Shown: one piece after another, positions 1 to 64,000 of the stretch
Numbering within the stretch: position 1 is the stretch's first letter
How the letters are laid out: every line of letters starts with the position of its first letter
Origin: Massilia atriviolacea
GTDB taxonomy: Bacteria > Pseudomonadota > Gammaproteobacteria > Burkholderiales > Burkholderiaceae_D
Assembly (NCBI RefSeq): GCF_003953935.1
Contig: NZ_RXLQ01000007.1
Location: 286,920-350,919, forward strand
DNA: 64,000 bases
Direction of reading: 5' to 3'
Made by a program: the position numbers and the translations under genes
The notes under the pieces: model-generated
Told to the model about the DNA's origin: nothing
Databases searched by the model: none
What the model saw: the letters and a program-made list of their open reading frames with translations, nothing else

Positions 1-83
1 GCAGCACTCGGAGCGGCCATGACAGGGGCTGCGGCGGCAGCGGAAATCGACAGGGCGAGGGCGATGGTGTTGATGGCTTTCAT
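1..83 (-). CDS. secreted protein, N-terminal fragment (runs off window)
   Basis: The first 27 codons of a gene that continues beyond the left edge. The start ATG is at 83-81, preceded by a good Shine-Dalgarno (AAGGAACC). The visible residues begin MKAINTIALALSISAAAAAP, a typical Sec signal peptide: basic start, hydrophobic core, and an Ala-rich end with a likely cleavage near VMAAP. The product is therefore exported, but nothing of the mature domain is visible. The gene reads away from a 296-bp non-coding stretch that carries four related palindromes, so it is probably under the control of a dimeric repressor. Confidence 0.6.
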   Translation of the reverse strand, partial: MKAINTIALALSISAAAAAPVMAAPSA

Positions 84-109
84 GGTGGTTCCTTTTTAAG
101 AGATTAAAA

Positions 110-212
110 TAGTAAGCTATTGTATAGTGCACTACATTTTACGGCGGTCGCTTGTGTTTGTTTGCCGTCCATGTGAAACAGTATAAGTAGCGCGCTATCG
201 AATAGCAAGCTA
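110..212. promoter_or_regulatory. two pairs of TAG-N4-CTA palindromes upstream of the leftmost gene
   Basis: Four 10-bp sites share the form TAG-N4-CTA: TAGTAAGCTA (110-119), TAGTGCACTA (125-134, perfect palindrome), TAGCGCGCTA (188-197, perfect palindrome) and TAGCAAGCTA (203-212). Within each pair the start-to-start distance is 15 bp, and the two pairs are 78 bp apart. The surroundings are AT-rich compared with the flanking genes. This looks like a double operator for a dimeric regulator (MarR- or TetR-type) in the promoter of the gene reading left from position 83. The rest of 84-379 shows no gene. Confidence 0.5.
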
Positions 213-379
213 TTTTTTAACATGTTTACTTGCCGGGTTTTCTTCGCTCCCGCAACGCGCGCCGCTCCGCCCCACCCGCCGGGCACAGTCCCCCGATACG
301 ACTGGCCCGGCCGATGGCACGAAGCGGCCCGCGTCCCGCTTGGACCATGGCGGTGACGCGAAAGTGCGATTGATGCAGC

Positions 380-1288
380 TCAGTCCTGGCCCTTGATTTC
401 CAGCGCGCGGTCGTACAGGGCGTTTTTCTTGCGGCCGGTAATCTGCGCCGTCAGGTTGGCGGCCTGCCTGACCGAACACTCGGCCAGCAGGATATGGAGG
501 ATGCGCTCGGCCTCGGCATCCTCGGCATCGCCCTCGGCCTGCGCCCCTTCGAGCAGGACCACGTACTCGCCCTTTTCACGGTGGGCGTCGGCCTTGACCC
601 AGGCCAGCGCCTCGGACAAGGGGCAACGGTGGATTTCTTCGAACAGCTTGGTCAGTTCGCGCGCAAACACCACCTGGCGCGCCGGCTCGAACACGCCCGC
701 CAGCGCTTCCACGCAGTCCAGGATGCGGTGCGGCGCCTCGTAGAACACCATCGTCGCGCCGACCGTCAGCAGTTTTTGCAGGGCGCTTTCGCGCTGCCTG
801 GCCTTGGCCGGCAGGAAGCCGACGAAATAGAACTGGTCGTTGACCAGCCCGCTGGCCGAGAGCGCCGTCACCGCCGCCGAAGCGCCCGGCAGCGGCACCA
901 CGCGCAGGCCGGCGGCGCGCACGGCGTCGACGATGCGCGCGCCGGGGTCGGACACGCCCGGCGTGCCGGCGTCCGACACCAGCGCGATGCGCTCGCCGGC
1001 CTGCAGGCGCGCGATCAGCTTGTCGGCCGCTTCGCGTTCGTTGTGCTGGTGCGCGGCGATCAGCGGGCGCGACAGGCCGAAGCGGGTCAGCAGGTGGCCG
1101 GTGTTGCGGGTGTCTTCGCAGGCGACCGCGTCCACCAGCGCCAGCACGTGCAAGGCGCGCACACTGATGTCGGTGACGTTGCCAATCGGAGTAGCCACGA
1201 TATACAGGGTTGCTGTAGGATAGGACTGATGCACGGCCTCGCCAATGACGGGAAGCTGGGCGATCGGACTGGTCTGGGATTCTGTCAT
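380..1288 (-). CDS. rsmI: 16S rRNA (cytidine(1402)-2'-O)-methyltransferase RsmI
   Basis: 302 residues. RsmI uses S-adenosylmethionine to methylate the 2'-OH of C1402 in the ribosomal P site. Family landmarks are clear: LYIVATPIGNVTDIS near residue 30, CEDTRNTGHLL, LVSDAGTPGVSDPG and LPGASAAVTALSASG, the SAM-binding tetrapyrrole-methylase fold. The C-terminal helical region is also present. Start chosen at ATG 1288 (MTESQTSP). There is no strong ribosome site, and the reading frame stays open upstream only as an antisense shadow of the next gene. The start lies 12 bp from that of the divergent lipoprotein gene, so the two must share or overlap control signals. Confidence 0.95.
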   Translation of the reverse strand: MTESQTSPIAQLPVIGEAVHQSYPTATLYIVATPIGNVTDISVRALHVLALVDAVACEDTRNTGHLLTRFGLSRPLIAAHQHNEREAADKLIARLQAGERIALVSDAGTPGVSDPGARIVDAVRAAGLRVVPLPGASAAVTALSASGLVNDQFYFVGFLPAKARQRESALQKLLTVGATMVFYEAPHRILDCVEALAGVFEPARQVVFARELTKLFEEIHRCPLSEALAWVKADAHREKGEYVVLLEGAQAEGDAEDAEAERILHILLAECSVRQAANLTAQITGRKKNALYDRALEIKGQD

Positions 1289-1300
1289 TTGGGAGTGGTA

Positions 1301-2578
1301 ATGCTGATTAAAAGTCTGAAGGGTTTGTTCGCCGTGAGTGCGCTCGCCATGCTGAGTGCCTGCAGCACGCCCTGCGACAGGCCGGGGGGATTGTGCGCGC
1401 CTATCGAGCCAAACACAAGTGTCGCACCGGTCCCGCCGCGCGCGCCGGAAATCGTCGCGCCGGTCATCCCCGAAGCCGAGGTCGAGACCATGCCGGTCGA
1501 TGCCCCGCCGGGCGCCAGCGTCCCCGGCGCCCAGCCGCGCGCGGCCGGCCAGGCCGCCGACAGCACGCCCGCCACCCGCATCGGCCTGCTGCTGCCGACC
1601 CGTTCCGACGCGCTCGGCCCGCCGGCCGGCGCGCTGCGTGCCGGCTTCATGGCCGCGTACGAGCGCGACCGCACCGGCTTCGAAGTAAACCTGATCGAAA
1701 CCGGCGACAGCCCGCAAGACGTGCTGGCCGCCTACACTACGGCGCTGGAACAGAACGATATCGTGGTCGGCCCGCTGGCGCGCTCGGCGGTGAGCGCGAT
1801 CGCCGGCGCCGGCGTGGCCGTCAGCAAGCCGACCATCGCCCTGAACCACCCTGAAGGACGCGGCACCGGCGGCGCGCTGCCGCACAATCTGCTGGTGATG
1901 GGCCTGTCGATCGAAGACGAGGCGCGCCAGGTGGCGCAGTGGGCCGCGAGCGAACATCCGGGCGCGCGCGCGCTGGTCGTGTCCGGCGCCAACGCCTGGC
2001 AGCGCCGCATCGCCAACGCCTTCGCGGCCCAGTGGAAGCAGCTGGGCAACGCGTCGCAGACGGTGGAGCTGGCCGCCACCAACGGCTACCTGAGCGAATC
2101 CGGCATTTACCAGTTGAAAGGCCGGGTCGATGCCGACCTGCCGACCCTGCTGTTTACGGCGCTCGACGCCGACCAGCTGCGCCAGGTGCGCGCCTCGCTC
2201 GGCCCTGCCCTGCCGACCTACGGCACCTCGTCGGTCAATCCGGGCACCGAGCCGGGCACGGCGCTGGCCGAACTCGACGGCGTGCGCCTGCTCGACCTGC
2301 CGTGGGAAGTGCAGCCCGATCACCCGGCCGTGATGGTGTATCCGCGCTGGAACGCCAGCCGCCGCACGCTCGACCTCGACCGCCTGTACGCGCTCGGCAT
2401 CGACGCCTTCCGCGTGGCGCGCGAGATCACCCTGCATCCGGGCGCGCCGTTCACCATGGACGGGGTGACGGGCCGCCTGTCGGTCGGCTTCGGCGACGGC
2501 CCGGCGCGCTTCGAGCGGGTGCAGCCGAGCGCGGTCTACCAGAGCGGCGGCTTCAAGCCGTCCAGCGGCGTGCAGTAA
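1301..2578 (+). CDS. LppC/LpoA-like penicillin-binding protein activator lipoprotein
   Basis: 425 residues. A lipoprotein signal (MLIKSLKGLFAVSALAMLSAC) ends in the lipobox LSAC, so the protein should be lipid-anchored, most likely to the outer membrane. After a Pro/Ala-rich linker (about residues 40-95) comes a periplasmic-binding-like fold starting RIGLLLPTRSDALGPPAGAL, as in the C-terminal domain of LpoA, which stimulates PBP1A. It lacks the N-terminal TPR domain of Escherichia coli LpoA (known to be much longer), as is usual in betaproteobacteria. GGGAG at 1290-1294 is the ribosome site. It is followed after 1 bp by yraN and is probably co-transcribed with it. Confidence 0.85.
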   Translation: MLIKSLKGLFAVSALAMLSACSTPCDRPGGLCAPIEPNTSVAPVPPRAPEIVAPVIPEAEVETMPVDAPPGASVPGAQPRAAGQAADSTPATRIGLLLPTRSDALGPPAGALRAGFMAAYERDRTGFEVNLIETGDSPQDVLAAYTTALEQNDIVVGPLARSAVSAIAGAGVAVSKPTIALNHPEGRGTGGALPHNLLVMGLSIEDEARQVAQWAASEHPGARALVVSGANAWQRRIANAFAAQWKQLGNASQTVELAATNGYLSESGIYQLKGRVDADLPTLLFTALDADQLRQVRASLGPALPTYGTSSVNPGTEPGTALAELDGVRLLDLPWEVQPDHPAVMVYPRWNASRRTLDLDRLYALGIDAFRVAREITLHPGAPFTMDGVTGRLSVGFGDGPARFERVQPSAVYQSGGFKPSSGVQ

Positions 2579-2579
2579 G

Positions 2580-2939
2580 ATGTGGCCGGCCCGGCTGAGC
2601 GGCAAGCAGCGCCAGGGCCAGCTGTGGGAACGCAAGGCGCTCGACTACCTGGCCGGCCAGGGCTTGCGCCTGGTGGAAGCCAATTACCGCTGCAAGGGCG
2701 GGGAAATCGACCTGATCCTGCGCCACGGCGAGGAACTGGTGTTCGTCGAAGTGCGCCAGCGCGCCAGCGCCAGCCACGGCGGCGCGGCCGCCAGCATCAC
2801 TGCCGCCAAGGTCGCCCGCATGGTGCGCGCGGCCCAGACCTACCTGCTGCGCTTTCCCCATGTGCCGCCATGCCGCTTCGACGTCATCGCCATCGACGGC
2901 GAACGCATGGCCTGGCTGCGCAACGCCATCCAGTTGTAA
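2580..2939 (+). CDS. yraN: YraN family protein (UPF0102), predicted nuclease-fold
   Basis: 119 residues. It has the UPF0102 core: a basic N-terminus with LWERKALDYLAGQGL, then ANYRCKGGEIDLILR and LVFVEVRQRA, which match the E-x-D...E-V-R/K metal-binding pattern of Holliday-junction-resolvase-like folds. Its cellular role is not established. The start codon lies 1 bp after the stop of the LpoA-like gene, so translation is probably coupled. The lpoA-yraN-SIS-BON order is conserved widely in proteobacteria. Confidence 0.9.
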   Translation: MWPARLSGKQRQGQLWERKALDYLAGQGLRLVEANYRCKGGEIDLILRHGEELVFVEVRQRASASHGGAAASITAAKVARMVRAAQTYLLRFPHVPPCRFDVIAIDGERMAWLRNAIQL

Positions 2940-2981
2940 GCAATTTTAACCGTACTTCTCCGGCTTCCCGGACTGCTGCAC

Positions 2982-4226
<1,245 letters not shown>

Positions 4227-4309
4227 GGTCGATGTCGGTACCCGCTGCGCCACGTCCGTCCCCCGGGCGGGCGCCGAGGGCCGCGCGGGCAGCGATTTTG
4301 CAGCGCGGC

Positions 4310-4315
4310 TATAAT
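4310..4315 (+). promoter_or_regulatory. consensus -10 box (TATAAT) for the TlpA-like gene
   Basis: TATAAT lies 31 bp before the chosen ATG at 4347. An in-frame ATG at 4314 sits inside this box and so is unlikely to be the start. No convincing -35 is visible. Confidence 0.4.
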
Positions 4316-4346
4316 GACTTTCTGTTCCATACCCGCATCCACTGCC

Positions 4347-4868
4347 ATGTCCACCCAGACTCCGCCCCGTTCTTCCTGGCTCAAACCGGCGCTCATCGGC
4401 GCGGCGCTGGTGGCCATTGCCGCCATCGGCTATTCCTCGCTCGCGAGCAGCACGCCGGCGCCGGACGTGACCTTCATCGACATCAAGGGCCAGAAGATCA
4501 GCTCGCAGAGCTTGCGCGGCAAGGTGTTCATGGTCAACTTCTGGGCGACCTCGTGCGCAACCTGCGTCAAGGAAATGCCGCAGATGGTCGAGACCTACAA
4601 CAAGTTCAAGGGCCAGGGCATGGAGTTCGTGGCGGTGGCGATGAAGTACGACGCGCCGAATTACGTGCTCAATTATGCCGAGACCAACCGCCTGCCGTTC
4701 ACCGTGGCGCTCGACAGCGGCGGGGACATCGCCAAGGCCTTCGGCGATGTGACCTTGACGCCGACCACCTTCCTGATCGACAAGAACGGCAAGATCATCA
4801 AGCGCTATGTGGGCGAACCGGACTTCCCGGCGCTGCACAAGCTGCTGGAAAAGACGATCGCGGGCTGA
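4347..4868 (+). CDS. TlpA-like thiol:disulfide oxidoreductase, membrane-anchored thioredoxin fold
   Basis: 173 residues. One N-terminal membrane segment (LIGAALVAIAAIGYSSLA) leaves a periplasmic thioredoxin domain. The active site reads ATSCATCVKEMP, a CxxC with Ser replacing the Trp that usually precedes the first Cys. The cis-Pro loop is LTPTTFLID. The family reduces disulfides in exported proteins or in cytochrome c maturation. The start was chosen at MSTQTPPRSS because an earlier in-frame ATG overlaps the promoter TATAAT. It stands alone: upstream is the BON gene, downstream a convergent gene. Confidence 0.88.
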   Translation: MSTQTPPRSSWLKPALIGAALVAIAAIGYSSLASSTPAPDVTFIDIKGQKISSQSLRGKVFMVNFWATSCATCVKEMPQMVETYNKFKGQGMEFVAVAMKYDAPNYVLNYAETNRLPFTVALDSGGDIAKAFGDVTLTPTTFLIDKNGKIIKRYVGEPDFPALHKLLEKTIAG

Positions 4869-4940
4869 ACCTGAAGACCGCCGTTCCTGCCATGCGCCGC
4901 TAGACTTCCTGCGCGGGAGCGACGATGTCGGCGATAGCGC

Positions 4941-5831
4941 TTAAAACCCGGCCTGCACCGACAGGTAGGCGCCGCGCTGGCGCGTCGGGTTGAACACGGT
5001 GATCTCGCCCAGCACCGCGTAGGCCGCCGTCACCGACACATGCTTGCTCGGGAACCAGGCCACGAACACGTCGTAATACGCCTTTTCATTGTCCACCCCC
5101 AGGTTGTGCGGCTTGCGCCGGTATTCCACCCCGGCCACCAGCTGGCGGTCGACCAGGTAAGCGGCCGACACCTCCAGCATGGCCTTGTAGGAATCGCCCT
5201 TGTCGCCGCCGAAGCCAAGCAGGCCCATCTGATTGGCCCTGGTCGCGCGCACGGTGCCGTTCAGCAGCAAGCTCTGCTGCAAGAGCAGCTTGGTCGCGGC
5301 CACGTACACATCGGTCCCGCTGTCGTCCCTGGCGCCCAGCTGCGTGACATTGTTCACGCCCAGCGCCCCCAGCCCGCCCACGCCCTTGTTGCGCTTGTAC
5401 ATCGCACCGACCGCGATCTGCGGCATCAACACATCCTGCCCGTACACCGCGTCGCCAGCCAGCCTGAGCTTCACGCCGAGGATATCCTGCTTGATGCTGA
5501 GCTGGTTCAGCGGCGCCAGGCTGCCCTTGAAGTGCTGCTGCGCCAGCGATACTTCGATGCGGTCGGCCAGCCCCACCGCCACCCCGGCCGTATCCAGGGT
5601 GTAATCCTGGGTGCGCACGCCGGTGTAGTGCGCGTTCGCACCCCAGCTGTCGCGGCTGCCGTAGCCGGTGATCAGGGCCCACGGCGCCAGCCCGCCCCCG
5701 CCCGCCCCTTCGAGCTGGCTGACGCCGCCCGTCGCCATGAGCTTGCCCATGTCGGGCCGGCCCTGCGCCTGCGCCGCAGCGCTTGCCAAACTTGCCGCCA
5801 AGAACAAACCACCCAGGCGCATGATCCGCAT
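4941..5831 (-). CDS. DUF3034 family protein, probable outer-membrane beta-barrel
   Basis: 296 residues. Signal peptide MRIMRLGGLFLAASLASAAAQAQ, then GRPDMGKLMATGGVSQLEGAGGGGLAPWALITGYGS, typical of the DUF3034 opening. The rest alternates polar and aromatic residues in short strands (VEVSLAQQHF-, AGVEYRR-) and ends in a terminal Phe (QAGF), as in outer-membrane barrels. Function is unknown. Start at ATG 5831, with the strong ribosome site GAGGAGA just before it. It is divergent from the ECF sigma gene with 196 bp between, an AT-rich gap that holds two direct copies of ATTTTGC (5915-5931). Confidence 0.8.
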   Translation of the reverse strand: MRIMRLGGLFLAASLASAAAQAQGRPDMGKLMATGGVSQLEGAGGGGLAPWALITGYGSRDSWGANAHYTGVRTQDYTLDTAGVAVGLADRIEVSLAQQHFKGSLAPLNQLSIKQDILGVKLRLAGDAVYGQDVLMPQIAVGAMYKRNKGVGGLGALGVNNVTQLGARDDSGTDVYVAATKLLLQQSLLLNGTVRATRANQMGLLGFGGDKGDSYKAMLEVSAAYLVDRQLVAGVEYRRKPHNLGVDNEKAYYDVFVAWFPSKHVSVTAAYAVLGEITVFNPTRQRGAYLSVQAGF

Positions 5832-6027
5832 ACTGTCTCCTCGATAAGGTGTCGCACGAAGCAAGCCGTCTCTACAATACTGCGTACGCGGGCGGCGCCC
5901 GATTGGATTCAACTATTTTGCTATATTTTGCAAATAAGTTTGTTGTATTCCGGGATGCCTTTGAGATAACCTCACCGAGCACTCCGCGCCACGCCGCGGC
6001 CACCCGAACCCACTTTCAAGGCGCTCA

Positions 6028-6618
6028 GTGTCCACCGACGTCAACCCGCTCGACCCGCAGCAATTACGCACCTGGCTCCTGGCCGCCGGCAAACGCGATG
6101 GCGGCGCCTTCCGTTCCCTCTACGATGCCACGTCGCCGAAACTGTTTGGCTTCGCGCTGCGTATATTGCACAAGCGCGAGCTCGCTGAAGAGGTTTTGCA
6201 AGAGAGCTATGTCGCGATCTGGAACAATGCCGCCAACTACCAGAGTCATCTCGCAGCGCCGATGACCTGGATGGCGACGATTGTCCGGAACAAGGCGTTC
6301 GACCACCTCCGGCGCAGCGATGCCGCGGTTGAAATCGATGCGGAACAGTTTGATAGTGAAGTCATGAATGCTCTACAGGATCCGCAGGCAACGCCGATCG
6401 AGGCCTTGCAGATGAGTGGCGATGCGAAGGCGCTGGCGTGGTGCATGTCCGCGCTCGAAGGCATGCATCGCCAGGTCGTCGCGCTGGCCTATTACCACGA
6501 CCTGTCGCACAGCGAAGTGGCCGAGCGGATGAAACTACCAGTCGGAACCGTGAAAACCTGGATCAGGCGCAGCCTCGACAAACTGCGCACCTGCCTCGCG
6601 AAACGGGAGCAAACATGA
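6028..6618 (+). CDS. ECF-type RNA polymerase sigma factor
   Basis: 196 residues from a GTG start. Region 2: FRSLYDATSPKLFGFALRIL...AEEVLQESYVAIWNNAANY and MTWMATIVRNKAFDHLRR. Region 4: ALEGMHRQVVALAYYHDLSHSEVAERMKLPVGTVKTWIRRSLDKLR. The WNNA / DHLRR pattern resembles the SigK-type group. Its stop overlaps the start of the anti-sigma gene (ATGA), the normal arrangement for a sigma/anti-sigma pair. Which stress it answers is not visible. An in-frame Met is absent near the start, so GTG at 6028 is the best choice. Confidence 0.92.
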   Translation: MSTDVNPLDPQQLRTWLLAAGKRDGGAFRSLYDATSPKLFGFALRILHKRELAEEVLQESYVAIWNNAANYQSHLAAPMTWMATIVRNKAFDHLRRSDAAVEIDAEQFDSEVMNALQDPQATPIEALQMSGDAKALAWCMSALEGMHRQVVALAYYHDLSHSEVAERMKLPVGTVKTWIRRSLDKLRTCLAKREQT

Positions 6619-7319
6619 ATATCCGACATAACATCGTCCTGCGTCAGAAACTGGCGGCCGAATACGTGCTGGGCACGCTCAGGGGCGGCGCGCGCCGCCG
6701 TTTCGAAGGCTGGATGCACCAGGACGCGGACTTGCGCAACATCACGGCCCAGTGGCAGCAGCGGCTGGCGCCCATGGCCGAATTCGCCGGCGACGTGAAG
6801 CCGCCCGACAGCGTCTGGACCGGCATCGAACGGCGCCTGAACCTCAAGCCGAAGGCGGCCGCCGGCTGGCGCTTCTGGCTGAACGAGAACCTGGCCTTCT
6901 GGCGCAGCCTGGGGATGGTCTCGACCGCCATGGCGGCCATGCTGCTGGTGCTGGTGCTGAGCAACCGTCCGGTCGACGCGCCGGTGATTTCGTACGTGGC
7001 GACCCTGAGCGACGACAAGGCCCAGACCGCCATGGTGCTGACCGCCGACCGCAAGCACCGCGCACTCGATGCGCGGGTGGTCGGCGGCGACCCGGTCGCG
7101 GCCGACAAGAGCCTGCATCTGTGGGCGGTGCCGAAGGCGGGCAAGCCGCGTTCGCTGGGGGTGTTGGCCGACAACAAGGGCAAGTTTGCCTTGCCGGATA
7201 ATGCGATCGGCGACGATGTGGCGCTCCTGGCCGTGACCCTGGAGCCGAAAGGCGGCTCGCCCGATCCGAACGGACCGACCGGGCCGATCGTCTACAAGGG
7301 GCATTGGGTAAGCTTGTAA
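6615..7319 (+). CDS. anti-sigma factor, RskA-like C-terminal domain
   Basis: 234 residues. A cytoplasmic N-terminal part (KLAAEYVLGTLRGGARRRFE, the sigma-binding helix motif) is followed by one membrane span (SLGMVSTAMAAMLLVLVLSN, about residues 97-116) and a periplasmic domain ending GPTGPIVYKGHWV, as in RskA proteins. It should hold the upstream sigma factor inactive at the membrane until proteolysis. Start overlaps the sigma stop by 4 bp. Confidence 0.9.
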   Translation: MNIRHNIVLRQKLAAEYVLGTLRGGARRRFEGWMHQDADLRNITAQWQQRLAPMAEFAGDVKPPDSVWTGIERRLNLKPKAAAGWRFWLNENLAFWRSLGMVSTAMAAMLLVLVLSNRPVDAPVISYVATLSDDKAQTAMVLTADRKHRALDARVVGGDPVAADKSLHLWAVPKAGKPRSLGVLADNKGKFALPDNAIGDDVALLAVTLEPKGGSPDPNGPTGPIVYKGHWVSL

Positions 7320-7412
7320 GCGGAGACATTCCGTTACCGGCAACACCGTCGTTCCCGTCCCTGGCGCGACCCACGCCAGCGCCGGAGCGCCCTGCCGCTC
7401 CACTCACCTGGG

Positions 7413-7430
7413 TTCCCGCCTGCGCGGGAA
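7413..7430. repeat. short REP-like hairpin
   Basis: TTCCCGC and GCGGGAA flank the loop CTGC. This form, with GTTCCCGCxTGCGCGGGAAC, is a common dispersed extragenic palindrome in beta- and gammaproteobacteria. It lies 3' of the anti-sigma gene and may also stop transcription. Confidence 0.5.
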
Positions 7431-7442
7431 CGATGGTTGTCG

Positions 7443-7487
7443 GGATGGCGGGGATGGCCGGGATGGCCGGGACGGCCGGGACGGCAA
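7443..7487. repeat. 9-bp tandem repeat, five units
   Basis: GGATGGCGG, GGATGGCCG twice, GGACGGCCG and GGACGGCAA follow one another without gaps, just 3' of the truncated-haemoglobin gene. Non-coding; probably a slippage-prone minisatellite. Confidence 0.7.
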
Positions 7488-7494
7488 GAGCGCA

Positions 7495-7926
7495 TTACTT
7501 CGTCACGATCTCCCTCTGCATCGGCGCCAGCCTGGCGACCAGCTTGTTCTGGACCGCCGGCGCCACGCCGTGCCTGTCCATGGCCGCCTGCAAATCCTCG
7601 GCCAGCGCGTTGAACTGCGCGTTGGTGATGTTCAGGCCATCGTGGATCTCTTTCATGTCCTTGCCCCTGTACGTGCAGGGACCGCCGGACAGCGCGCAAA
7701 ACTGCTCTTCCAGCCGCATCGACAGGTTCTTCAGGTCGGTATCCCTGAACGAATCCCTGATGCGCGCGTCCGCCAGGATCAGCGGCACGAAGGTGTCCAC
7801 GATCTTCTTGATGCCGCCCTGCCCGCCCAGCCCCTGGTAGGTGCTGTCGTCGGCGGCGGGGCCGTGCGCGCAGCCGGCGGCCAGCGCCAGCGTGCCGATG
7901 CAAACAAGCTCAGTCAGCGTTCTCAT
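7495..7926 (-). CDS. group 1 truncated haemoglobin with lipoprotein signal
   Basis: 143 residues. Lipoprotein signal MRTLTELVCIGTLALAAGC with lipobox LAAGC, then a truncated-globin domain: YQGLGGQGGIKKIVDTFVPLI at the start, FCALSGGPCTYRGKDMKEIH carrying the proximal (F8) His, then DGLNITNAQFNALAEDLQAAMD. These are group I trHb landmarks. Globins of this class bind O2 or NO and often detoxify NO, normally in the cytosol. Here the lipobox predicts a membrane-anchored periplasmic form. It may share a transcript with the kinase gene 29 bp upstream. Confidence 0.85.
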   Translation of the reverse strand: MRTLTELVCIGTLALAAGCAHGPAADDSTYQGLGGQGGIKKIVDTFVPLILADARIRDSFRDTDLKNLSMRLEEQFCALSGGPCTYRGKDMKEIHDGLNITNAQFNALAEDLQAAMDRHGVAPAVQNKLVARLAPMQREIVTK

Positions 7927-7955
7927 GCGTGCTCCTGTCGTGGTTGGAAGGATGG

Positions 7956-10262
7956 TCAGACGGAAGGATCGGCCTGGTCCGCCTTGGGCGCCAGCGCCTT
8001 GTCCACCGCCGCCGTGAAGGCGTCGATATCGATCGGCTTGGTGAGGTAGGCGAAAAAGCCGGCCGCGATGCTGCGCTTGACGTCGCGCTCCATCGCGTTC
8101 GCACTGAGCGCGATCACCGGAATGTGCGCCGTGCGCGGGTCGTCGCGCAGCAGGCGCTGGGCCTCGTGCCCGTCCATGCCGGGCAGGTTGATGTCCATCA
8201 GGATCACTTGCGGCAGATAGCTCTGCGCCAGGGCGATGCCGAGCTCGGCGCTGGGCGCGGAAATCAGCGCCAGGTCGGGCCGGAAGCCGACGATTTCTTC
8301 GACCAGCATCAGGTTGGCCGGATTGTCTTCCACGTACAGCACGGTGGCCACCGAGGGGTCGCCCGCCGGGGCCGCCGGCAAGGCGCGCGGCGCCGCCGCG
8401 GCGGCCGCGCCATTGACCGGATGGGCGCTGCCGCTGAGCTCGAGCTCGATCCAGAACACGCTGCCGATGCCGGCCGTGCTCGACACGCCGATGGTGCCGC
8501 CCATCAGCTCGACCAGGCGCTTGGTCACCACCAGCCCGATGCCGGTGCCCTCCTCGCTGCCGCCTTCCTGGCCGAGCCGGTTGAAGGGCTGGAACAGGGC
8601 GCTTACCTGGTCGGGCCGCAAGCCCTTGCCCGTATCCTGCACCGAAATGCGCACCCGCGCGCTGCCGATCAGGTTGACGTTGACCACCACCACGCCCTGC
8701 TCGCGGTTGTACTTGATGGCGTTCGACAGCAGGTTCAGCATGATCTGCTTGAGGCGCGTGTGGTCGGCCACCACCATCAGCGGCTCCGGTTTCGGAAACA
8801 CCATGCGGATGCCGCGCTGGGCGGCGCTGTCGCCGACCATGGCTTGCACTTCCTCCAGCAGGCCGGACAGGATCACCGCTTCCAGCGACACGCTCAGGGT
8901 GCCCGACTCGATCTTGGCCAGGTCGAGGATTTCGTTAATCAGGGTCAGCAGATGCTCGCCGGCGGTCAGGATATTGCGCACGAAGTTGCGCTTTTGCACG
9001 GCGGTCGAAGGCAGCTTTTCGTTGGCCAGCAACTGGGCGAAGCCGAGTATCGCGTTGAGCGGGGTGCGCAACTCGTGCGACATGCTGGTCAGGAACAGGT
9101 CCTTGGCCTGGTTGGCGCGTTCCAGCTCGACCTTCTTGTCGTTGAGGGCGCGCTCGATGCGCTTGCGGTCGGTGATGTCGCGGATCGCCGAGGACACCAG
9201 CACCCCGTCCTCGGTGTCCAGCGGCGACAGGCTGATTTCGACCGGAAACTCGCTGCCGTCGCGGCGCAGGCCGTACAGCTCCAGTCCGGCGCCCATCGAA
9301 CGCGGACGGGGGCCGGCCGAAAAACTGCTGCGGAAATGCGGATGCTGCTCGGCGAAGCGTTGCGGAATCAGGATTTCGACCTTCTTGCCGAGCAGCTCGC
9401 TGCGCGGATAGCCGAACAGCTTTTCGGTCTGCGAATTGACGAGTACGATTTCGCCGTCGCGGTTGACGATCACGATCGCGTCCGGCGCCGATTCGAGCAA
9501 GCCGCGGAATTTCTGCTCGGCCTTCTTGCGCTCGCCCACATTGCGGATCGCGCTGATGACGAAGGTGCCGGCATCGGTGCTGATGGGCGAAAGGCTGATT
9601 TCCACCGGGAACTCGACCTGGTCCTTGCGCACCCCGTACAGTTCCAGCCCCGCGCCCATGGTGCGCGTGCGCGACTGCTCGAAGTAGCGCGAGCGGTGCC
9701 CCACGTGGCCATGCTGGAAGCGGGCCGGCAGCAGGACCTCGATCAGTTGGCCGTTCAGCTCGCCCGGCGCATAGCCGAACAGGCGCTCGGCCTGGGCGTT
9801 GGCCAGCACGATGGTGCCGGTCGGGTTGGCCATGACGATGCTGTCCGGGGTCGACTCGAGCAGGTCGCGGAATTTCGCTTCGATCAGCAGGGTGTCGCGC
9901 GCGGCCTTCGCTTGCGTCATGTCGCGCTTGGTCGAGACGATGTAGGCGATCGTGCCATCGTCGCCGTACACCGCCTTGCTGGAGGCGTCGACGTAGATCA
10001 GGGCGCCGTCCTTGCGCCGGCGCAAGCCTTCATGGTCGGACACACCGCGTTCGAGCACCCTGCGCGCGTAGACGTCGTCGAGTTCGCGCTGGCCGGGCAA
10101 TGCGATCAGCTCGCGCAGGTCGCGCCCCAGCGCTTCCTCGCTGGTATAGCCGAAGATGCGCTCGGCGCCGTTGGTCCAGCGCAGCACCGTGTAGCCCGGC
10201 GTGGTGACGATGACCCCGCCAGGGGCCTCGGTGAGTATGAGCTGATCGAAGTCGATGGGCAT
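7956..10262 (-). CDS. hybrid sensor histidine kinase with three PAS domains and receiver
   Basis: 768 residues, no membrane segment, so a cytosolic sensor. PAS1 covers about residues 5-120, PAS2 125-245 and PAS3 250-370. PAS2 and PAS3 share long stretches (FGYxxx[22 protein letters not shown]), so they look like an internal duplication. HisKA follows with [16 protein letters not shown] (phospho-His near 395), then a HATPase domain ([26 protein letters not shown]) and a C-terminal receiver with acceptor Asp near 690 ([12 protein letters not shown]). Start at MPIDFDQL. No separate response regulator is adjacent, so output probably passes through a distant phosphotransfer partner. Confidence 0.93.
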
Positions 10263-10383
10263 CCGGCATTCTCTGGCTGATGGACAGGGCGTCCGGCCAT
10301 GATGCGCTTTTCCGTGCAATTGTCAAACGTAAGTTGTTGTATGTGAAACATAAAAAACACGTCCGCGCAACGCACCTGATGCC

Positions 10384-10809
10384 TTATTTGGGATACAAAA
10401 TCATCTGGGTGCAGCGGAACAGGGCGATGGTCTTGCCGTTCGCTTCGTTGCTCACCACCACGTCCCAGACCTGGGTGGTTTTGCCGAGGTGGGCGGCCTT
10501 GGCCACGCAGGCGATCGCGCCGTCGCGCGCGGTGCCCAGGTGGTTCGATTTGATTTCGATGGTGGTGAAGCTGTTCGCCCCTTGCGGCAGGTTGGCCACG
10601 CAGGCGTAGCCGGCGGCGGTGTCGGCCAGGGTGATGACGGTGCCGGCGTGCAGGAAGCCGTTGGGCGCGAGCAGATGCGGCTTGATCTCCAGGCGCGCCG
10701 CGACTTCGCCGTCGGCCACTTTGGTGATTTCCACGCCCAGGTAACCGGGAAGCGTGGCGGCGCCGAAACTGTTCATCGATTCAGGGGTAAACTGCTGTTG
10801 CGTGCTCAT
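10384..10809 (-). CDS. PaaI-family hotdog thioesterase
   Basis: 141 residues, one hotdog domain. Core motif NGFLHAGTVITLADTAAGYAC with the catalytic-site Asp, then TTIEIKSNHLGTARDGAIACVAKAAHLGKTTQVWDVVV. The family hydrolyses acyl- or aryl-CoA thioesters. Start at MSTQQQF; an earlier Met lies in the same frame 10 codons upstream. Divergent from the DUF1287 gene across about 75 bp. Confidence 0.88.
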   Translation of the reverse strand: MSTQQQFTPESMNSFGAATLPGYLGVEITKVADGEVAARLEIKPHLLAPNGFLHAGTVITLADTAAGYACVANLPQGANSFTTIEIKSNHLGTARDGAIACVAKAAHLGKTTQVWDVVVSNEANGKTIALFRCTQMILYPK

Positions 10810-10883
10810 GGTGTGCCCGTTCGTGTGAGAAATAAGCACGATTGTACGTTTTTATTCCCGGCGCGGTGAACAGAGGTCCGATC

Positions 10884-11489
10884 TTGAAAAAACTGGTGTT
10901 AACACTGATGTGCACGTCCGCCCTGCTGGGCGCGCGCGGCGCCCTGGCCCAGGACGCCGCCCCGGCGCGCCTGGTGGAGGCGGCGCGCGCCCAGATCGGC
11001 GTGACCGTCCGCTACGACCCGCGCTACGAGCGCATCGCCTTTCCCGGGGGCGACGTGCCGCAGGAGCGCGGCGTGTGCACCGACGTGGTCGTCCGCGCCT
11101 ACCGCAAGGTCGGCGCGGACTTGCAGGAACTGGTGCATCGCGACATGAAGACGGCCTGGAACGCCTATCCGAAGCTGTGGCAGCTCAAGCGTCCCGACCC
11201 GAACATCGACCACCGGCGCGTGCCCAACCTGGCCACCTTTTTCACGCGCCACGGCAAGGCCATGAGGCCGGCGCGCGAGGGCGCCGCCTACCAGGCCGGC
11301 GACGTGGTCACCTGGATGTTGCCGGGCAACCTGCCGCACATCGGCATCGTCTCCGGCCAGCGCAGCGCGGCCGGGGTGCCGCTGGTGATCCACAACATCG
11401 GGCGCGGCACCCAGATCGAAGACATGCTGTTCGCCTATCCCCTGACCGGGCATTACCGCTGGAATCCCGCCGCTAGCGCAAGCCGCTGA
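10884..11489 (+). CDS. DUF1287 family secreted protein
   Basis: 201 residues. Signal peptide (KKLVLTLMCTSALLGARGALAQ) then the DUF1287 domain: LVEAARAQIGVTVRYDPRYERIAFPGGDVPQERGVCTDVVVRAYRK, a Cys-containing NlpC/P60-like pattern, with later HxG (LPHIGIVS) and VIHNIGRG. The family is thought to act on the cell wall but is poorly characterised. I chose the TTG at 10884 because AGAGG lies 8 nt upstream and it gives a clean signal peptide. The alternative ATG at 10842 would add 14 residues (MYVFIPGAVNRGPI). The 3' end overlaps the convergent DUF4139 gene by 17 bp. Confidence 0.8.
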   Translation: MKKLVLTLMCTSALLGARGALAQDAAPARLVEAARAQIGVTVRYDPRYERIAFPGGDVPQERGVCTDVVVRAYRKVGADLQELVHRDMKTAWNAYPKLWQLKRPDPNIDHRRVPNLATFFTRHGKAMRPAREGAAYQAGDVVTWMLPGNLPHIGIVSGQRSAAGVPLVIHNIGRGTQIEDMLFAYPLTGHYRWNPAASASR

Positions 11490-13071
11490 CCGTGCCTTCC
11501 TTCGGATAGTCGATCTTGTACTCGACCTGGAAGCGGGCGCTGGCGCCCGCCGCCAGCGTCTTTTTCCAGGCGACCACACCGCGGCGCTGCTCCCAGGTCG
11601 TGGTCAACGGCGCCGGATCGAACGCCGCCTCGACCCTGACTTCCTCGGACGTGCTGACCGGCGAGGAATCGAACACCAGCAGCTCGACCGGCGTCTTGCG
11701 GCGGTTGGCCACGGTGAACACGTCGGCGCGCACGCTGCTGGCGCGGCCGCCGAAGAGGCCCTTGCTGCCGGTCTTGCCGGCCACCGGATCGAGCGAGACC
11801 ACCACCCGGTCGTCGCGCCCGAACGAGAACAGGGCTTTCTCGCCCTCCTGCAAGTTCCACTGGGTGGCGCCGATGTAGCCGCCGTCGCGGAACAGTTGCA
11901 TGCTGCCGGCCGGCCACACGCCTTCCGGACGGGCCGCTTCGGCCATGACGATGGCAAATTTTTCCAGGCGCGGGGTCACGCGCAGGTGCTGGGTGACCGG
12001 CAGCGCCAGGGTGGACAGCGTGACCGAGGTGGCGCGCCCGTCCGAGGCCAGGTTGACCCGGCCCGGCACCTCGAATTCGGTGGCGAAGGCGCCCTGCAGT
12101 TCGGCCACCTCGTCGTCGTTCGCGCGCTTGCTGGCGCTGCCGGCGAGCTCCACTTTCTGGCGCCGCTCCATCAATGCCGGCGCCGGCGCCGGCGCCGGCG
12201 CATACTGCATCGGCGGCTGCGGCGGCTGCGGCGGATAGTATGTCAGCAGCCACGGCTGCGGCTCGCGCCCGCTCGGCGACAGGCGCGGCTGGCTGGTCGA
12301 GAGCGTCAGCTTGACGTTGCTCCAGTCTTCCCCGGTGCTCTGCGAGATGGTGGCAAGGCGCTCCAGGTCGACCCGGGACGCGGCCGAGTCGAGGCTGGCG
12401 CGGTAGCCCGGCTTCCAGCCGGCATTCTCGCGCTGGTAGCTGATGCTCAGGCTGCCGGCCCTGGCTTCCGACAGGCGCACCACCAGGCTGCGCACCTGCT
12501 TGCCGCCGGAGCGCAGGCCGGCCAGGTCGCTGTCGAGCGCCGCGATTTTCTTGTCGAGCGCGCGTTGCTGCACCGCCAGCTTTTCGATCTTGAGCAGCGC
12601 CTCGCTGGCGCCCCGTCCCAGGGTATCGATCACGCCCGCCAGCGCCCTGGCTTGGTCCGGCCCCTGGGCCTTGCCGCCCTCGGCGGCGCCGCCGTTATAG
12701 CGCTCCAGGTAAGCCTTGACGATGCCGGCCGACCTGGCCTCGGCTTCCAGCATGGCCTTCTGGTCCTTGAGACGCTCGATCTCGCCCGCCAGCCTTGCCT
12801 CGGCCGGGTTGACCGCGTCGCTGCCGGCGCTGTCGCGCGAGACCACGTCGGCCACGCGGATGCCGGGAGCGGCCTGCACGCGCACCGATTCGATATTGAA
12901 ATTGGCGGGCAGGCCGTCGATGACGACCTCGGTGGCGCCGGCGGCAACCTGGGCGGTGCGCACCACGGTGGCGCTGCCGGGATACAAGGTGACCGCCGTG
13001 ACCGGGGCATTGGCGTGTGCCATGCCGGACTGCACCAGCAGGGTGGCGGCGGCGAGGAAGGAATAACGCAT
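11473..13071 (-). CDS. DUF4139 domain protein (mucoidy-inhibitor MuiA-like), secreted
   Basis: 532 residues. Signal peptide MRYSFLAAATLLVQSGMAHA, then the DUF4140 region (VTAVTLYPGSATVVRTAQV), a coiled-coil stretch (about 95-190: EIERLKDQKAMLEAEA..., ALDKKIAALDSDLAGL) and the DUF4139 beta domain (ISYQRENAGWKPGYRASLD). A Pro/Ala-rich tract (PPQPPQPPM, PAPAPAPAL) at about 290-305 is encoded by GCCGGC repeats. MuiA-type proteins are exported and of uncertain function. Start at ATG 13071. Confidence 0.85.
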   Translation of the reverse strand: MRYSFLAAATLLVQSGMAHANAPVTAVTLYPGSATVVRTAQVAAGATEVVIDGLPANFNIESVRVQAAPGIRVADVVSRDSAGSDAVNPAEARLAGEIERLKDQKAMLEAEARSAGIVKAYLERYNGGAAEGGKAQGPDQARALAGVIDTLGRGASEALLKIEKLAVQQRALDKKIAALDSDLAGLRSGGKQVRSLVVRLSEARAGSLSISYQRENAGWKPGYRASLDSAASRVDLERLATISQSTGEDWSNVKLTLSTSQPRLSPSGREPQPWLLTYYPPQPPQPPMQYAPAPAPAPALMERRQKVELAGSASKRANDDEVAELQGAFATEFEVPGRVNLASDGRATSVTLSTLALPVTQHLRVTPRLEKFAIVMAEAARPEGVWPAGSMQLFRDGGYIGATQWNLQEGEKALFSFGRDDRVVVSLDPVAGKTGSKGLFGGRASSVRADVFTVANRRKTPVELLVFDSSPVSTSEEVRVEAAFDPAPLTTTWEQRRGVVAWKKTLAAGASARFQVEYKIDYPKEGTVSGLR

Positions 13072-13226
13072 GGGGTGCCTTTCAGACAGGAAGAAAGAAA
13101 AATCGCTCCTCACTGAAACGGATGAGGAAGAAAAACGGGGTGAACCGGCGATGAACAACATGCAGCGTATCGGAGTTTCATATTTACAACATAACTGACG
13201 TAATGACATGAACAACTTGCAACTTG

Positions 13227-13239
13227 ACCGACCGTCGGT
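13227..13239. promoter_or_regulatory. TetR-type palindrome ACCGAC-C-GTCGGT
   Basis: Perfect 6-bp arms around one base, in the gap between DUF4139 and the lipoprotein gene. It overlaps a TTGACC that could serve as a -35 for the rightward gene. No TetR gene is adjacent. Confidence 0.35.
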
Positions 13240-13302
13240 TAGGCTTCCGCTTTGATTTCAAATCAGAAATATCTATTTCAACATTACAACGGAAAAAACA
13301 CC

Positions 13303-13929
13303 ATGACGAACCGTCCGATTGCGCGCGCGCGCACCGTCAGCACCCTGCTGGCAAGTTGCCTGCTGGCTGGCGCGGCCCTGCTGACCGGCTGCAGCACCCC
13401 GATGCACCTCGATACCTCCACCAAGGAAGTCCCGGTCTCGGAAATGAAAAAAGTCGCCAATCCGCAACCGGTCCAGCTGACCTTCGAATTCCTCAGCCGC
13501 GGCGCCCCATCGGCCGCCGCCACCGCGTTCCTGAAAGACGCGGTGACGGCCCAGGTGGCGGAAAGCGGCCTGTTCGCACAAGCCGGCAGCGCCGCGCCCG
13601 CCGCGATGCTGATGATTTCCATGGACAACATCAAGGTCGGCGACGACAAGACCGGCAGCGCCTTCCTGACCGGCATGACCTTCGGCCTGTCCGGCACCGC
13701 CGTGACCGACGGTTACATCTGCACCGTATCCTACCTGCCCGCAGGCCAGGCCAAGCCGATCGTCAAGGTGGCGCGCCACGCGATCCACACCACCATCGGT
13801 AACGCCAGCCCGCCGCCGAGCGCCGGCAAGCCGATGGCGCCCGAAGTCGCGGTCAAGACCATGGCCCGTGAAGTGCTCAGCAACGCCCTGCGCGACCTGT
13901 CCTTCGACCCCGCCTTCAATCCACAATAA
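13303..13929 (+). CDS. hypothetical lipoprotein
   Basis: 208 residues. Lipoprotein signal with lipobox LLTGC (about residue 32), then VPVSEMKKVANPQPVQLTFEFLSRG. The mature part has the composition of small outer-membrane lipoproteins that assemble or secrete (charged strands, Ala-rich helices), with one hydrophobic stretch FLTGMTFGLSG. I do not recognise the family. The next gene, also a lipoprotein, starts 9 bp after its stop, so the two form an operon. Start taken at MTNRPIARA; a further ATG lies 17 codons upstream. Confidence 0.75.
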   Translation: MTNRPIARARTVSTLLASCLLAGAALLTGCSTPMHLDTSTKEVPVSEMKKVANPQPVQLTFEFLSRGAPSAAATAFLKDAVTAQVAESGLFAQAGSAAPAAMLMISMDNIKVGDDKTGSAFLTGMTFGLSGTAVTDGYICTVSYLPAGQAKPIVKVARHAIHTTIGNASPPPSAGKPMAPEVAVKTMAREVLSNALRDLSFDPAFNPQ

Positions 13930-13938
13930 GGAATTCAC

Positions 13939-14517
13939 ATGCACCCGATCTTCCGCCTCACCTCCCTGGTCGCCACCGGCATCCTGGCCGTTCAACTGGT
14001 CGGCTGCGCACCGATGAAAATGTCGGCGCCGGCACCGTCGATGGACAATACCGTCAAGCTGCGCAATCCCGCTTTCGACAAGGTTGCCGTCGGCAGCTTC
14101 GTGCTGGACGCCAGCAAGAGCGCCAGCATCGACCAGAGCCACAGCCTGCGCGCGGCCGCGGTCGCCGCACCGGGCGGCTCGTTCGCACAATACCTGGGCG
14201 AGACCCTGAAAGTTGAACTGCAATCGGCCGGCCTGCTCGACGCCAGCGCCGCCACCACCATTACCGGCACCCTGACCGAGAGCGAGGTCGACGCCGCCAT
14301 CGGCACCGGCAAGGGCGTGCTGGCGGCGCGCTTCGTGGTCACCCGCGCCGCCCAGGTGCGTTTCGACAAGGAAGTCAAAGTCGAGTCGAGCTGGGATTCG
14401 TCCTTCATGGGCGCTGTCGCCATTCCACTGGCGGCGCGCGAATACGAAGCGCTGCACCGCAAGCTCGTCAGCAAGCTGCTGGACGACGCCGCCTTCCGCC
14501 AGGCCCTCGGCAAGTAA
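13939..14517 (+). CDS. hypothetical lipoprotein, second gene of the pair
   Basis: 192 residues. Signal MHPIFRLTSLVATGILAVQLVGC with lipobox LVGC. The mature domain includes VAVGSFVLDASKSASIDQSHSLRAAAVAAPGGSFAQYLGETLKVELQSAGLLD and TITGTLTESEVDAAIGTGKGVLAARFVV, which resembles periplasmic lipoproteins with a secretin- or CsgG-like N-terminal fold; this is only a structural impression. The ribosome site AAGGAATTC lies within the intergenic 9 bp. Confidence 0.75.
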   Translation: MHPIFRLTSLVATGILAVQLVGCAPMKMSAPAPSMDNTVKLRNPAFDKVAVGSFVLDASKSASIDQSHSLRAAAVAAPGGSFAQYLGETLKVELQSAGLLDASAATTITGTLTESEVDAAIGTGKGVLAARFVVTRAAQVRFDKEVKVESSWDSSFMGAVAIPLAAREYEALHRKLVSKLLDDAAFRQALGK

Positions 14518-14548
14518 GCGCTTTTTTATCCAGTAACATGCTGTGACA

Positions 14549-14568
14549 GCGCCTGCGTCCGCAGGCGC
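14549..14568. terminator. GC-rich hairpin between convergent genes
   Basis: GCGCCTGCG and CGCAGGCGC around TC form a perfect 9-bp stem, 31 bp past the lipoprotein stop and 26 bp past the stop of the convergent LysR gene. There is no long T tract after it, so its strength as a terminator is uncertain. Confidence 0.5.
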
Positions 14569-14594
14569 TTCCAGGCCCCGGCGGCGCGCCAGCG

Positions 14595-15554
14595 TCAGCC
14601 GCCCGGGTCTTCTCCTTTTCCTCCCGCTTCATGCGCCAACAGCGCGCTCTCCCAGTACGGCGGCGTCCCCACGCGCTCGCGCAGCCAGGCGATGAACAGC
14701 TGCGCCTTGACCGGATGCGAGCGCCCCGGCAGCCGCACCGCGTGGATGCCGTCGTCCACCACCGCTTGTCCCTGGCTGGCCGGGCCGAACAGCGGCACCA
14801 GCTGCCCGGCCACCAGCGCCTCGCTCGCGAGCCAGCTCGGCAGGTGCGCCACGCCGGCCCCGCCGACGGCCGCGTCCAGCATGAAATCGACATCGTCGCT
14901 GCGCAGGGCGCCGCTCACCGGCAAGGGCTTGTTGCGGTTGACGCCCTCGAACGTCCACCAGCATGCCAGGGCGCTGCGGCTGATATAGCTCATGCAATTA
15001 TGGTCGAGCAAGTCGAGCGGGGTGGCCGGCGTGCCGCGCCGTTCCAGGTAGGCCGGACTGGCGCAGGCGATGCGGCGGCGCGGCGCCAGCCAGGTGGCCA
15101 GCAGGTCGCTGTCGGGCAAGGGGCCCAGGCGGATCGCCACATCGACGCGCTGGGCCGACAGGTCGACCACGTCGTCATTGAGTTGCAGCTCCAGTTCCAG
15201 CAGCGGATAGCGGTGCAGGAAGTCGCCCAGCAGCGGGGCGATATGGCGCCGCCCGAACGCGCGCGGGGCGGTCACCGTGAGCACGCCGCGCGGCTCCGGA
15301 TCGACCGCCGTGACGGCCGCCTTGGCCTCGGCCAGCTCGGCCACCAGGTGGCGCGCGCGCGGCACGAAGCGTTCGCCGGCATCGGTCAGCAGCACCAGGC
15401 GCGAGCCGCGCACGAACAGGCGGGCGCCGACGTCGGCTTCGAGCCAGTCGATCCGGCGCGACACCGACGACACCGCCAGCTGCAGGGTCTTGGCGGCGCG
15501 CGACAGGTTGCCGCTATCGACCACGGCGAGAAAGCAATGCAGGGCATCGAACAT
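14595..15554 (-). CDS. LysR-family transcriptional regulator
   Basis: 319 residues. N-terminal winged HTH: MFDALHCFLAVVDSGNLSRAAKTLQLAVSSVSRRIDWLEADVGARLFVR, followed by the linker helix and a periplasmic-binding-like effector domain (GVLTVTAPRAFGRRHIAPLL...VDVAIRLGPL). It belongs to the subgroup with RVDVAIRLG. Divergent from the metallo-hydrolase gene, with a T-N11-A inverted repeat between them, so it probably controls both. The last about 20 residues are polar and low in structure. Confidence 0.92.
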   Translation of the reverse strand: MFDALHCFLAVVDSGNLSRAAKTLQLAVSSVSRRIDWLEADVGARLFVRGSRLVLLTDAGERFVPRARHLVAELAEAKAAVTAVDPEPRGVLTVTAPRAFGRRHIAPLLGDFLHRYPLLELELQLNDDVVDLSAQRVDVAIRLGPLPDSDLLATWLAPRRRIACASPAYLERRGTPATPLDLLDHNCMSYISRSALACWWTFEGVNRNKPLPVSGALRSDDVDFMLDAAVGGAGVAHLPSWLASEALVAGQLVPLFGPASQGQAVVDDGIHAVRLPGRSHPVKAQLFIAWLRERVGTPPYWESALLAHEAGGKGEDPGG

Positions 15555-15573
15555 GGACAAGGTTCCGGTGAGG

Positions 15574-15590
15574 TTTGCGCACAACGCAAA
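15574..15590. promoter_or_regulatory. LysR-type box (TTTGCG-N5-CGCAAA)
   Basis: Perfect 6-bp inverted repeat containing T-N11-A (TGCGCACAACGCA). It lies 20 bp upstream of the LysR start and about 100 bp upstream of the hydrolase start, the usual place for an autoregulatory LysR site. Confidence 0.5.
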
Positions 15591-15692
15591 GATAGTTTGC
15601 ACATTGCCATATTGTTCCGCGCGGCGCAACGCTGCATACTGCCCTTGCTGCTGCAAATTAGCATTTTCCCATCACCCTTACCGAAAGACGCC

Positions 15693-16661
15693 ATGAGCAA
15701 TTTCTCCCGCACCCCGCGTACCCTGATCCTGGCGGCCGCCCTGGGCCTTGCCGCCTTCAGCGCCGGCACCGTCCATGCCGCCGCGCCGCTGGCCAAGGTG
15801 TCGGCGCCGGGCTACTTCCGCATGATGCTGGGCGAGTTCGAAGTGACGGCGCTGTCGGACGGCACCACCGAACTGCCGGTCAACAAGCTGCTCAAGACCG
15901 CCCCCGCCAAGGTCGACAGGGCGCTCGCCAGATCCTTCCTGGCCAGCCCGCTGGAAACCTCGTTCAATGCGTACCTGATCAATACCGGCGGCAAGCTGGT
16001 GCTGGTCGACAGCGGCGCGGGCGGCCTGTTCGGCCCCAACCTGGGCAAGCTGGTGGCGAACCTGAAAGCGTCCGGCTACCAGCCCGAGCAGGTCGATGAA
16101 ATCTACATCACCCACCTCCATCCGGACCATGTGGGCGGGATTGCGAAAGAGGGTGCGGCGGTATTTGCCAACGCCGTGGTGCGGGCCGACCGGCGCGACG
16201 CCGACTTCTGGCTGAGCCAGGAGAACATGGAGAAAGCCCCGGCCGAGGCCAAGGGCTTCTTCCAGGGTGCGATGGCCTCGCTCAAGCCCTACATCGATGC
16301 CAAGCGCTTCCAGCCGTTCGAAGGCGACACGCAGCTGGTGCCGGGCGTGAAATCGACCTCCACCTACGGCCACACGCCGGGCCACACCAGCTACCTGGTC
16401 GAGAGCGGCGGCAAGAAGCTGCTGCTGGCCGGCGACCTGATCCACGTGGGCGCGGTGCAGTTCGACGAGCCGACGGTGACCATCGCCTTCGATACGGATG
16501 AGAAAGCCGCGCGCGCCCAGCGCCTGAAAGCCTTCGGCGCCGCCGCCAGGGAGGGCACCTGGGTAGCGGCCTCGCACCTGCAGTTCCCGGGCATCGGCCA
16601 CCTGCGCAGCAGCGGCAAGTCGTACCAGTGGGTGCCGGTCAATTACACGCAGCTGCGTTAA
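15693..16661 (+). CDS. secreted metallo-beta-lactamase-fold hydrolase
   Basis: 322 residues. Signal peptide (LILAAALGLAAFSAGTVHA), then an MBL fold. Zinc-site motifs: THLHPDHVGG, GHTPGHTSYLVE, LLAGDLIHV and the late His in AASHLQFPGIGHL. It resembles periplasmic MBL proteins related to quorum-quenching lactonases and arylsulfatase-like enzymes rather than true beta-lactamases; the substrate is not evident. Start at MSNFSRTPR. Divergent from its likely LysR regulator. Confidence 0.9.
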   Translation: MSNFSRTPRTLILAAALGLAAFSAGTVHAAAPLAKVSAPGYFRMMLGEFEVTALSDGTTELPVNKLLKTAPAKVDRALARSFLASPLETSFNAYLINTGGKLVLVDSGAGGLFGPNLGKLVANLKASGYQPEQVDEIYITHLHPDHVGGIAKEGAAVFANAVVRADRRDADFWLSQENMEKAPAEAKGFFQGAMASLKPYIDAKRFQPFEGDTQLVPGVKSTSTYGHTPGHTSYLVESGGKKLLLAGDLIHVGAVQFDEPTVTIAFDTDEKAARAQRLKAFGAAAREGTWVAASHLQFPGIGHLRSSGKSYQWVPVNYTQLR

Positions 16662-16769
16662 GGGCGGGCTGGGCGGTGTATCGATAGCGCAAGCATGTGC
16701 ACGGCGCGGCGGTCCGGTCCGGATCGCCACAGGACACGGCGTGATGACCTCGACCGTCACGGCCGGAGT

Positions 16770-17390
16770 CTATGACGGGCTACGCTGACGATATGTGCGA
16801 GATGGGCCGCTCCCAACCGGGGAAGCAGATCTTATGCCTGACTGCCACGCAAGCAGGAACAGGCGGACACGCAATTCCTTCCTGAGCGCTTTGGTCAGGC
16901 CAAGGTCGTTGGCGACAATGTCGCCATGGCGCAAATCATCCGGCAAGGCCGTATCGTAGACTCGGACACGCGCTGCGGTCGCATCGACCTGGACGGCGCG
17001 TACGTGTGCAGCGACAAAGGCGACTATCCCCACATACGTCCGGTCCGGCTGGGGTGCCCGCTCTGGCGAACCGCGACGGACCGACGCAGCCCGTGCTTCG
17101 CCATTCCGATGAAGCGCTGGCATACTCTGCTGCAATTCGTCCTGCAGGCGCTGGACCGACGCACCATACCTGAACGCATCGAGAACGAAGGTCTCATCGA
17201 GTTCACCCCTTGTCGTCGTGCGAGCAGGAGAAAATACAAACCGCACGAGCGTCTCGTCGTCACGGACAGGACCAGGGGAGATGCCAGTGACGCTGACTTG
17301 CTGACAGTCACCTGTCCTGTCAATGCCGAGCACATGGGTAACGAAATCGCGCCGCGGTCCCTGGTAGCTGCCGATCGCTTCGCAGTCCAT
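16770..17390 (-). CDS. hypothetical protein, second gene of an unrecognised pair
   Basis: 206 residues, no signal peptide or membrane span. I do not recognise it. Visible features: an N-terminal region with DDETLVRFVFSPARTTTRGE and FRYGASVQRLQDEL, a basic middle, a segment RVRVYDTALPDDLRHGDIVAN, and a basic C-terminal tail. Its ATG is 7 bp after the stop of the upstream gene, so the two are one operon. Base composition is lower in GC and codon use less biased than in the flanking genes, which suggests acquisition. A defence, toxin or nuclease role is possible but unsupported. Confidence 0.55.
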   Translation of the reverse strand: MDCEAIGSYQGPRRDFVTHVLGIDRTGDCQQVSVTGISPGPVRDDETLVRFVFSPARTTTRGELDETFVLDAFRYGASVQRLQDELQQSMPALHRNGEARAASVRRGSPERAPQPDRTYVGIVAFVAAHVRAVQVDATAARVRVYDTALPDDLRHGDIVANDLGLTKALRKELRVRLFLLAWQSGIRSASPVGSGPSRTYRQRSPS

Positions 17391-17397
17391 ACGCACC

Positions 17398-17916
17398 CTA
17401 GATATCAATGACGGCGTGTAGCGGCGCGGGTAGCGCGCCGCCAGTCCAGGTACCGGACGTGACATTGCCGCGATTTGCCGCCGACCACGCAAATTCGCCG
17501 TCCGCATCGAAATCCATGCTCGCGTATGCTTCGGCCCGACGCCAGAATGCCGCCACCGTCCCATCGTTCAACAGCATGAGTGTGGGGGCCGGGACCCCTG
17601 CCAGCAACAGCATGATCAGTCCGCGCTGGGCGGCATCGGTCCGGGCCGAATCAGGCGCCGTGACCGGCGCTGCCGACCAGTTCGCCGGTTTGGCACGCAG
17701 GCGCTCGATGGCACTGAACTGGGCCGCATAGGCATCGATATGGGCTGCGCCGAACGCCTGCGCCCGTGTCGGAATCGAACAAAGCAAGGCGCAGGAAGCA
17801 TCTGACAGGGTGCCGACCTTGCGTCGCAACTCATCCAGGGCCCGTAGCGGAACGCCAGGCTCGTCGTCAGCGGCGCGAGGGGCCAGGCCGGCCCATGACG
17901 CAGGTTTCGGTTTCAT
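17398..17916 (-). CDS. hypothetical protein, first gene of an unrecognised pair
   Basis: 172 residues from ATG 17916, with GGAG 8 nt upstream. The N-terminal half is helical and Ala-rich; the C-terminal half (PTLMLLNDGTVAAFWRRAEAYASMDFDADGEFAW...GTW) looks like a small beta-domain. No family recognised. The reading frame stays open upstream into the antisense of the hydrolase gene, but the codons just before the ATG (VDGVRFATSLWQTWDRGVS) read plausibly as protein, so a longer or degraded ancestral start is possible. It shares the atypical composition of the gene downstream. Confidence 0.5.
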   Translation of the reverse strand: MKPKPASWAGLAPRAADDEPGVPLRALDELRRKVGTLSDASCALLCSIPTRAQAFGAAHIDAYAAQFSAIERLRAKPANWSAAPVTAPDSARTDAAQRGLIMLLLAGVPAPTLMLLNDGTVAAFWRRAEAYASMDFDADGEFAWSAANRGNVTSGTWTGGALPAPLHAVIDI

Positions 17917-17993
17917 GCTAACTCCACGGTCCCAGGTTTGCCATAGTGAGGTCGCAAAACGGACCCCATCGACATATTGGACCTGATAGCGAG

Positions 17994-18698
17994 CTATTGG
18001 TTCATTGCCGGCCTGATGTGGCCCACGAAATCGCGCACCAGCGTTGCCGTGTGACGAGGAGATGCTTGCAGCAGCAGATGCGGCCCCGGCAGCGCCACCA
18101 GGCGCCAGTCCGGGCACAGCGACGCCAGCAGGCGCGCGGCGGCGGGCGGGACGATCCGGTCGTGCAAGGCTTGCAGGTACAGCACGGGCACCGCGATCGC
18201 TTGCGCGCTTGCCGTGTAGTCGACCGCCATCACTTCCTTCAAACGCTGGCGCAGGCGCGCGGGCCGGACCTTGTCGAGCGCGCCACGCAAGGCTTGCCGC
18301 AGCGCCGCCGGCGCGCCGAAGCCGAGCAGGAAAGGGGCGATCAGGGGAGTCAGCACGGGCCACATCGGCAGCACGCCGACCAGGGGTCTGAGCGGCGCCA
18401 GCAGCGGGCGCGGCATGCGCGCAAAGGTGCAACACAGCACCAGCGCGATCAAACCCGGCGGCGTCGATGCGGCCAGCGCAATGGCGACCGGCCCGGAGAA
18501 CGATTCGCCGAGCAGCACGAACGGGCGATCGCGCGGCAACTGCGCGCGCGCATGCCCGGCCAGGCCGGCGTAGCCGAGCGCCGGCGCGGCAGGATACGAC
18601 ACGACGATCACGTCGAACCGGTCGCCGAGCGCGGCAATGAAGCCGGCGAACAGCTCGCCGCTTCCGTCCATTCCCGGAAGCAGCACCAAGGCGGGCAC
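17994..18698 (-). CDS. alpha/beta-fold hydrolase
   Basis: 234 residues from a GTG start. Opening MPALVLLPGMDGSGELFAGFI carries the oxyanion-hole region. The nucleophile elbow is LLGESFSGPVAIALA (GxSxG), the acid is in LQALHDRIVPP, and the catalytic His is probably in PGPHLLLQASP. Substrate unknown. It starts 24 bp after the lipA stop and reads the same way, so it is probably the last gene of the lipBA transcript. Confidence 0.85.
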   Translation of the reverse strand: MPALVLLPGMDGSGELFAGFIAALGDRFDVIVVSYPAAPALGYAGLAGHARAQLPRDRPFVLLGESFSGPVAIALAASTPPGLIALVLCCTFARMPRPLLAPLRPLVGVLPMWPVLTPLIAPFLLGFGAPAALRQALRGALDKVRPARLRQRLKEVMAVDYTASAQAIAVPVLYLQALHDRIVPPAAARLLASLCPDWRLVALPGPHLLLQASPRHTATLVRDFVGHIRPAMNQ

Positions 18699-18721
18699 CA
18701 GGGTGGGTACCGGCGCCGTGT

Positions 18722-19714
18722 TTAAGCGCTGATGGCCACGCCCGCGTTATGCGCCTGCTCGTCCGCGTGGTAGGAGCTGCGCACCATGGCGCCCACGGCC
18801 GCGTGCACGAAGCCCATCTTGTAGGCTTCTTCCTCGAACATCTTGAACACGTCCGGATGCACATAGCGGCGCACCGGCAAGTGGTCGCCCGACGGCGCCA
18901 GGTACTGGCCGATGGTCAGCATGTCGACGTTGTGGCTGCGCAGGTCGCGCATCACTTGCAGGATTTCCTCGTCGGTTTCGCCCAGGCCGACCATGATGCC
19001 GGACTTGGTGACCGCGTTCGGATACAGGGCCTTGAAGTCGCGCAGCAATTCCAGCGAGTGGGTGTAGTCGGAACCCGGACGGGCTTCCTTGTACAGGCGC
19101 GGCACGGTTTCGAGGTTGTGGTTCATCACGTCCGGCAAGCCGTCGGCGAAGATCGCCAGCGCCTTGGCCAGGCGGCCGCGGAAGTCGGGCACCAGCACTT
19201 CGATGCGGGTGTTGGGCGAGAGCGCGCGCGTCTGCTTGATGCACTCGACAAAGTGGCCGGCGCCGCCGTCGCGCAGGTCGTCGCGGTCGACCGAGGTGAT
19301 CACCACGTACGACAGGCGCAGCTCGGCGATGGTCCTGGACAGGTTGACCGGCTCGTTGACGTCGAGCGGGTCGGGGCGGCCGTGGCCGACATCGCAGAAC
19401 GGGCAGCGGCGGGTGCACTTGTCGCCCATGATCATGAAGGTGGCCGTGCCCTTGCCGAAGCACTCGCCGATGTTCGGGCAGCTCGCTTCTTCGCACACGG
19501 TCACCAGCTTGTTGGCGCGCAGGATGTCCTTGATTTCGTAGAAGCGCGTCGACGCCGATGCCGCCTTGACGCGGATCCAGTCCGGCTTTTTCAGGCGCTC
19601 GACTTGTCCGATCGGCACGATCTTGATCGGAATGCGCGAGGTCTTGCTGGCGCCTTTTTGCTTGTCGCTGGCGTTGTAGACTGGGGCGATGCTGGTATCG
19701 GTGTCGGAAGTCAT
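18722..19714 (-). CDS. lipA: lipoyl synthase LipA
   Basis: 330 residues, the usual LipA length. Radical-SAM enzyme that inserts two sulfurs into octanoyl-protein to form lipoyl groups for pyruvate and 2-oxoglutarate dehydrogenases and glycine cleavage. The auxiliary cluster is [12 protein letters not shown], the radical-SAM cluster is [19 protein letters not shown], and the C-terminal RSSYHADEQ provides the Ser ligand of the auxiliary cluster. The start overlaps the lipB stop (ATGA), so the genes are translationally coupled. Confidence 0.98.
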
Positions 19715-20454
19715 TTGGCTGTTTGCCCGTGGGGCTCTGTGGTGTTGTTCGATTCGGTAGGCGATTCGTTGTCCGGTGCATTGCCTGCGCCAAGCTGCTG
19801 CACCAGTTCGCGCGCCAGGGCTTGCTGCACGTCGGCCAGCGCGGCCGCGGCGCCCATGCTGCGCATGTCGACCGTTTCCAGGCCCGCATAGCCGCACGGG
19901 TTAATCCAGGAAAACGGCGCCAGGTCCATCGCCACATTCAGCGACACGCCATGGTAGGTGCAGCCGTTGCCGCGCACCTTGAGGCCGAGCGCGGCGATCT
20001 TGGCGCCCTTGCGCGGCCCGCCGGCGACATAGATGCCGGGCGCGCCGGCGATGCGCTCGCCAGCAAGATTATACGCCTCCAGCACATTGATGATCGCCTG
20101 CTCGATTTTTTCGACGAACTGGCGCGCGTACAGCTTGCCGCCCGGCTTGTTGCGGCGCAGGTCCATCAGCAGGTAAATCACCGCCTGGCCGGGACCGTGG
20201 AAGGTCACTTCGCCGCCGCGGTCGGTCTGCACCACGGGGATGCCGTGGGCGGGCGTGCCGGCGCCGGCCAGCAGGTGGGCGCGGTCGGCGCCCAGGCCCA
20301 GGGTGAACACGGGCGGGTGCTCGACGATCCAGAGTTCGTCGGTAGTGTCAGGCGTGCGGGCGTCGGTAAACGCGCGCATGGCGGCAAACACCGGCTCGTA
20401 GTCGGCACGGCCAAGGTTGCGGATGATCGCCTGCGCAGGGCGGATGGGGGGCAT
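19711..20454 (-). CDS. lipB: octanoyl-[ACP]:protein octanoyltransferase LipB
   Basis: 247 residues. Transfers octanoyl from acyl-carrier protein to lipoyl domains, the step before LipA. Motifs: [38 protein letters not shown], and the acyl-enzyme Cys region [16 protein letters not shown], with catalytic Lys in [11 protein letters not shown]. The C-terminal about 30 residues are extra and polar ([20 protein letters not shown]). The start ATG is at 20454, 32 bp from a TATAAT on the same strand. Confidence 0.97.
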
Positions 20455-20916
20455 GGGTCGTCGATCGGGGATAAGGGAGCCCTGCCATTATAAGCCAGCG
20501 CCGGGCCGGATGCCGGCCGGGGGCCGCATGAGCACCGTCGGCTTTCGCCGCCTGTGCGGCATTCGCGCATCCGGGATGGACGTCTTGAACAATGCCGATC
20601 CATGCCTGGATTGAGCCGAAGATCGCGGCATGCGTCCCGCAACGCGAAAAAACCGGTGATGGGCCCTGCCCGGCCTCCCTGGTCGCTCATCCCGCTAGCA
20701 TGTCAAGGCGCGCGGGCCGCCGCCGCACACCGCGCTTCGATCGAACGCCGGTCCATCCGGCTGGAGGCACAAAACCGATTGTCGCCGCCTTGATCCCGGA
20801 CAAGCAATCGCCTCCCGCACCGCGCCATCAGCCGCATTAGCATAGTTGAAATGCTTCGTTGCCGCGCCAAACGGGCGCCGATAAGCTGGGTGCTCGATCA
20901 TCACCCGTTCACCGCC
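20455..20916. other. 462-bp gap with lipB promoter, no gene seen
   Basis: Between divergent lipB and the TauD-like gene. It contains TATAAT for lipB on the minus strand (20492-20487) but no good -35. Short ORFs here have no family look and no ribosome sites. It marks the left join of the block of four plus-strand genes that separates lipB from ybeD. Confidence 0.4.
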
Positions 20917-21786
20917 ATGGCCGCCGTCCTCGACACCCGTTTCGACATCGTCCCCTTCGACGCCCCGCTGGGCGCGGCCATCATCGGACTCGACCTGTCG
21001 GTCCCGCTGAGCCGGGACGACTTTGCCCTGATCCACCGCGCCCACCTCGAGCACCATGTGCTGGTGTTGCGCGACCAGCACATCACGCCGGCCCAGCAGG
21101 TGGCGTTCAGCCGCCGCTTCGGTCCGCTGCAAATCCATGTGCTGCGCCAGTTCCAGCTGCCCGCCGCGCCGCAAGTACTGCGCATTTCCAACATCAAGGA
21201 AAACGGCCAGCCGATCGGCCTGGGCGACGCCGGCCATTTCTGGCATTCGGACCTGTCCTACAAGCCCACCCCCAGCCTGGGCTCGATGCTGCACGCGCAG
21301 GAGTTGCCGGCCGAGGGTGGCGATACCCTGTTCGCCAACCAGCACCTGGCCTGGGACAAGCTGCCCGGCTACCTGCGGCGCGCCATCGACGGCCGCAGTG
21401 CCGAACACAGCTACCTGGCCAAGTATGCCGAACTGCAAAAGCGCAGCCCGTGGCGTCCCAACCTGACGCGCGCCCAGATCGAGGAAGTCAAGCCGGTCAC
21501 CCATCCGATCGTGCGCACCCATCCGGAAACCGGGCGCCGCGCGCTGTTTGTCAGCGAGCATTTCACCACCCGCGTGATCGGCTTGCCGGACAGCGACAGC
21601 CGCGCCCTGCTCGATGCGCTGTTCGCCTTCAGCACCCGTCCCGAGTTCATTTACCGCCACCAGTGGCAGGCGCGCGACATGGTGTTCTGGGACAACCGCT
21701 CGGTCGTGCACCTGGCCGCCGGTTGCCCGGAACATCAGCGCCGCTTGCTGTACCGCACCACCATCGAAGGCAATGCGCCGTTCTGA
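20917..21786 (+). CDS. TauD/TfdA-family 2-oxoglutarate/Fe(II) dioxygenase
   Basis: 289 residues. The iron site is H-x-D in GHFWHSDLSYKP, with the distal His in VFWDNRSVVHLAAG and the 2-oxoglutarate Arg in RRLLYRTTIEG. In sulfonate or taurine use, TauD-type enzymes hydroxylate the carbon next to the sulfonate and release sulfite. Start taken at ATG 20917; an upstream in-frame Met (20851) lacks a ribosome site. It leads an operon with a substrate-binding protein, ATPase and permease, which makes a sulfonate-type substrate likely but unproved. Confidence 0.88.
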   Translation: MAAVLDTRFDIVPFDAPLGAAIIGLDLSVPLSRDDFALIHRAHLEHHVLVLRDQHITPAQQVAFSRRFGPLQIHVLRQFQLPAAPQVLRISNIKENGQPIGLGDAGHFWHSDLSYKPTPSLGSMLHAQELPAEGGDTLFANQHLAWDKLPGYLRRAIDGRSAEHSYLAKYAELQKRSPWRPNLTRAQIEEVKPVTHPIVRTHPETGRRALFVSEHFTTRVIGLPDSDSRALLDALFAFSTRPEFIYRHQWQARDMVFWDNRSVVHLAAGCPEHQRRLLYRTTIEGNAPF

Positions 21787-21810
21787 CCGGCACCGACCAA
21801 GGACCCCACC

Positions 21811-22815
21811 ATGACTCTGTTGAAGAAAGCCGCCATCGCCCTGGCCTGCTGCGCCACCCTGGCCGCCAGTCCGGCCCGGGCCGAAGGGCGCATCCGCATC
21901 GCCGAGCAGTTCGGCATCGTGTACCTGCTGCTGAACGTGGCGCAGGACCAGAAACTGATCGAAAAGCATGGCCGCAAGCAGGGCGTGGAGATCGACGTGG
22001 ACTGGGTCAAGCTGTCGGGCGGGGCGGCCATCAACGATGCGCTGCTGTCGGGCTCGATCGACATCGCCAGCGCCGGCATCGGTCCCCTGCTGACCGTGTG
22101 GGATCGCACCGCCGGCAAGCAGAACGTCAAGGGCGTGGCATCGCTGGGCAACTTTCCGTATTACCTGATCAGCACCAATCCGAACGTCAGGACCATTGCG
22201 GACTTCAGCGACAGGGACCGGATTGCGCTGCCGGCGGTGACGGTGTCGGTGCAGGCGCGGATTTTGCAGATGGCGGCGGCGAAACAGTGGGGCACGGCCG
22301 AGTTCAAGAAACTCGACCGCCTGACGCAGGCGCTGCCGCATCCGGACGCGGCCGCCGCGATCATCGCCGGCCAGACCGAAATCAATGCCCATTTCGCCAC
22401 CCCGCCTTACCAGGAACAGGAACTGGCGGCCAATCCCAGGGCCCATATCGTGCTCGATTCCTACGCGGTGCAGGGCGGGCCCGGTTCCTCGACCGTGCTG
22501 TACGCCACCGAAAAATATTTGAAGGACAATCCCAAGACCTACCGCGCCTTTGTCGACGCGCTGGCCGAGGCGGCGCAGTTCATCAGCGCCAGCCCCGAAG
22601 CGGCAGCCGATGCCTACCTGCGCGTGAACAAAAGCAGCATCGAGCGCGCCCTGCTGCTGAAAGTCATCAAGAACCCGAAAATCCAGTTCCAGGTGGCGCC
22701 GCAAAACACCTTCGGCCTGGCGCAATTCCTGTACCAGGCCGGCGCGCTGAAAAAGCAGCCCACCAGCTGGCGCGATTACTTTTTCCAGAGCCCGGCCGTG
22801 GCCTCGGGGAGCTGA
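21811..22815 (+). CDS. ABC transporter substrate-binding protein, nitrate/sulfonate/taurine type
   Basis: 334 residues. Signal peptide MTLLKKAAIALACCATLAASPARA, then IRIAEQFGIVYLLLNVAQDQKLIEKHGRK and LSGGAAINDALLSGSIDIASAGIGPLLTVWD, the SsuA/TauA-like fold. It captures the solute in the periplasm for the adjoining ATPase and permease. 24 bp after the TauD stop and 1 bp before the ATPase start. Confidence 0.9.
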   Translation: MTLLKKAAIALACCATLAASPARAEGRIRIAEQFGIVYLLLNVAQDQKLIEKHGRKQGVEIDVDWVKLSGGAAINDALLSGSIDIASAGIGPLLTVWDRTAGKQNVKGVASLGNFPYYLISTNPNVRTIADFSDRDRIALPAVTVSVQARILQMAAAKQWGTAEFKKLDRLTQALPHPDAAAAIIAGQTEINAHFATPPYQEQELAANPRAHIVLDSYAVQGGPGSSTVLYATEKYLKDNPKTYRAFVDALAEAAQFISASPEAAADAYLRVNKSSIERALLLKVIKNPKIQFQVAPQNTFGLAQFLYQAGALKKQPTSWRDYFFQSPAVASGS

Positions 22816-22816
22816 C

Positions 22817-23818
22817 ATGGACGCGCACCGCTTTCCCATCGGCCCCGGCGACGCGCTGCTGCGCGCCGAGGGCGTCACGCTCGACTACCGCAGCGGCACG
22901 CGCATCGTGCGCGCCACGGACCGGGTGAGCTTCGACGTGCACCGGGGCGACCGCCTGGTGCTGCTGGGGCCGTCCGGCTGCGGCAAGTCGACCTTGCTCA
23001 AGGCCATCGCCGGCTTCATCACGCCGCGCGCCGGCAGCCTGACCCTGGACGGCCAGCCCATCCTGCGCCCCGGACCGGACCGGATCGTGGTGTTCCAGGA
23101 ATTCGACCAGTTGCCACCATGGAAGACGGTCAAGGGGAATGTCATGTTTCCGCTGCTGGCCGGGGGCATGGCCAGGGCCGAGGCCCAGGCGCGCGCGCTG
23201 CACTGGATTAACAAGGTTGGCCTGTCGCAGTTCGCCGATGCCTTTCCGCACACCTTGTCGGGCGGCATGAAGGCGCGCGTGGCGATTGCGCGCGCGCTGG
23301 CGATGCAGCCGGCCATCCTGCTCATGGACGAGCCCTTCGCCGCGCTGGACGCGCTCACGCGCCGCAGCATGCAGGAGGAATTGCAGACCCTGTGGGAAGA
23401 AATCCGCTTCACGATGCTGTTCGTCACCCATTCGATCGAAGAAGCCCTGGTGGTCGGCAACCGCATCGTGCTGCTCTCGCCCCATCCGGGCCGCGTGCGC
23501 GCCGAACTGAACAGCCACCAGTTCGACCTCGGCAGCGCCGGCGGCGAACAGTTCCAGGCGGCCGCCCGGCGCATTCACCGCCTGCTGTTCGGGGACGATG
23601 CGCTGGCGACCGGATCGCCAGCGCAATTGTCCACACCGTTGCCCACAGACTTATCCGACCACTTATCCGACCACTTATCCCAGCGCTTATCCACCGGTTT
23701 ATCCACCGGGCTCAACCAGGAGTTATCCCCCCACTTATCCCACCAGTTATCCGCGCGCTTGTCCAGTCACTTGCCCACAGAGTTATCCACGCAGTTATCC
23801 ACCGGGCTGCACGCATGA
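22817..23818 (+). CDS. ABC transporter ATPase, SsuB/TauB type, with repetitive C-terminal tail
   Basis: 333 residues; about 270 make a normal ATPase. Walker A GPSGCGKST, Q-loop FQEFDQLPPWK, signature LSGGMKARVAIARA, Walker B LLMDEPFAALD, H-loop FVTHSIEEA. The family exports no solute; it powers import through the permease encoded next. After residue 270 the protein becomes a 4-residue repeat of the form x-L-S-x (for example LSDHLSDHLSQRLSTGLSTG) to the stop. This tail is absent from typical SsuB/TauB proteins, and its codons form a 12-bp DNA repeat. The stop overlaps the permease start (ATGA). Confidence 0.93.
   Translation: MDAHRFPIGPGDALLRAEGVTLDYRSGTRIVRATDRVSFDVHRGDRLVLLGPSGCGKSTLLKAIAGFITPRAGSLTLDGQPILRPGPDRIVVFQEFDQLPPWKTVKGNVMFPLLAGGMARAEAQARALHWINKVGLSQFADAFPHTLSGGMKARVAIARALAMQPAILLMDEPFAALDALTRRSMQEELQTLWEEIRFTMLFVTHSIEEALVVGNRIVLLSPHPGRVRAELNSHQFDLGSAGGEQFQAAARRIHRLLFGDDALATGSPAQLSTPLPTDLSDHLSDHLSQRLSTGLSTGLNQELSPHLSHQLSARLSSHLPTELSTQLSTGLHA
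23627..23806 (+). repeat. 15-unit 12-bp array of DnaA-box-like motifs
   Basis: Fifteen in-register 12-bp units begin at 23627, 23639, 23651 and so on to 23795. Ten begin TTATCC, two TTGTCC, two TTGCCC and one (23711) is degenerate, CTCAAC. The nearest to the DnaA-box consensus TTATNCACA are TTGTCCACA (23627), TTATCCACC (23687, 23699, 23795) and TTATCCACG (23783), each one base off. TTGCCCACA (23639, 23771) is two bases off. All point the same way. The second half of each unit varies while the TTATCC core is kept. The array lies inside the ATPase coding frame, one unit per four codons. Confidence 0.8.
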
Positions 23819-24705
23819 GCGCGCGCCTTCTGCCGCCGATCCGGCCGGAATATGTGGTGCCCCTGAGCGCGCCCGCCCCGGCCGTGCAGGCCGATCCGCC
23901 GGCGCCGCTGCGGCGCGCGCTGGGGCACGCCTGGCTGCGCAAGTCGCTCCTGCTGCTGCTGCTGGCGGCGCTGTGGGAGGCGCTGGCGCGCTGGCAGGAC
24001 AAGGACTTGCTGCTGCCGGGCGCGCTGCAGACGGCGCGCGCCTTTGCCGCCGGCATGGTCTCGGGCGAATTGCCGGGCTACGTGGCGGCCTCGCTGGCGG
24101 TGCTGGTGCAGGGTTACGCGCTGGGCGTGGCCGGGGCGCTGGTGCTGACTTCGCTGGCGATCGGCACCCGCTTCGGGCGCGATCTGCTGGAAACCCTGAC
24201 CGCGATGTTCAATCCCCTGCCCGCCATCGCGCTGCTGCCGCTGGCGCTGCTGTGGTTCGGCCTGGGCCGCGCCAGCCTGGTGTTCGTGCTGGTCCATTCG
24301 GTGATGTGGCCGCTGGCGCTGAACGCGTATGCCGGATTCGGCAGCGTCCCCGAGACCTTGCGCATGGCCGGGCGCAATTACGGCCTGAACGGGACGCGGC
24401 TGGTGTTCCAGGTGATGATTCCGGCGGCGTTGCCGGCGATTCTGTCGGGCCTGAAAATCGCCTGGGCCTTCGCCTGGCGCACCCTGATTGCGGCCGAGCT
24501 GGTGTTCGGGACGACCTCGGGAAAAGGCGGGCTCGGCTGGTATATCTTCCAGAGCCGCAACGAATTGTTCACCGACAAGGTGTTCGCCGGACTGGCGGCG
24601 GTGATCGTCATCGGCCTGCTGGTCGAGGGCCTGGTGTTCCAGACGCTCGAACGCCTGACGCTGCGGCGCTGGGGCATGCAGCGCCAGGCCTTGGGCACGC
24701 CCTGA
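23815..24705 (+). CDS. ABC transporter permease, SsuC/TauC type
   Basis: 296 residues with about six membrane segments (for example LLLLLLAALWEAL, YALGVAGALVLTSLAIG, VFAGLAAVIVIGLLVEGLVF). The EAA loop that contacts the ATPase is PETLRMAGRNYGLNGTRLVFQVMIPAALPAILSGLKIAWAFAW, of the nitrate/sulfonate family. Start overlaps the ATPase stop by 4 bp. It ends 3 bp before the convergent ybeD gene. Confidence 0.92.
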   Translation: MSARLLPPIRPEYVVPLSAPAPAVQADPPAPLRRALGHAWLRKSLLLLLLAALWEALARWQDKDLLLPGALQTARAFAAGMVSGELPGYVAASLAVLVQGYALGVAGALVLTSLAIGTRFGRDLLETLTAMFNPLPAIALLPLALLWFGLGRASLVFVLVHSVMWPLALNAYAGFGSVPETLRMAGRNYGLNGTRLVFQVMIPAALPAILSGLKIAWAFAWRTLIAAELVFGTTSGKGGLGWYIFQSRNELFTDKVFAGLAAVIVIGLLVEGLVFQTLERLTLRRWGMQRQALGTP

Positions 24706-24708
24706 CGA

Positions 24709-24975
24709 TTACATGACGATCTTGACCATCGGGTGGGCCGACAGCGCGCGGTACAGATCGTCGAGCTGGGCGCGGCTGGTGGCGCGCACGGTGACGGTCA
24801 GCCCGGTGTAGTTGCCTTTCGGCGAAGGGCGCACTTCCATGCGGCCGATATGAAAGGTGGGATCGAATTCGAGCACCACGTCGACAATGGTGGCGGCGAA
24901 ATCGTCGTGCGTGGCGCCCATCACCTTGATCGGGAAGTCGCTCGGGTATTCGATAAGGGATTCAGTCGGTTCCAT
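24709..24975 (-). CDS. ybeD: YbeD-like DUF493 protein
   Basis: 88 residues with the DUF493 pattern LIEYPSDFPIKVMGATHDDF...VRPSPKGNYTGLTVTVRATSRAQLDDLYRALSAHPMVKIVM. It adopts an ACT-like fold; its function is not established. In many proteobacteria ybeD lies directly beside lipB; here the two are 4.25 kb apart because four plus-strand genes lie between. A TACAAT on the minus strand (25045-25040) may be its -10. Confidence 0.9.
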   Translation of the reverse strand: MEPTESLIEYPSDFPIKVMGATHDDFAATIVDVVLEFDPTFHIGRMEVRPSPKGNYTGLTVTVRATSRAQLDDLYRALSAHPMVKIVM

Positions 24976-25048
24976 ACACATTCCAATTCTAAAAATGACA
25001 ACACAGCCGCGCTCCCCGCATGGGAACGCGCTTTGCGACATTGTAGCC

Positions 25049-25076
25049 AAAAAAAGGCCAGCGCTAGGCTGGCCTT
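25049..25076 (-). terminator. rho-independent terminator of the FecR-domain gene
   Basis: On the minus strand a stem of AAGGCCAGC / GCTGGCCTT with a 5-nt loop is followed by a T run, 42 bp past the FecR-gene stop. Confidence 0.85.
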
Positions 25077-25117
25077 GAACTATTCCCTTGGGGGGGAACA
25101 GGTGAGACTGGTACGGA

Positions 25118-27328
25118 TCAGCGGATCTGCTGCTGCACGTTGTCGCGCCGGTCCTGGCGATCCTGGCGCTGCTCGCGCGCGCGTTCGCGCTTGTCGGCCT
25201 CTTCGGCCTGCTTCTGCTGCTGGGCCTGCTGCTTGGCCTGCTGCTGCTGGGCCTGCTGCTGTTGCTGGGCCTGGCGAGCCTGGGCCTGCGCCGCTTCGCG
25301 TTGCTGGGCGTCGCGCTGCTGGGCTTCACGTTGCTGGGCTTCACGCTGCTGGCGCTCGGCCTGCTGGCGGCGTTCGTTATCGGCATCGCGCTGCTGGCGT
25401 TCGGCCTGCTGGCGGCGCGCATTCTCGGCATCCTGCTGTTGCCGCTCGGCCTGCTGGCGGCGCGCGGTCTCGGCCTCGCGCTGCTGACGCTCGGCCTGCT
25501 GCTGGCGGTCGGCCTGCTGCTGGCGCTCGACCTGGCGCAAACGTTCCTGGTCGGCGTCGCGCTGCAGCCGCTCGGCGATCTGGCGGTTGCTGGCGTCGCG
25601 CTGCAGGCGTTCGGCCTGCTGGCGGTTGAGGGCGTCGCGCTGCCCTTGCAGCTGCGCTTCGGCTTCGCGCTGACGCCGCTCGCTGTCGAGGGCGTGCTGG
25701 CGCTGTTCCCTCTCGGCGCCGCGCAGGCGCTCGCCGTCGGCCTGGCGCTGGCGTTCGGCCAGCTCGGCTTCACGCAGGCGTTGCTGGGTTTCGAGGCTGC
25801 GGCGGCCGTCCGTTTCCATCTCGCGCAGGCGGCGTTCGTTGACCTGGTCGCGCTCGCGCCGCTCGATCTCGGCTTCGCGCTGGCGCCGGTCCTTCTCGGC
25901 CAGGCTGCGCTGCGGCTCGTTGGTGGTGAGCACTTGCGGCGGCGTGCGCACGAAGCGCTCGTTGTCGCCTGGGCGGCCGTCGCGCCGGCTGAACGGCTGG
26001 CCGTCGCCGGACGGCACCGTGATCACCCGGCCCGGCCCGTTGCGGTCGGAGCGGCCGTCGCCGTCGCGGTCGAAGCGGTTGCGCCAGTTGCCCTGCGGGC
26101 GCGGCGGCGCGCCGAACGGCGCATTCTGGGTCGTCAGCGGCGTGAGCAGCGGACGCGGCGCGCGCGGCACCACGATCTGGCCGCGCCCGACGAACAGGTT
26201 CAGGCCGACCACGGTCAGGCCGTCGTGCCGGCCCGGACGATAATCGGGACGCGCGTGGCGGTTGTGGTGGCGCAGGTGCTCGGGCGGCAGGTGGTAGCCG
26301 GGCACGTAGGATTCGCCCGGATTGAGCGGATACCAGCCCTGCGCGGGCGCGTTGCGGCGCGTGCCGTTGTCGTTGAAAGCGAGGTTCCAGTTGTTGCCGC
26401 CGACCCAGCCGACCAGCGCCGGCGCCCAGACCGGACGGCCGATATTGCGGCCCGGCGCCCACGACCAGCGCTGCCTGACCAGCACCCAGCGCCCGTAGTG
26501 CGAGGGCGCGTAGCCCCATGGCGCGTTATCGACCCAGGTCCAGCCCCACGGGGCCAGGTAGGTCCAGCGGCCGTCGCGGTAGGGCACCCAGTCGGCCGCC
26601 ACGCTGCGCGGGGTCCACAGGGGGCCGTAATCGCTGTCGTCGCGCCAGACGCCGTGCTGGTCGAGTTCTTCGTAGCCGGTCATTTCGGTGGTGACGTAGC
26701 GGTCCGAGGTGGTGCGCTCGTCGCGCGCATCGCGCTGCAGCGACCAGTCGTCGAAACTGTCGCGTACCGCCAGGGCCGTGCGCACATCGTCGTCATGCAC
26801 GTCGACCCGCTTGCCGGCGCGCACCGCCAGGCTGGAACCGCCGCCGTCGACCTGGGCCGTGCCCTCGAACACCGAGACGTTGGTGGTGTCGCGCACGCGT
26901 TCGGCGTCGATGCGCAGGCGGCCCGGTTCGCGCATGCGCACCACGCCCTGCGGGGTCGAGATGTCGAGCCCGCGCAGCACCTCGGCGTTGCGCACGCGCA
27001 GGCTCAGGCTGCCGTAATGCAGGTGCAGGCGCAGCGTATCGTCATCGAGTTCGACGACGTCGAGCGAGGAGTCGCCGTCGAGCCGCACCGAGGTCGAGCC
27101 GATCCGGATTTCGGTGCGGCCGTTGCGCTGCGTGACGATCTGGTTGCTGGTCGTCACCGGCCAGTTGACCAGCGCCGCCGTGGCTTCCTCGCCCACCTCG
27201 CTGCTGATGTTGACCGGCCCCTGGGCCAGGGCGATACGGCCGACGCGCGCTGGCGTATCGGCCAGCGCCAGGCCCGACAGGGCGGAGAACGCCAGCACCA
27301 TCAGGGTTTTACGGAAAGGAATAATCAT
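25118..27328 (-). CDS. FecR/DUF6600-domain secreted protein with long Q/R/E-rich tail
   Basis: 736 residues from ATG 27328 with GGAG upstream. Signal peptide (LMVLAFSALSGLALA); a FecR-like beta domain about residues 35-190 (ITVQRNGRTEIRIGSTSVRL-type pattern); a DUF6600-type WxxY repeat region about 240-370 (WVPYRDGRWTYLAPWGWTWV, WGYAPSHYGRWV); a linker; then from about residue 470 to the end almost only Q, R, E, A and D (ERQQREAE and ARRQQAERQQ repeats), predicted to be a long charged coiled coil. The exported FecR part suggests envelope signalling or a structural role; the tail makes a long antisense frame look open. Confidence 0.8.
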   Translation of the reverse strand: MIIPFRKTLMVLAFSALSGLALADTPARVGRIALAQGPVNISSEVGEEATAALVNWPVTTSNQIVTQRNGRTEIRIGSTSVRLDGDSSLDVVELDDDTLRLHLHYGSLSLRVRNAEVLRGLDISTPQGVVRMREPGRLRIDAERVRDTTNVSVFEGTAQVDGGGSSLAVRAGKRVDVHDDDVRTALAVRDSFDDWSLQRDARDERTTSDRYVTTEMTGYEELDQHGVWRDDSDYGPLWTPRSVAADWVPYRDGRWTYLAPWGWTWVDNAPWGYAPSHYGRWVLVRQRWSWAPGRNIGRPVWAPALVGWVGGNNWNLAFNDNGTRRNAPAQGWYPLNPGESYVPGYHLPPEHLRHHNRHARPDYRPGRHDGLTVVGLNLFVGRGQIVVPRAPRPLLTPLTTQNAPFGAPPRPQGNWRNRFDRDGDGRSDRNGPGRVITVPSGDGQPFSRRDGRPGDNERFVRTPPQVLTTNEPQRSLAEKDRRQREAEIERRERDQVNERRLREMETDGRRSLETQQRLREAELAERQRQADGERLRGAEREQRQHALDSERRQREAEAQLQGQRDALNRQQAERLQRDASNRQIAERLQRDADQERLRQVERQQQADRQQQAERQQREAETARRQQAERQQQDAENARRQQAERQQRDADNERRQQAERQQREAQQREAQQRDAQQREAAQAQARQAQQQQQAQQQQAKQQAQQQKQAEEADKRERAREQRQDRQDRRDNVQQQIR

Positions 27329-27443
27329 ACAAGCTCCAGGGCGCACGAGGGACGTCGTCCCCCTGTAACGCGCGAACGCGGCGGCGGACGACAGGGGTTA
27401 CAAACAGTTGCACATTCTGCGCTACTGTTACCCGCGAAGCAAC

Positions 27444-28088
27444 TCAGGCGGGATGGCCGCCGCGCTTGACGAAGAACAGGGCGCCGCCGATGCAGGCCAG
27501 CACGGCGCCGAAGAAACGGTTCTGCTTGCGCAGCGCGCCGGCATCGCGGAAATACTGCTGCATGGACGAGGCCAGGAAGGCATAGCCGTGCATGACGATG
27601 GTATCGATGGTCACCATGGTGGCGCCCAGGATCGCCAGCTGCGGCAGCAGCGGCAGGGTGTTCGAAATAAATGTCGGCAGCACCGCGACCATGAAAATGA
27701 TCCCTTTCGGGTTAGTCGCATTGGTCAGGAAGCCGGTCAGGAAGCGCTTTTGCCAGGCCGGATGGGCCGCCACGGGCGCGTCGGCGCGGCCGGCGCCGGC
27801 GACCACCGGTGCGCGCCACTGCTGCACGCCGAGGAAGATCAGGTACAGGGCGCCGAGCGTCTTGACGATGTTAAATGCCAGTTCCGAGGCCAGCAGCAGC
27901 GAGCCGACGCCGGCGCCGGCGATGGCGAACACCAGCAGCAGCCCGCATTGCAGGCCGGCCACGGTGGCGCTGGCCTTGCGCAAGCCGTAGGCCAGGCCGT
28001 GCGACATCGACAGGACCGCGCCCGACCCGGGCGAAATGGCAATCAGCGAGCCGGCGATGACGAAGGCGATCCAGTTGGCGAGCGGCAT
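27444..28088 (-). CDS. LysE/RhtB-family amino-acid exporter
   Basis: 214 residues, about six membrane segments. N-terminus MPLANWIAFVIAGSLIAISPGSGAVLSMSHGLAYGLRKA has the typical LysE ISPGPGA-like motif; the later NPKGIIFMVAVLP is also typical. Inner-membrane efflux of amino acids such as lysine, threonine or homoserine lactone is the usual role. Start taken at 28088; a longer start (28136, MPDTAVPLSSFFPDF) is possible. Its product cannot be assigned a specific substrate. Confidence 0.88.
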   Translation of the reverse strand: MPLANWIAFVIAGSLIAISPGSGAVLSMSHGLAYGLRKASATVAGLQCGLLLVFAIAGAGVGSLLLASELAFNIVKTLGALYLIFLGVQQWRAPVVAGAGRADAPVAAHPAWQKRFLTGFLTNATNPKGIIFMVAVLPTFISNTLPLLPQLAILGATMVTIDTIVMHGYAFLASSMQQYFRDAGALRKQNRFFGAVLACIGGALFFVKRGGHPA

Positions 28089-28184
28089 GGGGAAATCGGG
28101 GAAGAAAGATGAGAGGGGTACGGCGGTGTCAGGCAAGGGGCGGGACCGGCGCGGTCCCGAAGCCAGGCGGAAAACACGCGGCAG

Positions 28185-28227
28185 CTGAAGCGGCGAAGCC
28201 GGTCGGGGACCGACGTCGCCGCTTCAG
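28185..28227 (-). terminator. nested hairpin downstream of the HU gene
   Basis: CTGAAGCGGCGA (28185-28196) pairs with TCGCCGCTTCAG (28216-28227), perfect 12-bp arms, with a smaller GTCGG/CCGAC stem inside. Located 27 bp past the HU stop and before lysE, so it probably ends hup transcription. Confidence 0.55.
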
Positions 28228-28254
28228 GCCGCGCGCAGGGCCTGCGTGCTTCGC

Positions 28255-28539
28255 TTACTTCTTCTTCGGGTTGACCGCAGCCTTCAGGGTCGCGCCAGCC
28301 GAAAACTTAGGCGACTTCGACGCCGCGATCTTGATCGCTTCGCCAGTCGATGGATTGCGGCCCTTGCGCGCAGCGCGCTTGGCAACGGAGAAGGTACCGA
28401 AACCGGTGATCCCTACCGTGTCGCCTTTTTTCAGACGCTCGGTGATGATCTCGATGATCGTGTTCACCGCGCTGTTGGCAGCTGCGCCGGACATTTCTGT
28501 ACGCTTCGCAAATTCCGCAATCAGTTCGCCTTTTTTCAT
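28255..28539 (-). CDS. HU-family DNA-binding protein
   Basis: 94 residues, the usual HU length. MKKGELIAEFAKRTEMSG at the start, then VNTIIEIITERLKKGDTVGITGFGTFSVAKRAARKGRNPSTGEAIKI, which includes the DNA-bending arm with its NP turn. The C-terminus ends in Lys-rich PKKK. Histone-like proteins bend and compact DNA. A good ribosome site (GGGAGGA) precedes the ATG, and the 5' region is AT-rich. Confidence 0.97.
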   Translation of the reverse strand: MKKGELIAEFAKRTEMSGAAANSAVNTIIEIITERLKKGDTVGITGFGTFSVAKRAARKGRNPSTGEAIKIAASKSPKFSAGATLKAAVNPKKK

Positions 28540-28695
28540 AAAAATCCTCCCGTGTTAAAAGAGCGGGAAGATTAGCATAATTATTGCCTAATGTAATAAA
28601 TTCTAAAGTGTACGCACAAAAGTAAGCCCCGCTGTGACTGGATCACGACGAGATCGGGGGCCATTGCGCGCAGCCGCGACGGCGGCGCGCGCGGC

Positions 28696-28908
28696 TTACT
28701 CGGCCAGTGCGGTCTCGGGACGCGCCTGCGGCAGGCGCATGCGCAGGGCCGCGTTGATCAGGGTCTGGTAACCCTTGCCGCTCTGCTCGGAGAGCGAGCG
28801 GAACTGCTGCAACACCTCGTCGTCGAGGTAGATGGTGATGCGGGTCTTGCGCTTGGCCGGACGGCCGGCGGCTGGGGTTGCATTGGAAAAATCGTACTCG
28901 GATTTCAT
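28696..28908 (-). CDS. BrnA-like ribbon-helix-helix antitoxin, no toxin partner seen
   Basis: 70 residues. The core RITIYLDDEVLQQFRSLSEQSGKGYQTLINAALRMRL matches the BrnA/CopG ribbon-helix-helix pattern (beta strand, then GKGYQTLINAAL). BrnA normally neutralises the BrnT RNase and represses its own operon. In the 236 bp upstream I see no BrnT reading frame, so this is an orphan or a relict. A palindrome in that region may be its operator. Confidence 0.8.
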   Translation of the reverse strand: MKSEYDFSNATPAAGRPAKRKTRITIYLDDEVLQQFRSLSEQSGKGYQTLINAALRMRLPQARPETALAE

Positions 28909-29006
28909 GGTTGCCTCGCTTTACATCGTGTGGTTGGCTTGCGTCGCTTGGTATCGATCGTGACAGGCCCGGACTGGCGTGGTGAAGGGCCGGGGCCTTG
29001 TACTGA

Positions 29007-29020
29007 TACGACTATACGTA
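29007..29020 (-). promoter_or_regulatory. candidate operator / -10 for the BrnA-like gene
   Basis: TACGACTATACGTA has TACG/CGTA arms around ACTATA; read on the minus strand its centre is TATAGT, a possible -10, about 100 bp from the start codon. Confidence 0.3.
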
Positions 29021-29144
29021 CATGCCATCGCGACAAGGGGCGGAAAGCGACGAGTTGCAGATTTTGGGGGGTGAAACGCAAAAAGCCGGGCTGGACGGAC
29101 TCGGGTTAAGATGCACGCTTTCGACCAACATTGGAGCAGGACAG

Positions 29145-30092
29145 ATGGCTGCAAGCAGTTTACTGGCATTAATCGACGATATCGCGACCATCCTCGACGA
29201 TGTCGCCGTGATGAGCAAAGTGGCGGCCAAGAAGACCGCCGGCGTGCTCGGCGACGACCTGGCGCTCAATGCCCAGCAGGTGACGGGCGTGAAAGCCGAC
29301 CGCGAACTGCCGGTGGTGTGGGCGGTGGCCAAAGGTTCGTTCGTGAACAAGGCGATCCTGGTGCCGGCCGCGCTGGCCATCAGCGCTTTCTTGCCGCAAG
29401 CCATCACGCCGCTGCTGATGATCGGCGGCGCTTACCTGTGCTTCGAGGGTTTCGAAAAGATCGCCCATAAATACCTGCACAGTCCGGATGAAGATGCGGC
29501 GCACCACGACCAGCTGGTCAAGGCGCTGTCGGACGAATCGGTCGACCTGGTGGCGCTCGAGAAAGAAAAGATCAAGGGCGCGGTGCGCACCGACTTCATT
29601 CTGTCGGCCGAGATCATCGTCATTTCGCTGGGCACGGTGGAGGGAGTCGATTTCGGGCGCCAGGTCGCGGTGCTGACGACGATTGCGATCGTGATGACGG
29701 TCGGCGTGTACGGGCTGGTGGCGGGCATCGTCAAGCTCGACGATGCCGGGCTGTACCTGAGCCAGCGCGCCAGCGCCGCTGCGCGCGGCTTCGGGCGCCT
29801 GCTGCTGGCGGCCGCGCCCAAGCTGATGAAGACCTTGTCGGTGGTCGGCACGGCGGCCATGTTCATGGTCGGCGGCGGGATTCTGGAGCATGGCTTCCCG
29901 GTGCTGCATCATTTTGTCGACGACGCCTCGGCGGCGGCCGGCGCGGTGGCGGGCATCGGACCGGTGCTCAAGGCGATCGTGCCGACCCTGGTCGACGCCA
30001 TCATCGGCGTGATCGCCGGCGCGCTGGTGCTGGGCGTGGTGATGGGCGCCAAGCGCCTGTTCAGAGGCAAGGGCGGCGCCAAGCCGGCGTAA
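29145..30092 (+). CDS. DUF808 family membrane protein
   Basis: 315 residues. [48 protein letters not shown] is the DUF808 opening. Several membrane segments follow ([90 protein letters not shown]). Function unknown; probably inner-membrane. Start at ATG 29145 with GGAGCAGG in front. Confidence 0.88.
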
Positions 30093-30103
30093 CGTCTCCT
30101 GAT

Positions 30104-30337
30104 GTCCACCGCGGTGCCTGGCACCGAAGTGGACATTTCCCTCCCCGATGTCCACCCCGGTGCCTGTCCACCCCGGTGCCTGTCCACCCTGGTGCCTGGC
30201 ACCGAAGTGGACAATTTTCCCCTGATGTCCACCCCGGTGCCTGTCACCGAAGTGGACAATTTCCTCCGCTTTCCATCCCGTGTCCACGCTGGCGCCTGCC
30301 GCCGTGTCCACTCTGGTGCCTGGCACCGCAGTGGACA
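30104..30337. repeat. intergenic array of GTCCAC...GTGGAC palindromes
   Basis: Four complete palindromes of about 32-33 bp, TGTCCAC ... GGTGCC-TGGCACCG ... GTGGACA, at 30104-30135, 30181-30213, 30226-30258 and 30305-30337, plus half units at 30149, 30165 and 30281. Each complete unit has an inner GGTGCC/GGCACC stem. It lies between the DUF808 stop and the TonB gene. It is open in several frames but has no gene-like features. Probably a REP/MITE-type element family that has accumulated here. Confidence 0.75.
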
Positions 30338-30538
30338 CGACGCCGTCGGGTCGCCGGCTTCCTTACGCGGAACTGACGAATAAATCCAAACTGTTGTTAT
30401 CAGATCTGCATAGCCGGTTCTGGAATTGACATTGCTTTCTCTTCGTTCCAGTATGGATTAGCAAGTTTTCCACTATTTAGACGGCTGAGTTGATAGGTGT
30501 TTTAAAACAATATTCATAGTTAACCCGAGGGAGCAGGT

Positions 30539-33028
30539 ATGCAGAAACGATTCGCACCGCAGAAGCACGTACTGGCATTATCGATTGCAACGTTGTTTTC
30601 CACCGGCGCCGCCGTGGCGCAGGATGCAGCACCGAATGACACGTCGAATACCGTGGTCGTGACCGGTACCCGGGTCGCCAACCGCACCGCCCTCGACACC
30701 GCCTCCCCGGTCGATATCATCTCGGCCGACTCGCTCAAGAATTCCGGCACCACCGAAATCAACCAGGCCCTGGCCGTGGCCCTGCCCTCGCTGAACTTTC
30801 CGCGCCCGGGCCTGGCCGACGGCACCGATACCATCCGCCCCGCCACCCTGCGCGGCATGGCGCCCGACCAGACCCTGGTGCTGGTGAACTCGAAACGCCG
30901 CCACGCGTCCTCGCTGGTGAACGTGAACGGCACCATCGGGCGCGGCTCGGCCGCCGTCGACCTGAACACGATCCCAACCGCGATCGTCAGGAACATCGAA
31001 GTGCTGCGCGATGGCGCGGCCGCCCAGTACGGCTCGGATGCGATTTCCGGCGTGGTCAACCTGCGCCTGCGCAACAACCGCGACGGCGGCGAGGCGACCG
31101 TCAATTACGGCGCGCGCCTGACCGAATACGATTTCCTGACCGGCGGCGCGCCCGCCAACGCTACCTGGCAGGCGCAGAACTCGCGCAAGCGCACCGACGG
31201 CCAGACCGCCACCGTCAGCCTGTGGAAGGGCCTGGCGCTGGGCGACACCGGCTACCTGACCATCGCCGGCGAATTCAAGGACCAGAAGCACACCGAACGC
31301 AGCGGCTACGACATGCGCCAGCAGTACGCGCTGGTGGGCGGCGCCTTCGACCCGCGCGAAAACACCATCAACCGCTTCAATACCTGGTATGGCGAGCCGG
31401 AAATGAAGCAGTCCACCGTGTTCGCCAACGCCGGCGACACGCTCGGCAACGGCGTCAAGGTGTACGGCTGGGCCAGCTATCAGAAACGCGAGGCCAGCTC
31501 GGCCGGCTTCTTCCGCTGGTCCAACGACCCGCGCAACATCCCGTCGATCTATCCGGACGGCTTCATGCCGATCATTTCGCCCGTGGTCGACGACTTTGCC
31601 GCCACCGGCGGCGCCAGCTGGACCATGGGCGAGTGGGAAATGGACAGCTCGCTCGGCTACGGCAAGAACAAGATGGACTTCACCATCGAGAACACCCTGA
31701 ACCGCTCGATCGGCCCGAGCAGCAAGACCTCCTTCGAGGCCGGCGGCTTCGAATACGACCAGCTGGTATTCAACCTGACCGGGGTGCGCTCGATCGCGCT
31801 GGCCAGCCTGTCGTCGCCGTTGAACGTGGCGGTCGGGGCCGAGGCGCGGCGCGAAGGCTACAGCCTGTTCGCGGGCGAGCCCGATTCCTACCGTTTCGGC
31901 GGCCAGCTGTTGCCCAACGGCCAGCCGACCGCGCCGGGCGCGCAAGTGTTCTCGGGCTTCCGTCCGCAGAACGAATCGGATACGCACCGCACCGCCGTGG
32001 GCGCCTTCGTCGACCTGGAAGCGAACATCACGCCGGAACTGCTGACCTCGATCGCGGTGCGCGCCGAGCGCTATTCGGACTTCGGCAACAGCCTGGCCGG
32101 CAAGCTGGCGGGCCGCTACGATTTCAGCAAGGCCTTCGCGCTGCGCGCCTCGCTGCAGAACGGTTTCCGCGCACCCTCGCCACAACAGCAGAACTTCACC
32201 TCGACGGCGACCAACTTCATCACCGGCGTGCCGTTCGAGATCACCACCTTCCGCCCGACCGATCCGGTCGCGGTGGCGCTCGGCGCCAAGCCGCTCGACG
32301 CCGAAAAATCGGTCAATGCCTCGCTCGGCGCGGTGCTGCGCCTGGGCAGCGCCAACGTGACCATCGACGCCTACCGCATCAAGGTGCGCGACCGCATCGT
32401 GCTGTCCGAAAACCTGACCTCGGCCGACGTGCGCAACTTCCTCACCAGGCAGGGCTTCATCGGCGTGGGCGGCGGGCGCTTCTTCATCAACGGCGTCGAC
32501 ACCACCACCGACGGCGTCGACGTGGTGGTGAACTGGGCGGCCAATGGCGGCGATATCGGCAAGTTCGACTTCACGGTGGCGGGCAACTTCACCAGCACCG
32601 ATGTGACCAGTGTCCCGGCCACGGCGCAGCTGGCGGCGCTGCCGACCCCGACCCCGCTGTTCGACCGCCTGAATGTGCTGTCGCTGGAACAGGGCCAGCC
32701 GAAGAACAAGTTCAACGCCAGCACCAACTGGAAGCTGGGCCAGATGGGCGCCACCCTGCGCGCCACCCGCTACGGCAAGGTCCTGTCGCCGAACGCTTCG
32801 CCGGCGCTGGACGTGACCCTGGGCGCGAAAACCGTGATCGACCTGGAAGGACGCTATGCGCTCACGTCCAAGCTGAACCTGGCGCTCGGTGCGGAGAACC
32901 TGTTCGACAAGTATCCTGAATCGGTCGGCAATGCGCTCAATCCGAGCGGCAATGCGCCGTTCCCGAACTACGCGCCGTTCGGGCGTGGCGGGCGCTACGT
33001 GTACGCGCGCGCCACCTACGCGTTCTGA
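30539..33028 (+). CDS. TonB-dependent outer-membrane receptor
   Basis: 829 residues. Signal peptide with cleavage near GAAVAQ, then the TonB box region (NTVVVTGTRVANRTALDTASPVDII) and plug (ALPSLNFPRPG...LRGMAPDQTLVLVNSKRRH). The barrel runs to the last residues (YVYARATYAF) with the C-terminal Phe required for outer-membrane insertion; the final segment contains the LALGAENLFDKYP motif. The substrate is not evident; no transport partners are adjacent. TTGATA/CATAGT at 30490-30519 is a possible promoter. Confidence 0.93.
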   Translation: MQKRFAPQKHVLALSIATLFSTGAAVAQDAAPNDTSNTVVVTGTRVANRTALDTASPVDIISADSLKNSGTTEINQALAVALPSLNFPRPGLADGTDTIRPATLRGMAPDQTLVLVNSKRRHASSLVNVNGTIGRGSAAVDLNTIPTAIVRNIEVLRDGAAAQYGSDAISGVVNLRLRNNRDGGEATVNYGARLTEYDFLTGGAPANATWQAQNSRKRTDGQTATVSLWKGLALGDTGYLTIAGEFKDQKHTERSGYDMRQQYALVGGAFDPRENTINRFNTWYGEPEMKQSTVFANAGDTLGNGVKVYGWASYQKREASSAGFFRWSNDPRNIPSIYPDGFMPIISPVVDDFAATGGASWTMGEWEMDSSLGYGKNKMDFTIENTLNRSIGPSSKTSFEAGGFEYDQLVFNLTGVRSIALASLSSPLNVAVGAEARREGYSLFAGEPDSYRFGGQLLPNGQPTAPGAQVFSGFRPQNESDTHRTAVGAFVDLEANITPELLTSIAVRAERYSDFGNSLAGKLAGRYDFSKAFALRASLQNGFRAPSPQQQNFTSTATNFITGVPFEITTFRPTDPVAVALGAKPLDAEKSVNASLGAVLRLGSANVTIDAYRIKVRDRIVLSENLTSADVRNFLTRQGFIGVGGGRFFINGVDTTTDGVDVVVNWAANGGDIGKFDFTVAGNFTSTDVTSVPATAQLAALPTPTPLFDRLNVLSLEQGQPKNKFNASTNWKLGQMGATLRATRYGKVLSPNASPALDVTLGAKTVIDLEGRYALTSKLNLALGAENLFDKYPESVGNALNPSGNAPFPNYAPFGRGGRYVYARATYAF

Positions 33029-33041
33029 CATGCGCCTGAGG

Positions 33042-33071
33042 CCCTTATTGCCGCCCGCGCGGCAATAAGGG
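33042..33071. terminator. strong hairpin after the TonB-receptor gene
   Basis: CCCTTATTGCCGC (33042-33054) and GCGGCAATAAGGG (33059-33071) form a perfect 13-bp stem with loop CCGC, 13 bp past the TonB stop. No T run follows, so it may be a bidirectional or factor-dependent terminator. Confidence 0.65.
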
Positions 33072-33383
33072 TGCAAGACCAGGGCCGCGCGCTTCGCCGG
33101 CCCGTCTCTTTCCCTTCCCGCGCTCTCGATCCCGCCCCAATTGCGCCACGCCCATCAGCGCGGGCGCAAAACCCGCTATCATCCCGACTCCCGCAAACCG
33201 GTCGCCCCGCCTGGCAAGCGCCCCTGTTGCCAGACCCGGCGCCAGCGGGGGCCGCGACAGGCGCCGTCGGTCGCCGGGCTGGCGGCGCGCGGGCGTCATG
33301 CGGTCGTCGACGAAGCAGGCCACGGCCGAGGCGACGGCGGCCGAAACAAGGCTGCGCCGGGTTGCGGATGTCCAGGTGTCCAT
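33045..33383 (-). CDS. possible small hypothetical protein
   Basis: 112 codons from ATG 33383, with GAGGACACC just upstream as a ribosome site. The N-terminus (MDTWTSATRRSLVSAAVASA) looks like a membrane or export signal, after which the composition becomes very basic and the stop codon falls inside the hairpin at 33042-33071. This could be a degraded gene whose true C-terminus was lost by frameshift. The rest of the 427-bp gap before 33456 shows nothing else. Confidence 0.3.
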   Translation of the reverse strand: MDTWTSATRRSLVSAAVASAVACFVDDRMTPARRQPGDRRRLSRPPLAPGLATGALARRGDRFAGVGMIAGFAPALMGVAQLGRDRERGKGKRRAGEARGPGLAPLLPRGRQ

Positions 33384-33455
33384 GGTGTCCTCGTGGAATT
33401 TAGTGAACGTGTTGGTGGATACAGGCTCGATGGGTATGAACGGTAAGGAGGTCGG

Positions 33456-34763
33456 ATGCGCATTTTGCTGACAGGAGCGAGCGGGTTTATCGGCAGGCAT
33501 GTGCTGAACGTGTTGCTGGCCGAGGGGTATTACGTGGTGGCCGCCGTGCGCAAGCCGCCCGCCGCCAGCACGCGCCCGCGCCTGAGCTACATCGAGGCCG
33601 ATTTTGCCAAGGATACCGACAAATCGGCCTGGCTGGCGCGCCTGGACGGCATCGACGTGGTGATCAACACGGTCGGCATTTTCCGCGAGCATGGCAAGCA
33701 GACCTTCGCCACCATCCACAGCGATACGCCGCGCGTGCTGTTCGCCGCCTGCGTCGAGTCGGACGATGTGCGCATGGTGATCCAGCTGTCCGCGCTGGGC
33801 GCCGACCAGCAGGCCGACACCGCCTATCACCTGAGCAAGAAGGCGGCCGACGATTACCTGGCCCTGCTGCCGCTGCGCTCGGTCATCCTGCAGCCGTCCC
33901 TGGTGTACGGCAAGGATGGGGTGAGCGCGCGCGTGTTCCGCACCCTGGCCAGCATGCCGCTGTGCGCGCGCTTCGGCGACGCGCCGCAACTGGTGCAGCC
34001 GATCCACGTGGACGATGTGGCCTGCGCCATCGCCAGCCTGGTGCGGCGCCCGCTGCCGGTCGGGCCGGCCGGCGCCACGGCCCAGCGCATCCCCCTGGTC
34101 GGCCAGACCGCCCTGCCGTTCACCGATTACCTGGCGGCCTTGCGCAGCGGCCTCGGCCTGGGCAAGCTGCGCGTGCTGCGCTTGCCGGCCTGGTGCGGCA
34201 AGCTGCTGGCGGGACTGGGACGGCTGGTGCCGGGCAGCCTGCTCAACCGCGATTCCTTGCGCATGCTCGACCGTGGCAGCAGCGCCGATCCGGGCATGAC
34301 GATGCGCCTGATCGGGCGCCTGCCGCGCGCCATTGCCAGCTTCATCGACGACCCTGCCGCCGAGCGCATGCAGGCCAAGCTGCACTGGCTGATGCCGGTG
34401 CTGCGCGTGTCGATCGCGGCGGTGTGGATCGCCACGGCGGCGGTGTCGGCCGGGCTGTACCCGGTCGAGCAAAGTTATCAGTTGCTGGAACGCACAGGCG
34501 TGCCGCCCCAGCTGCAGCCGCTGATGCTGTACGGCGCCTGCGCGCTCGACCTGCTGATCGGGATCGGCATCCTGACGCTCAAGCGGCGCCGCTGGCTGTG
34601 GGGCGCGCAATTGCTGCTGATCGGCTTCTACACGCTGGCGATCGCCTTCAGGCTGCCGGAATTCCTGCTGCACCCCTACGGTCCGCTGAGCAAGAACCTG
34701 CCGATGCTGGCGGCCATCTGGCTGCTGTTCGAGCTTGAAGAAAAGAAACCTGAGGAAAAATAA
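33456..34763 (+). CDS. NAD-dependent epimerase/dehydratase (SDR) with C-terminal DoxX-like membrane part
   Basis: 435 residues. The N-terminal half is an extended SDR: Rossmann motif ILLTGASGFIGRH, then DVVINTVGIFREHGKQTF and YHLSKKAADDYLA (the YxxxK is imperfect: YHLSK). The C-terminal about 130 residues have four membrane segments (WLMPVLRVSIAAVWIATAAVSAGLYP and LYGACALDLLIGIGIL), a DoxX-like unit. This architecture is found in predicted membrane-tethered oxidoreductases. The stop overlaps the next start by 1 nt, so it is operonic with the DUF2269 gene. Confidence 0.88.
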   Translation: MRILLTGASGFIGRHVLNVLLAEGYYVVAAVRKPPAASTRPRLSYIEADFAKDTDKSAWLARLDGIDVVINTVGIFREHGKQTFATIHSDTPRVLFAACVESDDVRMVIQLSALGADQQADTAYHLSKKAADDYLALLPLRSVILQPSLVYGKDGVSARVFRTLASMPLCARFGDAPQLVQPIHVDDVACAIASLVRRPLPVGPAGATAQRIPLVGQTALPFTDYLAALRSGLGLGKLRVLRLPAWCGKLLAGLGRLVPGSLLNRDSLRMLDRGSSADPGMTMRLIGRLPRAIASFIDDPAAERMQAKLHWLMPVLRVSIAAVWIATAAVSAGLYPVEQSYQLLERTGVPPQLQPLMLYGACALDLLIGIGILTLKRRRWLWGAQLLLIGFYTLAIAFRLPEFLLHPYGPLSKNLPMLAAIWLLFELEEKKPEEK

Positions 34764-35227
34764 TGGACTACCTGATCGTCAAATGGCTGCACATCCTGTC
34801 GTCGACCTTTTTGTTCGGCACCGGCATCGGCTCGGCCTTCTACATGCTGTTCACCAGCCTGAGCCGTGATGTGCGGGCGATCGCCGTGGTCAGCCGCCAT
34901 GTGGTGCTGGCCGACTGGATCTTTACCACCACCACCATCATCGTCCAGCCGCTCACCGGCCTGTATATGATCCACCTGGCCGGCTTTGCGTGGACCAGCG
35001 CCTGGATCGTGTGGTCGATCGGCCTGTATTTCTTTGCCGGCGCCTGCTGGCTGCCGGTGGTGTGGATGCAGCTGCGCATGCGCGACATGGCCCAGGTAGC
35101 CGCGCGCGACAGCACCGAGTTGCCGCCGCTCTACTGGCGCTACCTGCGCTGGTGGGTGGCGCTGGGGATTCCGGCGTTTTTCGCGCTGGTGATCGTGTTC
35201 TGGCTGATGGTGGCCAAGCCCGCATGA
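34763..35227 (+). CDS. DUF2269 family membrane protein
   Basis: 154 residues, four membrane segments (YLIVKWLHILSSTFLFGTGIGSAF; FTTTTIIVQPLTGLYMIHLAG; IVWSIGLYFFAGACWLPVVWM; WWVALGIPAFFALVIVFWLMVA). WLHILSSTFLFGTG is the DUF2269 signature. Function unknown. Coupled to the epimerase gene (1-nt overlap) and to the next gene (ATGA). Confidence 0.88.
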   Translation: MDYLIVKWLHILSSTFLFGTGIGSAFYMLFTSLSRDVRAIAVVSRHVVLADWIFTTTTIIVQPLTGLYMIHLAGFAWTSAWIVWSIGLYFFAGACWLPVVWMQLRMRDMAQVAARDSTELPPLYWRYLRWWVALGIPAFFALVIVFWLMVAKPA

Positions 35228-35463
35228 GCGCGCCCATGATCCCGTACGCCAACCTGGCGGGCGACTCCGGGGTCGAGGCCTACCGCCCTGGTGTGCGCCG
35301 GATCACCGTGCAATTCGTCGGCGGCGCCCAGTATGTCTACACCTATGCCAGCGCCGGCCAGGAACATGTGGAGCGGATGACACTGCTGGCGCAGGCGGGA
35401 CGCGGACTGGCCACCTACATCAGCCGGCACGCGCACGACGCGTGGGCCAGCAAGCGGCCTTAG
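35224..35463 (+). CDS. KTSC-like small protein
   Basis: 79 residues. RRITVQFVGGAQYVYTYASAGQEHVERMTLLAQAGRGLATYISRH matches small cytoplasmic KTSC-type proteins of unknown role. Start overlaps the DUF2269 stop. Its end overlaps the stop of the convergent kinase gene by 4 bp. Confidence 0.75.
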   Translation: MSAPMIPYANLAGDSGVEAYRPGVRRITVQFVGGAQYVYTYASAGQEHVERMTLLAQAGRGLATYISRHAHDAWASKRP

Positions 35464-36893
35464 ACCGGCAAGCGCACGCGGAAACAGCAGCCGCCCGGCT
35501 CGCCCGGCAGGCAGCGCACCTCGCCGCCGTGATGGCGCGCAATCTGGCGCACCAGCGACAAGCCCAGGCCGACGCCGCCGGCCGCTTCGCTCGCGCCCGG
35601 CACCCGGTAGAAAGGCTCGAAGATGCGCTCGCGCTGCGCCTCGGGCACGCCGGGGCCGCTGTCGCAGATGTCGAGCACGATCGCCTCGTTGCCCTTGTTT
35701 CCCTTGTTTCCCTTGTTTCCCTCGCTTCCCTCGTATCCCCCGTTTCCCTCGTAGCGCAGGCTGGCGTGCACCTCGGTGCCGGCGCCGTAGCGCGCGGCGT
35801 TTTCCAGCAGGTTGCGCACCAGGCGCCGCAACAATTTGGCGTCGCCCGCCAGGCTGATCGGCTGCGCGTCGAACGTGGCCTTCAGGCGCGTGCATTCCTC
35901 GGCCACGATGGCGGCCAGGTCGACCTGCTCGTCGCGGCGCGCCAGGTCGGCGGTGGCGTCGAGCCGGCTGGCCAGCAGGACTTCGTCGATCAGCTGGTCG
36001 AGTTCGCCGATGTTGCGATTGAGTTCGTCGCGGATCGGCGGCGCCGCCTGGTCCTGCATCAGCTCGACCGCCATGCGGATCCGCGCCAGCGGCGAGCGCA
36101 GTTCGTGCGAGGCGTTGGCCAGCAGGCTCTTCTGCGAACCGACCAGCGCCTCGATGCGCGCCGCCGCCTGGTTGAAGCTGGTGGCCAGGCGCGCCACTTC
36201 ATCCTTGCCTTCCACCGCCACGCGGGTGCCGAGCTGGCCGCCGCCCCAGGTTTCCACGCTCGCCTGCAGGCGCTCGAGACGCCGCGTCAGGCGCCGCACC
36301 ACGGGATAGGCGGCGGCGGCGACCATCAGCGCGATCAGCAGCAGGATCGCGACCAGGCCGAGCGAGGCGCTCTTGCCGTAGGCGCGCTGGGCGACCAGCC
36401 AGCGCCCGTCGGGCAACTGCAGGGTGAACACGGCCATCGGCCCGAGCAGCATGCTGTCGCGCCGCGCTTGCGCCAGCGGCGGCAGCGGCTCGCCGGCGGC
36501 GGCGATCGGCGCGCCGTCGGCCTGGTGCAGCGCCAGGTTGGCTTGCAGGCGCCGGGTCCAGCGCGCCAGCACGGCCTGCTGGTCGGCAGGCGAGGCGCTG
36601 GCCGGCGGCAGGATGCTGGCCGCCACTTCGGCAAACGCCTCGTTGCTCGAACTCATGTGTTCCGGATCGTAGGCCCAGTGCACCAGGCCGAACAGGCAGA
36701 CCGCCAGCGCCAGGCTGACCAGCAGGGCCACGTAGATGCGCAGGTACAGGTGGTGCGCCATCGAAAAGCGCCGGCCGCGTTCGCCACGTCCGCGTTCCCG
36801 GCCGCGCTCGCGCTTCCAGCCGCGCGGTCCGCCCTGCCAGCCGTGCTCGCATCGCTGCTCGGCGCCATGCTGGCCGTGTTCGCGCCTACGCAT
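35460..36893 (-). CDS. CpxA-like sensor histidine kinase
   Basis: 477 residues. An Arg-rich cytoplasmic N-terminus, membrane segment (IYVALLVSLALAVCLFGLVHW), periplasmic sensor of about 115 residues, second membrane segment (LVAILLLIALMVAAAAYPVV), HAMP, HisKA with NASHELRSPLARIRM, and a HATPase domain (NLLENAARYG, DSGPGV, GVGLGLSLVRQI). Start chosen at ATG 36893 because AAGG precedes it and it overlaps the regulator stop by 8 bp. A 9-bp repeat puts an unusual Gly-Asn-Lys run in the ATP-binding domain (see 35685). Confidence 0.92.
   Translation of the reverse strand: MRRREHGQHGAEQRCEHGWQGGPRGWKRERGRERGRGERGRRFSMAHHLYLRIYVALLVSLALAVCLFGLVHWAYDPEHMSSSNEAFAEVAASILPPASASPADQQAVLARWTRRLQANLALHQADGAPIAAAGEPLPPLAQARRDSMLLGPMAVFTLQLPDGRWLVAQRAYGKSASLGLVAILLLIALMVAAAAYPVVRRLTRRLERLQASVETWGGGQLGTRVAVEGKDEVARLATSFNQAAARIEALVGSQKSLLANASHELRSPLARIRMAVELMQDQAAPPIRDELNRNIGELDQLIDEVLLASRLDATADLARRDEQVDLAAIVAEECTRLKATFDAQPISLAGDAKLLRRLVRNLLENAARYGAGTEVHASLRYEGNGGYEGSEGNKGNKGNKGNEAIVLDICDSGPGVPEAQRERIFEPFYRVPGASEAAGGVGLGLSLVRQIARHHGGEVRCLPGEPGGCCFRVRLPV
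35685..35756. repeat. 9-bp tandem repeat inside the kinase ATP-binding domain
   Basis: Eight 9-bp units; three are identical CTTGTTTCC on the plus strand. On the coding strand they give GNG-GYE-GSE-GNK-GNK-GNK-GNE. They lie between the strand ending SLRYE and the DICDSGPGV G1 box, so the insertion sits in a loop. Confidence 0.8.
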
Positions 36894-37590
36894 CCTGCAC
36901 CTTGGCGAACACATAGCCGGCGCCGCGCACGGTGATGATGCGCTTGGGCTGCTTGGGATCGTCCTCGATGGCCTGGCGCAGGCGTCCGATATGCACGTCG
37001 ATCGAGCGGTCGAACGGTTCCAGCGACTCGCCCTTGACGGCGTCGACCAGGTGTTCGCGCGAGAGCACCCGACCGGCGCTGGCCGCCAGCGCCAGCAGCA
37101 GGTCGAACTGGTACGAGGTCAGGCTGCGCGCCTGGCCGTCGACCGTCACCCGGCGCGCGCCGGTATCGATCAGCAGGCGGCCGAACTGGCGCAGGCCGCT
37201 ATCGAGCCCGGCCAGCTGCGGACGGCGCAGCACGGCGCGCAGGCGCGCCAGCAGTTCGCGCGGCTCGAAGGGCTTGGGCAGGTAGTCGTCGGCGCCCAGT
37301 TCGAGCCCGACCACGCGGTCGAAGGGATCGCCCTTGGCGGTGAGCATGACGATCGGCACCGAGGCCAGCGGCGCGCCGAGGGCGCGGATGCGCCGGCACA
37401 CGTCGAGGCCGTCGGCGTCGGGCAGCATCAGGTCGAGCAGGACCAGCGCCGGGGGGCTCGCTTCGAGCTCGGCCAGGCCGGCGGCGGCGCTGGCGGCGTG
37501 CGCCACCTCGTAGCCGTTCTGGCGCAGGTAGGTGACGACCATGCCGGCCAGGCGCTCGTCGTCTTCAATCATCAAAATACGCGGAAGCAT
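36886..37590 (-). CDS. CpxR-like OmpR-family response regulator
   Basis: 234 residues. Receiver: ILMIEDDERLAGMVVTYLRQNGYEV with phospho-acceptor in VLLDLMLPDADGLDV and switch VIMLTAKGDP / LGADDYLPKPF. C-terminal winged HTH: LTSYQFDLLLALAASAGRVLSREHLVDAVKG...DRSIDVHIGRLRQAIEDDPKQPKRIITVRGAGYVF. Closely CpxR-like. It stands 73 bp after the Spy-like gene, and a CpxR box occurs upstream of that gene. Confidence 0.93.
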   Translation of the reverse strand: MLPRILMIEDDERLAGMVVTYLRQNGYEVAHAASAAAGLAELEASPPALVLLDLMLPDADGLDVCRRIRALGAPLASVPIVMLTAKGDPFDRVVGLELGADDYLPKPFEPRELLARLRAVLRRPQLAGLDSGLRQFGRLLIDTGARRVTVDGQARSLTSYQFDLLLALAASAGRVLSREHLVDAVKGESLEPFDRSIDVHIGRLRQAIEDDPKQPKRIITVRGAGYVFAKVQDA

Positions 37591-37663
37591 GTCGGCGCTG
37601 ACTTGTCGTCCAAAGTGTCGGAAGGCCCAAGGATACATGGCTGGAGGGAATCGGTGGCGGCGC

Positions 37664-38212
37664 TCATTGCATGCGTTTTTTCATGTGCGCGGCGAAACGC
37701 AGGCGCTGCTCGGGCGTGAGCACCTCGGCCGCGTCTTCCACCGCCGCCAGGATGCGCTTGCTGACCAGGTCGACCCGCTCGACTTCCTGCACGCGCAACT
37801 GTTCCAGCGCGCCCCGGTCGATGGCCGGCGCCGCCAGGAGCTCGTGGGCCCTGGCGTGGCTGGCCTTGAAGTCGCGGTGCAGCGGTTGCAGGTCGGCAAA
37901 GGCGGACTTGGCGATGGCCGCCAGGCGCGCCTTTTGCTCGGCCGTGCCGTCGCTGAGCAGGTGCTCGACCATTTTGTCGATGTGCTTGCCGGCGGTGGCC
38001 GGGTCCATGCTGGCGAAGTGGCCGCGCTGGCCGTGCATGCCGCGTCCTTCGCCGGCGAAGCTGGCGCCGGCCAGGCTGATGGCGCCGGCGGCCAGGCCGA
38101 GGGCGGCGCCGACCAGCCAGCGCCGTCCGCGCCGCTGCGGTCCGTGGCCGTGGCTGCCTTCGTGGTCGTGCTGATGATGGTGGTGGTGGTGACCGTGTTT
38201 GTTCGGATTCAT
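37664..38212 (-). CDS. Spy/CpxP-like periplasmic chaperone with His-rich N-terminus
   Basis: 182 residues. The extreme N-terminus MNPNKHGHHHHHHQHDHEG is followed by a membrane segment (WLVGAALGLAAGAISLAGA), and then the Spy/CpxP domain with LTPEQRLRFAAHM (the LTxxQ motif). CpxP binds and restrains CpxA in known systems. The His-rich cytoplasmic or membrane-proximal tag could bind Zn, Ni or Cu. First gene of the Cpx-like operon. Confidence 0.88.
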   Translation of the reverse strand: MNPNKHGHHHHHHQHDHEGSHGHGPQRRGRRWLVGAALGLAAGAISLAGASFAGEGRGMHGQRGHFASMDPATAGKHIDKMVEHLLSDGTAEQKARLAAIAKSAFADLQPLHRDFKASHARAHELLAAPAIDRGALEQLRVQEVERVDLVSKRILAAVEDAAEVLTPEQRLRFAAHMKKRMQ

Positions 38213-38297
38213 GTCGTGCCCTTTCGTGGGGCGGCGCCGGACTGGCTCCGCATGCTTGTACTGTAGGCGGCGGGCCTGTCCGCTTCATGTGTGGGCG

Positions 38298-38312
38298 GTA
38301 AAGTTTTGTAAA
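38298..38312 (+). promoter_or_regulatory. CpxR-type box GTAAA-N5-GTAAA
   Basis: Exact direct repeat with 5-bp spacing, as in the CpxR recognition sequence. It is 86 bp upstream of the Spy-like start and 65 bp upstream of arsR. Confidence 0.6.
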
Positions 38313-38320
38313 GCGGGTGC

Positions 38321-38349
38321 TTGCACGCTTTCGCTATTGCCCATACGAT
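38321..38349 (+). promoter_or_regulatory. sigma-70 promoter for the ArsR-family gene
   Basis: TTGCAC, 17-bp spacer, TACGAT; the ATG is 28 bp further on, with GAGG between. Confidence 0.55.
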
Positions 38350-38376
38350 GGAAATCCCCACGATCGAGGTTCGCAC

Positions 38377-38709
38377 ATGGAAAACAAGAATGCACTGGCG
38401 GCACTGGCCGCGCTGGCCCAGGAGTCGCGCCTGGCGGTGTTCCGCCTGTTGATCGAGGCCGGCCCGGGCGGCATGTCGCCGGGCCAGATCGGCGAGCGGC
38501 TGGGCCTGCCGCCATCGTCGCTCTCGTTTCACCTGAAGGAACTGACCCACGCGCAACTGATCGCGCCGACCCAGCACGGGCGTTCCCTGATTTACGCGGC
38601 GCAAATGCCGACCATGAACGCCCTGATCGGCTTCCTGACCGAGAACTGCTGCGGCGGCAATCCCTGCGGCCCCGCAGCCGCGCCGCTACCGGCGGCAACG
38701 CTGCCGTAG
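38377..38709 (+). CDS. ArsR-family transcriptional regulator
   Basis: 110 residues. Winged HTH: ALAQESRLAVFRLLIEAGPGGMSPGQIGERLGLPPSSLSFHLKELTHAQLI. The C-terminus has Cys residues (ENCCGGNPCGP) that could form a metal or metalloid site, as in arsenic-sensing members. No arsB, arsC or other target gene follows it here. Divergent from the Cpx-like operon. Confidence 0.92.
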   Translation: MENKNALAALAALAQESRLAVFRLLIEAGPGGMSPGQIGERLGLPPSSLSFHLKELTHAQLIAPTQHGRSLIYAAQMPTMNALIGFLTENCCGGNPCGPAAAPLPAATLP

Positions 38710-38771
38710 TAACATCTGCTTACATATTGACATTCAGTTAAAAATTCCGAAGGTGAGATGGCGAACAGTGT

Positions 38772-38788
38772 TGCCTAATATATAGGCA
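38772..38788. promoter_or_regulatory. inverted repeat TGCCTA-ATATA-TAGGCA
   Basis: Perfect 6-bp arms in the AT-rich gap upstream of the small gene at 38824. The left part (TTGCCTAATATA) nearly matches a stretch in the hup 5' region (28584-28595). Confidence 0.35.
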
Positions 38789-38823
38789 TACCCTGAATGC
38801 AAGAATGTTAATACGGGCAGTAC

Positions 38824-39048
38824 ATGAGCTACCGGGGCACCAGGGACCGCAAGGCCTATGGCATGGCGCGCATGGTCAAGGCCATCGATCGCGCCATCGA
38901 TTCATCGTCGGATGAGGAGAAGGCGCGGGCCGCGCGCTGGGCCTCGGCATGGGGCGCCATCAGCGGGATTCACTCGCGCGGGATCCGCCTGCGCCGCACC
39001 GATCTGTTCAAGCAGCGGCCGCGCAGGAAGACCGCTTCCAGCGCCTGA
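38824..39048 (+). CDS. small hypothetical protein
   Basis: 74 residues, basic: KAIDRAIDSSSDEEKARAARWASAWGAISGIHSRGIRLRRTDLF. Preceded by AT-rich sequence with an inverted repeat, and its codon use looks normal for the region. No family recognised. The mixture of acidic and basic short helices resembles small nucleic-acid-associated proteins, but this is speculative. Confidence 0.5.
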   Translation: MSYRGTRDRKAYGMARMVKAIDRAIDSSSDEEKARAARWASAWGAISGIHSRGIRLRRTDLFKQRPRRKTASSA

Positions 39049-39081
39049 GGTGCGCGGCCGGCAAGGCGCGGCCAGGCAGAA

Positions 39082-39993
39082 TCAGGCGCGGCCGAACGCC
39101 GCCATGACCACCTTCGTCGCCGCCGCCAGGATCTCGCTGTTGGCCTTGGCCTGCGGATCGGCCTGCGTGTAGTACAGCGCCAGCACCACCGGCGCGCCCT
39201 GCGGCGGAAACACGATGCCGATATCGTTACTCGAGCCATACGCCCCGGTCCCGGTCTTGTCCGCCACTGCCCAGCCGGCCGGCACGCCCGCGCGGATGCG
39301 GGTATCGCCGGTGGTATTACCGCGCATCCAGTTCTGCAACTGGTCGCGCTGCGCCGCGGGCAAGCCGTCGTCCAGCGCCACGCGGCGCAGCAGGCTCGCC
39401 ATCGCCGCCGGGGTGCTGGTGTCGCGCGGGTCGCCCGGGATCGCTGTGTTGAGCTCGGTTTCCCAACGGTCCAGGCGGAACACGGTGTCGCCCACGCTGC
39501 GCGCAAAGCCGGTGACGCCGTCCGGGCCGCCGATCAGCTTCATCAGCAGGTTGGCGGCGGCGTTGTCGCTGTACTGGATGGTGGCGGCGCACAGTTCGCC
39601 GATGGTCATGCCAGCGTCCACGTGCTTTTCGGTGAGCGGCGAGTAGCTCACCAGGTCCGCCTTGCCGTAGCGCACGCGCTGGTCCAGCCAGCCTGGCACG
39701 TTCTTGCCGTGCGCGAGGATGGCGGCGGCGGCGATCGCCTTGAAGGTGCTGCACATCGGAAAGCGCTGGTCGGCGCGGTGGCCGAGCCGGCGCCCGTCGC
39801 CGGTATCGATGGCGTCCACGCCCAGGCGCCCGCCGGCGGCCGTCTCCAGTGCGGCCAGGCGCGCCTGCGCCTCGGACCGGGCGGCGCCGGCGCCGGCGCC
39901 GGGAGCGGTGGCGCAGGCCGCCAGCAGCGGCGCGCAGGCGCCGGCGATCAACAGGGTACGGCGGCGCGGGGAAAAGGACAGCGAAGAAGTCAT
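39082..39993 (-). CDS. class A beta-lactamase, probable Tat/lipoprotein export
   Basis: 303 residues. Active-site motifs: CSTFK (S70-x-x-K), YSDN (S130-D-N), ETELN (E166-x-x-x-N170) and DKTGTG (K234-T-G). All class A landmarks are present, so it should hydrolyse beta-lactams in the periplasm. The signal has twin arginines (SPRRRTLLIAG) and a lipobox (LLAACATAP), so a Tat-exported lipoprotein is likely. Chromosomal class A enzymes are common in environmental betaproteobacteria. No ampR-like regulator is adjacent. Start at ATG 39993; an earlier ATG would add a long, unlikely N-terminus. Confidence 0.95.
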   Translation of the reverse strand: MTSSLSFSPRRRTLLIAGACAPLLAACATAPGAGAGAARSEAQARLAALETAAGGRLGVDAIDTGDGRRLGHRADQRFPMCSTFKAIAAAAILAHGKNVPGWLDQRVRYGKADLVSYSPLTEKHVDAGMTIGELCAATIQYSDNAAANLLMKLIGGPDGVTGFARSVGDTVFRLDRWETELNTAIPGDPRDTSTPAAMASLLRRVALDDGLPAAQRDQLQNWMRGNTTGDTRIRAGVPAGWAVADKTGTGAYGSSNDIGIVFPPQGAPVVLALYYTQADPQAKANSEILAAATKVVMAAFGRA

Positions 39994-40169
39994 GGCGGCT
40001 TTCTGTTCGGAGGGTGGACGGCACGGTGTTGTATAGCCGCCATTCTCCACCATGCCTTGTCCCACCTCAACCATTGTCGTGTGGAAATATGGTCTTCTGT
40101 GGACTCCCCAACGTCGCTTGCGCACGGTGCGCAGGGTCGCCGGGCTGTTCACAGAAAAGGAAACTCCCG

Positions 40170-41249
40170 ATGAACACCGAATCGTTCCGCCTGACTATTT
40201 TCCATAAGCTGGTGATGACCTTGCTGGCAGTGGCGCTGATTCCCCTGATCGGCGTGTGGTACGCGGGCAGCAGCCAGGCGCGCGCCGATGCGACGGCCAA
40301 CATTTCCCAGCAACTGGTCATGACCGCCAGCGGCATCGCCAACGGCATCACCAGCTGGGACGAGGCGAATGTGCGCGCGCTCCAGCAGAACGCCAGGCTG
40401 GACGATATCCGCAGCATGGACCCGGCGCGCCAGACCCCGGTCCTGCGCGCCATGGGCGAGAGCTACGACTGGGCCTTCGTGGTGTTTACCATCGAGCCGA
40501 CCGGGGAGAACATCGCGCGCAGCGACGACAAGCCGATGGCCCGCTTCGGCGAGCGCAGCTATTTCCAGGCCGCCATGAAAGGCGCGCCGTCGAGCCGCCA
40601 GGTGCTGATCAGCAAATCGACCAGCCGCCCCGCGCTGACGGTCGCCGTGCCGGTCAGGAACGCCATGGGCAGCACGGTCGGCGTGCTGGCCATGGCCATG
40701 AAGCTGGACGATATTTCCAAGGTCATCAAGGACACCCGCATCGGCGAGACCGGTTACGCGATCCTGCTCGACGCCGACAACAAGGTGATCGCCTCGGGCC
40801 GTCCCGACCAGTCCACCGACGCGGTGCAGGACATGGCCAGCTATCCGGCCCTGAAGGTGGACGGCATCGCCGACCAGCCGACCGTGTACGCGGCGGGCGG
40901 GAAGCGCATGGTCGGCTACGCGCGCACGTTGCCGCAGGGCTGGACTTTGCTGGTGGAACAGGACTACGCCGAAGCCTACGCTTCGCTGGACCGCCTGGAG
41001 ACCGGCGCGCGCGCCCTGATCGTGCTGACCGCCGCCCTGGTGGTGGGGGTGGCGGCCTTCCTGGCCAAGCAATTGACGATGCCGATCAACCAGCTGATCG
41101 TGGTCGCCGAACAGCTGAGCAAGGGCGAGTTCACGGAATCGATACCGGGCACCGCGCGCGGCGACGAGATCGGTTCGCTGGCGCGCGCCATCGAACGGCT
41201 GGGGATCAGCATCCAGATGGCCATCAGCCGCCTGAGCCGCAGGGCATGA
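40170..41249 (+). CDS. Cache-HAMP membrane protein lacking an output domain
   Basis: 359 residues. N-terminal membrane segment (FHKLVMTLLAVALIPLIGVWY), periplasmic dCache-type domain (about 35-285: VMTASGIANGITSWDEANVR, SYFQAAMKGAPSSRQVLISKSTSRPALTVAVPV, DDISKVIKDTRIGETGYAILLDADNKVIASG), second membrane segment (ALIVLTAALVVGVAAFLA), HAMP (about 310-350), and then it stops. There is no kinase, GGDEF or methyl-accepting domain. The partner may be the next gene (20-bp gap). Confidence 0.85.
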   Translation: MNTESFRLTIFHKLVMTLLAVALIPLIGVWYAGSSQARADATANISQQLVMTASGIANGITSWDEANVRALQQNARLDDIRSMDPARQTPVLRAMGESYDWAFVVFTIEPTGENIARSDDKPMARFGERSYFQAAMKGAPSSRQVLISKSTSRPALTVAVPVRNAMGSTVGVLAMAMKLDDISKVIKDTRIGETGYAILLDADNKVIASGRPDQSTDAVQDMASYPALKVDGIADQPTVYAAGGKRMVGYARTLPQGWTLLVEQDYAEAYASLDRLETGARALIVLTAALVVGVAAFLAKQLTMPINQLIVVAEQLSKGEFTESIPGTARGDEIGSLARAIERLGISIQMAISRLSRRA

Positions 41250-41268
41250 GGGATCCGGGGAGAACGCC

Positions 41269-41844
41269 ATGACACACCAGGAGCTGATGCCCTTCGGCGG
41301 CATCGTCGAGCAATTGCGCCAGTTCTGCGACCAGCGCCGCACCGGCACCGCCTTCATCGTCAGCGACGACAACCGCATGGCCCAGGTGCATATGGACAGC
41401 GGCAACATCGTCATGCTGCTGTGCCGGGGCCGGCGCGGGGCCGATGCGCTGGCCGCGATGCGCACCATGCTGCGCGCCAGCGTGCGCTTCGACGACAGCT
41501 ACGTGGCGCGGAAAGACAACCCGAAGGCGGCCGGCGTCAGCCTGGCGGACTTGCTGGACGATCCGGCGCCGCTGCGTCCGCGCGTGCCGCTGCGGGCCGG
41601 ACCGCAACCGACGCGGCCACGCCCGCCGCCGGCCGTGTTCGCCAGCGCCGACCTGCTCAGGCTGGAACGCATGCTGGCCGGGCACATCGGGCCGATGGCG
41701 ACCATCGTCTGCGCCGAGCACGCCAGCGAGGCGAGCGACCTGCGCGCGCTGGTGCTGGCGCTGGCGGCCGACATTCCGGACAAGAAGCAGGCCGCCGATT
41801 TTCGCCTGGAAGCGGGACGGGCGCTGGGGCTGGGAGCGGTGTAG
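41269..41844 (+). CDS. DUF4388-like protein with C-terminal DUF8082-like region
   Basis: 191 residues, no membrane segments. N-terminal about 80 residues (IVEQLRQFCDQRRTGTAFIVSDDNRMAQVHMDSGNIVMLLCRGRRGADAL) resemble DUF4388. After a Pro/Arg linker, LLRLERMLAGHIGPMATIVCAEHASEASDLRALVLALAADIPDK resembles DUF8082. Both occur in signalling proteins. It probably acts with the Cache-HAMP protein encoded just upstream. Family assignment is from pattern memory only. Confidence 0.65.
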   Translation: MTHQELMPFGGIVEQLRQFCDQRRTGTAFIVSDDNRMAQVHMDSGNIVMLLCRGRRGADALAAMRTMLRASVRFDDSYVARKDNPKAAGVSLADLLDDPAPLRPRVPLRAGPQPTRPRPPPAVFASADLLRLERMLAGHIGPMATIVCAEHASEASDLRALVLALAADIPDKKQAADFRLEAGRALGLGAV

Positions 41845-41935
41845 GCGCGCACCCGGCGCCGACTTCACATTCAGCGCATTCCCACTGCACAGGCGTTCGC
41901 TACGCTGCGGGTCTGTTCAGTTTCCCTGGAATGCC

Positions 41936-42685
41936 ATGATCGCCCAGCCAGCCTGCGCCAACGCGCCCGCCATCCCGCCAGCCTCGTTCCCGCTGCTCCC
42001 GTTTCTTGTCCGTACCGCGCTCTGGTTCGCCGGCGTGATCCTGCCGGCGACGGCGCTGGCCGTCGCGCTGTTCTTCCTGTACGTGGTGGGCGCCGACCTG
42101 TCGCTTGCCATGGGCGTGCCGGTCCTGTCGCTTGCCAGCATTCCCCTGGCCAATAGCGTTCTGCTGCGCGCATTGGGGACAGCGCGCCCTGCCCTGCCGC
42201 GCCGGCTTGGGCATCTGCACGGTTTCGCCATCGGCAGCGCCCTCCTGTCGACCGTGTTGTGCCTGCCGCACATCCCGGCTGGCGTCGCCGGCCTGCGCTA
42301 CTTCGGCGGCGGCCTGCTGCTGTTCGCGCCTGCGCTGGCGCTGATGACGGCGCTGGCCGCGCGTCGCCTGCTCCAGGCGCACACGCCGCTGCCCGCCGCA
42401 TGGCCCGGCGCGCTGCTGGCGCTGGCGATCATCGGTGCCCCCGAACTGCCGCAGGCCGTCAACCAGGCCGGCGTGCACATGGCGACCAGTGCCGTCCCCG
42501 CCACCCGCGCGAACGGCATGCGCCTGCTGCGCTACCTCGGCAACGAAAAAATCCTGTTGCGGCTGTGCGATACCGGGAACGACCAGCTCGCCAGCCTGAC
42601 CGACCTGCTCATGATCGCGAACCAGGGAACCCGCGCCGGCGATGCGTGCGAGGCCTACTACCGCCTCAGCGGCACCAAGCCATGA
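41936..42685 (+). CDS. membrane protein, paralogue of the next gene's N-terminus
   Basis: 249 residues, about four membrane segments (VRTALWFAGVILPATALAVALFFLYVV; GLRYFGGGLLLFAPALALMTAL; WPGALLALAIIGAPELP). The order and motifs match the N-terminal about 170 residues of the following protein (VRTLLWFGGVILPLLALAGAI; LPTAVTRIGM; LLLRHLGNETMMRGLC versus LLRYLGNEKILLRLC). It therefore looks like a tandem duplication that lost the large C-terminal part. Overlaps the next gene by 4 bp (ATGA). Confidence 0.75.
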   Translation: MIAQPACANAPAIPPASFPLLPFLVRTALWFAGVILPATALAVALFFLYVVGADLSLAMGVPVLSLASIPLANSVLLRALGTARPALPRRLGHLHGFAIGSALLSTVLCLPHIPAGVAGLRYFGGGLLLFAPALALMTALAARRLLQAHTPLPAAWPGALLALAIIGAPELPQAVNQAGVHMATSAVPATRANGMRLLRYLGNEKILLRLCDTGNDQLASLTDLLMIANQGTRAGDACEAYYRLSGTKP

Positions 42686-45069
42686 GCATGCATCGGGAAG
42701 CCGCGGCGCCGGCGCCGCGCCTGGTTGGCCCCGCCGTGCGCACCCTGCTCTGGTTCGGCGGCGTCATCCTGCCGCTGCTGGCGCTGGCAGGCGCCATCGT
42801 CATCGGCCTGTGCTGGATGCCCGGGCTGTTTTCGGCGACCATGTGCGCGCACGCCCTCCTGATCGTCAGCGTGCCGCTGGCCAATGCGCAGCTGCTGCGC
42901 GCGCTCCACGGCGAATCTCCCTTGCCGTCGCGCCGGATGGCGCTGCTGCACAGCTTTGCGACCGGGGTCAGTGCGGTGTTCGCCGTGCTGTTCCTGCCGC
43001 TCACCGCGCTCGGCGTGATCGCCATCGTCTACTTCGGCGCCGGCCTGCTGCTGCTGGCGCCGCTGCTGTCGCTGTGCGCGGCGCTGGCCGCGCGCCGCCT
43101 CCTGCGCCGGACCAGGCCGCAGGGCGGCGCGGCGCTCGGCCCCCTGTGGCCCGGCATGCTGCTGGCGCTGGCCATCGTCGCCGCGCTCGAACTGCCGACC
43201 GCCGTCACGCGCATCGGCATGAGCATGGCGAACGGCGCCAACCCGGCCACCCGCGACAGGGGGGTGCTGCTGCTGCGCCACCTGGGCAACGAAACGATGA
43301 TGCGCGGCTTGTGCTACCAGATACCGTCGCCCGGCACGGACCTGGTCGGCGTCTTGCAGCCCTTCAGCTTCCCGATCGGCGCGGAACAGGCGCGCGCCAT
43401 CTATTACCGCGTCAACGGCATCGCCTTCAACGCCCTGCCGGTGCCGTCCGCGCTCGACCCCGGCCGGCTCGGCCTGAACCGCGACGCCGGCGCCAGCATC
43501 GTGGGCGGGCGCGCGGCGGGCCTGCGCCTGGCCGGTTCGCGCATCGAGGGCACGCTCGATGCGCGCGCGGCGCTCGCCTCCCTGGACTGGACCATAACCT
43601 TCCGCAACGACGCCCTCAACCAGCAGGAAGCGCGCGCGCAGGCGAACCTGCCGGCCGGCGCGGTGGTGACCGGGGTGGCCGTGCTGGACGGCGCCAGCGT
43701 GCGCGAAGGCCTGGTGGGCGGCGCCGCGCTGCGCGCGCGCCAGCAGGCGGCGCAGGCGTCCGGGCGCGCCCCGGCGCTGGTGACCACGGCGGGCAAGGAC
43801 CGCATCATGCTGCATCTGCGCGACATTCCGGGCCAGGGCGAGCTGACCGTGAGGATCGCGCTGGTGGCCCCGCTGGTGCTCAACGAACTGCGGCTCGGCT
43901 TCGTGCAGCTGCCCTCGTTCAGCGAACGCAATGTCGACATCGGCGACGGCATGCGCCACGCGGTATCGCTGGAATCGGCCAGCGCGCTGCGCGGCGCGCC
44001 CGGGATGCGCGAGGAACCCGGCGCCACGCTGCCGTTCGCGCTGCGCGGCGAGCTCGCCGAACCGCTGCCGGGCATGGGCGCGGCCATCGTCGGCGCCTTG
44101 CGCGCGCCCTCGGACACGCACGCCTGGAGCCCCGACCCGAGCACGCCCGGCGGCGCGATCGTGCAGACCATCGTCCAGCGGGCGGCGCGCATCCCGCGCC
44201 GGGTGGCGCTGGTGGTGGACGGCTCGGTGGCGCTGGCGGCGCAAAGGGAACAGCTGGCGCGCGCCGCCACCTCTTTTCCCGGCAACGTGGAACTGGGCGT
44301 GATCGTGGCCGGCAGCCAGGCGCCGCAGGTGTTCCTGCACGACCCGTCCGATTCGCTGGCGAGCGTGCGCTACCTGCAGGACATCGCCTTCGAGGGCGGC
44401 AACGACAACAGCGCGGCGTTGCTGGCGGCGTGGGAATGGGCGGCGGCCAGCAGCGACGGTGCGGTGGTGTGGATCCACGGACCGCAGCCGCTCATGCCCG
44501 GTTCGGGGGACGCGCTGCTGCAGCACTACCGCCAGCGTCCCGGCCAGGTGCGCCTGTTCGACCTGGAAGCGGCCAGCGGCCGCAACGTGCTGTGGGAGCG
44601 GATGGACGGCATCGCCGCCCTGGCGCGCGTGCCGCGCATCGGATCGCTGCACGACGACCTGGTGCGCCTGCTGAGCGGCTGGAAGCCGGCCGCGCAGCAG
44701 GTGGTGGTCGAGCGCAGCCGCGCCGGCGCGTCCCAGCCGGCAGCGCAACAGGCCTCGCCGCAACTGGCGCGCTTGTGGGCGGGCGAGCGCGCCATGGTCC
44801 TGCGCGCGAAGGACGCGCTGGCCACGCCCGGGGAAGCCGGCGAACTGGCGCGGCTCGAGCGCCTGCTGGCCGCCACGGCGCAGGCGCCGGGAGCGCCGGC
44901 CCTGGCCGTCCCCGAGGCGGCGCCGTCAGGCGCGGCGGCGGCGCTGGCGCAACCGGGATGGGAACTCTGCCTGCTGATCGCCCTGGCGCTGGTCGCGGCC
45001 GGATGGCGCGTGCATTTCCACCTGCGCACGCCGTATCCATCCTCGCCGCACGAGGCGCGAGCTCAGTGA
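42682..45069 (+). CDS. large membrane protein with VIT-like and degenerate vWA-like regions
   Basis: 795 residues. N-terminal membrane block (about 20-175), then a VIT-like domain about 300-415 (LDWTITFRNDALNQQEARAQANLPAGAVVTGVAVLDG...IALVAPLV), a vWA-like region from about 505 (RRVALVVDGSVALAAQ) and a final membrane span (LCLLIALALVAAGWRV). The metal-site motif is DGSVA rather than DxSxS, so metal binding is doubtful. Such VIT/vWA membrane proteins occur near exosortase systems; a link here is only inferred. It ends 7 bp inside the convergent glycosyltransferase gene. Confidence 0.78.
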   Translation: MSMHREAAAPAPRLVGPAVRTLLWFGGVILPLLALAGAIVIGLCWMPGLFSATMCAHALLIVSVPLANAQLLRALHGESPLPSRRMALLHSFATGVSAVFAVLFLPLTALGVIAIVYFGAGLLLLAPLLSLCAALAARRLLRRTRPQGGAALGPLWPGMLLALAIVAALELPTAVTRIGMSMANGANPATRDRGVLLLRHLGNETMMRGLCYQIPSPGTDLVGVLQPFSFPIGAEQARAIYYRVNGIAFNALPVPSALDPGRLGLNRDAGASIVGGRAAGLRLAGSRIEGTLDARAALASLDWTITFRNDALNQQEARAQANLPAGAVVTGVAVLDGASVREGLVGGAALRARQQAAQASGRAPALVTTAGKDRIMLHLRDIPGQGELTVRIALVAPLVLNELRLGFVQLPSFSERNVDIGDGMRHAVSLESASALRGAPGMREEPGATLPFALRGELAEPLPGMGAAIVGALRAPSDTHAWSPDPSTPGGAIVQTIVQRAARIPRRVALVVDGSVALAAQREQLARAATSFPGNVELGVIVAGSQAPQVFLHDPSDSLASVRYLQDIAFEGGNDNSAALLAAWEWAAASSDGAVVWIHGPQPLMPGSGDALLQHYRQRPGQVRLFDLEAASGRNVLWERMDGIAALARVPRIGSLHDDLVRLLSGWKPAAQQVVVERSRAGASQPAAQQASPQLARLWAGERAMVLRAKDALATPGEAGELARLERLLAATAQAPGAPALAVPEAAPSGAAAALAQPGWELCLLIALALVAAGWRVHFHLRTPYPSSPHEARAQ

Positions 45070-46181
45070 GCGGCGACGCCGGCCGCCACATCGGCCACCA
45101 GCGCGATCAGGCGGTGGCGCGTGCGCGCGGGTGCGAACGTGTGCGCGTAGCGCCATGCGCGCGCGGCGAAGGCGGCAAAGCCGTCGTCGCGCCACGGCGC
45201 CGAACCGGCCAGCGCCAGCTCGGCGCCGACGGCCTGCGCCAGCGCCGCGATGTCGCCGGTCGGCACCAGCCGCGCAAAGCCGCCCGCGATGGCCGGCGTG
45301 TTCGAATTGTCGTAGCAGACCACGCGGCAGCCGGCCGACAGCGCTTCGACGATCGGCACGCAAAAGCCCTCGTGGTAGGTGGGCAGGACGAATACATCGC
45401 CCTCTGCCAGCAGGCGCTGTTTGAGCTGGTCCGGCGCGTCGCCGTGCAGGCGCACCGAGACGCGCCCGCCGTACCTGCGCGGCCATGCGTCGGCGGCGGC
45501 GCGCACCGCCGCGACCAGCGCCGGATCGGAAAAGCCCAGGTTGGCCACCAGGTCGAGCGCGATGCGCGCGCCGCTGTCGGCCTGCAGGCAGCGCGCCACC
45601 GCGTCGAGCAGGTCGGCCACGCCTTTGGACTGCACCAGGCGGCCGATGAAGACCAGCCGCACGATGCCGTCGGCATGGCCCGGCTTGGCGGCGCAGGGCT
45701 GCGCCTGTCCATGCACCGCCAGCGGCAGCACGCCGGCCGGGGTGGTCACGCCGGATGCGCGCAGCACCGCCAGGTTGCTGGCGCTGTCGCAGGCCACGTA
45801 ATCGGCGAACATGGTGTTGCCCATCTGCGCGAACGACTTGTCGATGGTGGCGTGATGCGCGGCGCCGACGAAACGCTTGGGCGTGATGTTATGGAACACC
45901 ACCAGGCGGCGCGCCCGCTCCGGCACCAGCATGATCAGGTCGAACAGCGGATAGAAAATCCCGAAATGGAAAATGACGATGTCGCTGGCCTGGAAATGCG
46001 CATCGGGCAGGATGTCTGTGACATCGCGCACCAGCCGGTGCGGCACGCCAGCGTGCTCGCAGGCGTAGGCGAACAGCACCACCTCGTGGCCGGCCCCGGC
46101 CAGCCAGCCGACGTTGTCGGCGATGGCGTTGGAAATGGCGTCGTTCCTGACGCAGATGCCGTGCACCACCGAGATCTTCAT
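45063..46181 (-). CDS. glycosyltransferase family 4 (GT-B)
   Basis: 372 residues. N-terminal MKISVVHGICVRNDAISNAIADNVGWLAGAGHEVVLF; the C-terminal half has LVFIGRLVQSKGVADLLDAVARC and the GT4 signature VLPTYHEGFCVPIVEALSAGCRVVCYDNS (E-x7-E). It transfers a sugar in retaining fashion to a polysaccharide or lipid-linked acceptor. Third gene of an operon with the two upstream genes on this strand; its ATG overlaps the upstream stop (ATGA). Confidence 0.92.
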   Translation of the reverse strand: MKISVVHGICVRNDAISNAIADNVGWLAGAGHEVVLFAYACEHAGVPHRLVRDVTDILPDAHFQASDIVIFHFGIFYPLFDLIMLVPERARRLVVFHNITPKRFVGAAHHATIDKSFAQMGNTMFADYVACDSASNLAVLRASGVTTPAGVLPLAVHGQAQPCAAKPGHADGIVRLVFIGRLVQSKGVADLLDAVARCLQADSGARIALDLVANLGFSDPALVAAVRAAADAWPRRYGGRVSVRLHGDAPDQLKQRLLAEGDVFVLPTYHEGFCVPIVEALSAGCRVVCYDNSNTPAIAGGFARLVPTGDIAALAQAVGAELALAGSAPWRDDGFAAFAARAWRYAHTFAPARTRHRLIALVADVAAGVAAH

Positions 46182-48400
46182 CGGCGCCCCCGCCCGAAGC
46201 GCTCCAGCGCGATGCCGTACAGGGGCAGGCTGTCCGTCGCCATGCGGCGCGAAATGAATTTTTCCTCGAACAGCGCGCGCCCGGCCCGCCCCATGCCGGC
46301 GCGCAGTGCGGGCGAGGCGGCCAGGGCCTCGATGGCGCCGGCCAGGGCGGCGCTGTCGCCGGGCGCGACCAGCAATCCGTTGACGCCGTCGCTGACCACT
46401 TCGGGCATGCCGCCGGCGGCGCAGCCGATCACCGGGCGCGCCTCGCGCATGGCTTCGACGAACACCAGGCCGAACGACTCGTAGCGGCTGGGCGCGACGA
46501 AGATGTCGCACTCGCGGTAGGCGGCGCGCAGGGTGGCGTCGTCGACGCGGCCTTCGAAGCTGACACGTTCGCCCCACGCGGCCAGCTTGCCGTTGCGGCG
46601 GCAGTCTTCCTTGTAGCTGATCTGCGCACCCGACATCGGCAGCGTATCGTCGCCGAGGATGCGAAAGCGCAGCTGCGGATGGCGCGCCAGCAGCGGGTCG
46701 ATCGCGGCCAGCAGCACGTCGATGCCCTTGCGCGCTTCCAGCCGGCCGACGAACAGCACCGTGACGCCGCCATCGCCGCGCGCCGCCGGCGCGGCGGGCG
46801 CCGCCACGTCGGGCATCCCCAGCGGCACCAGGCGCAGGCTGGCGTCGTCGAAGCGGAAATCGTAGGCCTGCTCGATGTCGCGCCGGATGGCGGCGCTGTT
46901 GGCGCGGATCGCCTGCGAGTGCAGCATCAGTTCTTTTTCGAGCGCCAGCATGGGCGTGCCGAAGCGCGCCATCCAGGCCGCGTCGTCGCGCAGCTCGGCG
47001 CGGCCCTGCAGCGAAAAATGCAAGGTGGTGTGCAGGCTGGTGACCAGCGGCCAGCGGCCCTCGAACAGGAAGGCCGCGCCTTCGGCGTCCCAGATCGGCG
47101 CTTCGACCAGGTCCAGCGGACGATGGCTGGCGATGCGGCGCGCCTCGTCCAGCGCGGTGGCGCACCAGTTCCAGATCTCTTGCGGAATGGCGCGTTCCAG
47201 TGCGTCGTAGGACAGCGCGTGCTCGCGCAGCACGACCCGGTGCACCCACACGCCGCCCACCAGTTCGACCCGGCTGTGGGTGCTGCTTTCGGCGATCACG
47301 TGGACCTGGTGGCCTTCGGCGGCCAGCGCTTCGGCCAGGTCGCGGCTGAAGGTGGCGATGCCGCCGCGGTGATGCGGCGGGTAGTCGCGCGAGACCAGCG
47401 CCAGCGTCATGGCCTGCGGATGGCCGATGGTGGCAAACGGCAGGAAGGCGCCCTGCCAGCGCGCGCGTTTGGCGGCGTCGATGGCGCCGGCGACCGGCGC
47501 CAGGCCATGGCGCGTGCCGGTATCCCAGGCGCGCGCGGCTTCGTCGTCGAAGCGGACGCGCCGTTGCGCGTCGGCGCTGCCGTTGGCGATCATGAACTCG
47601 ACGTGGCGCCGGTGCGAGTCGGCCTTGTCGCGGTTGAGCGCATCGATGCGCTCGCGCGTGGCGTATTCCAGGCCGTGCTTGAGCGAGAAGTAAATGGTGT
47701 TCTTCAGGATCGGGTAGATCGCGCGCGGCAGCCGCGCCGCGTCGCGCACGCCGTTGGGGGCGGTCTTGTGGTGCACGTAGGCGTGTTCCAGCTGCTTGAG
47801 CAGGAAGCCGGCATCGACCAGGCGGCAGCAGACGTCGGTCTCGTCGAGGAAGTACTCGAACTCCTCGTCGAAGCCGCCCACTTCCAGCAGGGCCGAGCGC
47901 CGGAAGGAGGCATTCGTTCCCTGCAGGTAGGGAAACTCGCGCGAGCCGGGAAAGCACAGCTGCGGCGTGGCCCGGCGCTGGCCGGTGTCGACCTCGCCCA
48001 GCCGGCTGGCGCTGGCGTAGTGGTACTGGAAGGTGTAGCCGCTGCTGTCGTACACGCGCCCGCCGGCCCCGCCCACGCCCGCGTCGTCATAGGCGGCGGC
48101 CAGCCCGGCGAGCCATTCGGGTTCGGGGATGGCATCGTCGTCGATGAAGGCGACCACCTCGCCGGCGGCCATGCAGATGCCGATATTGCGCGACACCGAC
48201 AGGTTGGCGACCGGGCAGCGCGCCGTGCGGATGCGCGGCAGCCAGGACGCGATCACGCGCTCCGTCCCGTCGGTCGAGGGGCCGTTGACGACGATGACTT
48301 CGAACTGGCCGGCATAGCGCAGGCGGCACAGGCTTTCCAGCGTTTCCTGCAGCAGGGCGGCGCGGTCGAGGGTGTTGATCACGATCGAAAAAGTGATCAT
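46178..48400 (-). CDS. GT2-GT4 fusion glycosyltransferase
   Basis: 740 residues. The N-terminal third is a GT-A/GT2 domain (TFSIVINTLDRAALLQETLESL; DXD-like VAFIDDDAIPEPEW; ETDVCCR). The C-terminal part is a GT4 domain (LALVSRDYPPHHRGGIATFSRDLAEALAAEGH; VLFVGRLEARKGIDVLLAAI; FVAPSRYESFGLVFVEAMREARPVIG). Two transferase activities in one chain can add successive sugars to a polysaccharide repeat. It is coupled (ATGA) to both neighbours. Start at ATG 48400. Confidence 0.92.
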   Translation of the reverse strand: MITFSIVINTLDRAALLQETLESLCRLRYAGQFEVIVVNGPSTDGTERVIASWLPRIRTARCPVANLSVSRNIGICMAAGEVVAFIDDDAIPEPEWLAGLAAAYDDAGVGGAGGRVYDSSGYTFQYHYASASRLGEVDTGQRRATPQLCFPGSREFPYLQGTNASFRRSALLEVGGFDEEFEYFLDETDVCCRLVDAGFLLKQLEHAYVHHKTAPNGVRDAARLPRAIYPILKNTIYFSLKHGLEYATRERIDALNRDKADSHRRHVEFMIANGSADAQRRVRFDDEAARAWDTGTRHGLAPVAGAIDAAKRARWQGAFLPFATIGHPQAMTLALVSRDYPPHHRGGIATFSRDLAEALAAEGHQVHVIAESSTHSRVELVGGVWVHRVVLREHALSYDALERAIPQEIWNWCATALDEARRIASHRPLDLVEAPIWDAEGAAFLFEGRWPLVTSLHTTLHFSLQGRAELRDDAAWMARFGTPMLALEKELMLHSQAIRANSAAIRRDIEQAYDFRFDDASLRLVPLGMPDVAAPAAPAARGDGGVTVLFVGRLEARKGIDVLLAAIDPLLARHPQLRFRILGDDTLPMSGAQISYKEDCRRNGKLAAWGERVSFEGRVDDATLRAAYRECDIFVAPSRYESFGLVFVEAMREARPVIGCAAGGMPEVVSDGVNGLLVAPGDSAALAGAIEALAASPALRAGMGRAGRALFEEKFISRRMATDSLPLYGIALERFGRGRR

Positions 48401-48702
48401 GGGCGGCGCTCGGCCTCCAGCCGGTCGAGGCGTTCGCGCAGGGCGGCCAGGTCGCGCGCGATCATGCGCAGCGCGACCGGGGTGGACGCGATCAGATTGT
48501 CGGGGTCGCGCTCGGCCGCCAGCACGCGGGCGTTCAGGTCGGAGATGTTCTTGAGCAGCATCGGCAGCTGTTCGCGCATCAAGGCGTCGCGCCGCAGGTT
48601 GTCGTCCGGCAGGCGCACGACGGCCACCACGGTCCGGACCAGGCGTCCCAGCAAGGGCCATCCCGCCATGCTGCGCGCAGCACGTTTGATCAGCGTTTTC
48701 AT
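48397..48702 (-). CDS. small coiled-coil protein leading the glycosyltransferase operon
   Basis: 101 residues. A basic amphipathic N-terminus (LIKRAARSMAGWPLLGRLVRTVVAVVRLP) could lie on the membrane; the C-terminal half is a coiled coil (ISDLNARVLAAERD, DLAALRERLDRLEAE). I do not recognise the family; similar short coiled-coil leaders occur in surface-polysaccharide loci. The stop overlaps the GT2-GT4 start. Confidence 0.65.
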   Translation of the reverse strand: MKTLIKRAARSMAGWPLLGRLVRTVVAVVRLPDDNLRRDALMREQLPMLLKNISDLNARVLAAERDPDNLIASTPVALRMIARDLAALRERLDRLEAERRP

Positions 48703-48789
48703 CGGGAGTTACCTGTTTTCCGTAGCAAGACTGCGGGATTTTGCGGGCCCATTAAATATCTGTCAATAGTGCATTTTTGAAACGTGCGC

Positions 48790-48825
48790 TTGACGAATTC
48801 AAATAGAATCGATATTCTATTTGAA
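48790..48825 (+). promoter_or_regulatory. TetR-gene promoter overlapped by a perfect palindrome ending at the ATG
   Basis: -35 TTGACG (48790-48795), 17-bp spacer, -10 TATTCT (48813-48818). The palindrome arms TTCAAATAGAAT (48798-48809) and ATTCTATTTGAA (48814-48825) flank CGAT; the last base of the palindrome is the A of the ATG. Predicted transcription start is at about 48825, so the transcript would be leaderless. Confidence 0.6.
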
Positions 48826-49412
48826 TGGTCAGACTCGCTAAATACAATGCAAACACCTTCATCGACGGCGCCATCGGCATTGCCGCCGCCTGCGGCATCG
48901 GCGCGGTGTCGATGTCGGCCATCGCCATCGGGGCCGGTGCGCCGATCGGATCGGTGTATCACCGCTTCGACTCGCGCAGCACCCTGCTGGCGCATGCCTG
49001 GCTGACGGTGAAGGCCGATTTCCGCGAACGGGTGGCGCGCCACTGGGACGAGGAAGACAGCTGGATCCCGGTGGCGGCCCTGCTCGACTGGTGCCGCGGC
49101 AAGCCGGTGTATGCGCGCTTCCTGCTGCAGTACGAAGACTGCCCCGACCTGGGCGGGCCGCTCGCGCCGGAACTGAGCGAATTGCTGGAAGTGGAGCAGG
49201 CCCGCCTGGACGCCTGCTTCGAACGCTGCCTGCGGCGGCGCGGCGCCGATGGCGACGACGCGGCCCACACGCTGCGCTTCATGCTGATCGACGCGCCGAT
49301 CGCCATCGTCAAACCCTACCTGGCCCAGAACAAGCCGATCCCCGCCACCCTCGACGCCATCCTGCGCGCCTCGCACGACGCGGTCGATGCCCTGGCCGCC
49401 TCCCCCCATTGA
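48825..49412 (+). CDS. TetR-family transcriptional regulator
   Basis: 195 residues. N-terminal HTH: NTFIDGAIGIAAACGIGAVSMSAIAIGAGAPIGSVYHRFDSRSTLLAHAW, with the recognition helix GAPIGSVYHRF. The rest is the helical ligand-binding domain. No Shine-Dalgarno precedes the ATG, and the operator palindrome ends at the start codon, so the gene should repress itself. It is 122 bp from the divergent glycosyltransferase operon and 8 bp before methionine aminopeptidase, either of which could be a target. Confidence 0.93.
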   Translation: MVRLAKYNANTFIDGAIGIAAACGIGAVSMSAIAIGAGAPIGSVYHRFDSRSTLLAHAWLTVKADFRERVARHWDEEDSWIPVAALLDWCRGKPVYARFLLQYEDCPDLGGPLAPELSELLEVEQARLDACFERCLRRRGADGDDAAHTLRFMLIDAPIAIVKPYLAQNKPIPATLDAILRASHDAVDALAASPH

Positions 49413-49420
49413 GAAACCCC

Positions 49421-50215
49421 ATGCGCTACTCGACCCAGACAGAACACGGCAAACCGATTCCCCTGCACGACGAGGAGGCCTTCGAGGCCATGCGCGCGGC
49501 CGGCCGGCTGGCCGCCGCCACGCTCGACTTCATCGCGCCGCACGTGCGCCCGGGCGTATCGACCGCCACCCTGGACGCCATGTGCGAGGAATTCATGCGC
49601 GCCGGCGGCGGCATTCCGGCCACCATCGGCTACCACGGCTACAGGCACGCCAGCTGCATTTCGGTAAACCATGTGGTCACGCACGGGGTGCCGTCGGACA
49701 AAAAGATCCTGCGCGAGGGCGACATCGTCAACATCGACGTCACGCCGCGCCTGAACGGCTGGCACGGCGACACCAGCCGCACCTTCGAAGTGGGCACGAT
49801 CTCGATCCTGGCCAGGCGCCTGGTCGATGCCGCCTACGACGCCATGATGGCGGGAGTGCGCACAGTGCGTCCGGGCGCCACCCTGGGCGACGTCGGCGCG
49901 GCGGTCGAGGCCCACATCAAGTCGCAGGGCTTTTCGTCGGTGCGCGATTTTTGCGGCCACGGCATCGGCAAGGTGATGCACGACGCGCCGCAGGTGACGC
50001 ACTACGGCCGTCCCGGCACCGGCATCGTGCTGGAACCGGGCATGATGTTTACCATCGAGCCGATGGTCAACGCCGGCACCCACCATGTGACGGTGCTGCC
50101 CGATAAATGGACCACCGTGAGCAAGGACCGCAAATGGTCGGCCCAGTTCGAGCACACGGTGGCGGTGACCGACAGCGGCGTCGAGATCTTCACGCTGTCG
50201 GCCGAGGGGCGCTAA
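49421..50215 (+). CDS. map: type I methionine aminopeptidase
   Basis: 264 residues. Metal ligands: Asp in NIDVTPRLNGWHGDTSRTF (two Asp), His in GHGIGKVMHDAPQV, Glu in MFTIEPMVN and Glu in WSAQFEHTVAVT; substrate His in CISVNHVVTHGVPS. Removes N-terminal Met from nascent proteins. Located 8 bp after the TetR stop, so it is probably in the same transcript; this looks like a second, regulated copy rather than the usual map beside rpsB, which is not in the window. Confidence 0.96.
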   Translation: MRYSTQTEHGKPIPLHDEEAFEAMRAAGRLAAATLDFIAPHVRPGVSTATLDAMCEEFMRAGGGIPATIGYHGYRHASCISVNHVVTHGVPSDKKILREGDIVNIDVTPRLNGWHGDTSRTFEVGTISILARRLVDAAYDAMMAGVRTVRPGATLGDVGAAVEAHIKSQGFSSVRDFCGHGIGKVMHDAPQVTHYGRPGTGIVLEPGMMFTIEPMVNAGTHHVTVLPDKWTTVSKDRKWSAQFEHTVAVTDSGVEIFTLSAEGR

Positions 50216-50754
50216 GCGCCTGTCTCAGCAGATCGGAAGGTGCTGATTTCGGCCTGCGCCGCCGCGCGCAGCGCCGCCGCGTCGACCCCCAGCGCCGCCA
50301 GCGAGCGCGGCGCCACGCCCTGGCGCATGGCCGCCACCAGCGCCACCACGTGCGCACCGAGCAGGGGGCCGCTGTCGCTGGCGCGCTGCTGGGCCAGGGT
50401 CTGCATCAGGTCCGCGCCCGATGCCGCCGCCCGGTACAGGCCCCGCCCCCCTTCCAGCGGCGCCGCTGCCGCCAGCGCGGCGTCGGCAGTATCGAGCGCA
50501 GCGGGCGCCAGGCCGGCGAAGCGCAGGCCGTCGCGGTACTGCTGCGCGATCGCTTGCGGCAGCTGCGCCGGATCGGCGTCGACCTGGGCAAAGGCGCGGC
50601 GCGCCGTGCCGTCGTCCAGGTCGAGCGCGGAGAGCAGGAAATGCTCGGCCGCCGGTTCGCGCTGCTGGTCGGCCAGCGCGTACTTTTCCGCTCCCTGGCA
50701 CAAGTGCCGGATCGTCTTCATGTCGCCCAGACGCTGGCGTATGCGTTGAAACAT
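50212..50754 (-). CDS. Clp N-terminal (Clp-R) domain protein
   Basis: 180 residues. Two Clp-R-like repeats: EKYALADQQREPAAEHFLLSALDLDDGTARRAF near residues 22-55 and a second from LLGAHVVALVAAM. There is no AAA domain, so it resembles stand-alone ClpC/ClpS-type adaptor or regulator proteins. It overlaps the map stop by 4 bp and lies 15 bp after the HTH gene, so the pair is probably one operon. Confidence 0.82.
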   Translation of the reverse strand: MFQRIRQRLGDMKTIRHLCQGAEKYALADQQREPAAEHFLLSALDLDDGTARRAFAQVDADPAQLPQAIAQQYRDGLRFAGLAPAALDTADAALAAAAPLEGGRGLYRAAASGADLMQTLAQQRASDSGPLLGAHVVALVAAMRQGVAPRSLAALGVDAAALRAAAQAEISTFRSAETGA

Positions 50755-50768
50755 CGTCTACCTCCCGA

Positions 50769-50987
50769 TTAACTGTCCTTGTCCGTCACCGAACCCGAAA
50801 GGCGCTTGTGGGCGGCCTGCTTCGACACGCCCAGCGCCTGCGCAATGTCGCTCCACGACCAGCCTTGCTTGACTGCGGCGTTGACCGCCTTGCGTTCGAG
50901 CGCATCGGCGTAGCGGCGCAGCGCCACGACCGCCGCCAGGGCGTCGGCGGGGTCGTCGGGTGAGGGCATGTGGTGGGGATCGATCAT
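50769..50987 (-). CDS. small HTH DNA-binding protein, partner of the ClpN gene
   Basis: 72 residues from ATG 50987 (MIDPHHMPSPDDP); a longer start (51134) is less likely. The helix-turn-helix is WSWSDIAQALGVSKQAAHKRLSG. The ribosome site is weak. The upstream region has a near-consensus promoter and a 16-bp palindrome, so it should autoregulate. The preceding ClpN gene suggests control by regulated proteolysis, but this is inference. Confidence 0.8.
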   Translation of the reverse strand: MIDPHHMPSPDDPADALAAVVALRRYADALERKAVNAAVKQGWSWSDIAQALGVSKQAAHKRLSGSVTDKDS

Positions 50988-50994
50988 GGGACGG

Positions 50995-51034
50995 AAGATA
51001 AGCCAGGCGGAGCGCCTTGTCAACATATGTTGAC
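50995..51034 (-). promoter_or_regulatory. sigma-70 promoter and 16-bp palindrome of the HTH gene
   Basis: On the minus strand: -35 TTGACA (51023-51018), 17-bp spacer, -10 TATCTT (51000-50995). The perfect palindrome GTCAACATATGTTGAC (51019-51034) covers the -35. The ATG at 50987 lies only 7-8 nt past the -10, so the transcript would be almost leaderless. Confidence 0.6.
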
Positions 51035-51066
51035 GAAACGTGGCGCTGACGGCGTTCGTGGCGTTA

Positions 51067-51098
51067 ATACCAATTTTTTGAGCCCGAAAAATTGGTAT
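51067..51098. repeat. AT-rich hairpin ATACCAATTTTT / AAAAATTGGTAT
   Basis: Perfect 12-bp arms with an 8-nt loop, between the HTH gene and the xylanase stop. It may end xylanase transcription (minus strand), or be a regulatory site. Confidence 0.45.
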
Positions 51099-51161
51099 GC
51101 ACAAAATGCGGGTTTTGCGTGCCGGCACCCGCAACTGGGCATACCTCCCGGCGCAGTTAAC

Positions 51162-52439
51162 TCAGGTATTGGTGCAGGCTTTGCCGGACAGTCCGTCGGC
51201 CACCCCGCGCAAGGCCGGTTTCTGCCGATAGGCGCCGTCGAACAGCAGCGGCCAGTCGGCGTGGGCGTTCTTGAACAGGTCGGCGATCAGCCAGCTGCCC
51301 GGATCGCTCACGCCCCACACCGTCACGCCGCCGCGCAGCCTGGCAGGTACCGTGTCCATGTACGCCTTGACGACCTCGCAGTAGCGCTTTTTCTGCGCCA
51401 GCGCCAGGGCCGGGGTCAGCTCGCGCTTGATGTCGCCGGCCTGGTACGGCGGGCTGAAGGGATTGTTGATCGGGATATCGAGCTCGGTGATCTTCACTTT
51501 CAGGTTGCGGTCCACGGCTTGCCTGAAGGCCGCCGAGATGGTGCTCACCGAGGGGTAATCCATGTAGATGTGCATCTGGAAGCCGACCCCGGTGAGCGGC
51601 ACCGAACGCGCCTTGAAACCGTCGAGCATTGCGGTCAGGGTTTGCAGCTTGGCGGCGTCGGCCTCGATGTTGTAGTCGTTGTAGTACAGGTCGGCCTTGT
51701 GGTCGGCCGCGCGCGCATTGATGAAGGCTTGCTCGATGTAGTCGGCGCCGGTCTTCTGGTAGAACAGCGAATTGCGGTAGCCGCCGCCGTCGTTGATGGC
51801 TTCGTTCACCACGTCCCAGCTCGCGACCTTGCCCGAAAAATGCGACGCGATCGTCTGCACGTGCGTCTTGAGCATCGCCAGCCAGGCCGCCTTGTCGCCC
51901 TGGTAATTTTTCATGAAGGCCGGCACCTGGTAATCGGCATGCCAGATCAGGGCATGCCCGTGCAGGGTCTTGCCGTTGTCCCTGGCGAACTTGAGGAAGT
52001 CGTCGGCCTGGGTGAAGTTGTAGGTATCCTGGGCCGGATGCAGATAGCTCATCTTCATGATATTGCCGGCCGTGAGCTGGCTGAAATGCGTCTTGATGGC
52101 TGCCTGCTGCGCCGGGCTGTTGTTGTAGCTGTAGGCTTCATTGCCGTAGGCGACAGACACGCCGACCGGGAACCCGGCCAGCTTGCTCAATTTGCTCACC
52201 TCGGCGCCGCTGGTTTTTTCGGACCGGCCGGCGTCGCTACCGCTCAAGACGCCGCCGGCCTCGCTCTCCACCGCTGGCGGCGGCGCATCGGCCAGCGCAT
52301 CGGCCAGCGCGGCGACGGTATCGGCCGCTGGCGGCGGCGCCGGCGTGGCCGTGGGAGCGTCCGGGGCTGCATCGCCGCCGCAGGCGGAAAGAAGCAGGCA
52401 GGCACTGAAGGTGGCGGAAGTAAGGGAAGGCAGTCGCAT
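51162..52439 (-). CDS. GH10 endo-beta-1,4-xylanase, lipoprotein
   Basis: 425 residues. Lipoprotein signal (MRLPSLTSATFSACLLLSAC, lipobox LLSAC), Pro/Ala-rich linker, then the GH10 barrel. Acid/base Glu in SWDVVNEAIND, nucleophile Glu in KITELDI, and substrate-binding HGHALIWHADYQVP. It cleaves xylan backbone at the cell surface. Divergent from an LPMO with a repeat-rich promoter between. GH10 plus LPMO suggests growth on plant or fungal polysaccharides. Confidence 0.95.
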   Translation of the reverse strand: MRLPSLTSATFSACLLLSACGGDAAPDAPTATPAPPPAADTVAALADALADAPPPAVESEAGGVLSGSDAGRSEKTSGAEVSKLSKLAGFPVGVSVAYGNEAYSYNNSPAQQAAIKTHFSQLTAGNIMKMSYLHPAQDTYNFTQADDFLKFARDNGKTLHGHALIWHADYQVPAFMKNYQGDKAAWLAMLKTHVQTIASHFSGKVASWDVVNEAINDGGGYRNSLFYQKTGADYIEQAFINARAADHKADLYYNDYNIEADAAKLQTLTAMLDGFKARSVPLTGVGFQMHIYMDYPSVSTISAAFRQAVDRNLKVKITELDIPINNPFSPPYQAGDIKRELTPALALAQKKRYCEVVKAYMDTVPARLRGGVTVWGVSDPGSWLIADLFKNAHADWPLLFDGAYRQKPALRGVADGLSGKACTNT

Positions 52440-52466
52440 CGGATCTCCGGGGTGGTTTTTGTCGGT

Positions 52467-52550
52467 TGCAAGATTGAGTGCAACATTAAATGCAACATTA
52501 ATTGCAACAAATTATGAAAACGTTTTCATTAGCAAATGTGCAACGTTCTG
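52467..52550. promoter_or_regulatory. 12-bp iterated repeats and LacI-type palindrome upstream of xylanase
   Basis: Four 12-bp units, TGCAAGATTGAG, TGCAACATTAAA, TGCAACATTAAT and TGCAACAAATTA (52467-52514), then ATGAAAACGTTTTCAT (52514-52529, a perfect palindrome of the LacI/GalR type), and TGCAACGTTCTG at 52539, which is exactly in 12-bp register with the others. The remaining gap to 52793 shows one more TGCAACAT (52613) and no gene. Confidence 0.55.
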
Positions 52551-52793
52551 TTTGCCGATTGTGCGGTAAACACACCCCGGCGTCAACCGCCCCGATGCCC
52601 CGCTTTTACGCATGCAACATAACCTTCCATCGCGCACTGGTATTGCACATAGGGGCAATTTTGAAAACCAGTTGACTACCAATTTCCCGAACAGCATCCT
52701 GACGCCTTTTGAACCGCAAGCGAGCGCGCGATGTCGGCCGGCCAGGCTCAGTGCGTGCTTACCGACCTCGTCCCGCCCGAAAGGAAAACCAGC

Positions 52794-54221
52794 ATGAACA
52801 GATTGACCACCGCCCTCACCACCATCGCCGGCGCCTGCGCGCTGCTGTGCAGCGCCAGCGCCATGGCGCACGGCTACATCACCCAGCCGGAATCGCGCAA
52901 CCTGCTGTGCAAACAGGGCGGCAACAGCGCCTGCGGCGCCATCCAGTGGGAACCGCAAAGCCTGGAGGCGCCGTCCGGCTTTCCGGCGCAGGGACCGGCG
53001 GACGGCGTGATCGCCTCGGCCGCGCTGGCGCAGTTCGGCGAACTCAATGAGCAGACCAGCAGCCGCTGGACCAAGCGCCCGATGACGGCCGGCGCCAACG
53101 TCTTCAAGTGGCAGTTCACGGCCAACCACGCGACCCGCAACTGGCGCTACTACATCACCAAGGCCAACTGGAACCCGAACCAGAAGCTCACGCGCGCGTC
53201 GTTCGACCTGACCCCGTTCTGCGTCGTCGACGGCGGCAACCGCCAGCCGCCGGCGCAGGTCAGCCACAACTGCACGGTGCCGCAGCGCAGCGGCTACCAG
53301 GTGATCCTGGGCGTCTGGGAAATCGGCGATACGCCGAACAGTTTCTACAACATGGTGGACGTGCTGTTCAAGGATGGCCCGACAGTGCCGGTGCCGGAAT
53401 GGACCCAGCGCGGCGCGATCTATCCATCGGTCGACCTGGCGGTCGGCGACAGCGTGGCCACGCGCGTGTTCGACGCGGCCGGCGAAAAACCGGAACTGCA
53501 GACCAAGGTCACCATCAACAGCGCCAGCGAAGGCCTGCGCAACAACTGGGCCTACCTGCTGGCGACCCGCGTCAACGCCGAACAGCCGCTGCTGCACGCG
53601 GGCCAGCTGGGCCAGGACGGCAAGATCACGCCGGTGTACGGCCAGAACACGGTGTACGCAAAAACCAGCAGCGCGCTGACCCGGGTGGAAGTGCAGATCA
53701 ACAAGGACCAGACCCCGCCGCCGGCCGAGTTTTCGGTGAGCGACCTGCGCTCCTCGTATGCGATCAAGGGCGGCGAGCTGACCATCAACTTCAGCGTCAG
53801 CGCGAATGCCGACATGGAGCTCAGCGCCTACGTGTACGACCAGGCCGGCGTGTCGAAAGGCTTTGCCACGGCGCCGCTGAACAACAATAGCGCGGCGCTG
53901 GCGCTGAACCTGAATGCGCCCAAGGCCGGCGCGCACCAGCTGGTGCTCAAGGCGGTGGTGAAGGACGGCGGCGCGGTGCTGCAGAAGACTTTCCCGCTGA
54001 CGCTGACGGAAGAAGGCGGCAACGCGGCCTACGACCACGTGTTCCCGGCATCGCTGGCGACCTACAAGGCCGGTACCCGCGTGCTGCAGCCGAAGAACGG
54101 CAAGGTCTACACCTGCAAGCCGTTCCCGTACAGCGGCTGGTGCTCCCAGTGGACCGCGGCATCGACCCACTACGAGCCGGGCGTGGGCGCGAACTGGCAG
54201 GACGCCTGGATCGCGCCGTAA
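52794..54221 (+). CDS. AA10 lytic polysaccharide monooxygenase (GbpA-like) with chitin/cellulose-binding module
   Basis: 475 residues. The signal peptide ends ASAMA and cleavage leaves His as residue 1 (HGYITQPESRNLLC), the copper-brace histidine. The second copper His is in FTANHATRNWRYYIT. The C-terminus carries a CBM5/12-type module (GTRVLQPKNGKVYTCKPFPYSGWCSQWTAASTHYEPG...WQDAWIAP). The middle has GbpA-like domains. It oxidatively cleaves crystalline chitin or cellulose. Start at ATG 52794 with AAGGAAAACC upstream. Its divergent neighbour is the xylanase. Confidence 0.95.
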   Translation: MNRLTTALTTIAGACALLCSASAMAHGYITQPESRNLLCKQGGNSACGAIQWEPQSLEAPSGFPAQGPADGVIASAALAQFGELNEQTSSRWTKRPMTAGANVFKWQFTANHATRNWRYYITKANWNPNQKLTRASFDLTPFCVVDGGNRQPPAQVSHNCTVPQRSGYQVILGVWEIGDTPNSFYNMVDVLFKDGPTVPVPEWTQRGAIYPSVDLAVGDSVATRVFDAAGEKPELQTKVTINSASEGLRNNWAYLLATRVNAEQPLLHAGQLGQDGKITPVYGQNTVYAKTSSALTRVEVQINKDQTPPPAEFSVSDLRSSYAIKGGELTINFSVSANADMELSAYVYDQAGVSKGFATAPLNNNSAALALNLNAPKAGAHQLVLKAVVKDGGAVLQKTFPLTLTEEGGNAAYDHVFPASLATYKAGTRVLQPKNGKVYTCKPFPYSGWCSQWTAASTHYEPGVGANWQDAWIAP

Positions 54222-54224
54222 GCG

Positions 54225-54794
54225 TCAGAACGGGGCGGCGGGGCGCGGCGGCAGGCGCACCTCCGCCAGCTTCCACGAGGCGAAGCCGTGCCGCTCCATG
54301 ATCAGCGACATGCCGCGTTCGCCCGGCTTGTCGGTTTCCAGGTGCATGATGTACTTGTCGAAGCCGACGCGCTCGGAGGTGTACTTCAGGTCCGGCTTGC
54401 CGCCGTCGCCCTGGTCGGCGCCCGCGCCCTGGCGGCGCGGAGCGATCGAGCCGCGCTTCATGGCGCCCATGACGAATTCCGGATTGACCATGGCGTCGAC
54501 CATCTTGTCGGCCATGGCCATGCCCAGCATCTTGCCGAGGGCGGCACCGGCCTTGCCCAGATCGTCGCCGTCGTTGCCCGGCTTGACCTGCTCGTTCATG
54601 GCGGCGTTGAGCTGCGACTTGACGCTCTCGCGCAGGCGCGGGTAGTCGACGCGCGCGTTGAAGCTCTCTGCATTGTGGTCTTGGGCCGCCGCGCGCATCT
54701 GGTGCAGCGCGATCAGGGGGGAGTAGTACCAGTACGCTGCGCCGGCGCTGACGCACAGCGCGGCGATGCCAAGTTTGAAGTCGATAGCCTTCAC
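54225..54794 (-). CDS. DUF2939 family protein
   Basis: 189 residues. Opening VKAIDFKLGIAALCVSAGAAYWYYSPLIALHQMRAAAQDHNAESFNARVDYPRLRESVKSQL is the DUF2939 pattern: a membrane anchor then a periplasmic helical domain. I chose the GTG at 54794 because AAGGAC precedes it; an ATG 12 codons upstream (54830) would add MRSAPIKPHKDI. Function unknown. Convergent with the LPMO gene (3-bp gap). Confidence 0.82.
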   Translation of the reverse strand: MKAIDFKLGIAALCVSAGAAYWYYSPLIALHQMRAAAQDHNAESFNARVDYPRLRESVKSQLNAAMNEQVKPGNDGDDLGKAGAALGKMLGMAMADKMVDAMVNPEFVMGAMKRGSIAPRRQGAGADQGDGGKPDLKYTSERVGFDKYIMHLETDKPGERGMSLIMERHGFASWKLAEVRLPPRPAAPF

Positions 54795-54853
54795 GATGTC
54801 CTTGTGTGGTTTGATGGGTGCCGATCGCACAGGCCGGATTCTACACGCTGCGC

Positions 54854-55219
54854 CTACTCGATTTCACGCAGCGCCACCGCGCGCAGGCCCCGGCCGCCGG
54901 GCGCGGCCAGGCGCCAGGTTTCGCCGTCCACGGCGGGCAGGGTGTCTTCGGCGTCGAACAGCACCTCGGTATCGAATGCATCGGCAAGCGCGCGCGCCAG
55001 CGCCGCCACGTCGATGCCGGCGTCGTGCGCGGCCGGCCAGCTCAGCGAAAAGCCGGAAAGAAAGCCCTCCTGGTAATCGAGCGCGATGAACCATGCCGGG
55101 GCGGCCGGGTCGGGCGCGTGCCCGCTCGCGCAGGCCATGCCGGTCAGGCGCGCCACCGCCGCCTGCAGCGCTTCCCGGTCCACGGCGGCGCGCAGGAACA
55201 GGATGATGTCGTTGGTCAT
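54854..55219 (-). CDS. hypothetical protein
   Basis: 121 residues, acidic, no signal or membrane segment. It contains FIALDYQEGFLSGFSLSWPAAHDAGIDVAALARALADAFDTEVLFDAEDT, of the style of small immunity or adaptor proteins. No family recognised. Start at ATG 55219 (MTNDIILF); three codons upstream there is another ATG. Confidence 0.6.
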   Translation of the reverse strand: MTNDIILFLRAAVDREALQAAVARLTGMACASGHAPDPAAPAWFIALDYQEGFLSGFSLSWPAAHDAGIDVAALARALADAFDTEVLFDAEDTLPAVDGETWRLAAPGGRGLRAVALREIE

Positions 55220-55241
55220 ATCAAGCAATCAAAACAAGCAG

Positions 55242-56447
55242 TCAAAAAGTGATGATGAAGCGCGCGCCGCTGCCGATCGATCTGGCATACTGCACCGCGC
55301 CGCCGTTGCGGTGCGCCAGCTGGCGCACCATGGCCAGGCCGATTCCGCTGCCTTTGCTTTTGGTGGAAAAGAAGGGCGTGAAGATATCGGCGATGACCTC
55401 GTCCGGCACGCCGGGGCCGTTGTCGCACACGTCGATGCGCAGGCGTCCCCCGCGCGCCAGCTTCGCGCTCACCGTCACCTGCGAAGCGCCCGCTTCGGCC
55501 GCGTTCTGGAGCAGATTCACCAGCGCCTGCTCGAGCTGGCCCGGATCGGCCATTAGTTCCAGCGATTCCGGCTCCACCCGAAAGCCTGCGCCGGCGCCGC
55601 GCGCCTGCCATGCCGGGGCCGCCAGGGCCGCCAGCCGCGCAAACATCTCCTGCACCACCACCCGCTGCGGCGCCGCTTCCGGCACGCTGGCCAGCGCGCG
55701 GTAGCCGCTCACAAAATCGGTCAGGCTGGCGGCGCGGCGGCCGATGGCGTCGAGTGCGAGCGCGAGGTCGCCGGCGATATCGGCCGGCAGGCCGGCGCGC
55801 ACGCCCTGCACCATGTCGCGCGCGCTGTGCGAGAGCGACGCGACCGGCGTGAGCGAGTTCATTATCTCATGCGTCAACACGTGCACCAGCTTTTGCCAGG
55901 CCTGCATGGCTTCCGCCGCGAGCTCGTTTTCCATCGGGGTCAGCGCCACCAGGCGCTGCGGCTGGCCTTCGACCGTCAAGGCGCTGGCGGTGGCCAGGGC
56001 GCGCTCGACGCCTTGTTCGGTGTCGACATCGACCATGCTGCGCCGCCCCGGTACCAGGCCGGCCAGGGTGCGGCGCAAGGCCTCGAGGTCGCTCGCGCGG
56101 CCCGGCGCCAGCAGGCGGCGCGCATTGGCGTTGAGCGGCTCGGCGCGCTGCGCGCTGTCGATGCGGAACAAGGCGATCGGCGCATGTTCGAGCTGCGATT
56201 CGAGCGCCAGCACGCGCGCCGTCAATTGCGCCTGGTCGTGCGGCAGGCCGGCCGGGACTTCCAGCGGCGGCGCGGCCCTGCCCGCGGCCAGGCCGTGGCG
56301 GATCAGGCCCAGCGCCGCCAGCGCCGCCAGCGCACTGGCCAGCCCCAGCCCCAGCCCGGCGCCCTGCGCGCCCGCGCCGTAGGCCCCCGCGCCGAGCAGC
56401 AGCGCCCCGGCCCAGACCAGGCGGCGCGGCGCGGCGTCAGAGGCCAT
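55242..56447 (-). CDS. NtrY-like sensor histidine kinase
   Basis: 401 residues. Two membrane segments at the N-terminus (LVWAGALLLGAGAYGAG; LGLGLASALAALAALGLI), a PAS-like region, HisKA with VLTHEIMNSLTPVASLSH, and a HATPase domain (LLQNAAEAGA, DNGPGVPDEVI, GSGIGLAMVRQL). The E-I-M-N-S-L motif is typical of kinases paired with sigma-54 regulators. It overlaps the regulator stop by 11 bp. Confidence 0.92.
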   Translation of the reverse strand: MASDAAPRRLVWAGALLLGAGAYGAGAQGAGLGLGLASALAALAALGLIRHGLAAGRAAPPLEVPAGLPHDQAQLTARVLALESQLEHAPIALFRIDSAQRAEPLNANARRLLAPGRASDLEALRRTLAGLVPGRRSMVDVDTEQGVERALATASALTVEGQPQRLVALTPMENELAAEAMQAWQKLVHVLTHEIMNSLTPVASLSHSARDMVQGVRAGLPADIAGDLALALDAIGRRAASLTDFVSGYRALASVPEAAPQRVVVQEMFARLAALAAPAWQARGAGAGFRVEPESLELMADPGQLEQALVNLLQNAAEAGASQVTVSAKLARGGRLRIDVCDNGPGVPDEVIADIFTPFFSTKSKGSGIGLAMVRQLAHRNGGAVQYARSIGSGARFIITF

Positions 56448-57783
56448 GCTTGCTGCGCTTGCGGTACAGGGCGGCGCGGCTGATGCCGAGCAGGATGGCG
56501 GCGTGGCTGATGTTGCCGCGCGCCTGCGCCATGGCGGCCGCCACCGCGTCGCGCTCGATGGCATCGAGCGCCAGCAGGTCGGTGCCGGCCGGACGGGCAT
56601 GCGCCACCATGCTGGGCTGGCCGGCCGGCAGGCCGAAATCGGCCAGGCTGTAGCGGCCCGGCTGGCCGAGGATCGCCGCGCGTTCGCAGGCATGGCGCAA
56701 GGCGCGCACATTGCCGGGCCAATGCCAGGCGCACAGGGCGTCGAAGGCGTCCGGGGCGATGCTGCCCGGCGCCTTGCCGTACAAGGCGCCATAGTGCGCC
56801 AGGTAGTGGCGCAGCAGGCCGGGAATGTCGTCGCGCCGCTCGCGCAGGGGCGGCACGCGCAGGACGATGGTGTTAAGCCGGAACAGCAGGTCGGGCCGGA
56901 ATACCTGTGCGTCATACAGCCTGGCTTCATCGAGGTTGGTGGCGCTGACGATGCGCACGTCGATCGCCTGCGGACGGTCGGCGCCGAGCGGCGTGACTTC
57001 GCGCCGTTCCAGCGCCGTCAGCAGCTTCGATTGCGCGGCCAGCGGCAGGTTGCCGATCTCGTCGAGGAACAGGGTGCCGCCCGCAGCCGCCTGGAAGCGC
57101 CCCGCGCGGTCGCTGCGCGCATCGGTGAACGAGCCTTTGCGATGGCCGAACAATTCGCTCTCCAGCGTCGCTTCGGGCAGGCTGCCCATGTCGACCGCGA
57201 GAAACGGGCCGGCGGCGCGGCGCGAGGCCAGGTGGATCGCGCGCGCCGCCAGTTCCTTGCCGACGCCATTCTCGCCGAGGACCATGACGTTGGCCTGCGT
57301 CGGGCCGACGCTGGCGATCATGGCGCGCAGCTGGCGCATGGGCAGCGAATCGCCCATCAGGGGGTCGGCGGCAGTCGCCGGCACGCCCTGCGCGCCGCGC
57401 TGCGCCAGCGCGGCCTCCACCACCGCGAGCAGGCGCGCGTTATCCCACGGCTTGGTCAGGAAGTCGCTGGCGCCGCGCTTCATCGCCTCCACCGCCAGGG
57501 CCACGTCGGCATAGGCGGTCATGACGATGACCAGCGGCGCGTCGGGCAGGGCGCGCAGCTGGTCGAGCACCGCCAGCCCCTCGGCGCCGTCGGTGCGGCC
57601 GGGCGTGAAATTGAAGTCGAGCAGCACCACCTCGGGCACGCCGCCCTGCAGGTGGCGCGCCAGCTGGCGCGGATCGGCCAGGGTGGCGACCTTGCCCGCG
57701 CAGCGGCGCAGCACCAGCTGGGCGGCGTAGGCCACGTCGGCGTCGTCGTCGAGGATCAGGATGCGGGCGGGTTGGTCGGCCAT
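56437..57783 (-). CDS. sigma-54-dependent response regulator with variant GAFTGA loop
   Basis: 448 residues. Receiver (LILDDDADVAYAA; acceptor Asp in EVVLLDFNF), AAA+ domain with Walker A LGENGVGKE and Walker B GGTLFLDEI, and HTH ARGNISHAAILLGISRAALYRKRSK. The sigma-54-contacting loop reads GSFTDA instead of GAFTGA. The Phe and Thr are kept, and the Asp variant occurs in some subgroups. Its target is almost certainly the divergent export operon, which has a sigma-54 promoter. Confidence 0.93.
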   Translation of the reverse strand: MADQPARILILDDDADVAYAAQLVLRRCAGKVATLADPRQLARHLQGGVPEVVLLDFNFTPGRTDGAEGLAVLDQLRALPDAPLVIVMTAYADVALAVEAMKRGASDFLTKPWDNARLLAVVEAALAQRGAQGVPATAADPLMGDSLPMRQLRAMIASVGPTQANVMVLGENGVGKELAARAIHLASRRAAGPFLAVDMGSLPEATLESELFGHRKGSFTDARSDRAGRFQAAAGGTLFLDEIGNLPLAAQSKLLTALERREVTPLGADRPQAIDVRIVSATNLDEARLYDAQVFRPDLLFRLNTIVLRVPPLRERRDDIPGLLRHYLAHYGALYGKAPGSIAPDAFDALCAWHWPGNVRALRHACERAAILGQPGRYSLADFGLPAGQPSMVAHARPAGTDLLALDAIERDAVAAAMAQARGNISHAAILLGISRAALYRKRSKHGL

Positions 57784-57846
57784 GGCGCGGTGGATGAAAG
57801 GGGTGCGCCGATTCTAGCAGCAGCCTGGCGGCGCGGCCAACCGAAA

Positions 57847-57903
57847 CGGACAAGGTGTCCGGAAGCGAACACCTGTGCTGTGCGATTGCGGACGAATCGT
57901 CCG
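57847..57903. promoter_or_regulatory. candidate NtrC-type upstream activator sites
   Basis: Overlapping palindromes: CGGACA-AGG-TGTCCG (57847-57861), AGGTGTCCG...CGAACACCT (57853-57874, one mismatch) and CGGACGA-A-TCGTCCG (57889-57903). They lie about 35-90 bp upstream of the sigma-54 promoter, the expected place for bound activator. Confidence 0.5.
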
Positions 57904-57935
57904 CCACGCGCGCCCGTCCGCCCCGGCGGCGCGCA

Positions 57936-57950
57936 TGGCACGGATGTTGC
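57936..57950 (+). promoter_or_regulatory. sigma-54 (-24/-12) promoter of the export operon
   Basis: TGGCACGGATGTTGC matches TGGCACG-N4-TTGC exactly, 36 bp before the ATG of the membrane-fusion protein. Confidence 0.8.
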
Positions 57951-57986
57951 GATCCGTTCCCGCATTCCTTCGACGCGTGAGCCGCC

Positions 57987-59279
57987 ATGATTGTTCCGAT
58001 TCCCCCAGCGCCCGAGCGCAACAGCGGCGCCGCCATGGACCAGCCGCTGCAGCGGCGGCGCGGCAGGCGCGTGCTGGCCGGCGCCGCCGCCGCGCTGCTG
58101 CTGGCGGCAGGCGCGCTTGCCCTGTGGCGCCAGCTGCCGCAAGGCTTGCAGGTGGCGCGGGCCGATGTGCGCATCGCCACCGTGGCGCGCGGCAGCTTCC
58201 GCGACGACGTGGCCCTGCGCGCCACCGCCGCGCCGCTGCATTCGGTGATGCTCGACGCGGTCGAGTCGGGGCGGGTGGAAGAAGTGTTCGCGCGCGACGG
58301 CGCGAACGTGCGCCAGGGCGAGGTGCTGTTTCGCCTGTCGAATCCGCAGCGCCGGCTGGACCTGCTGGCGCGCGAGGCCGAACACGCGCAGCAGATTTCG
58401 AACCTGACCAATCTGCGCATCGCGCTCGAAGCGAGCCGCATGGAACGCGAGCGGCGCGGCGCCGAGCTGGCGTTTGCGCTGACCCTGGCCGAAAAGCAGC
58501 ATGCGCGCAATGCGGCGCTGGCGCGGCAGGGATTCGTCTCGCCCAACGCGCTGGAAGATGGCCTGGACCGCGTGACGCAGCAGCGCCGCCTGTTCGACAG
58601 CGAAAGCGCCGGCTACAAGACCGAGGCGGCGACCCAGCGCGACGCGGTGCGGCAGATGGAGCAGGCCATCGGCCGCCTGGAAGCGGGCCTGCAAGTGGTC
58701 AATGCGACCATCGACGCGCTGGCGGTGCGCGCGCCGGTGTCCGGGCGCCTGACCGATTTCCACCTGCAGGTCGGCGCCACCGTGAAGCCGGACCAGCACC
58801 TGGGCCGCATCGACGCCGTGGACCAGTTCAAGCTGTCGGCCCAGGTGGACGAGTATTACCTGAACCGGGTCGCCGTGGGACGCCAGGGCACGGCCACCAT
58901 CAACGGGCGCGCGTATGCGCTGACGGTGAGCCGGATCTACCCGCAGATCAAGGAGGGCCGGTTCACGCTGGAACTGGCGTTCGCCAACGGCCAGCCCGAG
59001 ACGCTCAACCCGGGCCAGGGCGCGGAAGCGCTGGTGACGCTGGGCGGGGCCAGCGCAGCGCTGCTGCTGCCGAACGACGCGTATATCGACGACAGCGGCG
59101 GCGTGGCGGTGTATGTGCTGGATAAGGACGGCAAGACCGCCGAGCGGCGCGCGCTGCGCAGCGGGCGCCGCAACAACAGCCAGCTCGAGGTGCTGGGCGG
59201 CCTCGCGCCCGGCGAGCGCGTGATCGTGTCCTCGTATGCCCCCTACGGCAAGGCGGCCCGGCTGCAATTGACGGACTAG
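57987..59279 (+). CDS. HlyD/MacA-like membrane-fusion protein
   Basis: 430 residues. One membrane anchor (VLAGAAAALLLAAGALALW), lipoyl/barrel-sandwich halves (VRIATVARGSFRDDVALRATAAPLHSV...VEEVFARDGANVRQGEVLF and VRAPVSGRLTDFHLQVGATVKPDQHLG), a central coiled-coil hairpin (about 145-245), and a beta-barrel/MP domain. It links the inner-membrane pump to an outer-membrane channel. Start at ATG 57987; a second Met follows at residue 17. First gene of the sigma-54 operon. Confidence 0.92.
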   Translation: MIVPIPPAPERNSGAAMDQPLQRRRGRRVLAGAAAALLLAAGALALWRQLPQGLQVARADVRIATVARGSFRDDVALRATAAPLHSVMLDAVESGRVEEVFARDGANVRQGEVLFRLSNPQRRLDLLAREAEHAQQISNLTNLRIALEASRMERERRGAELAFALTLAEKQHARNAALARQGFVSPNALEDGLDRVTQQRRLFDSESAGYKTEAATQRDAVRQMEQAIGRLEAGLQVVNATIDALAVRAPVSGRLTDFHLQVGATVKPDQHLGRIDAVDQFKLSAQVDEYYLNRVAVGRQGTATINGRAYALTVSRIYPQIKEGRFTLELAFANGQPETLNPGQGAEALVTLGGASAALLLPNDAYIDDSGGVAVYVLDKDGKTAERRALRSGRRNNSQLEVLGGLAPGERVIVSSYAPYGKAARLQLTD

Positions 59280-59314
59280 ATTTTTTGATGATGGATCGAC
59301 GCGGAGATGACACA

Positions 59315-60028
<714 letters not shown>

Positions 60029-60035
60029 GGAAACC

Positions 60036-62483
60036 ATGCCGACACTGAGGGATTTTCGCATCGGCTGGCGCACCTTGCTGCAGGAGCCGGCCTATTCGCT
60101 GGTGGTCGTGGCCGGACTGGGGGTGGGCTTCGGCGCCGCCCTGCTGCTGCTCGGCTTCGTGCGCTATTCGTGGCAGTACAACGCCGAGGTACCGAACGCA
60201 GATCACGTGTACATCGTCAAGCAGCGCTTTAACGTCGACCCCAAGGCGCCGTGGTTCGACCAGGCGCCGATGCTGCTGCGCCTGAGCGCCGCGCGGGCGC
60301 CGGGCGTGCTGGCCTCGAGCGCGTATATTCCAACCCGCCCGCGCATCATGGGCCTGACCGCCGCCATCGGCGGCCGGCTGCACGCCATGAACGGGCTGAC
60401 GGTGATGCCGGGCTTCGCCGAGATCCTGGGCTTGCAGGCCTTGCGCGGGCACCTCGCACTGGCACTGGAGCAGCCGGAAGGCTTTGCCATCACCGAAGAG
60501 GCGGCGCTGCGCCACTTCGGCACCGCCGATGCGCTCGGGCGCACCATGCTGGTCGAGGGAAAACTGCTGCGCGCTGCCGCAGTGCTGCGCACCCCGGCCG
60601 CCAACACCACGATTCCGTTCGAGGTGCTGGTCGGGGTGCGCTCGGTGCTGGCCGAAGCGCACGTGCAGGAGGAAATGACGACCGGTAAATCGGGCTGGTG
60701 GGGCAAGGTGCTGATCCGGGTCGACCCCGGCGCGTCGGTGGAGGCCTTGACGGCCGCGCTGCAACGGGCGGTCGACCAGTCGCCGGCGGTGCAGGACGTG
60801 CCGCCGGAAACCCGGCAGCGCCTGGGCGGCAAGCCGGTGATGGATGTGTCGCTGTCGCCGCTGCGCGAGGCCTACTTCGACCGCGAGACGGGACAGAACG
60901 AGATCGGCGCGGCGGGCGAGCGGGGCAGCCGGGTGGTGATCGCGGCGCTCGGCGCGATGGCGCTGCTGATCCTGGCCATGGCCGCCATCAACTACGTCAA
61001 CCTGGCGGCGGTGCGCGTGCTGCGGCGCCAGCGCGAGGTGGCCATGCGCAAGGTGCTGGGCGCGGGCATGCGCCAGATCGTGCTGCAGCTGCTGGCCGAA
61101 TCGATGCTGGTGGCGCTGCTGGCGACGGGACTGGGCCTGCTGCTGGCCTGGCTGGCGCTGCCGCTGTTCGCGCAACTGGTCGACCGCAAGCTCGATGGCA
61201 TGCTCACGGCCGCGCATGTCGGCGCGGCGCTGGCGCTGGGCGTGGCGCTGGGCGTGCTGACGGCGGCCTATCCGGCGTGGATCGCGCTGCGCGTGCACCC
61301 GGGCGTGGTGCTGGCCGGACGCGGCGACAGCGAGTCGCGGCGCGGCATGCGGCTGCGGCGCGTGATGACGGTGGTGCAGGTGGCCACCGCGATGGGCTTT
61401 GCCGGCATCACCCTGGCGATCGCCTGGCAGACCGCGTTCGCGATGCGCGTCTCGCCCGGCTTCGATCCGGCGCCGCTGCTGATCGTCGACCTGCCGGACG
61501 TGGTGCGCGACAGCGCGCGGGCGCGCAACTTCATCGCGGCCCTGTCGGCGCAGCCGGGGGTGGCCGGCAGCGCGGTCTCGGAAGACGCGGTGGGGCGCCA
61601 CCAGGTATCGTGGCTGCGCGACCTCAAGCGCCCGGACGGGATCAGCGCGTCGATGGAAATGAAGTCGGTCAGCGCGGCGTTTTTCGAGCAGTACCGGATC
61701 GCACCGCGCGCCGGACGCCTGTTTTCGGCGCGCACCGACAAGGAAGACGACCCGCTGCCGCTGGTCCTGAACGCCATCGCCACGCGCGCGCTGGGCTTTG
61801 CCACGCCCGAAGCGGCGCTGGGCCAGACGCTGCTGTTTACCGGCTTCGATAACAGGACGATCCAGAAGCGCGTGGTCGGCATTGCGCCGGAACTGCGCTT
61901 CCAGTCGCTGCGCGAAGCGCCGCGTGCGATGGCCTACGAGTTGTGGACCGCCGGGATGACCTTGAGCGTGCGCGCCACGGGCGACGTGGCGCCGGCCGAG
62001 GCGGCGGTGCGGCGCCTGTGGCCGGCCTATTTTCCGGACGCGATGATCAGGACGCACCGGGCTGACGCGATCCTGGCGCTCAATTACACGGAAGATGCGC
62101 GCATGGCCAGGTTACTGGCGATTGCCACCGGCATCGCGCTGGCGATTGCGGCCTTCGGCACCTACGTGCTGTCGGCGCACACGGTGCAGCGGCGCGCCAA
62201 GGAAATCGTGCTGCGCAAGCTGCATGGGGCGCGCCGGATCGCCATCGGCCTGCTGGTGCTGCGCGAAATCGGCATGCTGACGCTGGTGGCGGCGGCGGTC
62301 GGCTTGCCGCTGGCGGCGCTGGCGATCGAGCGCTACCTGGCAGGCTACGTCGAACACGCGCCGATCGGCTACTGGACCTTGCTGTTCGCGCTGGTGTCGA
62401 CGCTGGCGGTGGCGCTGGCGGCGGTGACGCGCCATGCCTGGCTGGCGATGCGCATGCTGCCCTCGGATGCGCTGCGGGGCTGA
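60036..62483 (+). CDS. MacB/FtsX-family ABC permease
   Basis: 815 residues with two FtsX-type four-segment blocks separated by large periplasmic (MacB_PCD) domains: segments near 20-45, 305-330, 350-385, 400-425 (ALGAMALLILAMAAINYVNLAAVRVLRRQREVAMRKVLGA), and again near the C-terminus (LLAIATGIALAIAAFGTYVLSAHTVQRRAKEIVLRKLHGA...). The paired RRxxEVxMRKVLGA motifs are typical of this superfamily. Acts with the ATPase in mechanotransmission-type export of lipids, peptides or small molecules; the substrate is unknown. Confidence 0.9.
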   Translation: MPTLRDFRIGWRTLLQEPAYSLVVVAGLGVGFGAALLLLGFVRYSWQYNAEVPNADHVYIVKQRFNVDPKAPWFDQAPMLLRLSAARAPGVLASSAYIPTRPRIMGLTAAIGGRLHAMNGLTVMPGFAEILGLQALRGHLALALEQPEGFAITEEAALRHFGTADALGRTMLVEGKLLRAAAVLRTPAANTTIPFEVLVGVRSVLAEAHVQEEMTTGKSGWWGKVLIRVDPGASVEALTAALQRAVDQSPAVQDVPPETRQRLGGKPVMDVSLSPLREAYFDRETGQNEIGAAGERGSRVVIAALGAMALLILAMAAINYVNLAAVRVLRRQREVAMRKVLGAGMRQIVLQLLAESMLVALLATGLGLLLAWLALPLFAQLVDRKLDGMLTAAHVGAALALGVALGVLTAAYPAWIALRVHPGVVLAGRGDSESRRGMRLRRVMTVVQVATAMGFAGITLAIAWQTAFAMRVSPGFDPAPLLIVDLPDVVRDSARARNFIAALSAQPGVAGSAVSEDAVGRHQVSWLRDLKRPDGISASMEMKSVSAAFFEQYRIAPRAGRLFSARTDKEDDPLPLVLNAIATRALGFATPEAALGQTLLFTGFDNRTIQKRVVGIAPELRFQSLREAPRAMAYELWTAGMTLSVRATGDVAPAEAAVRRLWPAYFPDAMIRTHRADAILALNYTEDARMARLLAIATGIALAIAAFGTYVLSAHTVQRRAKEIVLRKLHGARRIAIGLLVLREIGMLTLVAAAVGLPLAALAIERYLAGYVEHAPIGYWTLLFALVSTLAVALAAVTRHAWLAMRMLPSDALRG

Positions 62484-62531
62484 GGCGCGTGCGCTAGAAT
62501 TGGCGCCAGTTCAACGATTGCGGGTCGCCAC

Positions 62532-63029
62532 GTGCAGACACTCATCCAGGTCATCGAGACATCATGGACCGGCGCCTCGCGCGGCGCGCCGGGCTCCGTC
62601 GCGCGTAGCGCCGTGCCGGAGCGCGTGACGGTGCCCGACTGCGCGCTGGACGATGCGCTGCTGCTGCACCTGGTGGTCTTCGACGAGGGCCGGCAATTCG
62701 CCGCCGGGGATGCGCTGCCGCTGCTGCGCTTCGCCCAGCAGCACGAGGAACGCTTTCCGCTGGCGGTGCGGGCGGACGGCGCGGGCGCGCAGGTCGACTA
62801 CTTCGGTTACCAAGCGCAGCGCCGCCCGAGGAAAGCCGTTTCCAGCCTGCTGCTGGAGCCGAACAACTGGGTGCGCATCGTGGCCAATTGCCGGGTGGCG
62901 CAGGAAGCGGCCTGGGTGTACCGCAAGCTCGTCTTCAACATCGTGCACGGCCCCGCGTACCGGGCCAATGAGCTTATGGCGAGCAAGGCGCCGCTGGCGC
63001 GCATCGATCACCAGCAGCACCTGTGGTGA
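62532..63029 (+). CDS. hypothetical protein
   Basis: 165 residues from a GTG start. Compact globular composition: ALDDALLLHLVVFDEGRQFAAGDALPLLRFAQQHEERFPLAVRADG and NNWVRIVANCRVAQEAAWVYRKLVFNIVHGPAYRANELM. No family recognised. Its last 56 bp overlap the 3' end of the convergent acetyltransferase gene, so one of the two C-termini may be mis-assigned. Confidence 0.6.
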   Translation: MQTLIQVIETSWTGASRGAPGSVARSAVPERVTVPDCALDDALLLHLVVFDEGRQFAAGDALPLLRFAQQHEERFPLAVRADGAGAQVDYFGYQAQRRPRKAVSSLLLEPNNWVRIVANCRVAQEAAWVYRKLVFNIVHGPAYRANELMASKAPLARIDHQQHLW

Positions 63030-63525
63030 CCTCGCGCAGCATGTAGATCGTGTCGTGGAACTGGCCCCCCACGCACAGCGCGCGCGGCTCCTGGCCGAAC
63101 ACGCAAAATCCCATCGAGGCGTACAGCGCCAGCGCGGGAGCGTTGCCGGCGGTGATGGTCAGCGTCACCTGGCGCAGGCCGGGCATGGCGTCGGCAAAGG
63201 CCAGCGCGTGCGCCAGCAGCTGGCGTCCGACGCCCTGCTTGCGCCAGGCCGGTGCCACCACCATGCCGCCCACGAAGGCCTTGTGATGCAGCTTGTACCC
63301 ACTTTCGCGTCCCACGCCGACCACGCCGACCAGCGCATCGCCATCGAAGGCGCCGAAGCGGTAGCGTCCGGAGTCCGGCGCCATGTGGGCTTCGATGGCC
63401 GGCAGCGGCGTGCCGCACTCGTCCTCGTAGCTGGCGCTGAAGGCGGCCGGGCTTTCGCGCAGGGCTGCCAGGCGCAGCGCCTGGTAGGCGGGTGCATCGG
63501 CGGGAACGAGGCGGCGAATCTGCAT
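62974..63525 (-). CDS. GNAT-family N-acetyltransferase
   Basis: 183 residues. MQIRRLVPADAPAYQALRLAALRESPAAFSASYEDE at the start, and the acetyl-CoA loop MVVAPAWRKQGVGRQLLAHALAFA (Q/RxxGxG/A), then LTITAGNAPALALYASMGFCVFG. Typical GNAT. The substrate is not evident. Start at ATG 63525. The final about 18 residues (TTGAAGDRCAPAAPCSP) are low-complexity and overlap the neighbouring gene. Confidence 0.9.
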   Translation of the reverse strand: MQIRRLVPADAPAYQALRLAALRESPAAFSASYEDECGTPLPAIEAHMAPDSGRYRFGAFDGDALVGVVGVGRESGYKLHHKAFVGGMVVAPAWRKQGVGRQLLAHALAFADAMPGLRQVTLTITAGNAPALALYASMGFCVFGQEPRALCVGGQFHDTIYMLREVTTGAAGDRCAPAAPCSP

Positions 63526-63596
63526 GGGCGGCTCAATCGGTGAAGCGGGATGGCGATGATAACCCGTTTGCCGCCTGCGCCATGGCGCTCGCCCTG

Positions 63597-64000
63597 TCAG
63601 GCAGCGCGGCGCCGCTGCCGGCGCGCGCACACGCCGAGCAGCGCCAGCCCGGCCAGCAGCATGGCGTAGGTCTGCGGCTCGGGGATCGGCAGCAGGGCAT
63701 TCGAGATGACGGTGGCGTGGTTGGTCATCCTGAAATAGCCCTGCAAGCCGATTGCGCCGGTGCGCAGTTCGCCGTAGAAGCGCTCCGCGCGGGCGCCATC
63801 CTCCACGCCGGCAGTCCAGTTGAAGGCGGTGTAATCGACCAGGCCGGACGGCGTCCAGGGGAACAATCCCTGCATGCGCATGCCGGCCAGCGCCTGGACC
63901 GGTCCGCCGCTGTCGTGCGCGGCAAGGGAGACATCTCCCGAGAACGCAAGCCCTGTCGATGGCGTGAGCGTGAAATTGAAGCGGTATTCGTTTTCTCCGC
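63597..64000 (-). CDS. PEP-CTERM sorting-domain protein, C-terminal part (runs off window)
   Basis: At least 133 residues; the start lies beyond the right edge. The frame is open to the edge (codons from 63998). The end carries a textbook PEP-CTERM signal: PEPQTYAMLLAGLALLGVCARRQRR (PEP, hydrophobic span, basic tail), recognised and cleaved by exosortase. The rest (NFTLTPSTGLAFSGDVSLA...FRMTNHATVIS) is a beta-rich extracellular domain of the kind exported for exopolysaccharide-associated functions. No exosortase gene is in the window. Confidence 0.8.
   Translation of the reverse strand, partial: GENEYRFNFTLTPSTGLAFSGDVSLAAHDSGGPVQALAGMRMQGLFPWTPSGLVDYTAFNWTAGVEDGARAERFYGELRTGAIGLQGYFRMTNHATVISNALLPIPEPQTYAMLLAGLALLGVCARRQRRRAA

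Follow-up and report, generated by a model that had tools for sequence, protein, structure and literature searches.

Whether the uptake of initiator by extra binding sites acts as a timer of replication is a long-debated question. Arrays of weak sites at oriC load DnaA-ATP, and clusters of DnaA boxes occur at chromosomal sites off oriC in Bacillus subtilis and Streptomyces. To our knowledge, these clusters are not built of uniform tandem units of a single pitch within a gene. In E. coli, double DnaA boxes are found at nrdA, polA, purH, DARS2, datA and other loci, and ChIP-seq indicates that DnaA favors in vivo pairs of boxes spaced by 2 or 3 bp (PMC11317965). Mutating either box at purH, or adding one bp between the boxes, greatly reduces binding, and low-affinity pairs at oriC are mentioned in the same source (PMC11317965). 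The datA locus, a group of DnaA boxes not far from oriC through which DnaA may be affected, is non-coding, holds five boxes and requires an IHF site for its function (PMC4585315). As datA, DARS1 and DARS2 are conserved among 59 E. coli strains (PMC4585315), these loci offer no natural contrast.

The array described here shares features with each of these systems. It lies in a stretch of 64,000 nucleotides from Massilia atriviolacea (the window), where fifteen 12-bp units lie head to tail and in frame at the end of an ABC ATPase gene (array at 23627..23806, plus strand). Fourteen units are DnaA-box-like and start with TTATCC (10), TTGTCC (2) or TTGCCC (2), all in a single orientation. Units 1, 6, 7, 14 and 15 are one base off TTWTNCACA, and none of the 15 matches it exactly. 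Position, unit number, orientation, word starts and the five near-matches were all described by an earlier note made from the letters alone, and the sequence and unit listing agree with it on every count. Unit 8 (CTCAACCAGGAG) keeps Leu and has lost the DNA word. Units 3 and 4 are identical, and the units are otherwise degenerate, which is why Tandem Repeats Finder reports only parts of the array (23649-23692 and 23651-23752). The encoded peptide is mostly LSxx or LPxx per unit, with all 15 units in frame, and the 60 array codons precede a terminal Leu-His-Ala. Words within one base of TTRTCCACM number 43 in the window against 18.8 expected (maximum of 100 shuffles, 28), and DnaA-box-like words, defined by a slightly different word, reach their peak density in the window at the array. 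As in the E. coli double box, boxes stand head to tail at a spacing of 2-3 bp and are often imperfect (PMC11317965). Unlike the single E. coli pair, the Massilia run comprises 9-15 units of putative sites inside coding sequence, and a perfect box, present in 10 of 13 distinct pairs listed for E. coli in Table 1 of PMC11317965, is found in no Massilia unit. The array resembles the weak-site arrays of oriC in its same-direction weak sites at close pitch, and differs from them in lacking an adjoining AT-rich unwinding region and in lying apart from the inferred oriC. It resembles the Bacillus subtilis and Streptomyces clusters in bringing several DnaA-type boxes together away from oriC. Like datA, it would be a box cluster fairly near the origin with a possible effect on DnaA; in contrast to datA, it is coding and comprises 9-15 tandem units. 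The nearest of four matches in the window to the IHF consensus WATCAANNNNTTR (at most one mismatch) lies 6.6 kb from the array, and membership in the datA class is therefore not claimed. Our literature search, conducted largely outside subscription journals, found no like case of intragenic tandem DnaA boxes or of Massilia DnaA boxes. Clusters of DnaA boxes are known, and an array inside a coding tail would be a new variant.

The host gene (22817..23818, plus strand) encodes an ABC transporter ATPase of the taurine/nitrate/sulfonate type (PF00005, 1.8e-34; best NCBIfam matches under their cut-offs). It sits between the gene for the substrate-binding protein of the same transporter (21811..22815; PF13379, 4.5e-10; TIGR01728 under its cut-off) and a permease gene (23815..24705; PF00528, 8.6e-18). 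A TauD/TfdA-type dioxygenase gene (20851..21786; PF02668, 6.2e-66) lies upstream of the transporter genes, and all three neighbors are on the plus strand. The open frame runs through the array up to the overlap of the ATPase stop with the permease ATG (ATGA), 8 bp past the array. ATPase residues 261-333, comprising the linker and the array tail, are predicted to be disordered, with AlphaFold2 pLDDT below 50 (block mean 29-36). The array is flanked by GC-rich coding sequence, and no AT-rich unwinding element adjoins the boxes. A SIS-domain gene 20 kb away (2996-3592) was earlier proposed as possibly encoding DiaA. In a profile search it passes the NCBIfam cut-off for phosphoheptose isomerase and misses that for DiaA, and this identification is not supported; we take its surroundings to resemble the rsmI-lpoA-diaA-dolP cluster. 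About 5 kb from the array, a gene at window positions 28259-28541 (C64:315177-315459) presumably encodes an HU-like nucleoid protein, judging by likeness.

The distribution of the array is narrow. The ATPase gene DNA was matched at E 1e-60 or better in seven genomes of a genus sample of 17 that included M. atriviolacea. Four genomes carry the array, M. atriviolacea with 15 units and G008, G016 and G002 with nine units each; G016 is identical to Massilia aquatica CCM 8693 (L042) over the 1,786 bases compared. The final three units (23771-23806 in M. atriviolacea) are common to all four carriers, with differences only at two spacer positions. In G010 and G013, the ATPase ends directly in Val-His-Ala without an array, the gene end of G013 being GTCCACGCATGA. 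The gene of G004 is interrupted near codon 233, not far from a contig end, by unrelated sequence (L128 / L007, G004:C211) that resembles the end of a group II intron, and G004 was set aside as uninformative. The ATPase gene of G002 gave two separate matches, one of them containing a TGA, and its array is intact; it is included in the unit counts, is absent from the tree of flank and core, and its core inflates the amino-acid differences in the cross-species synonymous comparison. In that tree, G010 and G013 form a clade (99/97) with the carriers unresolved beside it, so that both a single gain and one gain with one loss are possible. The check proposed in the earlier note, a search for the array and for gain or loss of units in related genomes, thus gave three more carriers with nine rather than 15 units, and two close relatives without the array. 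Three consecutive TTRYCC units at 12-bp pitch were present in one of 80 homologue loci from named genomes, that of M. aquatica (L042), and in none of the other 79, in a scan that shorter or mixed-pitch arrays escape. Tail extraction gave no result for L044, where the expression missed, and for L128 (G004); L044 was included in the 80-locus scan. The exact triple pattern was found in 4 of 17 genus genomes (reversed control, 0). In the family sample of 392 genomes, 18 have it, compared with 4 for the reversed control. Within the M. atriviolacea genome (7.36 Mb, 80 contigs), a triple-unit pattern with up to two mismatches gave ten matches, eight of them in the array and two as weak three-unit matches elsewhere, with none for the reversed pattern. 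No further multi-unit array of the pattern was found in this genome, and the idea of a dispersed genome repeat was rejected on these grounds.

Codon usage indicates that the word is likely held at the DNA level. Across the 42 units of the four carriers, codon 1 is TTA in 25, TTG in 15, CTC in one and TCG in one, and codon 2 is TCC in 28, CCC in 11 and AAC, TAC or TGC in one each. The likely DNA-level constraint follows from the preference for TTA or TTG at codon 1 (40/42) and from the third base of codon 2, a synonymous position for Ser and Pro, which is C in 42/42 units. Genome usage over 237 ORFs gives TTA 0.8%, TTG 7.7% and CTG 71% of Leu codons and TCC 15.5% of Ser codons. The ten TTA codons of the M. 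atriviolacea array had been noticed earlier as absent from the preceding 270 codons, and the contrast extends to 0 of 227 Leu codons in six neighboring genes, those 270 codons included. Relatives writing the same leucines with CTG or CTC had been named, together with a failure of DnaA to bind, as the observation that would favor simple slippage; across the four genomes the codons instead favor the DNA-level reading. Among 29 distinct units, pairwise differences at columns 1-8 are 0.07, 0.07, 0.53, 0.39, 0.20, 0.00, 0.40 and 0.46, and at columns 9-12 0.53-0.70, columns 3 and 4 being the variable positions of the word TTRYCC. The three nine-unit genomes, which differ by 13-18% pairwise at fourfold sites, show 5 variable sites of 72 in columns 1-8 versus 12 of 36 in columns 9-12 (Fisher p 0.001), a contrast to which peptide constraint could contribute in part. 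When codons were redrawn from genome usage with the protein fixed, in a model that leaves out the shared ancestry of the units, 0 of 1000 redraws reached the observed double-box score for each of the four arrays. Cross-species synonymous tests on few sites were not significant, either for codon 2 (0/8 fourfold sites variable versus 10/44 in the core, p 0.33) or for all fourfold sites (2/17 variable, p 0.48). The variability first noticed in the second half of the units holds for M. atriviolacea, where CAC is kept in 7 of 15 units and lost in units 3-5 and 8-12, and much less for the other carriers, where CAC is retained in 23 of 27.

A second array in M. aquatica suggests as well that the DNA word, and not the peptide, has been kept. 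It lies about 1.2 kb downstream of the first (L042:8156-8249) and comprises, as judged by eye, eight further units of the same word, four of which are joined by an automatic chain search. Two of the units are 11 bp long, and with this mixed 11/12-bp pitch no frame yields a uniform peptide repeat. On one side stands a small, intact gene of the minus strand (8267-8686); on the other is a further minus-strand frame (7851-8222) that by eye resembles this gene apart from its N-terminal end, with its listed GTG start located within the array. The units are read from the opposite strand to that of these small genes. Its best pair scores 24.7 under the double-box model described below, against 24.3 in the first array of M. 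aquatica. Together with the TTA or TTG codons, the mixed pitch supports the earlier proposal of selection on the DNA word rather than on the protein. A scan of 269 sources for at least four units at 11-13 bp pitch, in a set of 2.43 Mb biased by many overlaps and by many sources having been chosen by the pattern itself, also returned a 7-box region of 11-bp pitch between genes in L207 and clusters in L215 and L175. The reversed word gave no chains in these 269 sources.

DnaA is the best match found for the word and pitch of the array, as judged from sequence. A box model built from the E. coli pairs of Table 1 in PMC11317965, its E. coli origin weighing against the DnaA reading, was run over 437 kb, made up of contig C64 and 74 kb from the start of C34. 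Four array pairs, all on the plus strand, rank 3, 4, 5 and 9 under this E. coli-derived model. The strongest is TTATCCACC-ggt-TTATCCACC at 23687..23707, with 3-bp spacing and a score of 23.6, followed by TTATCCACG-cag-TTATCCACC at 23783..23803 (21.6), TTGTCCACA-ccg-TTGCCCACA at 23627..23647 (20.9) and TTGCCCACA-gag-TTATCCACG at 23771..23791 (18.5). The best matches in three Markov-1 controls scored 18.6, 14.7 and 19.2, so the fourth pair lies within the control range and under the best control. The array has at least two same-direction TTATCCACA-like matches with 3-bp spacing and keeps the 12-bp pitch throughout. The perfect box TTATCCACA, usual within E. coli pairs, occurs in 0 of 42 units across the four carriers, the best units having one mismatch. 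The DnaA of M. atriviolacea holds the motif GGRDHTTVLHA, which we take to resemble its E. coli counterpart.

Tandem boxes at this pitch appear to be a native device in the family, and this favors the view of the array as another instance of it. Pairs of the form TTATCCAC-N(1-14)-TTATCCAC were found in 81 of the 392 genomes of the family, compared with 15 for the reversed control (by row count). The pitch is 12 bp in 103 of the 131 matches listed (by hand count), many of which represent one site in related species. The top two double boxes in the 437 kb lie on C64 at 175 kb, where TTGTCCACA-aag pairs (C64:175305-175717, L258) occupy an apparent priA-hemE gap, these gene names resting on likeness and being presumptive. 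Family sites of TTATCCAC pairs include the apparent hemE-priA gap in other genera. M. atriviolacea also has TTATCCAC-type pairs at two places on contig C12, in elements about 3.4 kb apart (L217:2346 and 5780) that adjoin a UvrD-like gene. A GCATTTTGTTGAAACCCGC-like stretch is shared upstream of such tandem pairs, also in several other genera, and the tandem double boxes of the priA-hemE gap and C12 are perhaps a conserved DnaA regulatory element.

The likely oriC is a cluster at C34:27237-27798, with five exact TTATCCACA in a 570-bp stretch and AT-rich, TAGTAG-type repeats in a seemingly duplicated layout. Five-box clusters with spacing equal within a few bases occur at G010:C1:423917-424478, G013:C1:1785553-1786116 and G008:C54:27311-27872. 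The C34 cluster has parS-like sites and parB nearby, and the orientation of rRNA operons in G010 is compatible with an origin at 10-1351 kb. Two other candidates were rejected: an origin at dnaA, since the 8-kb stretch holding dnaA has a single exact box, and an origin at the two C12 elements, against which the rRNA operon orientation speaks. Noise in the GC skew of G010 (twenty samples of 20 kb) prevented placement of the origin, and in G016 one 20-kb stretch near a parS-like site (L268) held no exact box, so that oriC was not located there. If contigs C64 and C34 join, the array of M. atriviolacea lies about 81 kb from the inferred oriC and dnaA about 370 kb from it (about 385 kb in the closed G010). 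In G010 and G013, 96 and 118 kb, respectively, separate the ATPase locus from the inferred oriC. These two genomes lack the array and have oriC, dnaA and the ATPase gene similarly placed, so position is weak evidence.

A neutral or selfish minisatellite, expanded by slippage, copied once in M. aquatica and devoid of function, could account for the clade-limited array, the change between nine and 15 units, the identical neighboring units and even the second M. aquatica array, which could be a copy of the first. The gene end of the array-free G013 offers a possible seed. The triple-unit pattern also recurs in other genes of the family, where several matches resemble ordinary minisatellites, with near-perfect 12-bp repeats (L168, L173, L174), and chains of 4-5 such units, several of them likewise near-perfect minisatellites, occur at L170, L172, L173, L174 and L176. 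Slippage, however, homogenizes all columns alike, yet columns 1, 2 and 6 show little or no variation, in contrast to the nearly saturated columns 9-12. Unit number is moreover constant in three genomes that have diverged appreciably, and TTA is kept despite strong GC pressure, which leaves this explanation rather unlikely. Selection on the LSxx/LPxx repeat itself, for example as a flexible tether close to the permease, with codons retained from a founding unit, seems improbable. Leu at codon 1 (41/42), Thr at codon 3 (30/42), the frame kept in all four ABC genes and unit 8, which counts toward protein constraint, speak for it. The tail is nevertheless predicted to be disordered and is absent in G010, G013 and, as three consecutive units, 79 of 80 homologue loci; the most conserved column is a synonymous one, and a protein reading explains the mixed-pitch, opposite-strand second array poorly.

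The latter difficulty is shared by an RNA element, a C-rich, G-poor and little-structured mRNA serving as a Rho-binding (rut) site or as a translation-coupling spacer before the permease. Windows of 78 nt, taken every 12 nt along the array, have C/G ratios of 2.4-3.1 (maximum 3.7), and windows with C/G of at least 2.5 make up 0.15-0.16% of the contig. Folding is weak, 196 of 200 shuffles folding at least as well as the array (z +1.8), and the array conforms to the RhoTermPredict rule of C every 11-13 nt with C above G (PMC6407284). Of the windows sampled along the contig, 30% on one strand and 37% on the other satisfy the same rule; TT at columns 1-2 is not a requirement of Rho, and ribosomes should cover an array in an open frame. 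With the second array also on the strand opposite to its adjoining small genes, we regard an RNA element as very improbable. CAC is part of the box where DnaA makes base contacts, and its loss in 8 of 15 M. atriviolacea units, set against the retention of TTATCC, could, like the lack of a perfect box in any unit, instead point to another protein recognizing TTRYCC(AC). Such a reader is doubtful given the retention of CAC in most units of the other three carriers and the place of the array pairs among the best double DnaA boxes scanned. DnaA as reader would be likelier than any single rival, favored by word, pitch and native parallels.

The array probably represents a DNA control site concealed within a gene, because DnaA-box-like words stand at the spacing preferred by DnaA and fairly near the likely origin. 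An intragenic DnaA-binding array, perhaps a titration site, is a reading that we consider evenly poised. The fuller proposal, a lineage-specific DnaA sink or platform of 9-15 weak boxes that evolved in coding sequence near oriC in one Massilia clade, is more tentative and falls somewhat short of even. The confinement of the array to one clade, the lack of a perfect box, the loss of CAC in M. atriviolacea and the non-significant synonymous tests speak against the DnaA reading. DnaA binding, cooperativity, titration and any effect on initiation are inferred. Weak DnaA-binding sites would have been written into a dispensable, disordered C-terminal tail of the ABC ATPase, where a pitch of 12 bp (a 9-bp box plus 3 bp) would both reproduce the pair spacing seen in E. 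coli in vivo and keep the frame. Several DnaA molecules might assemble along the array. Lying about 80-120 kb from the likely oriC, the array would be copied soon after initiation, and the copies could sequester DnaA, or provide a platform for its assembly, leaving less free DnaA for re-initiation. If this holds, close sister species that differ at this locus by the gain of 9-15 weak DnaA sites near oriC would provide a natural experiment on initiation, the array-free species serving as natural controls. It would also make the coding tail a DNA-binding platform revealed by its odd codon use.

Other short repeats were observed along the way. Intergenic dyad-type repeats (TGTCCACC...GGTGCCTGGCACC...GTGGACA) occur in several copies and both orientations at window positions 30100-30340. 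The parA-parB gap at about C34 50725-50800 (L186) holds a 15-bp array of ATAGGCATCCCACAA-like units, and four genomes of another genus (L163-L166) have DnaA-like 12-bp units upstream of a ParB-like gene.
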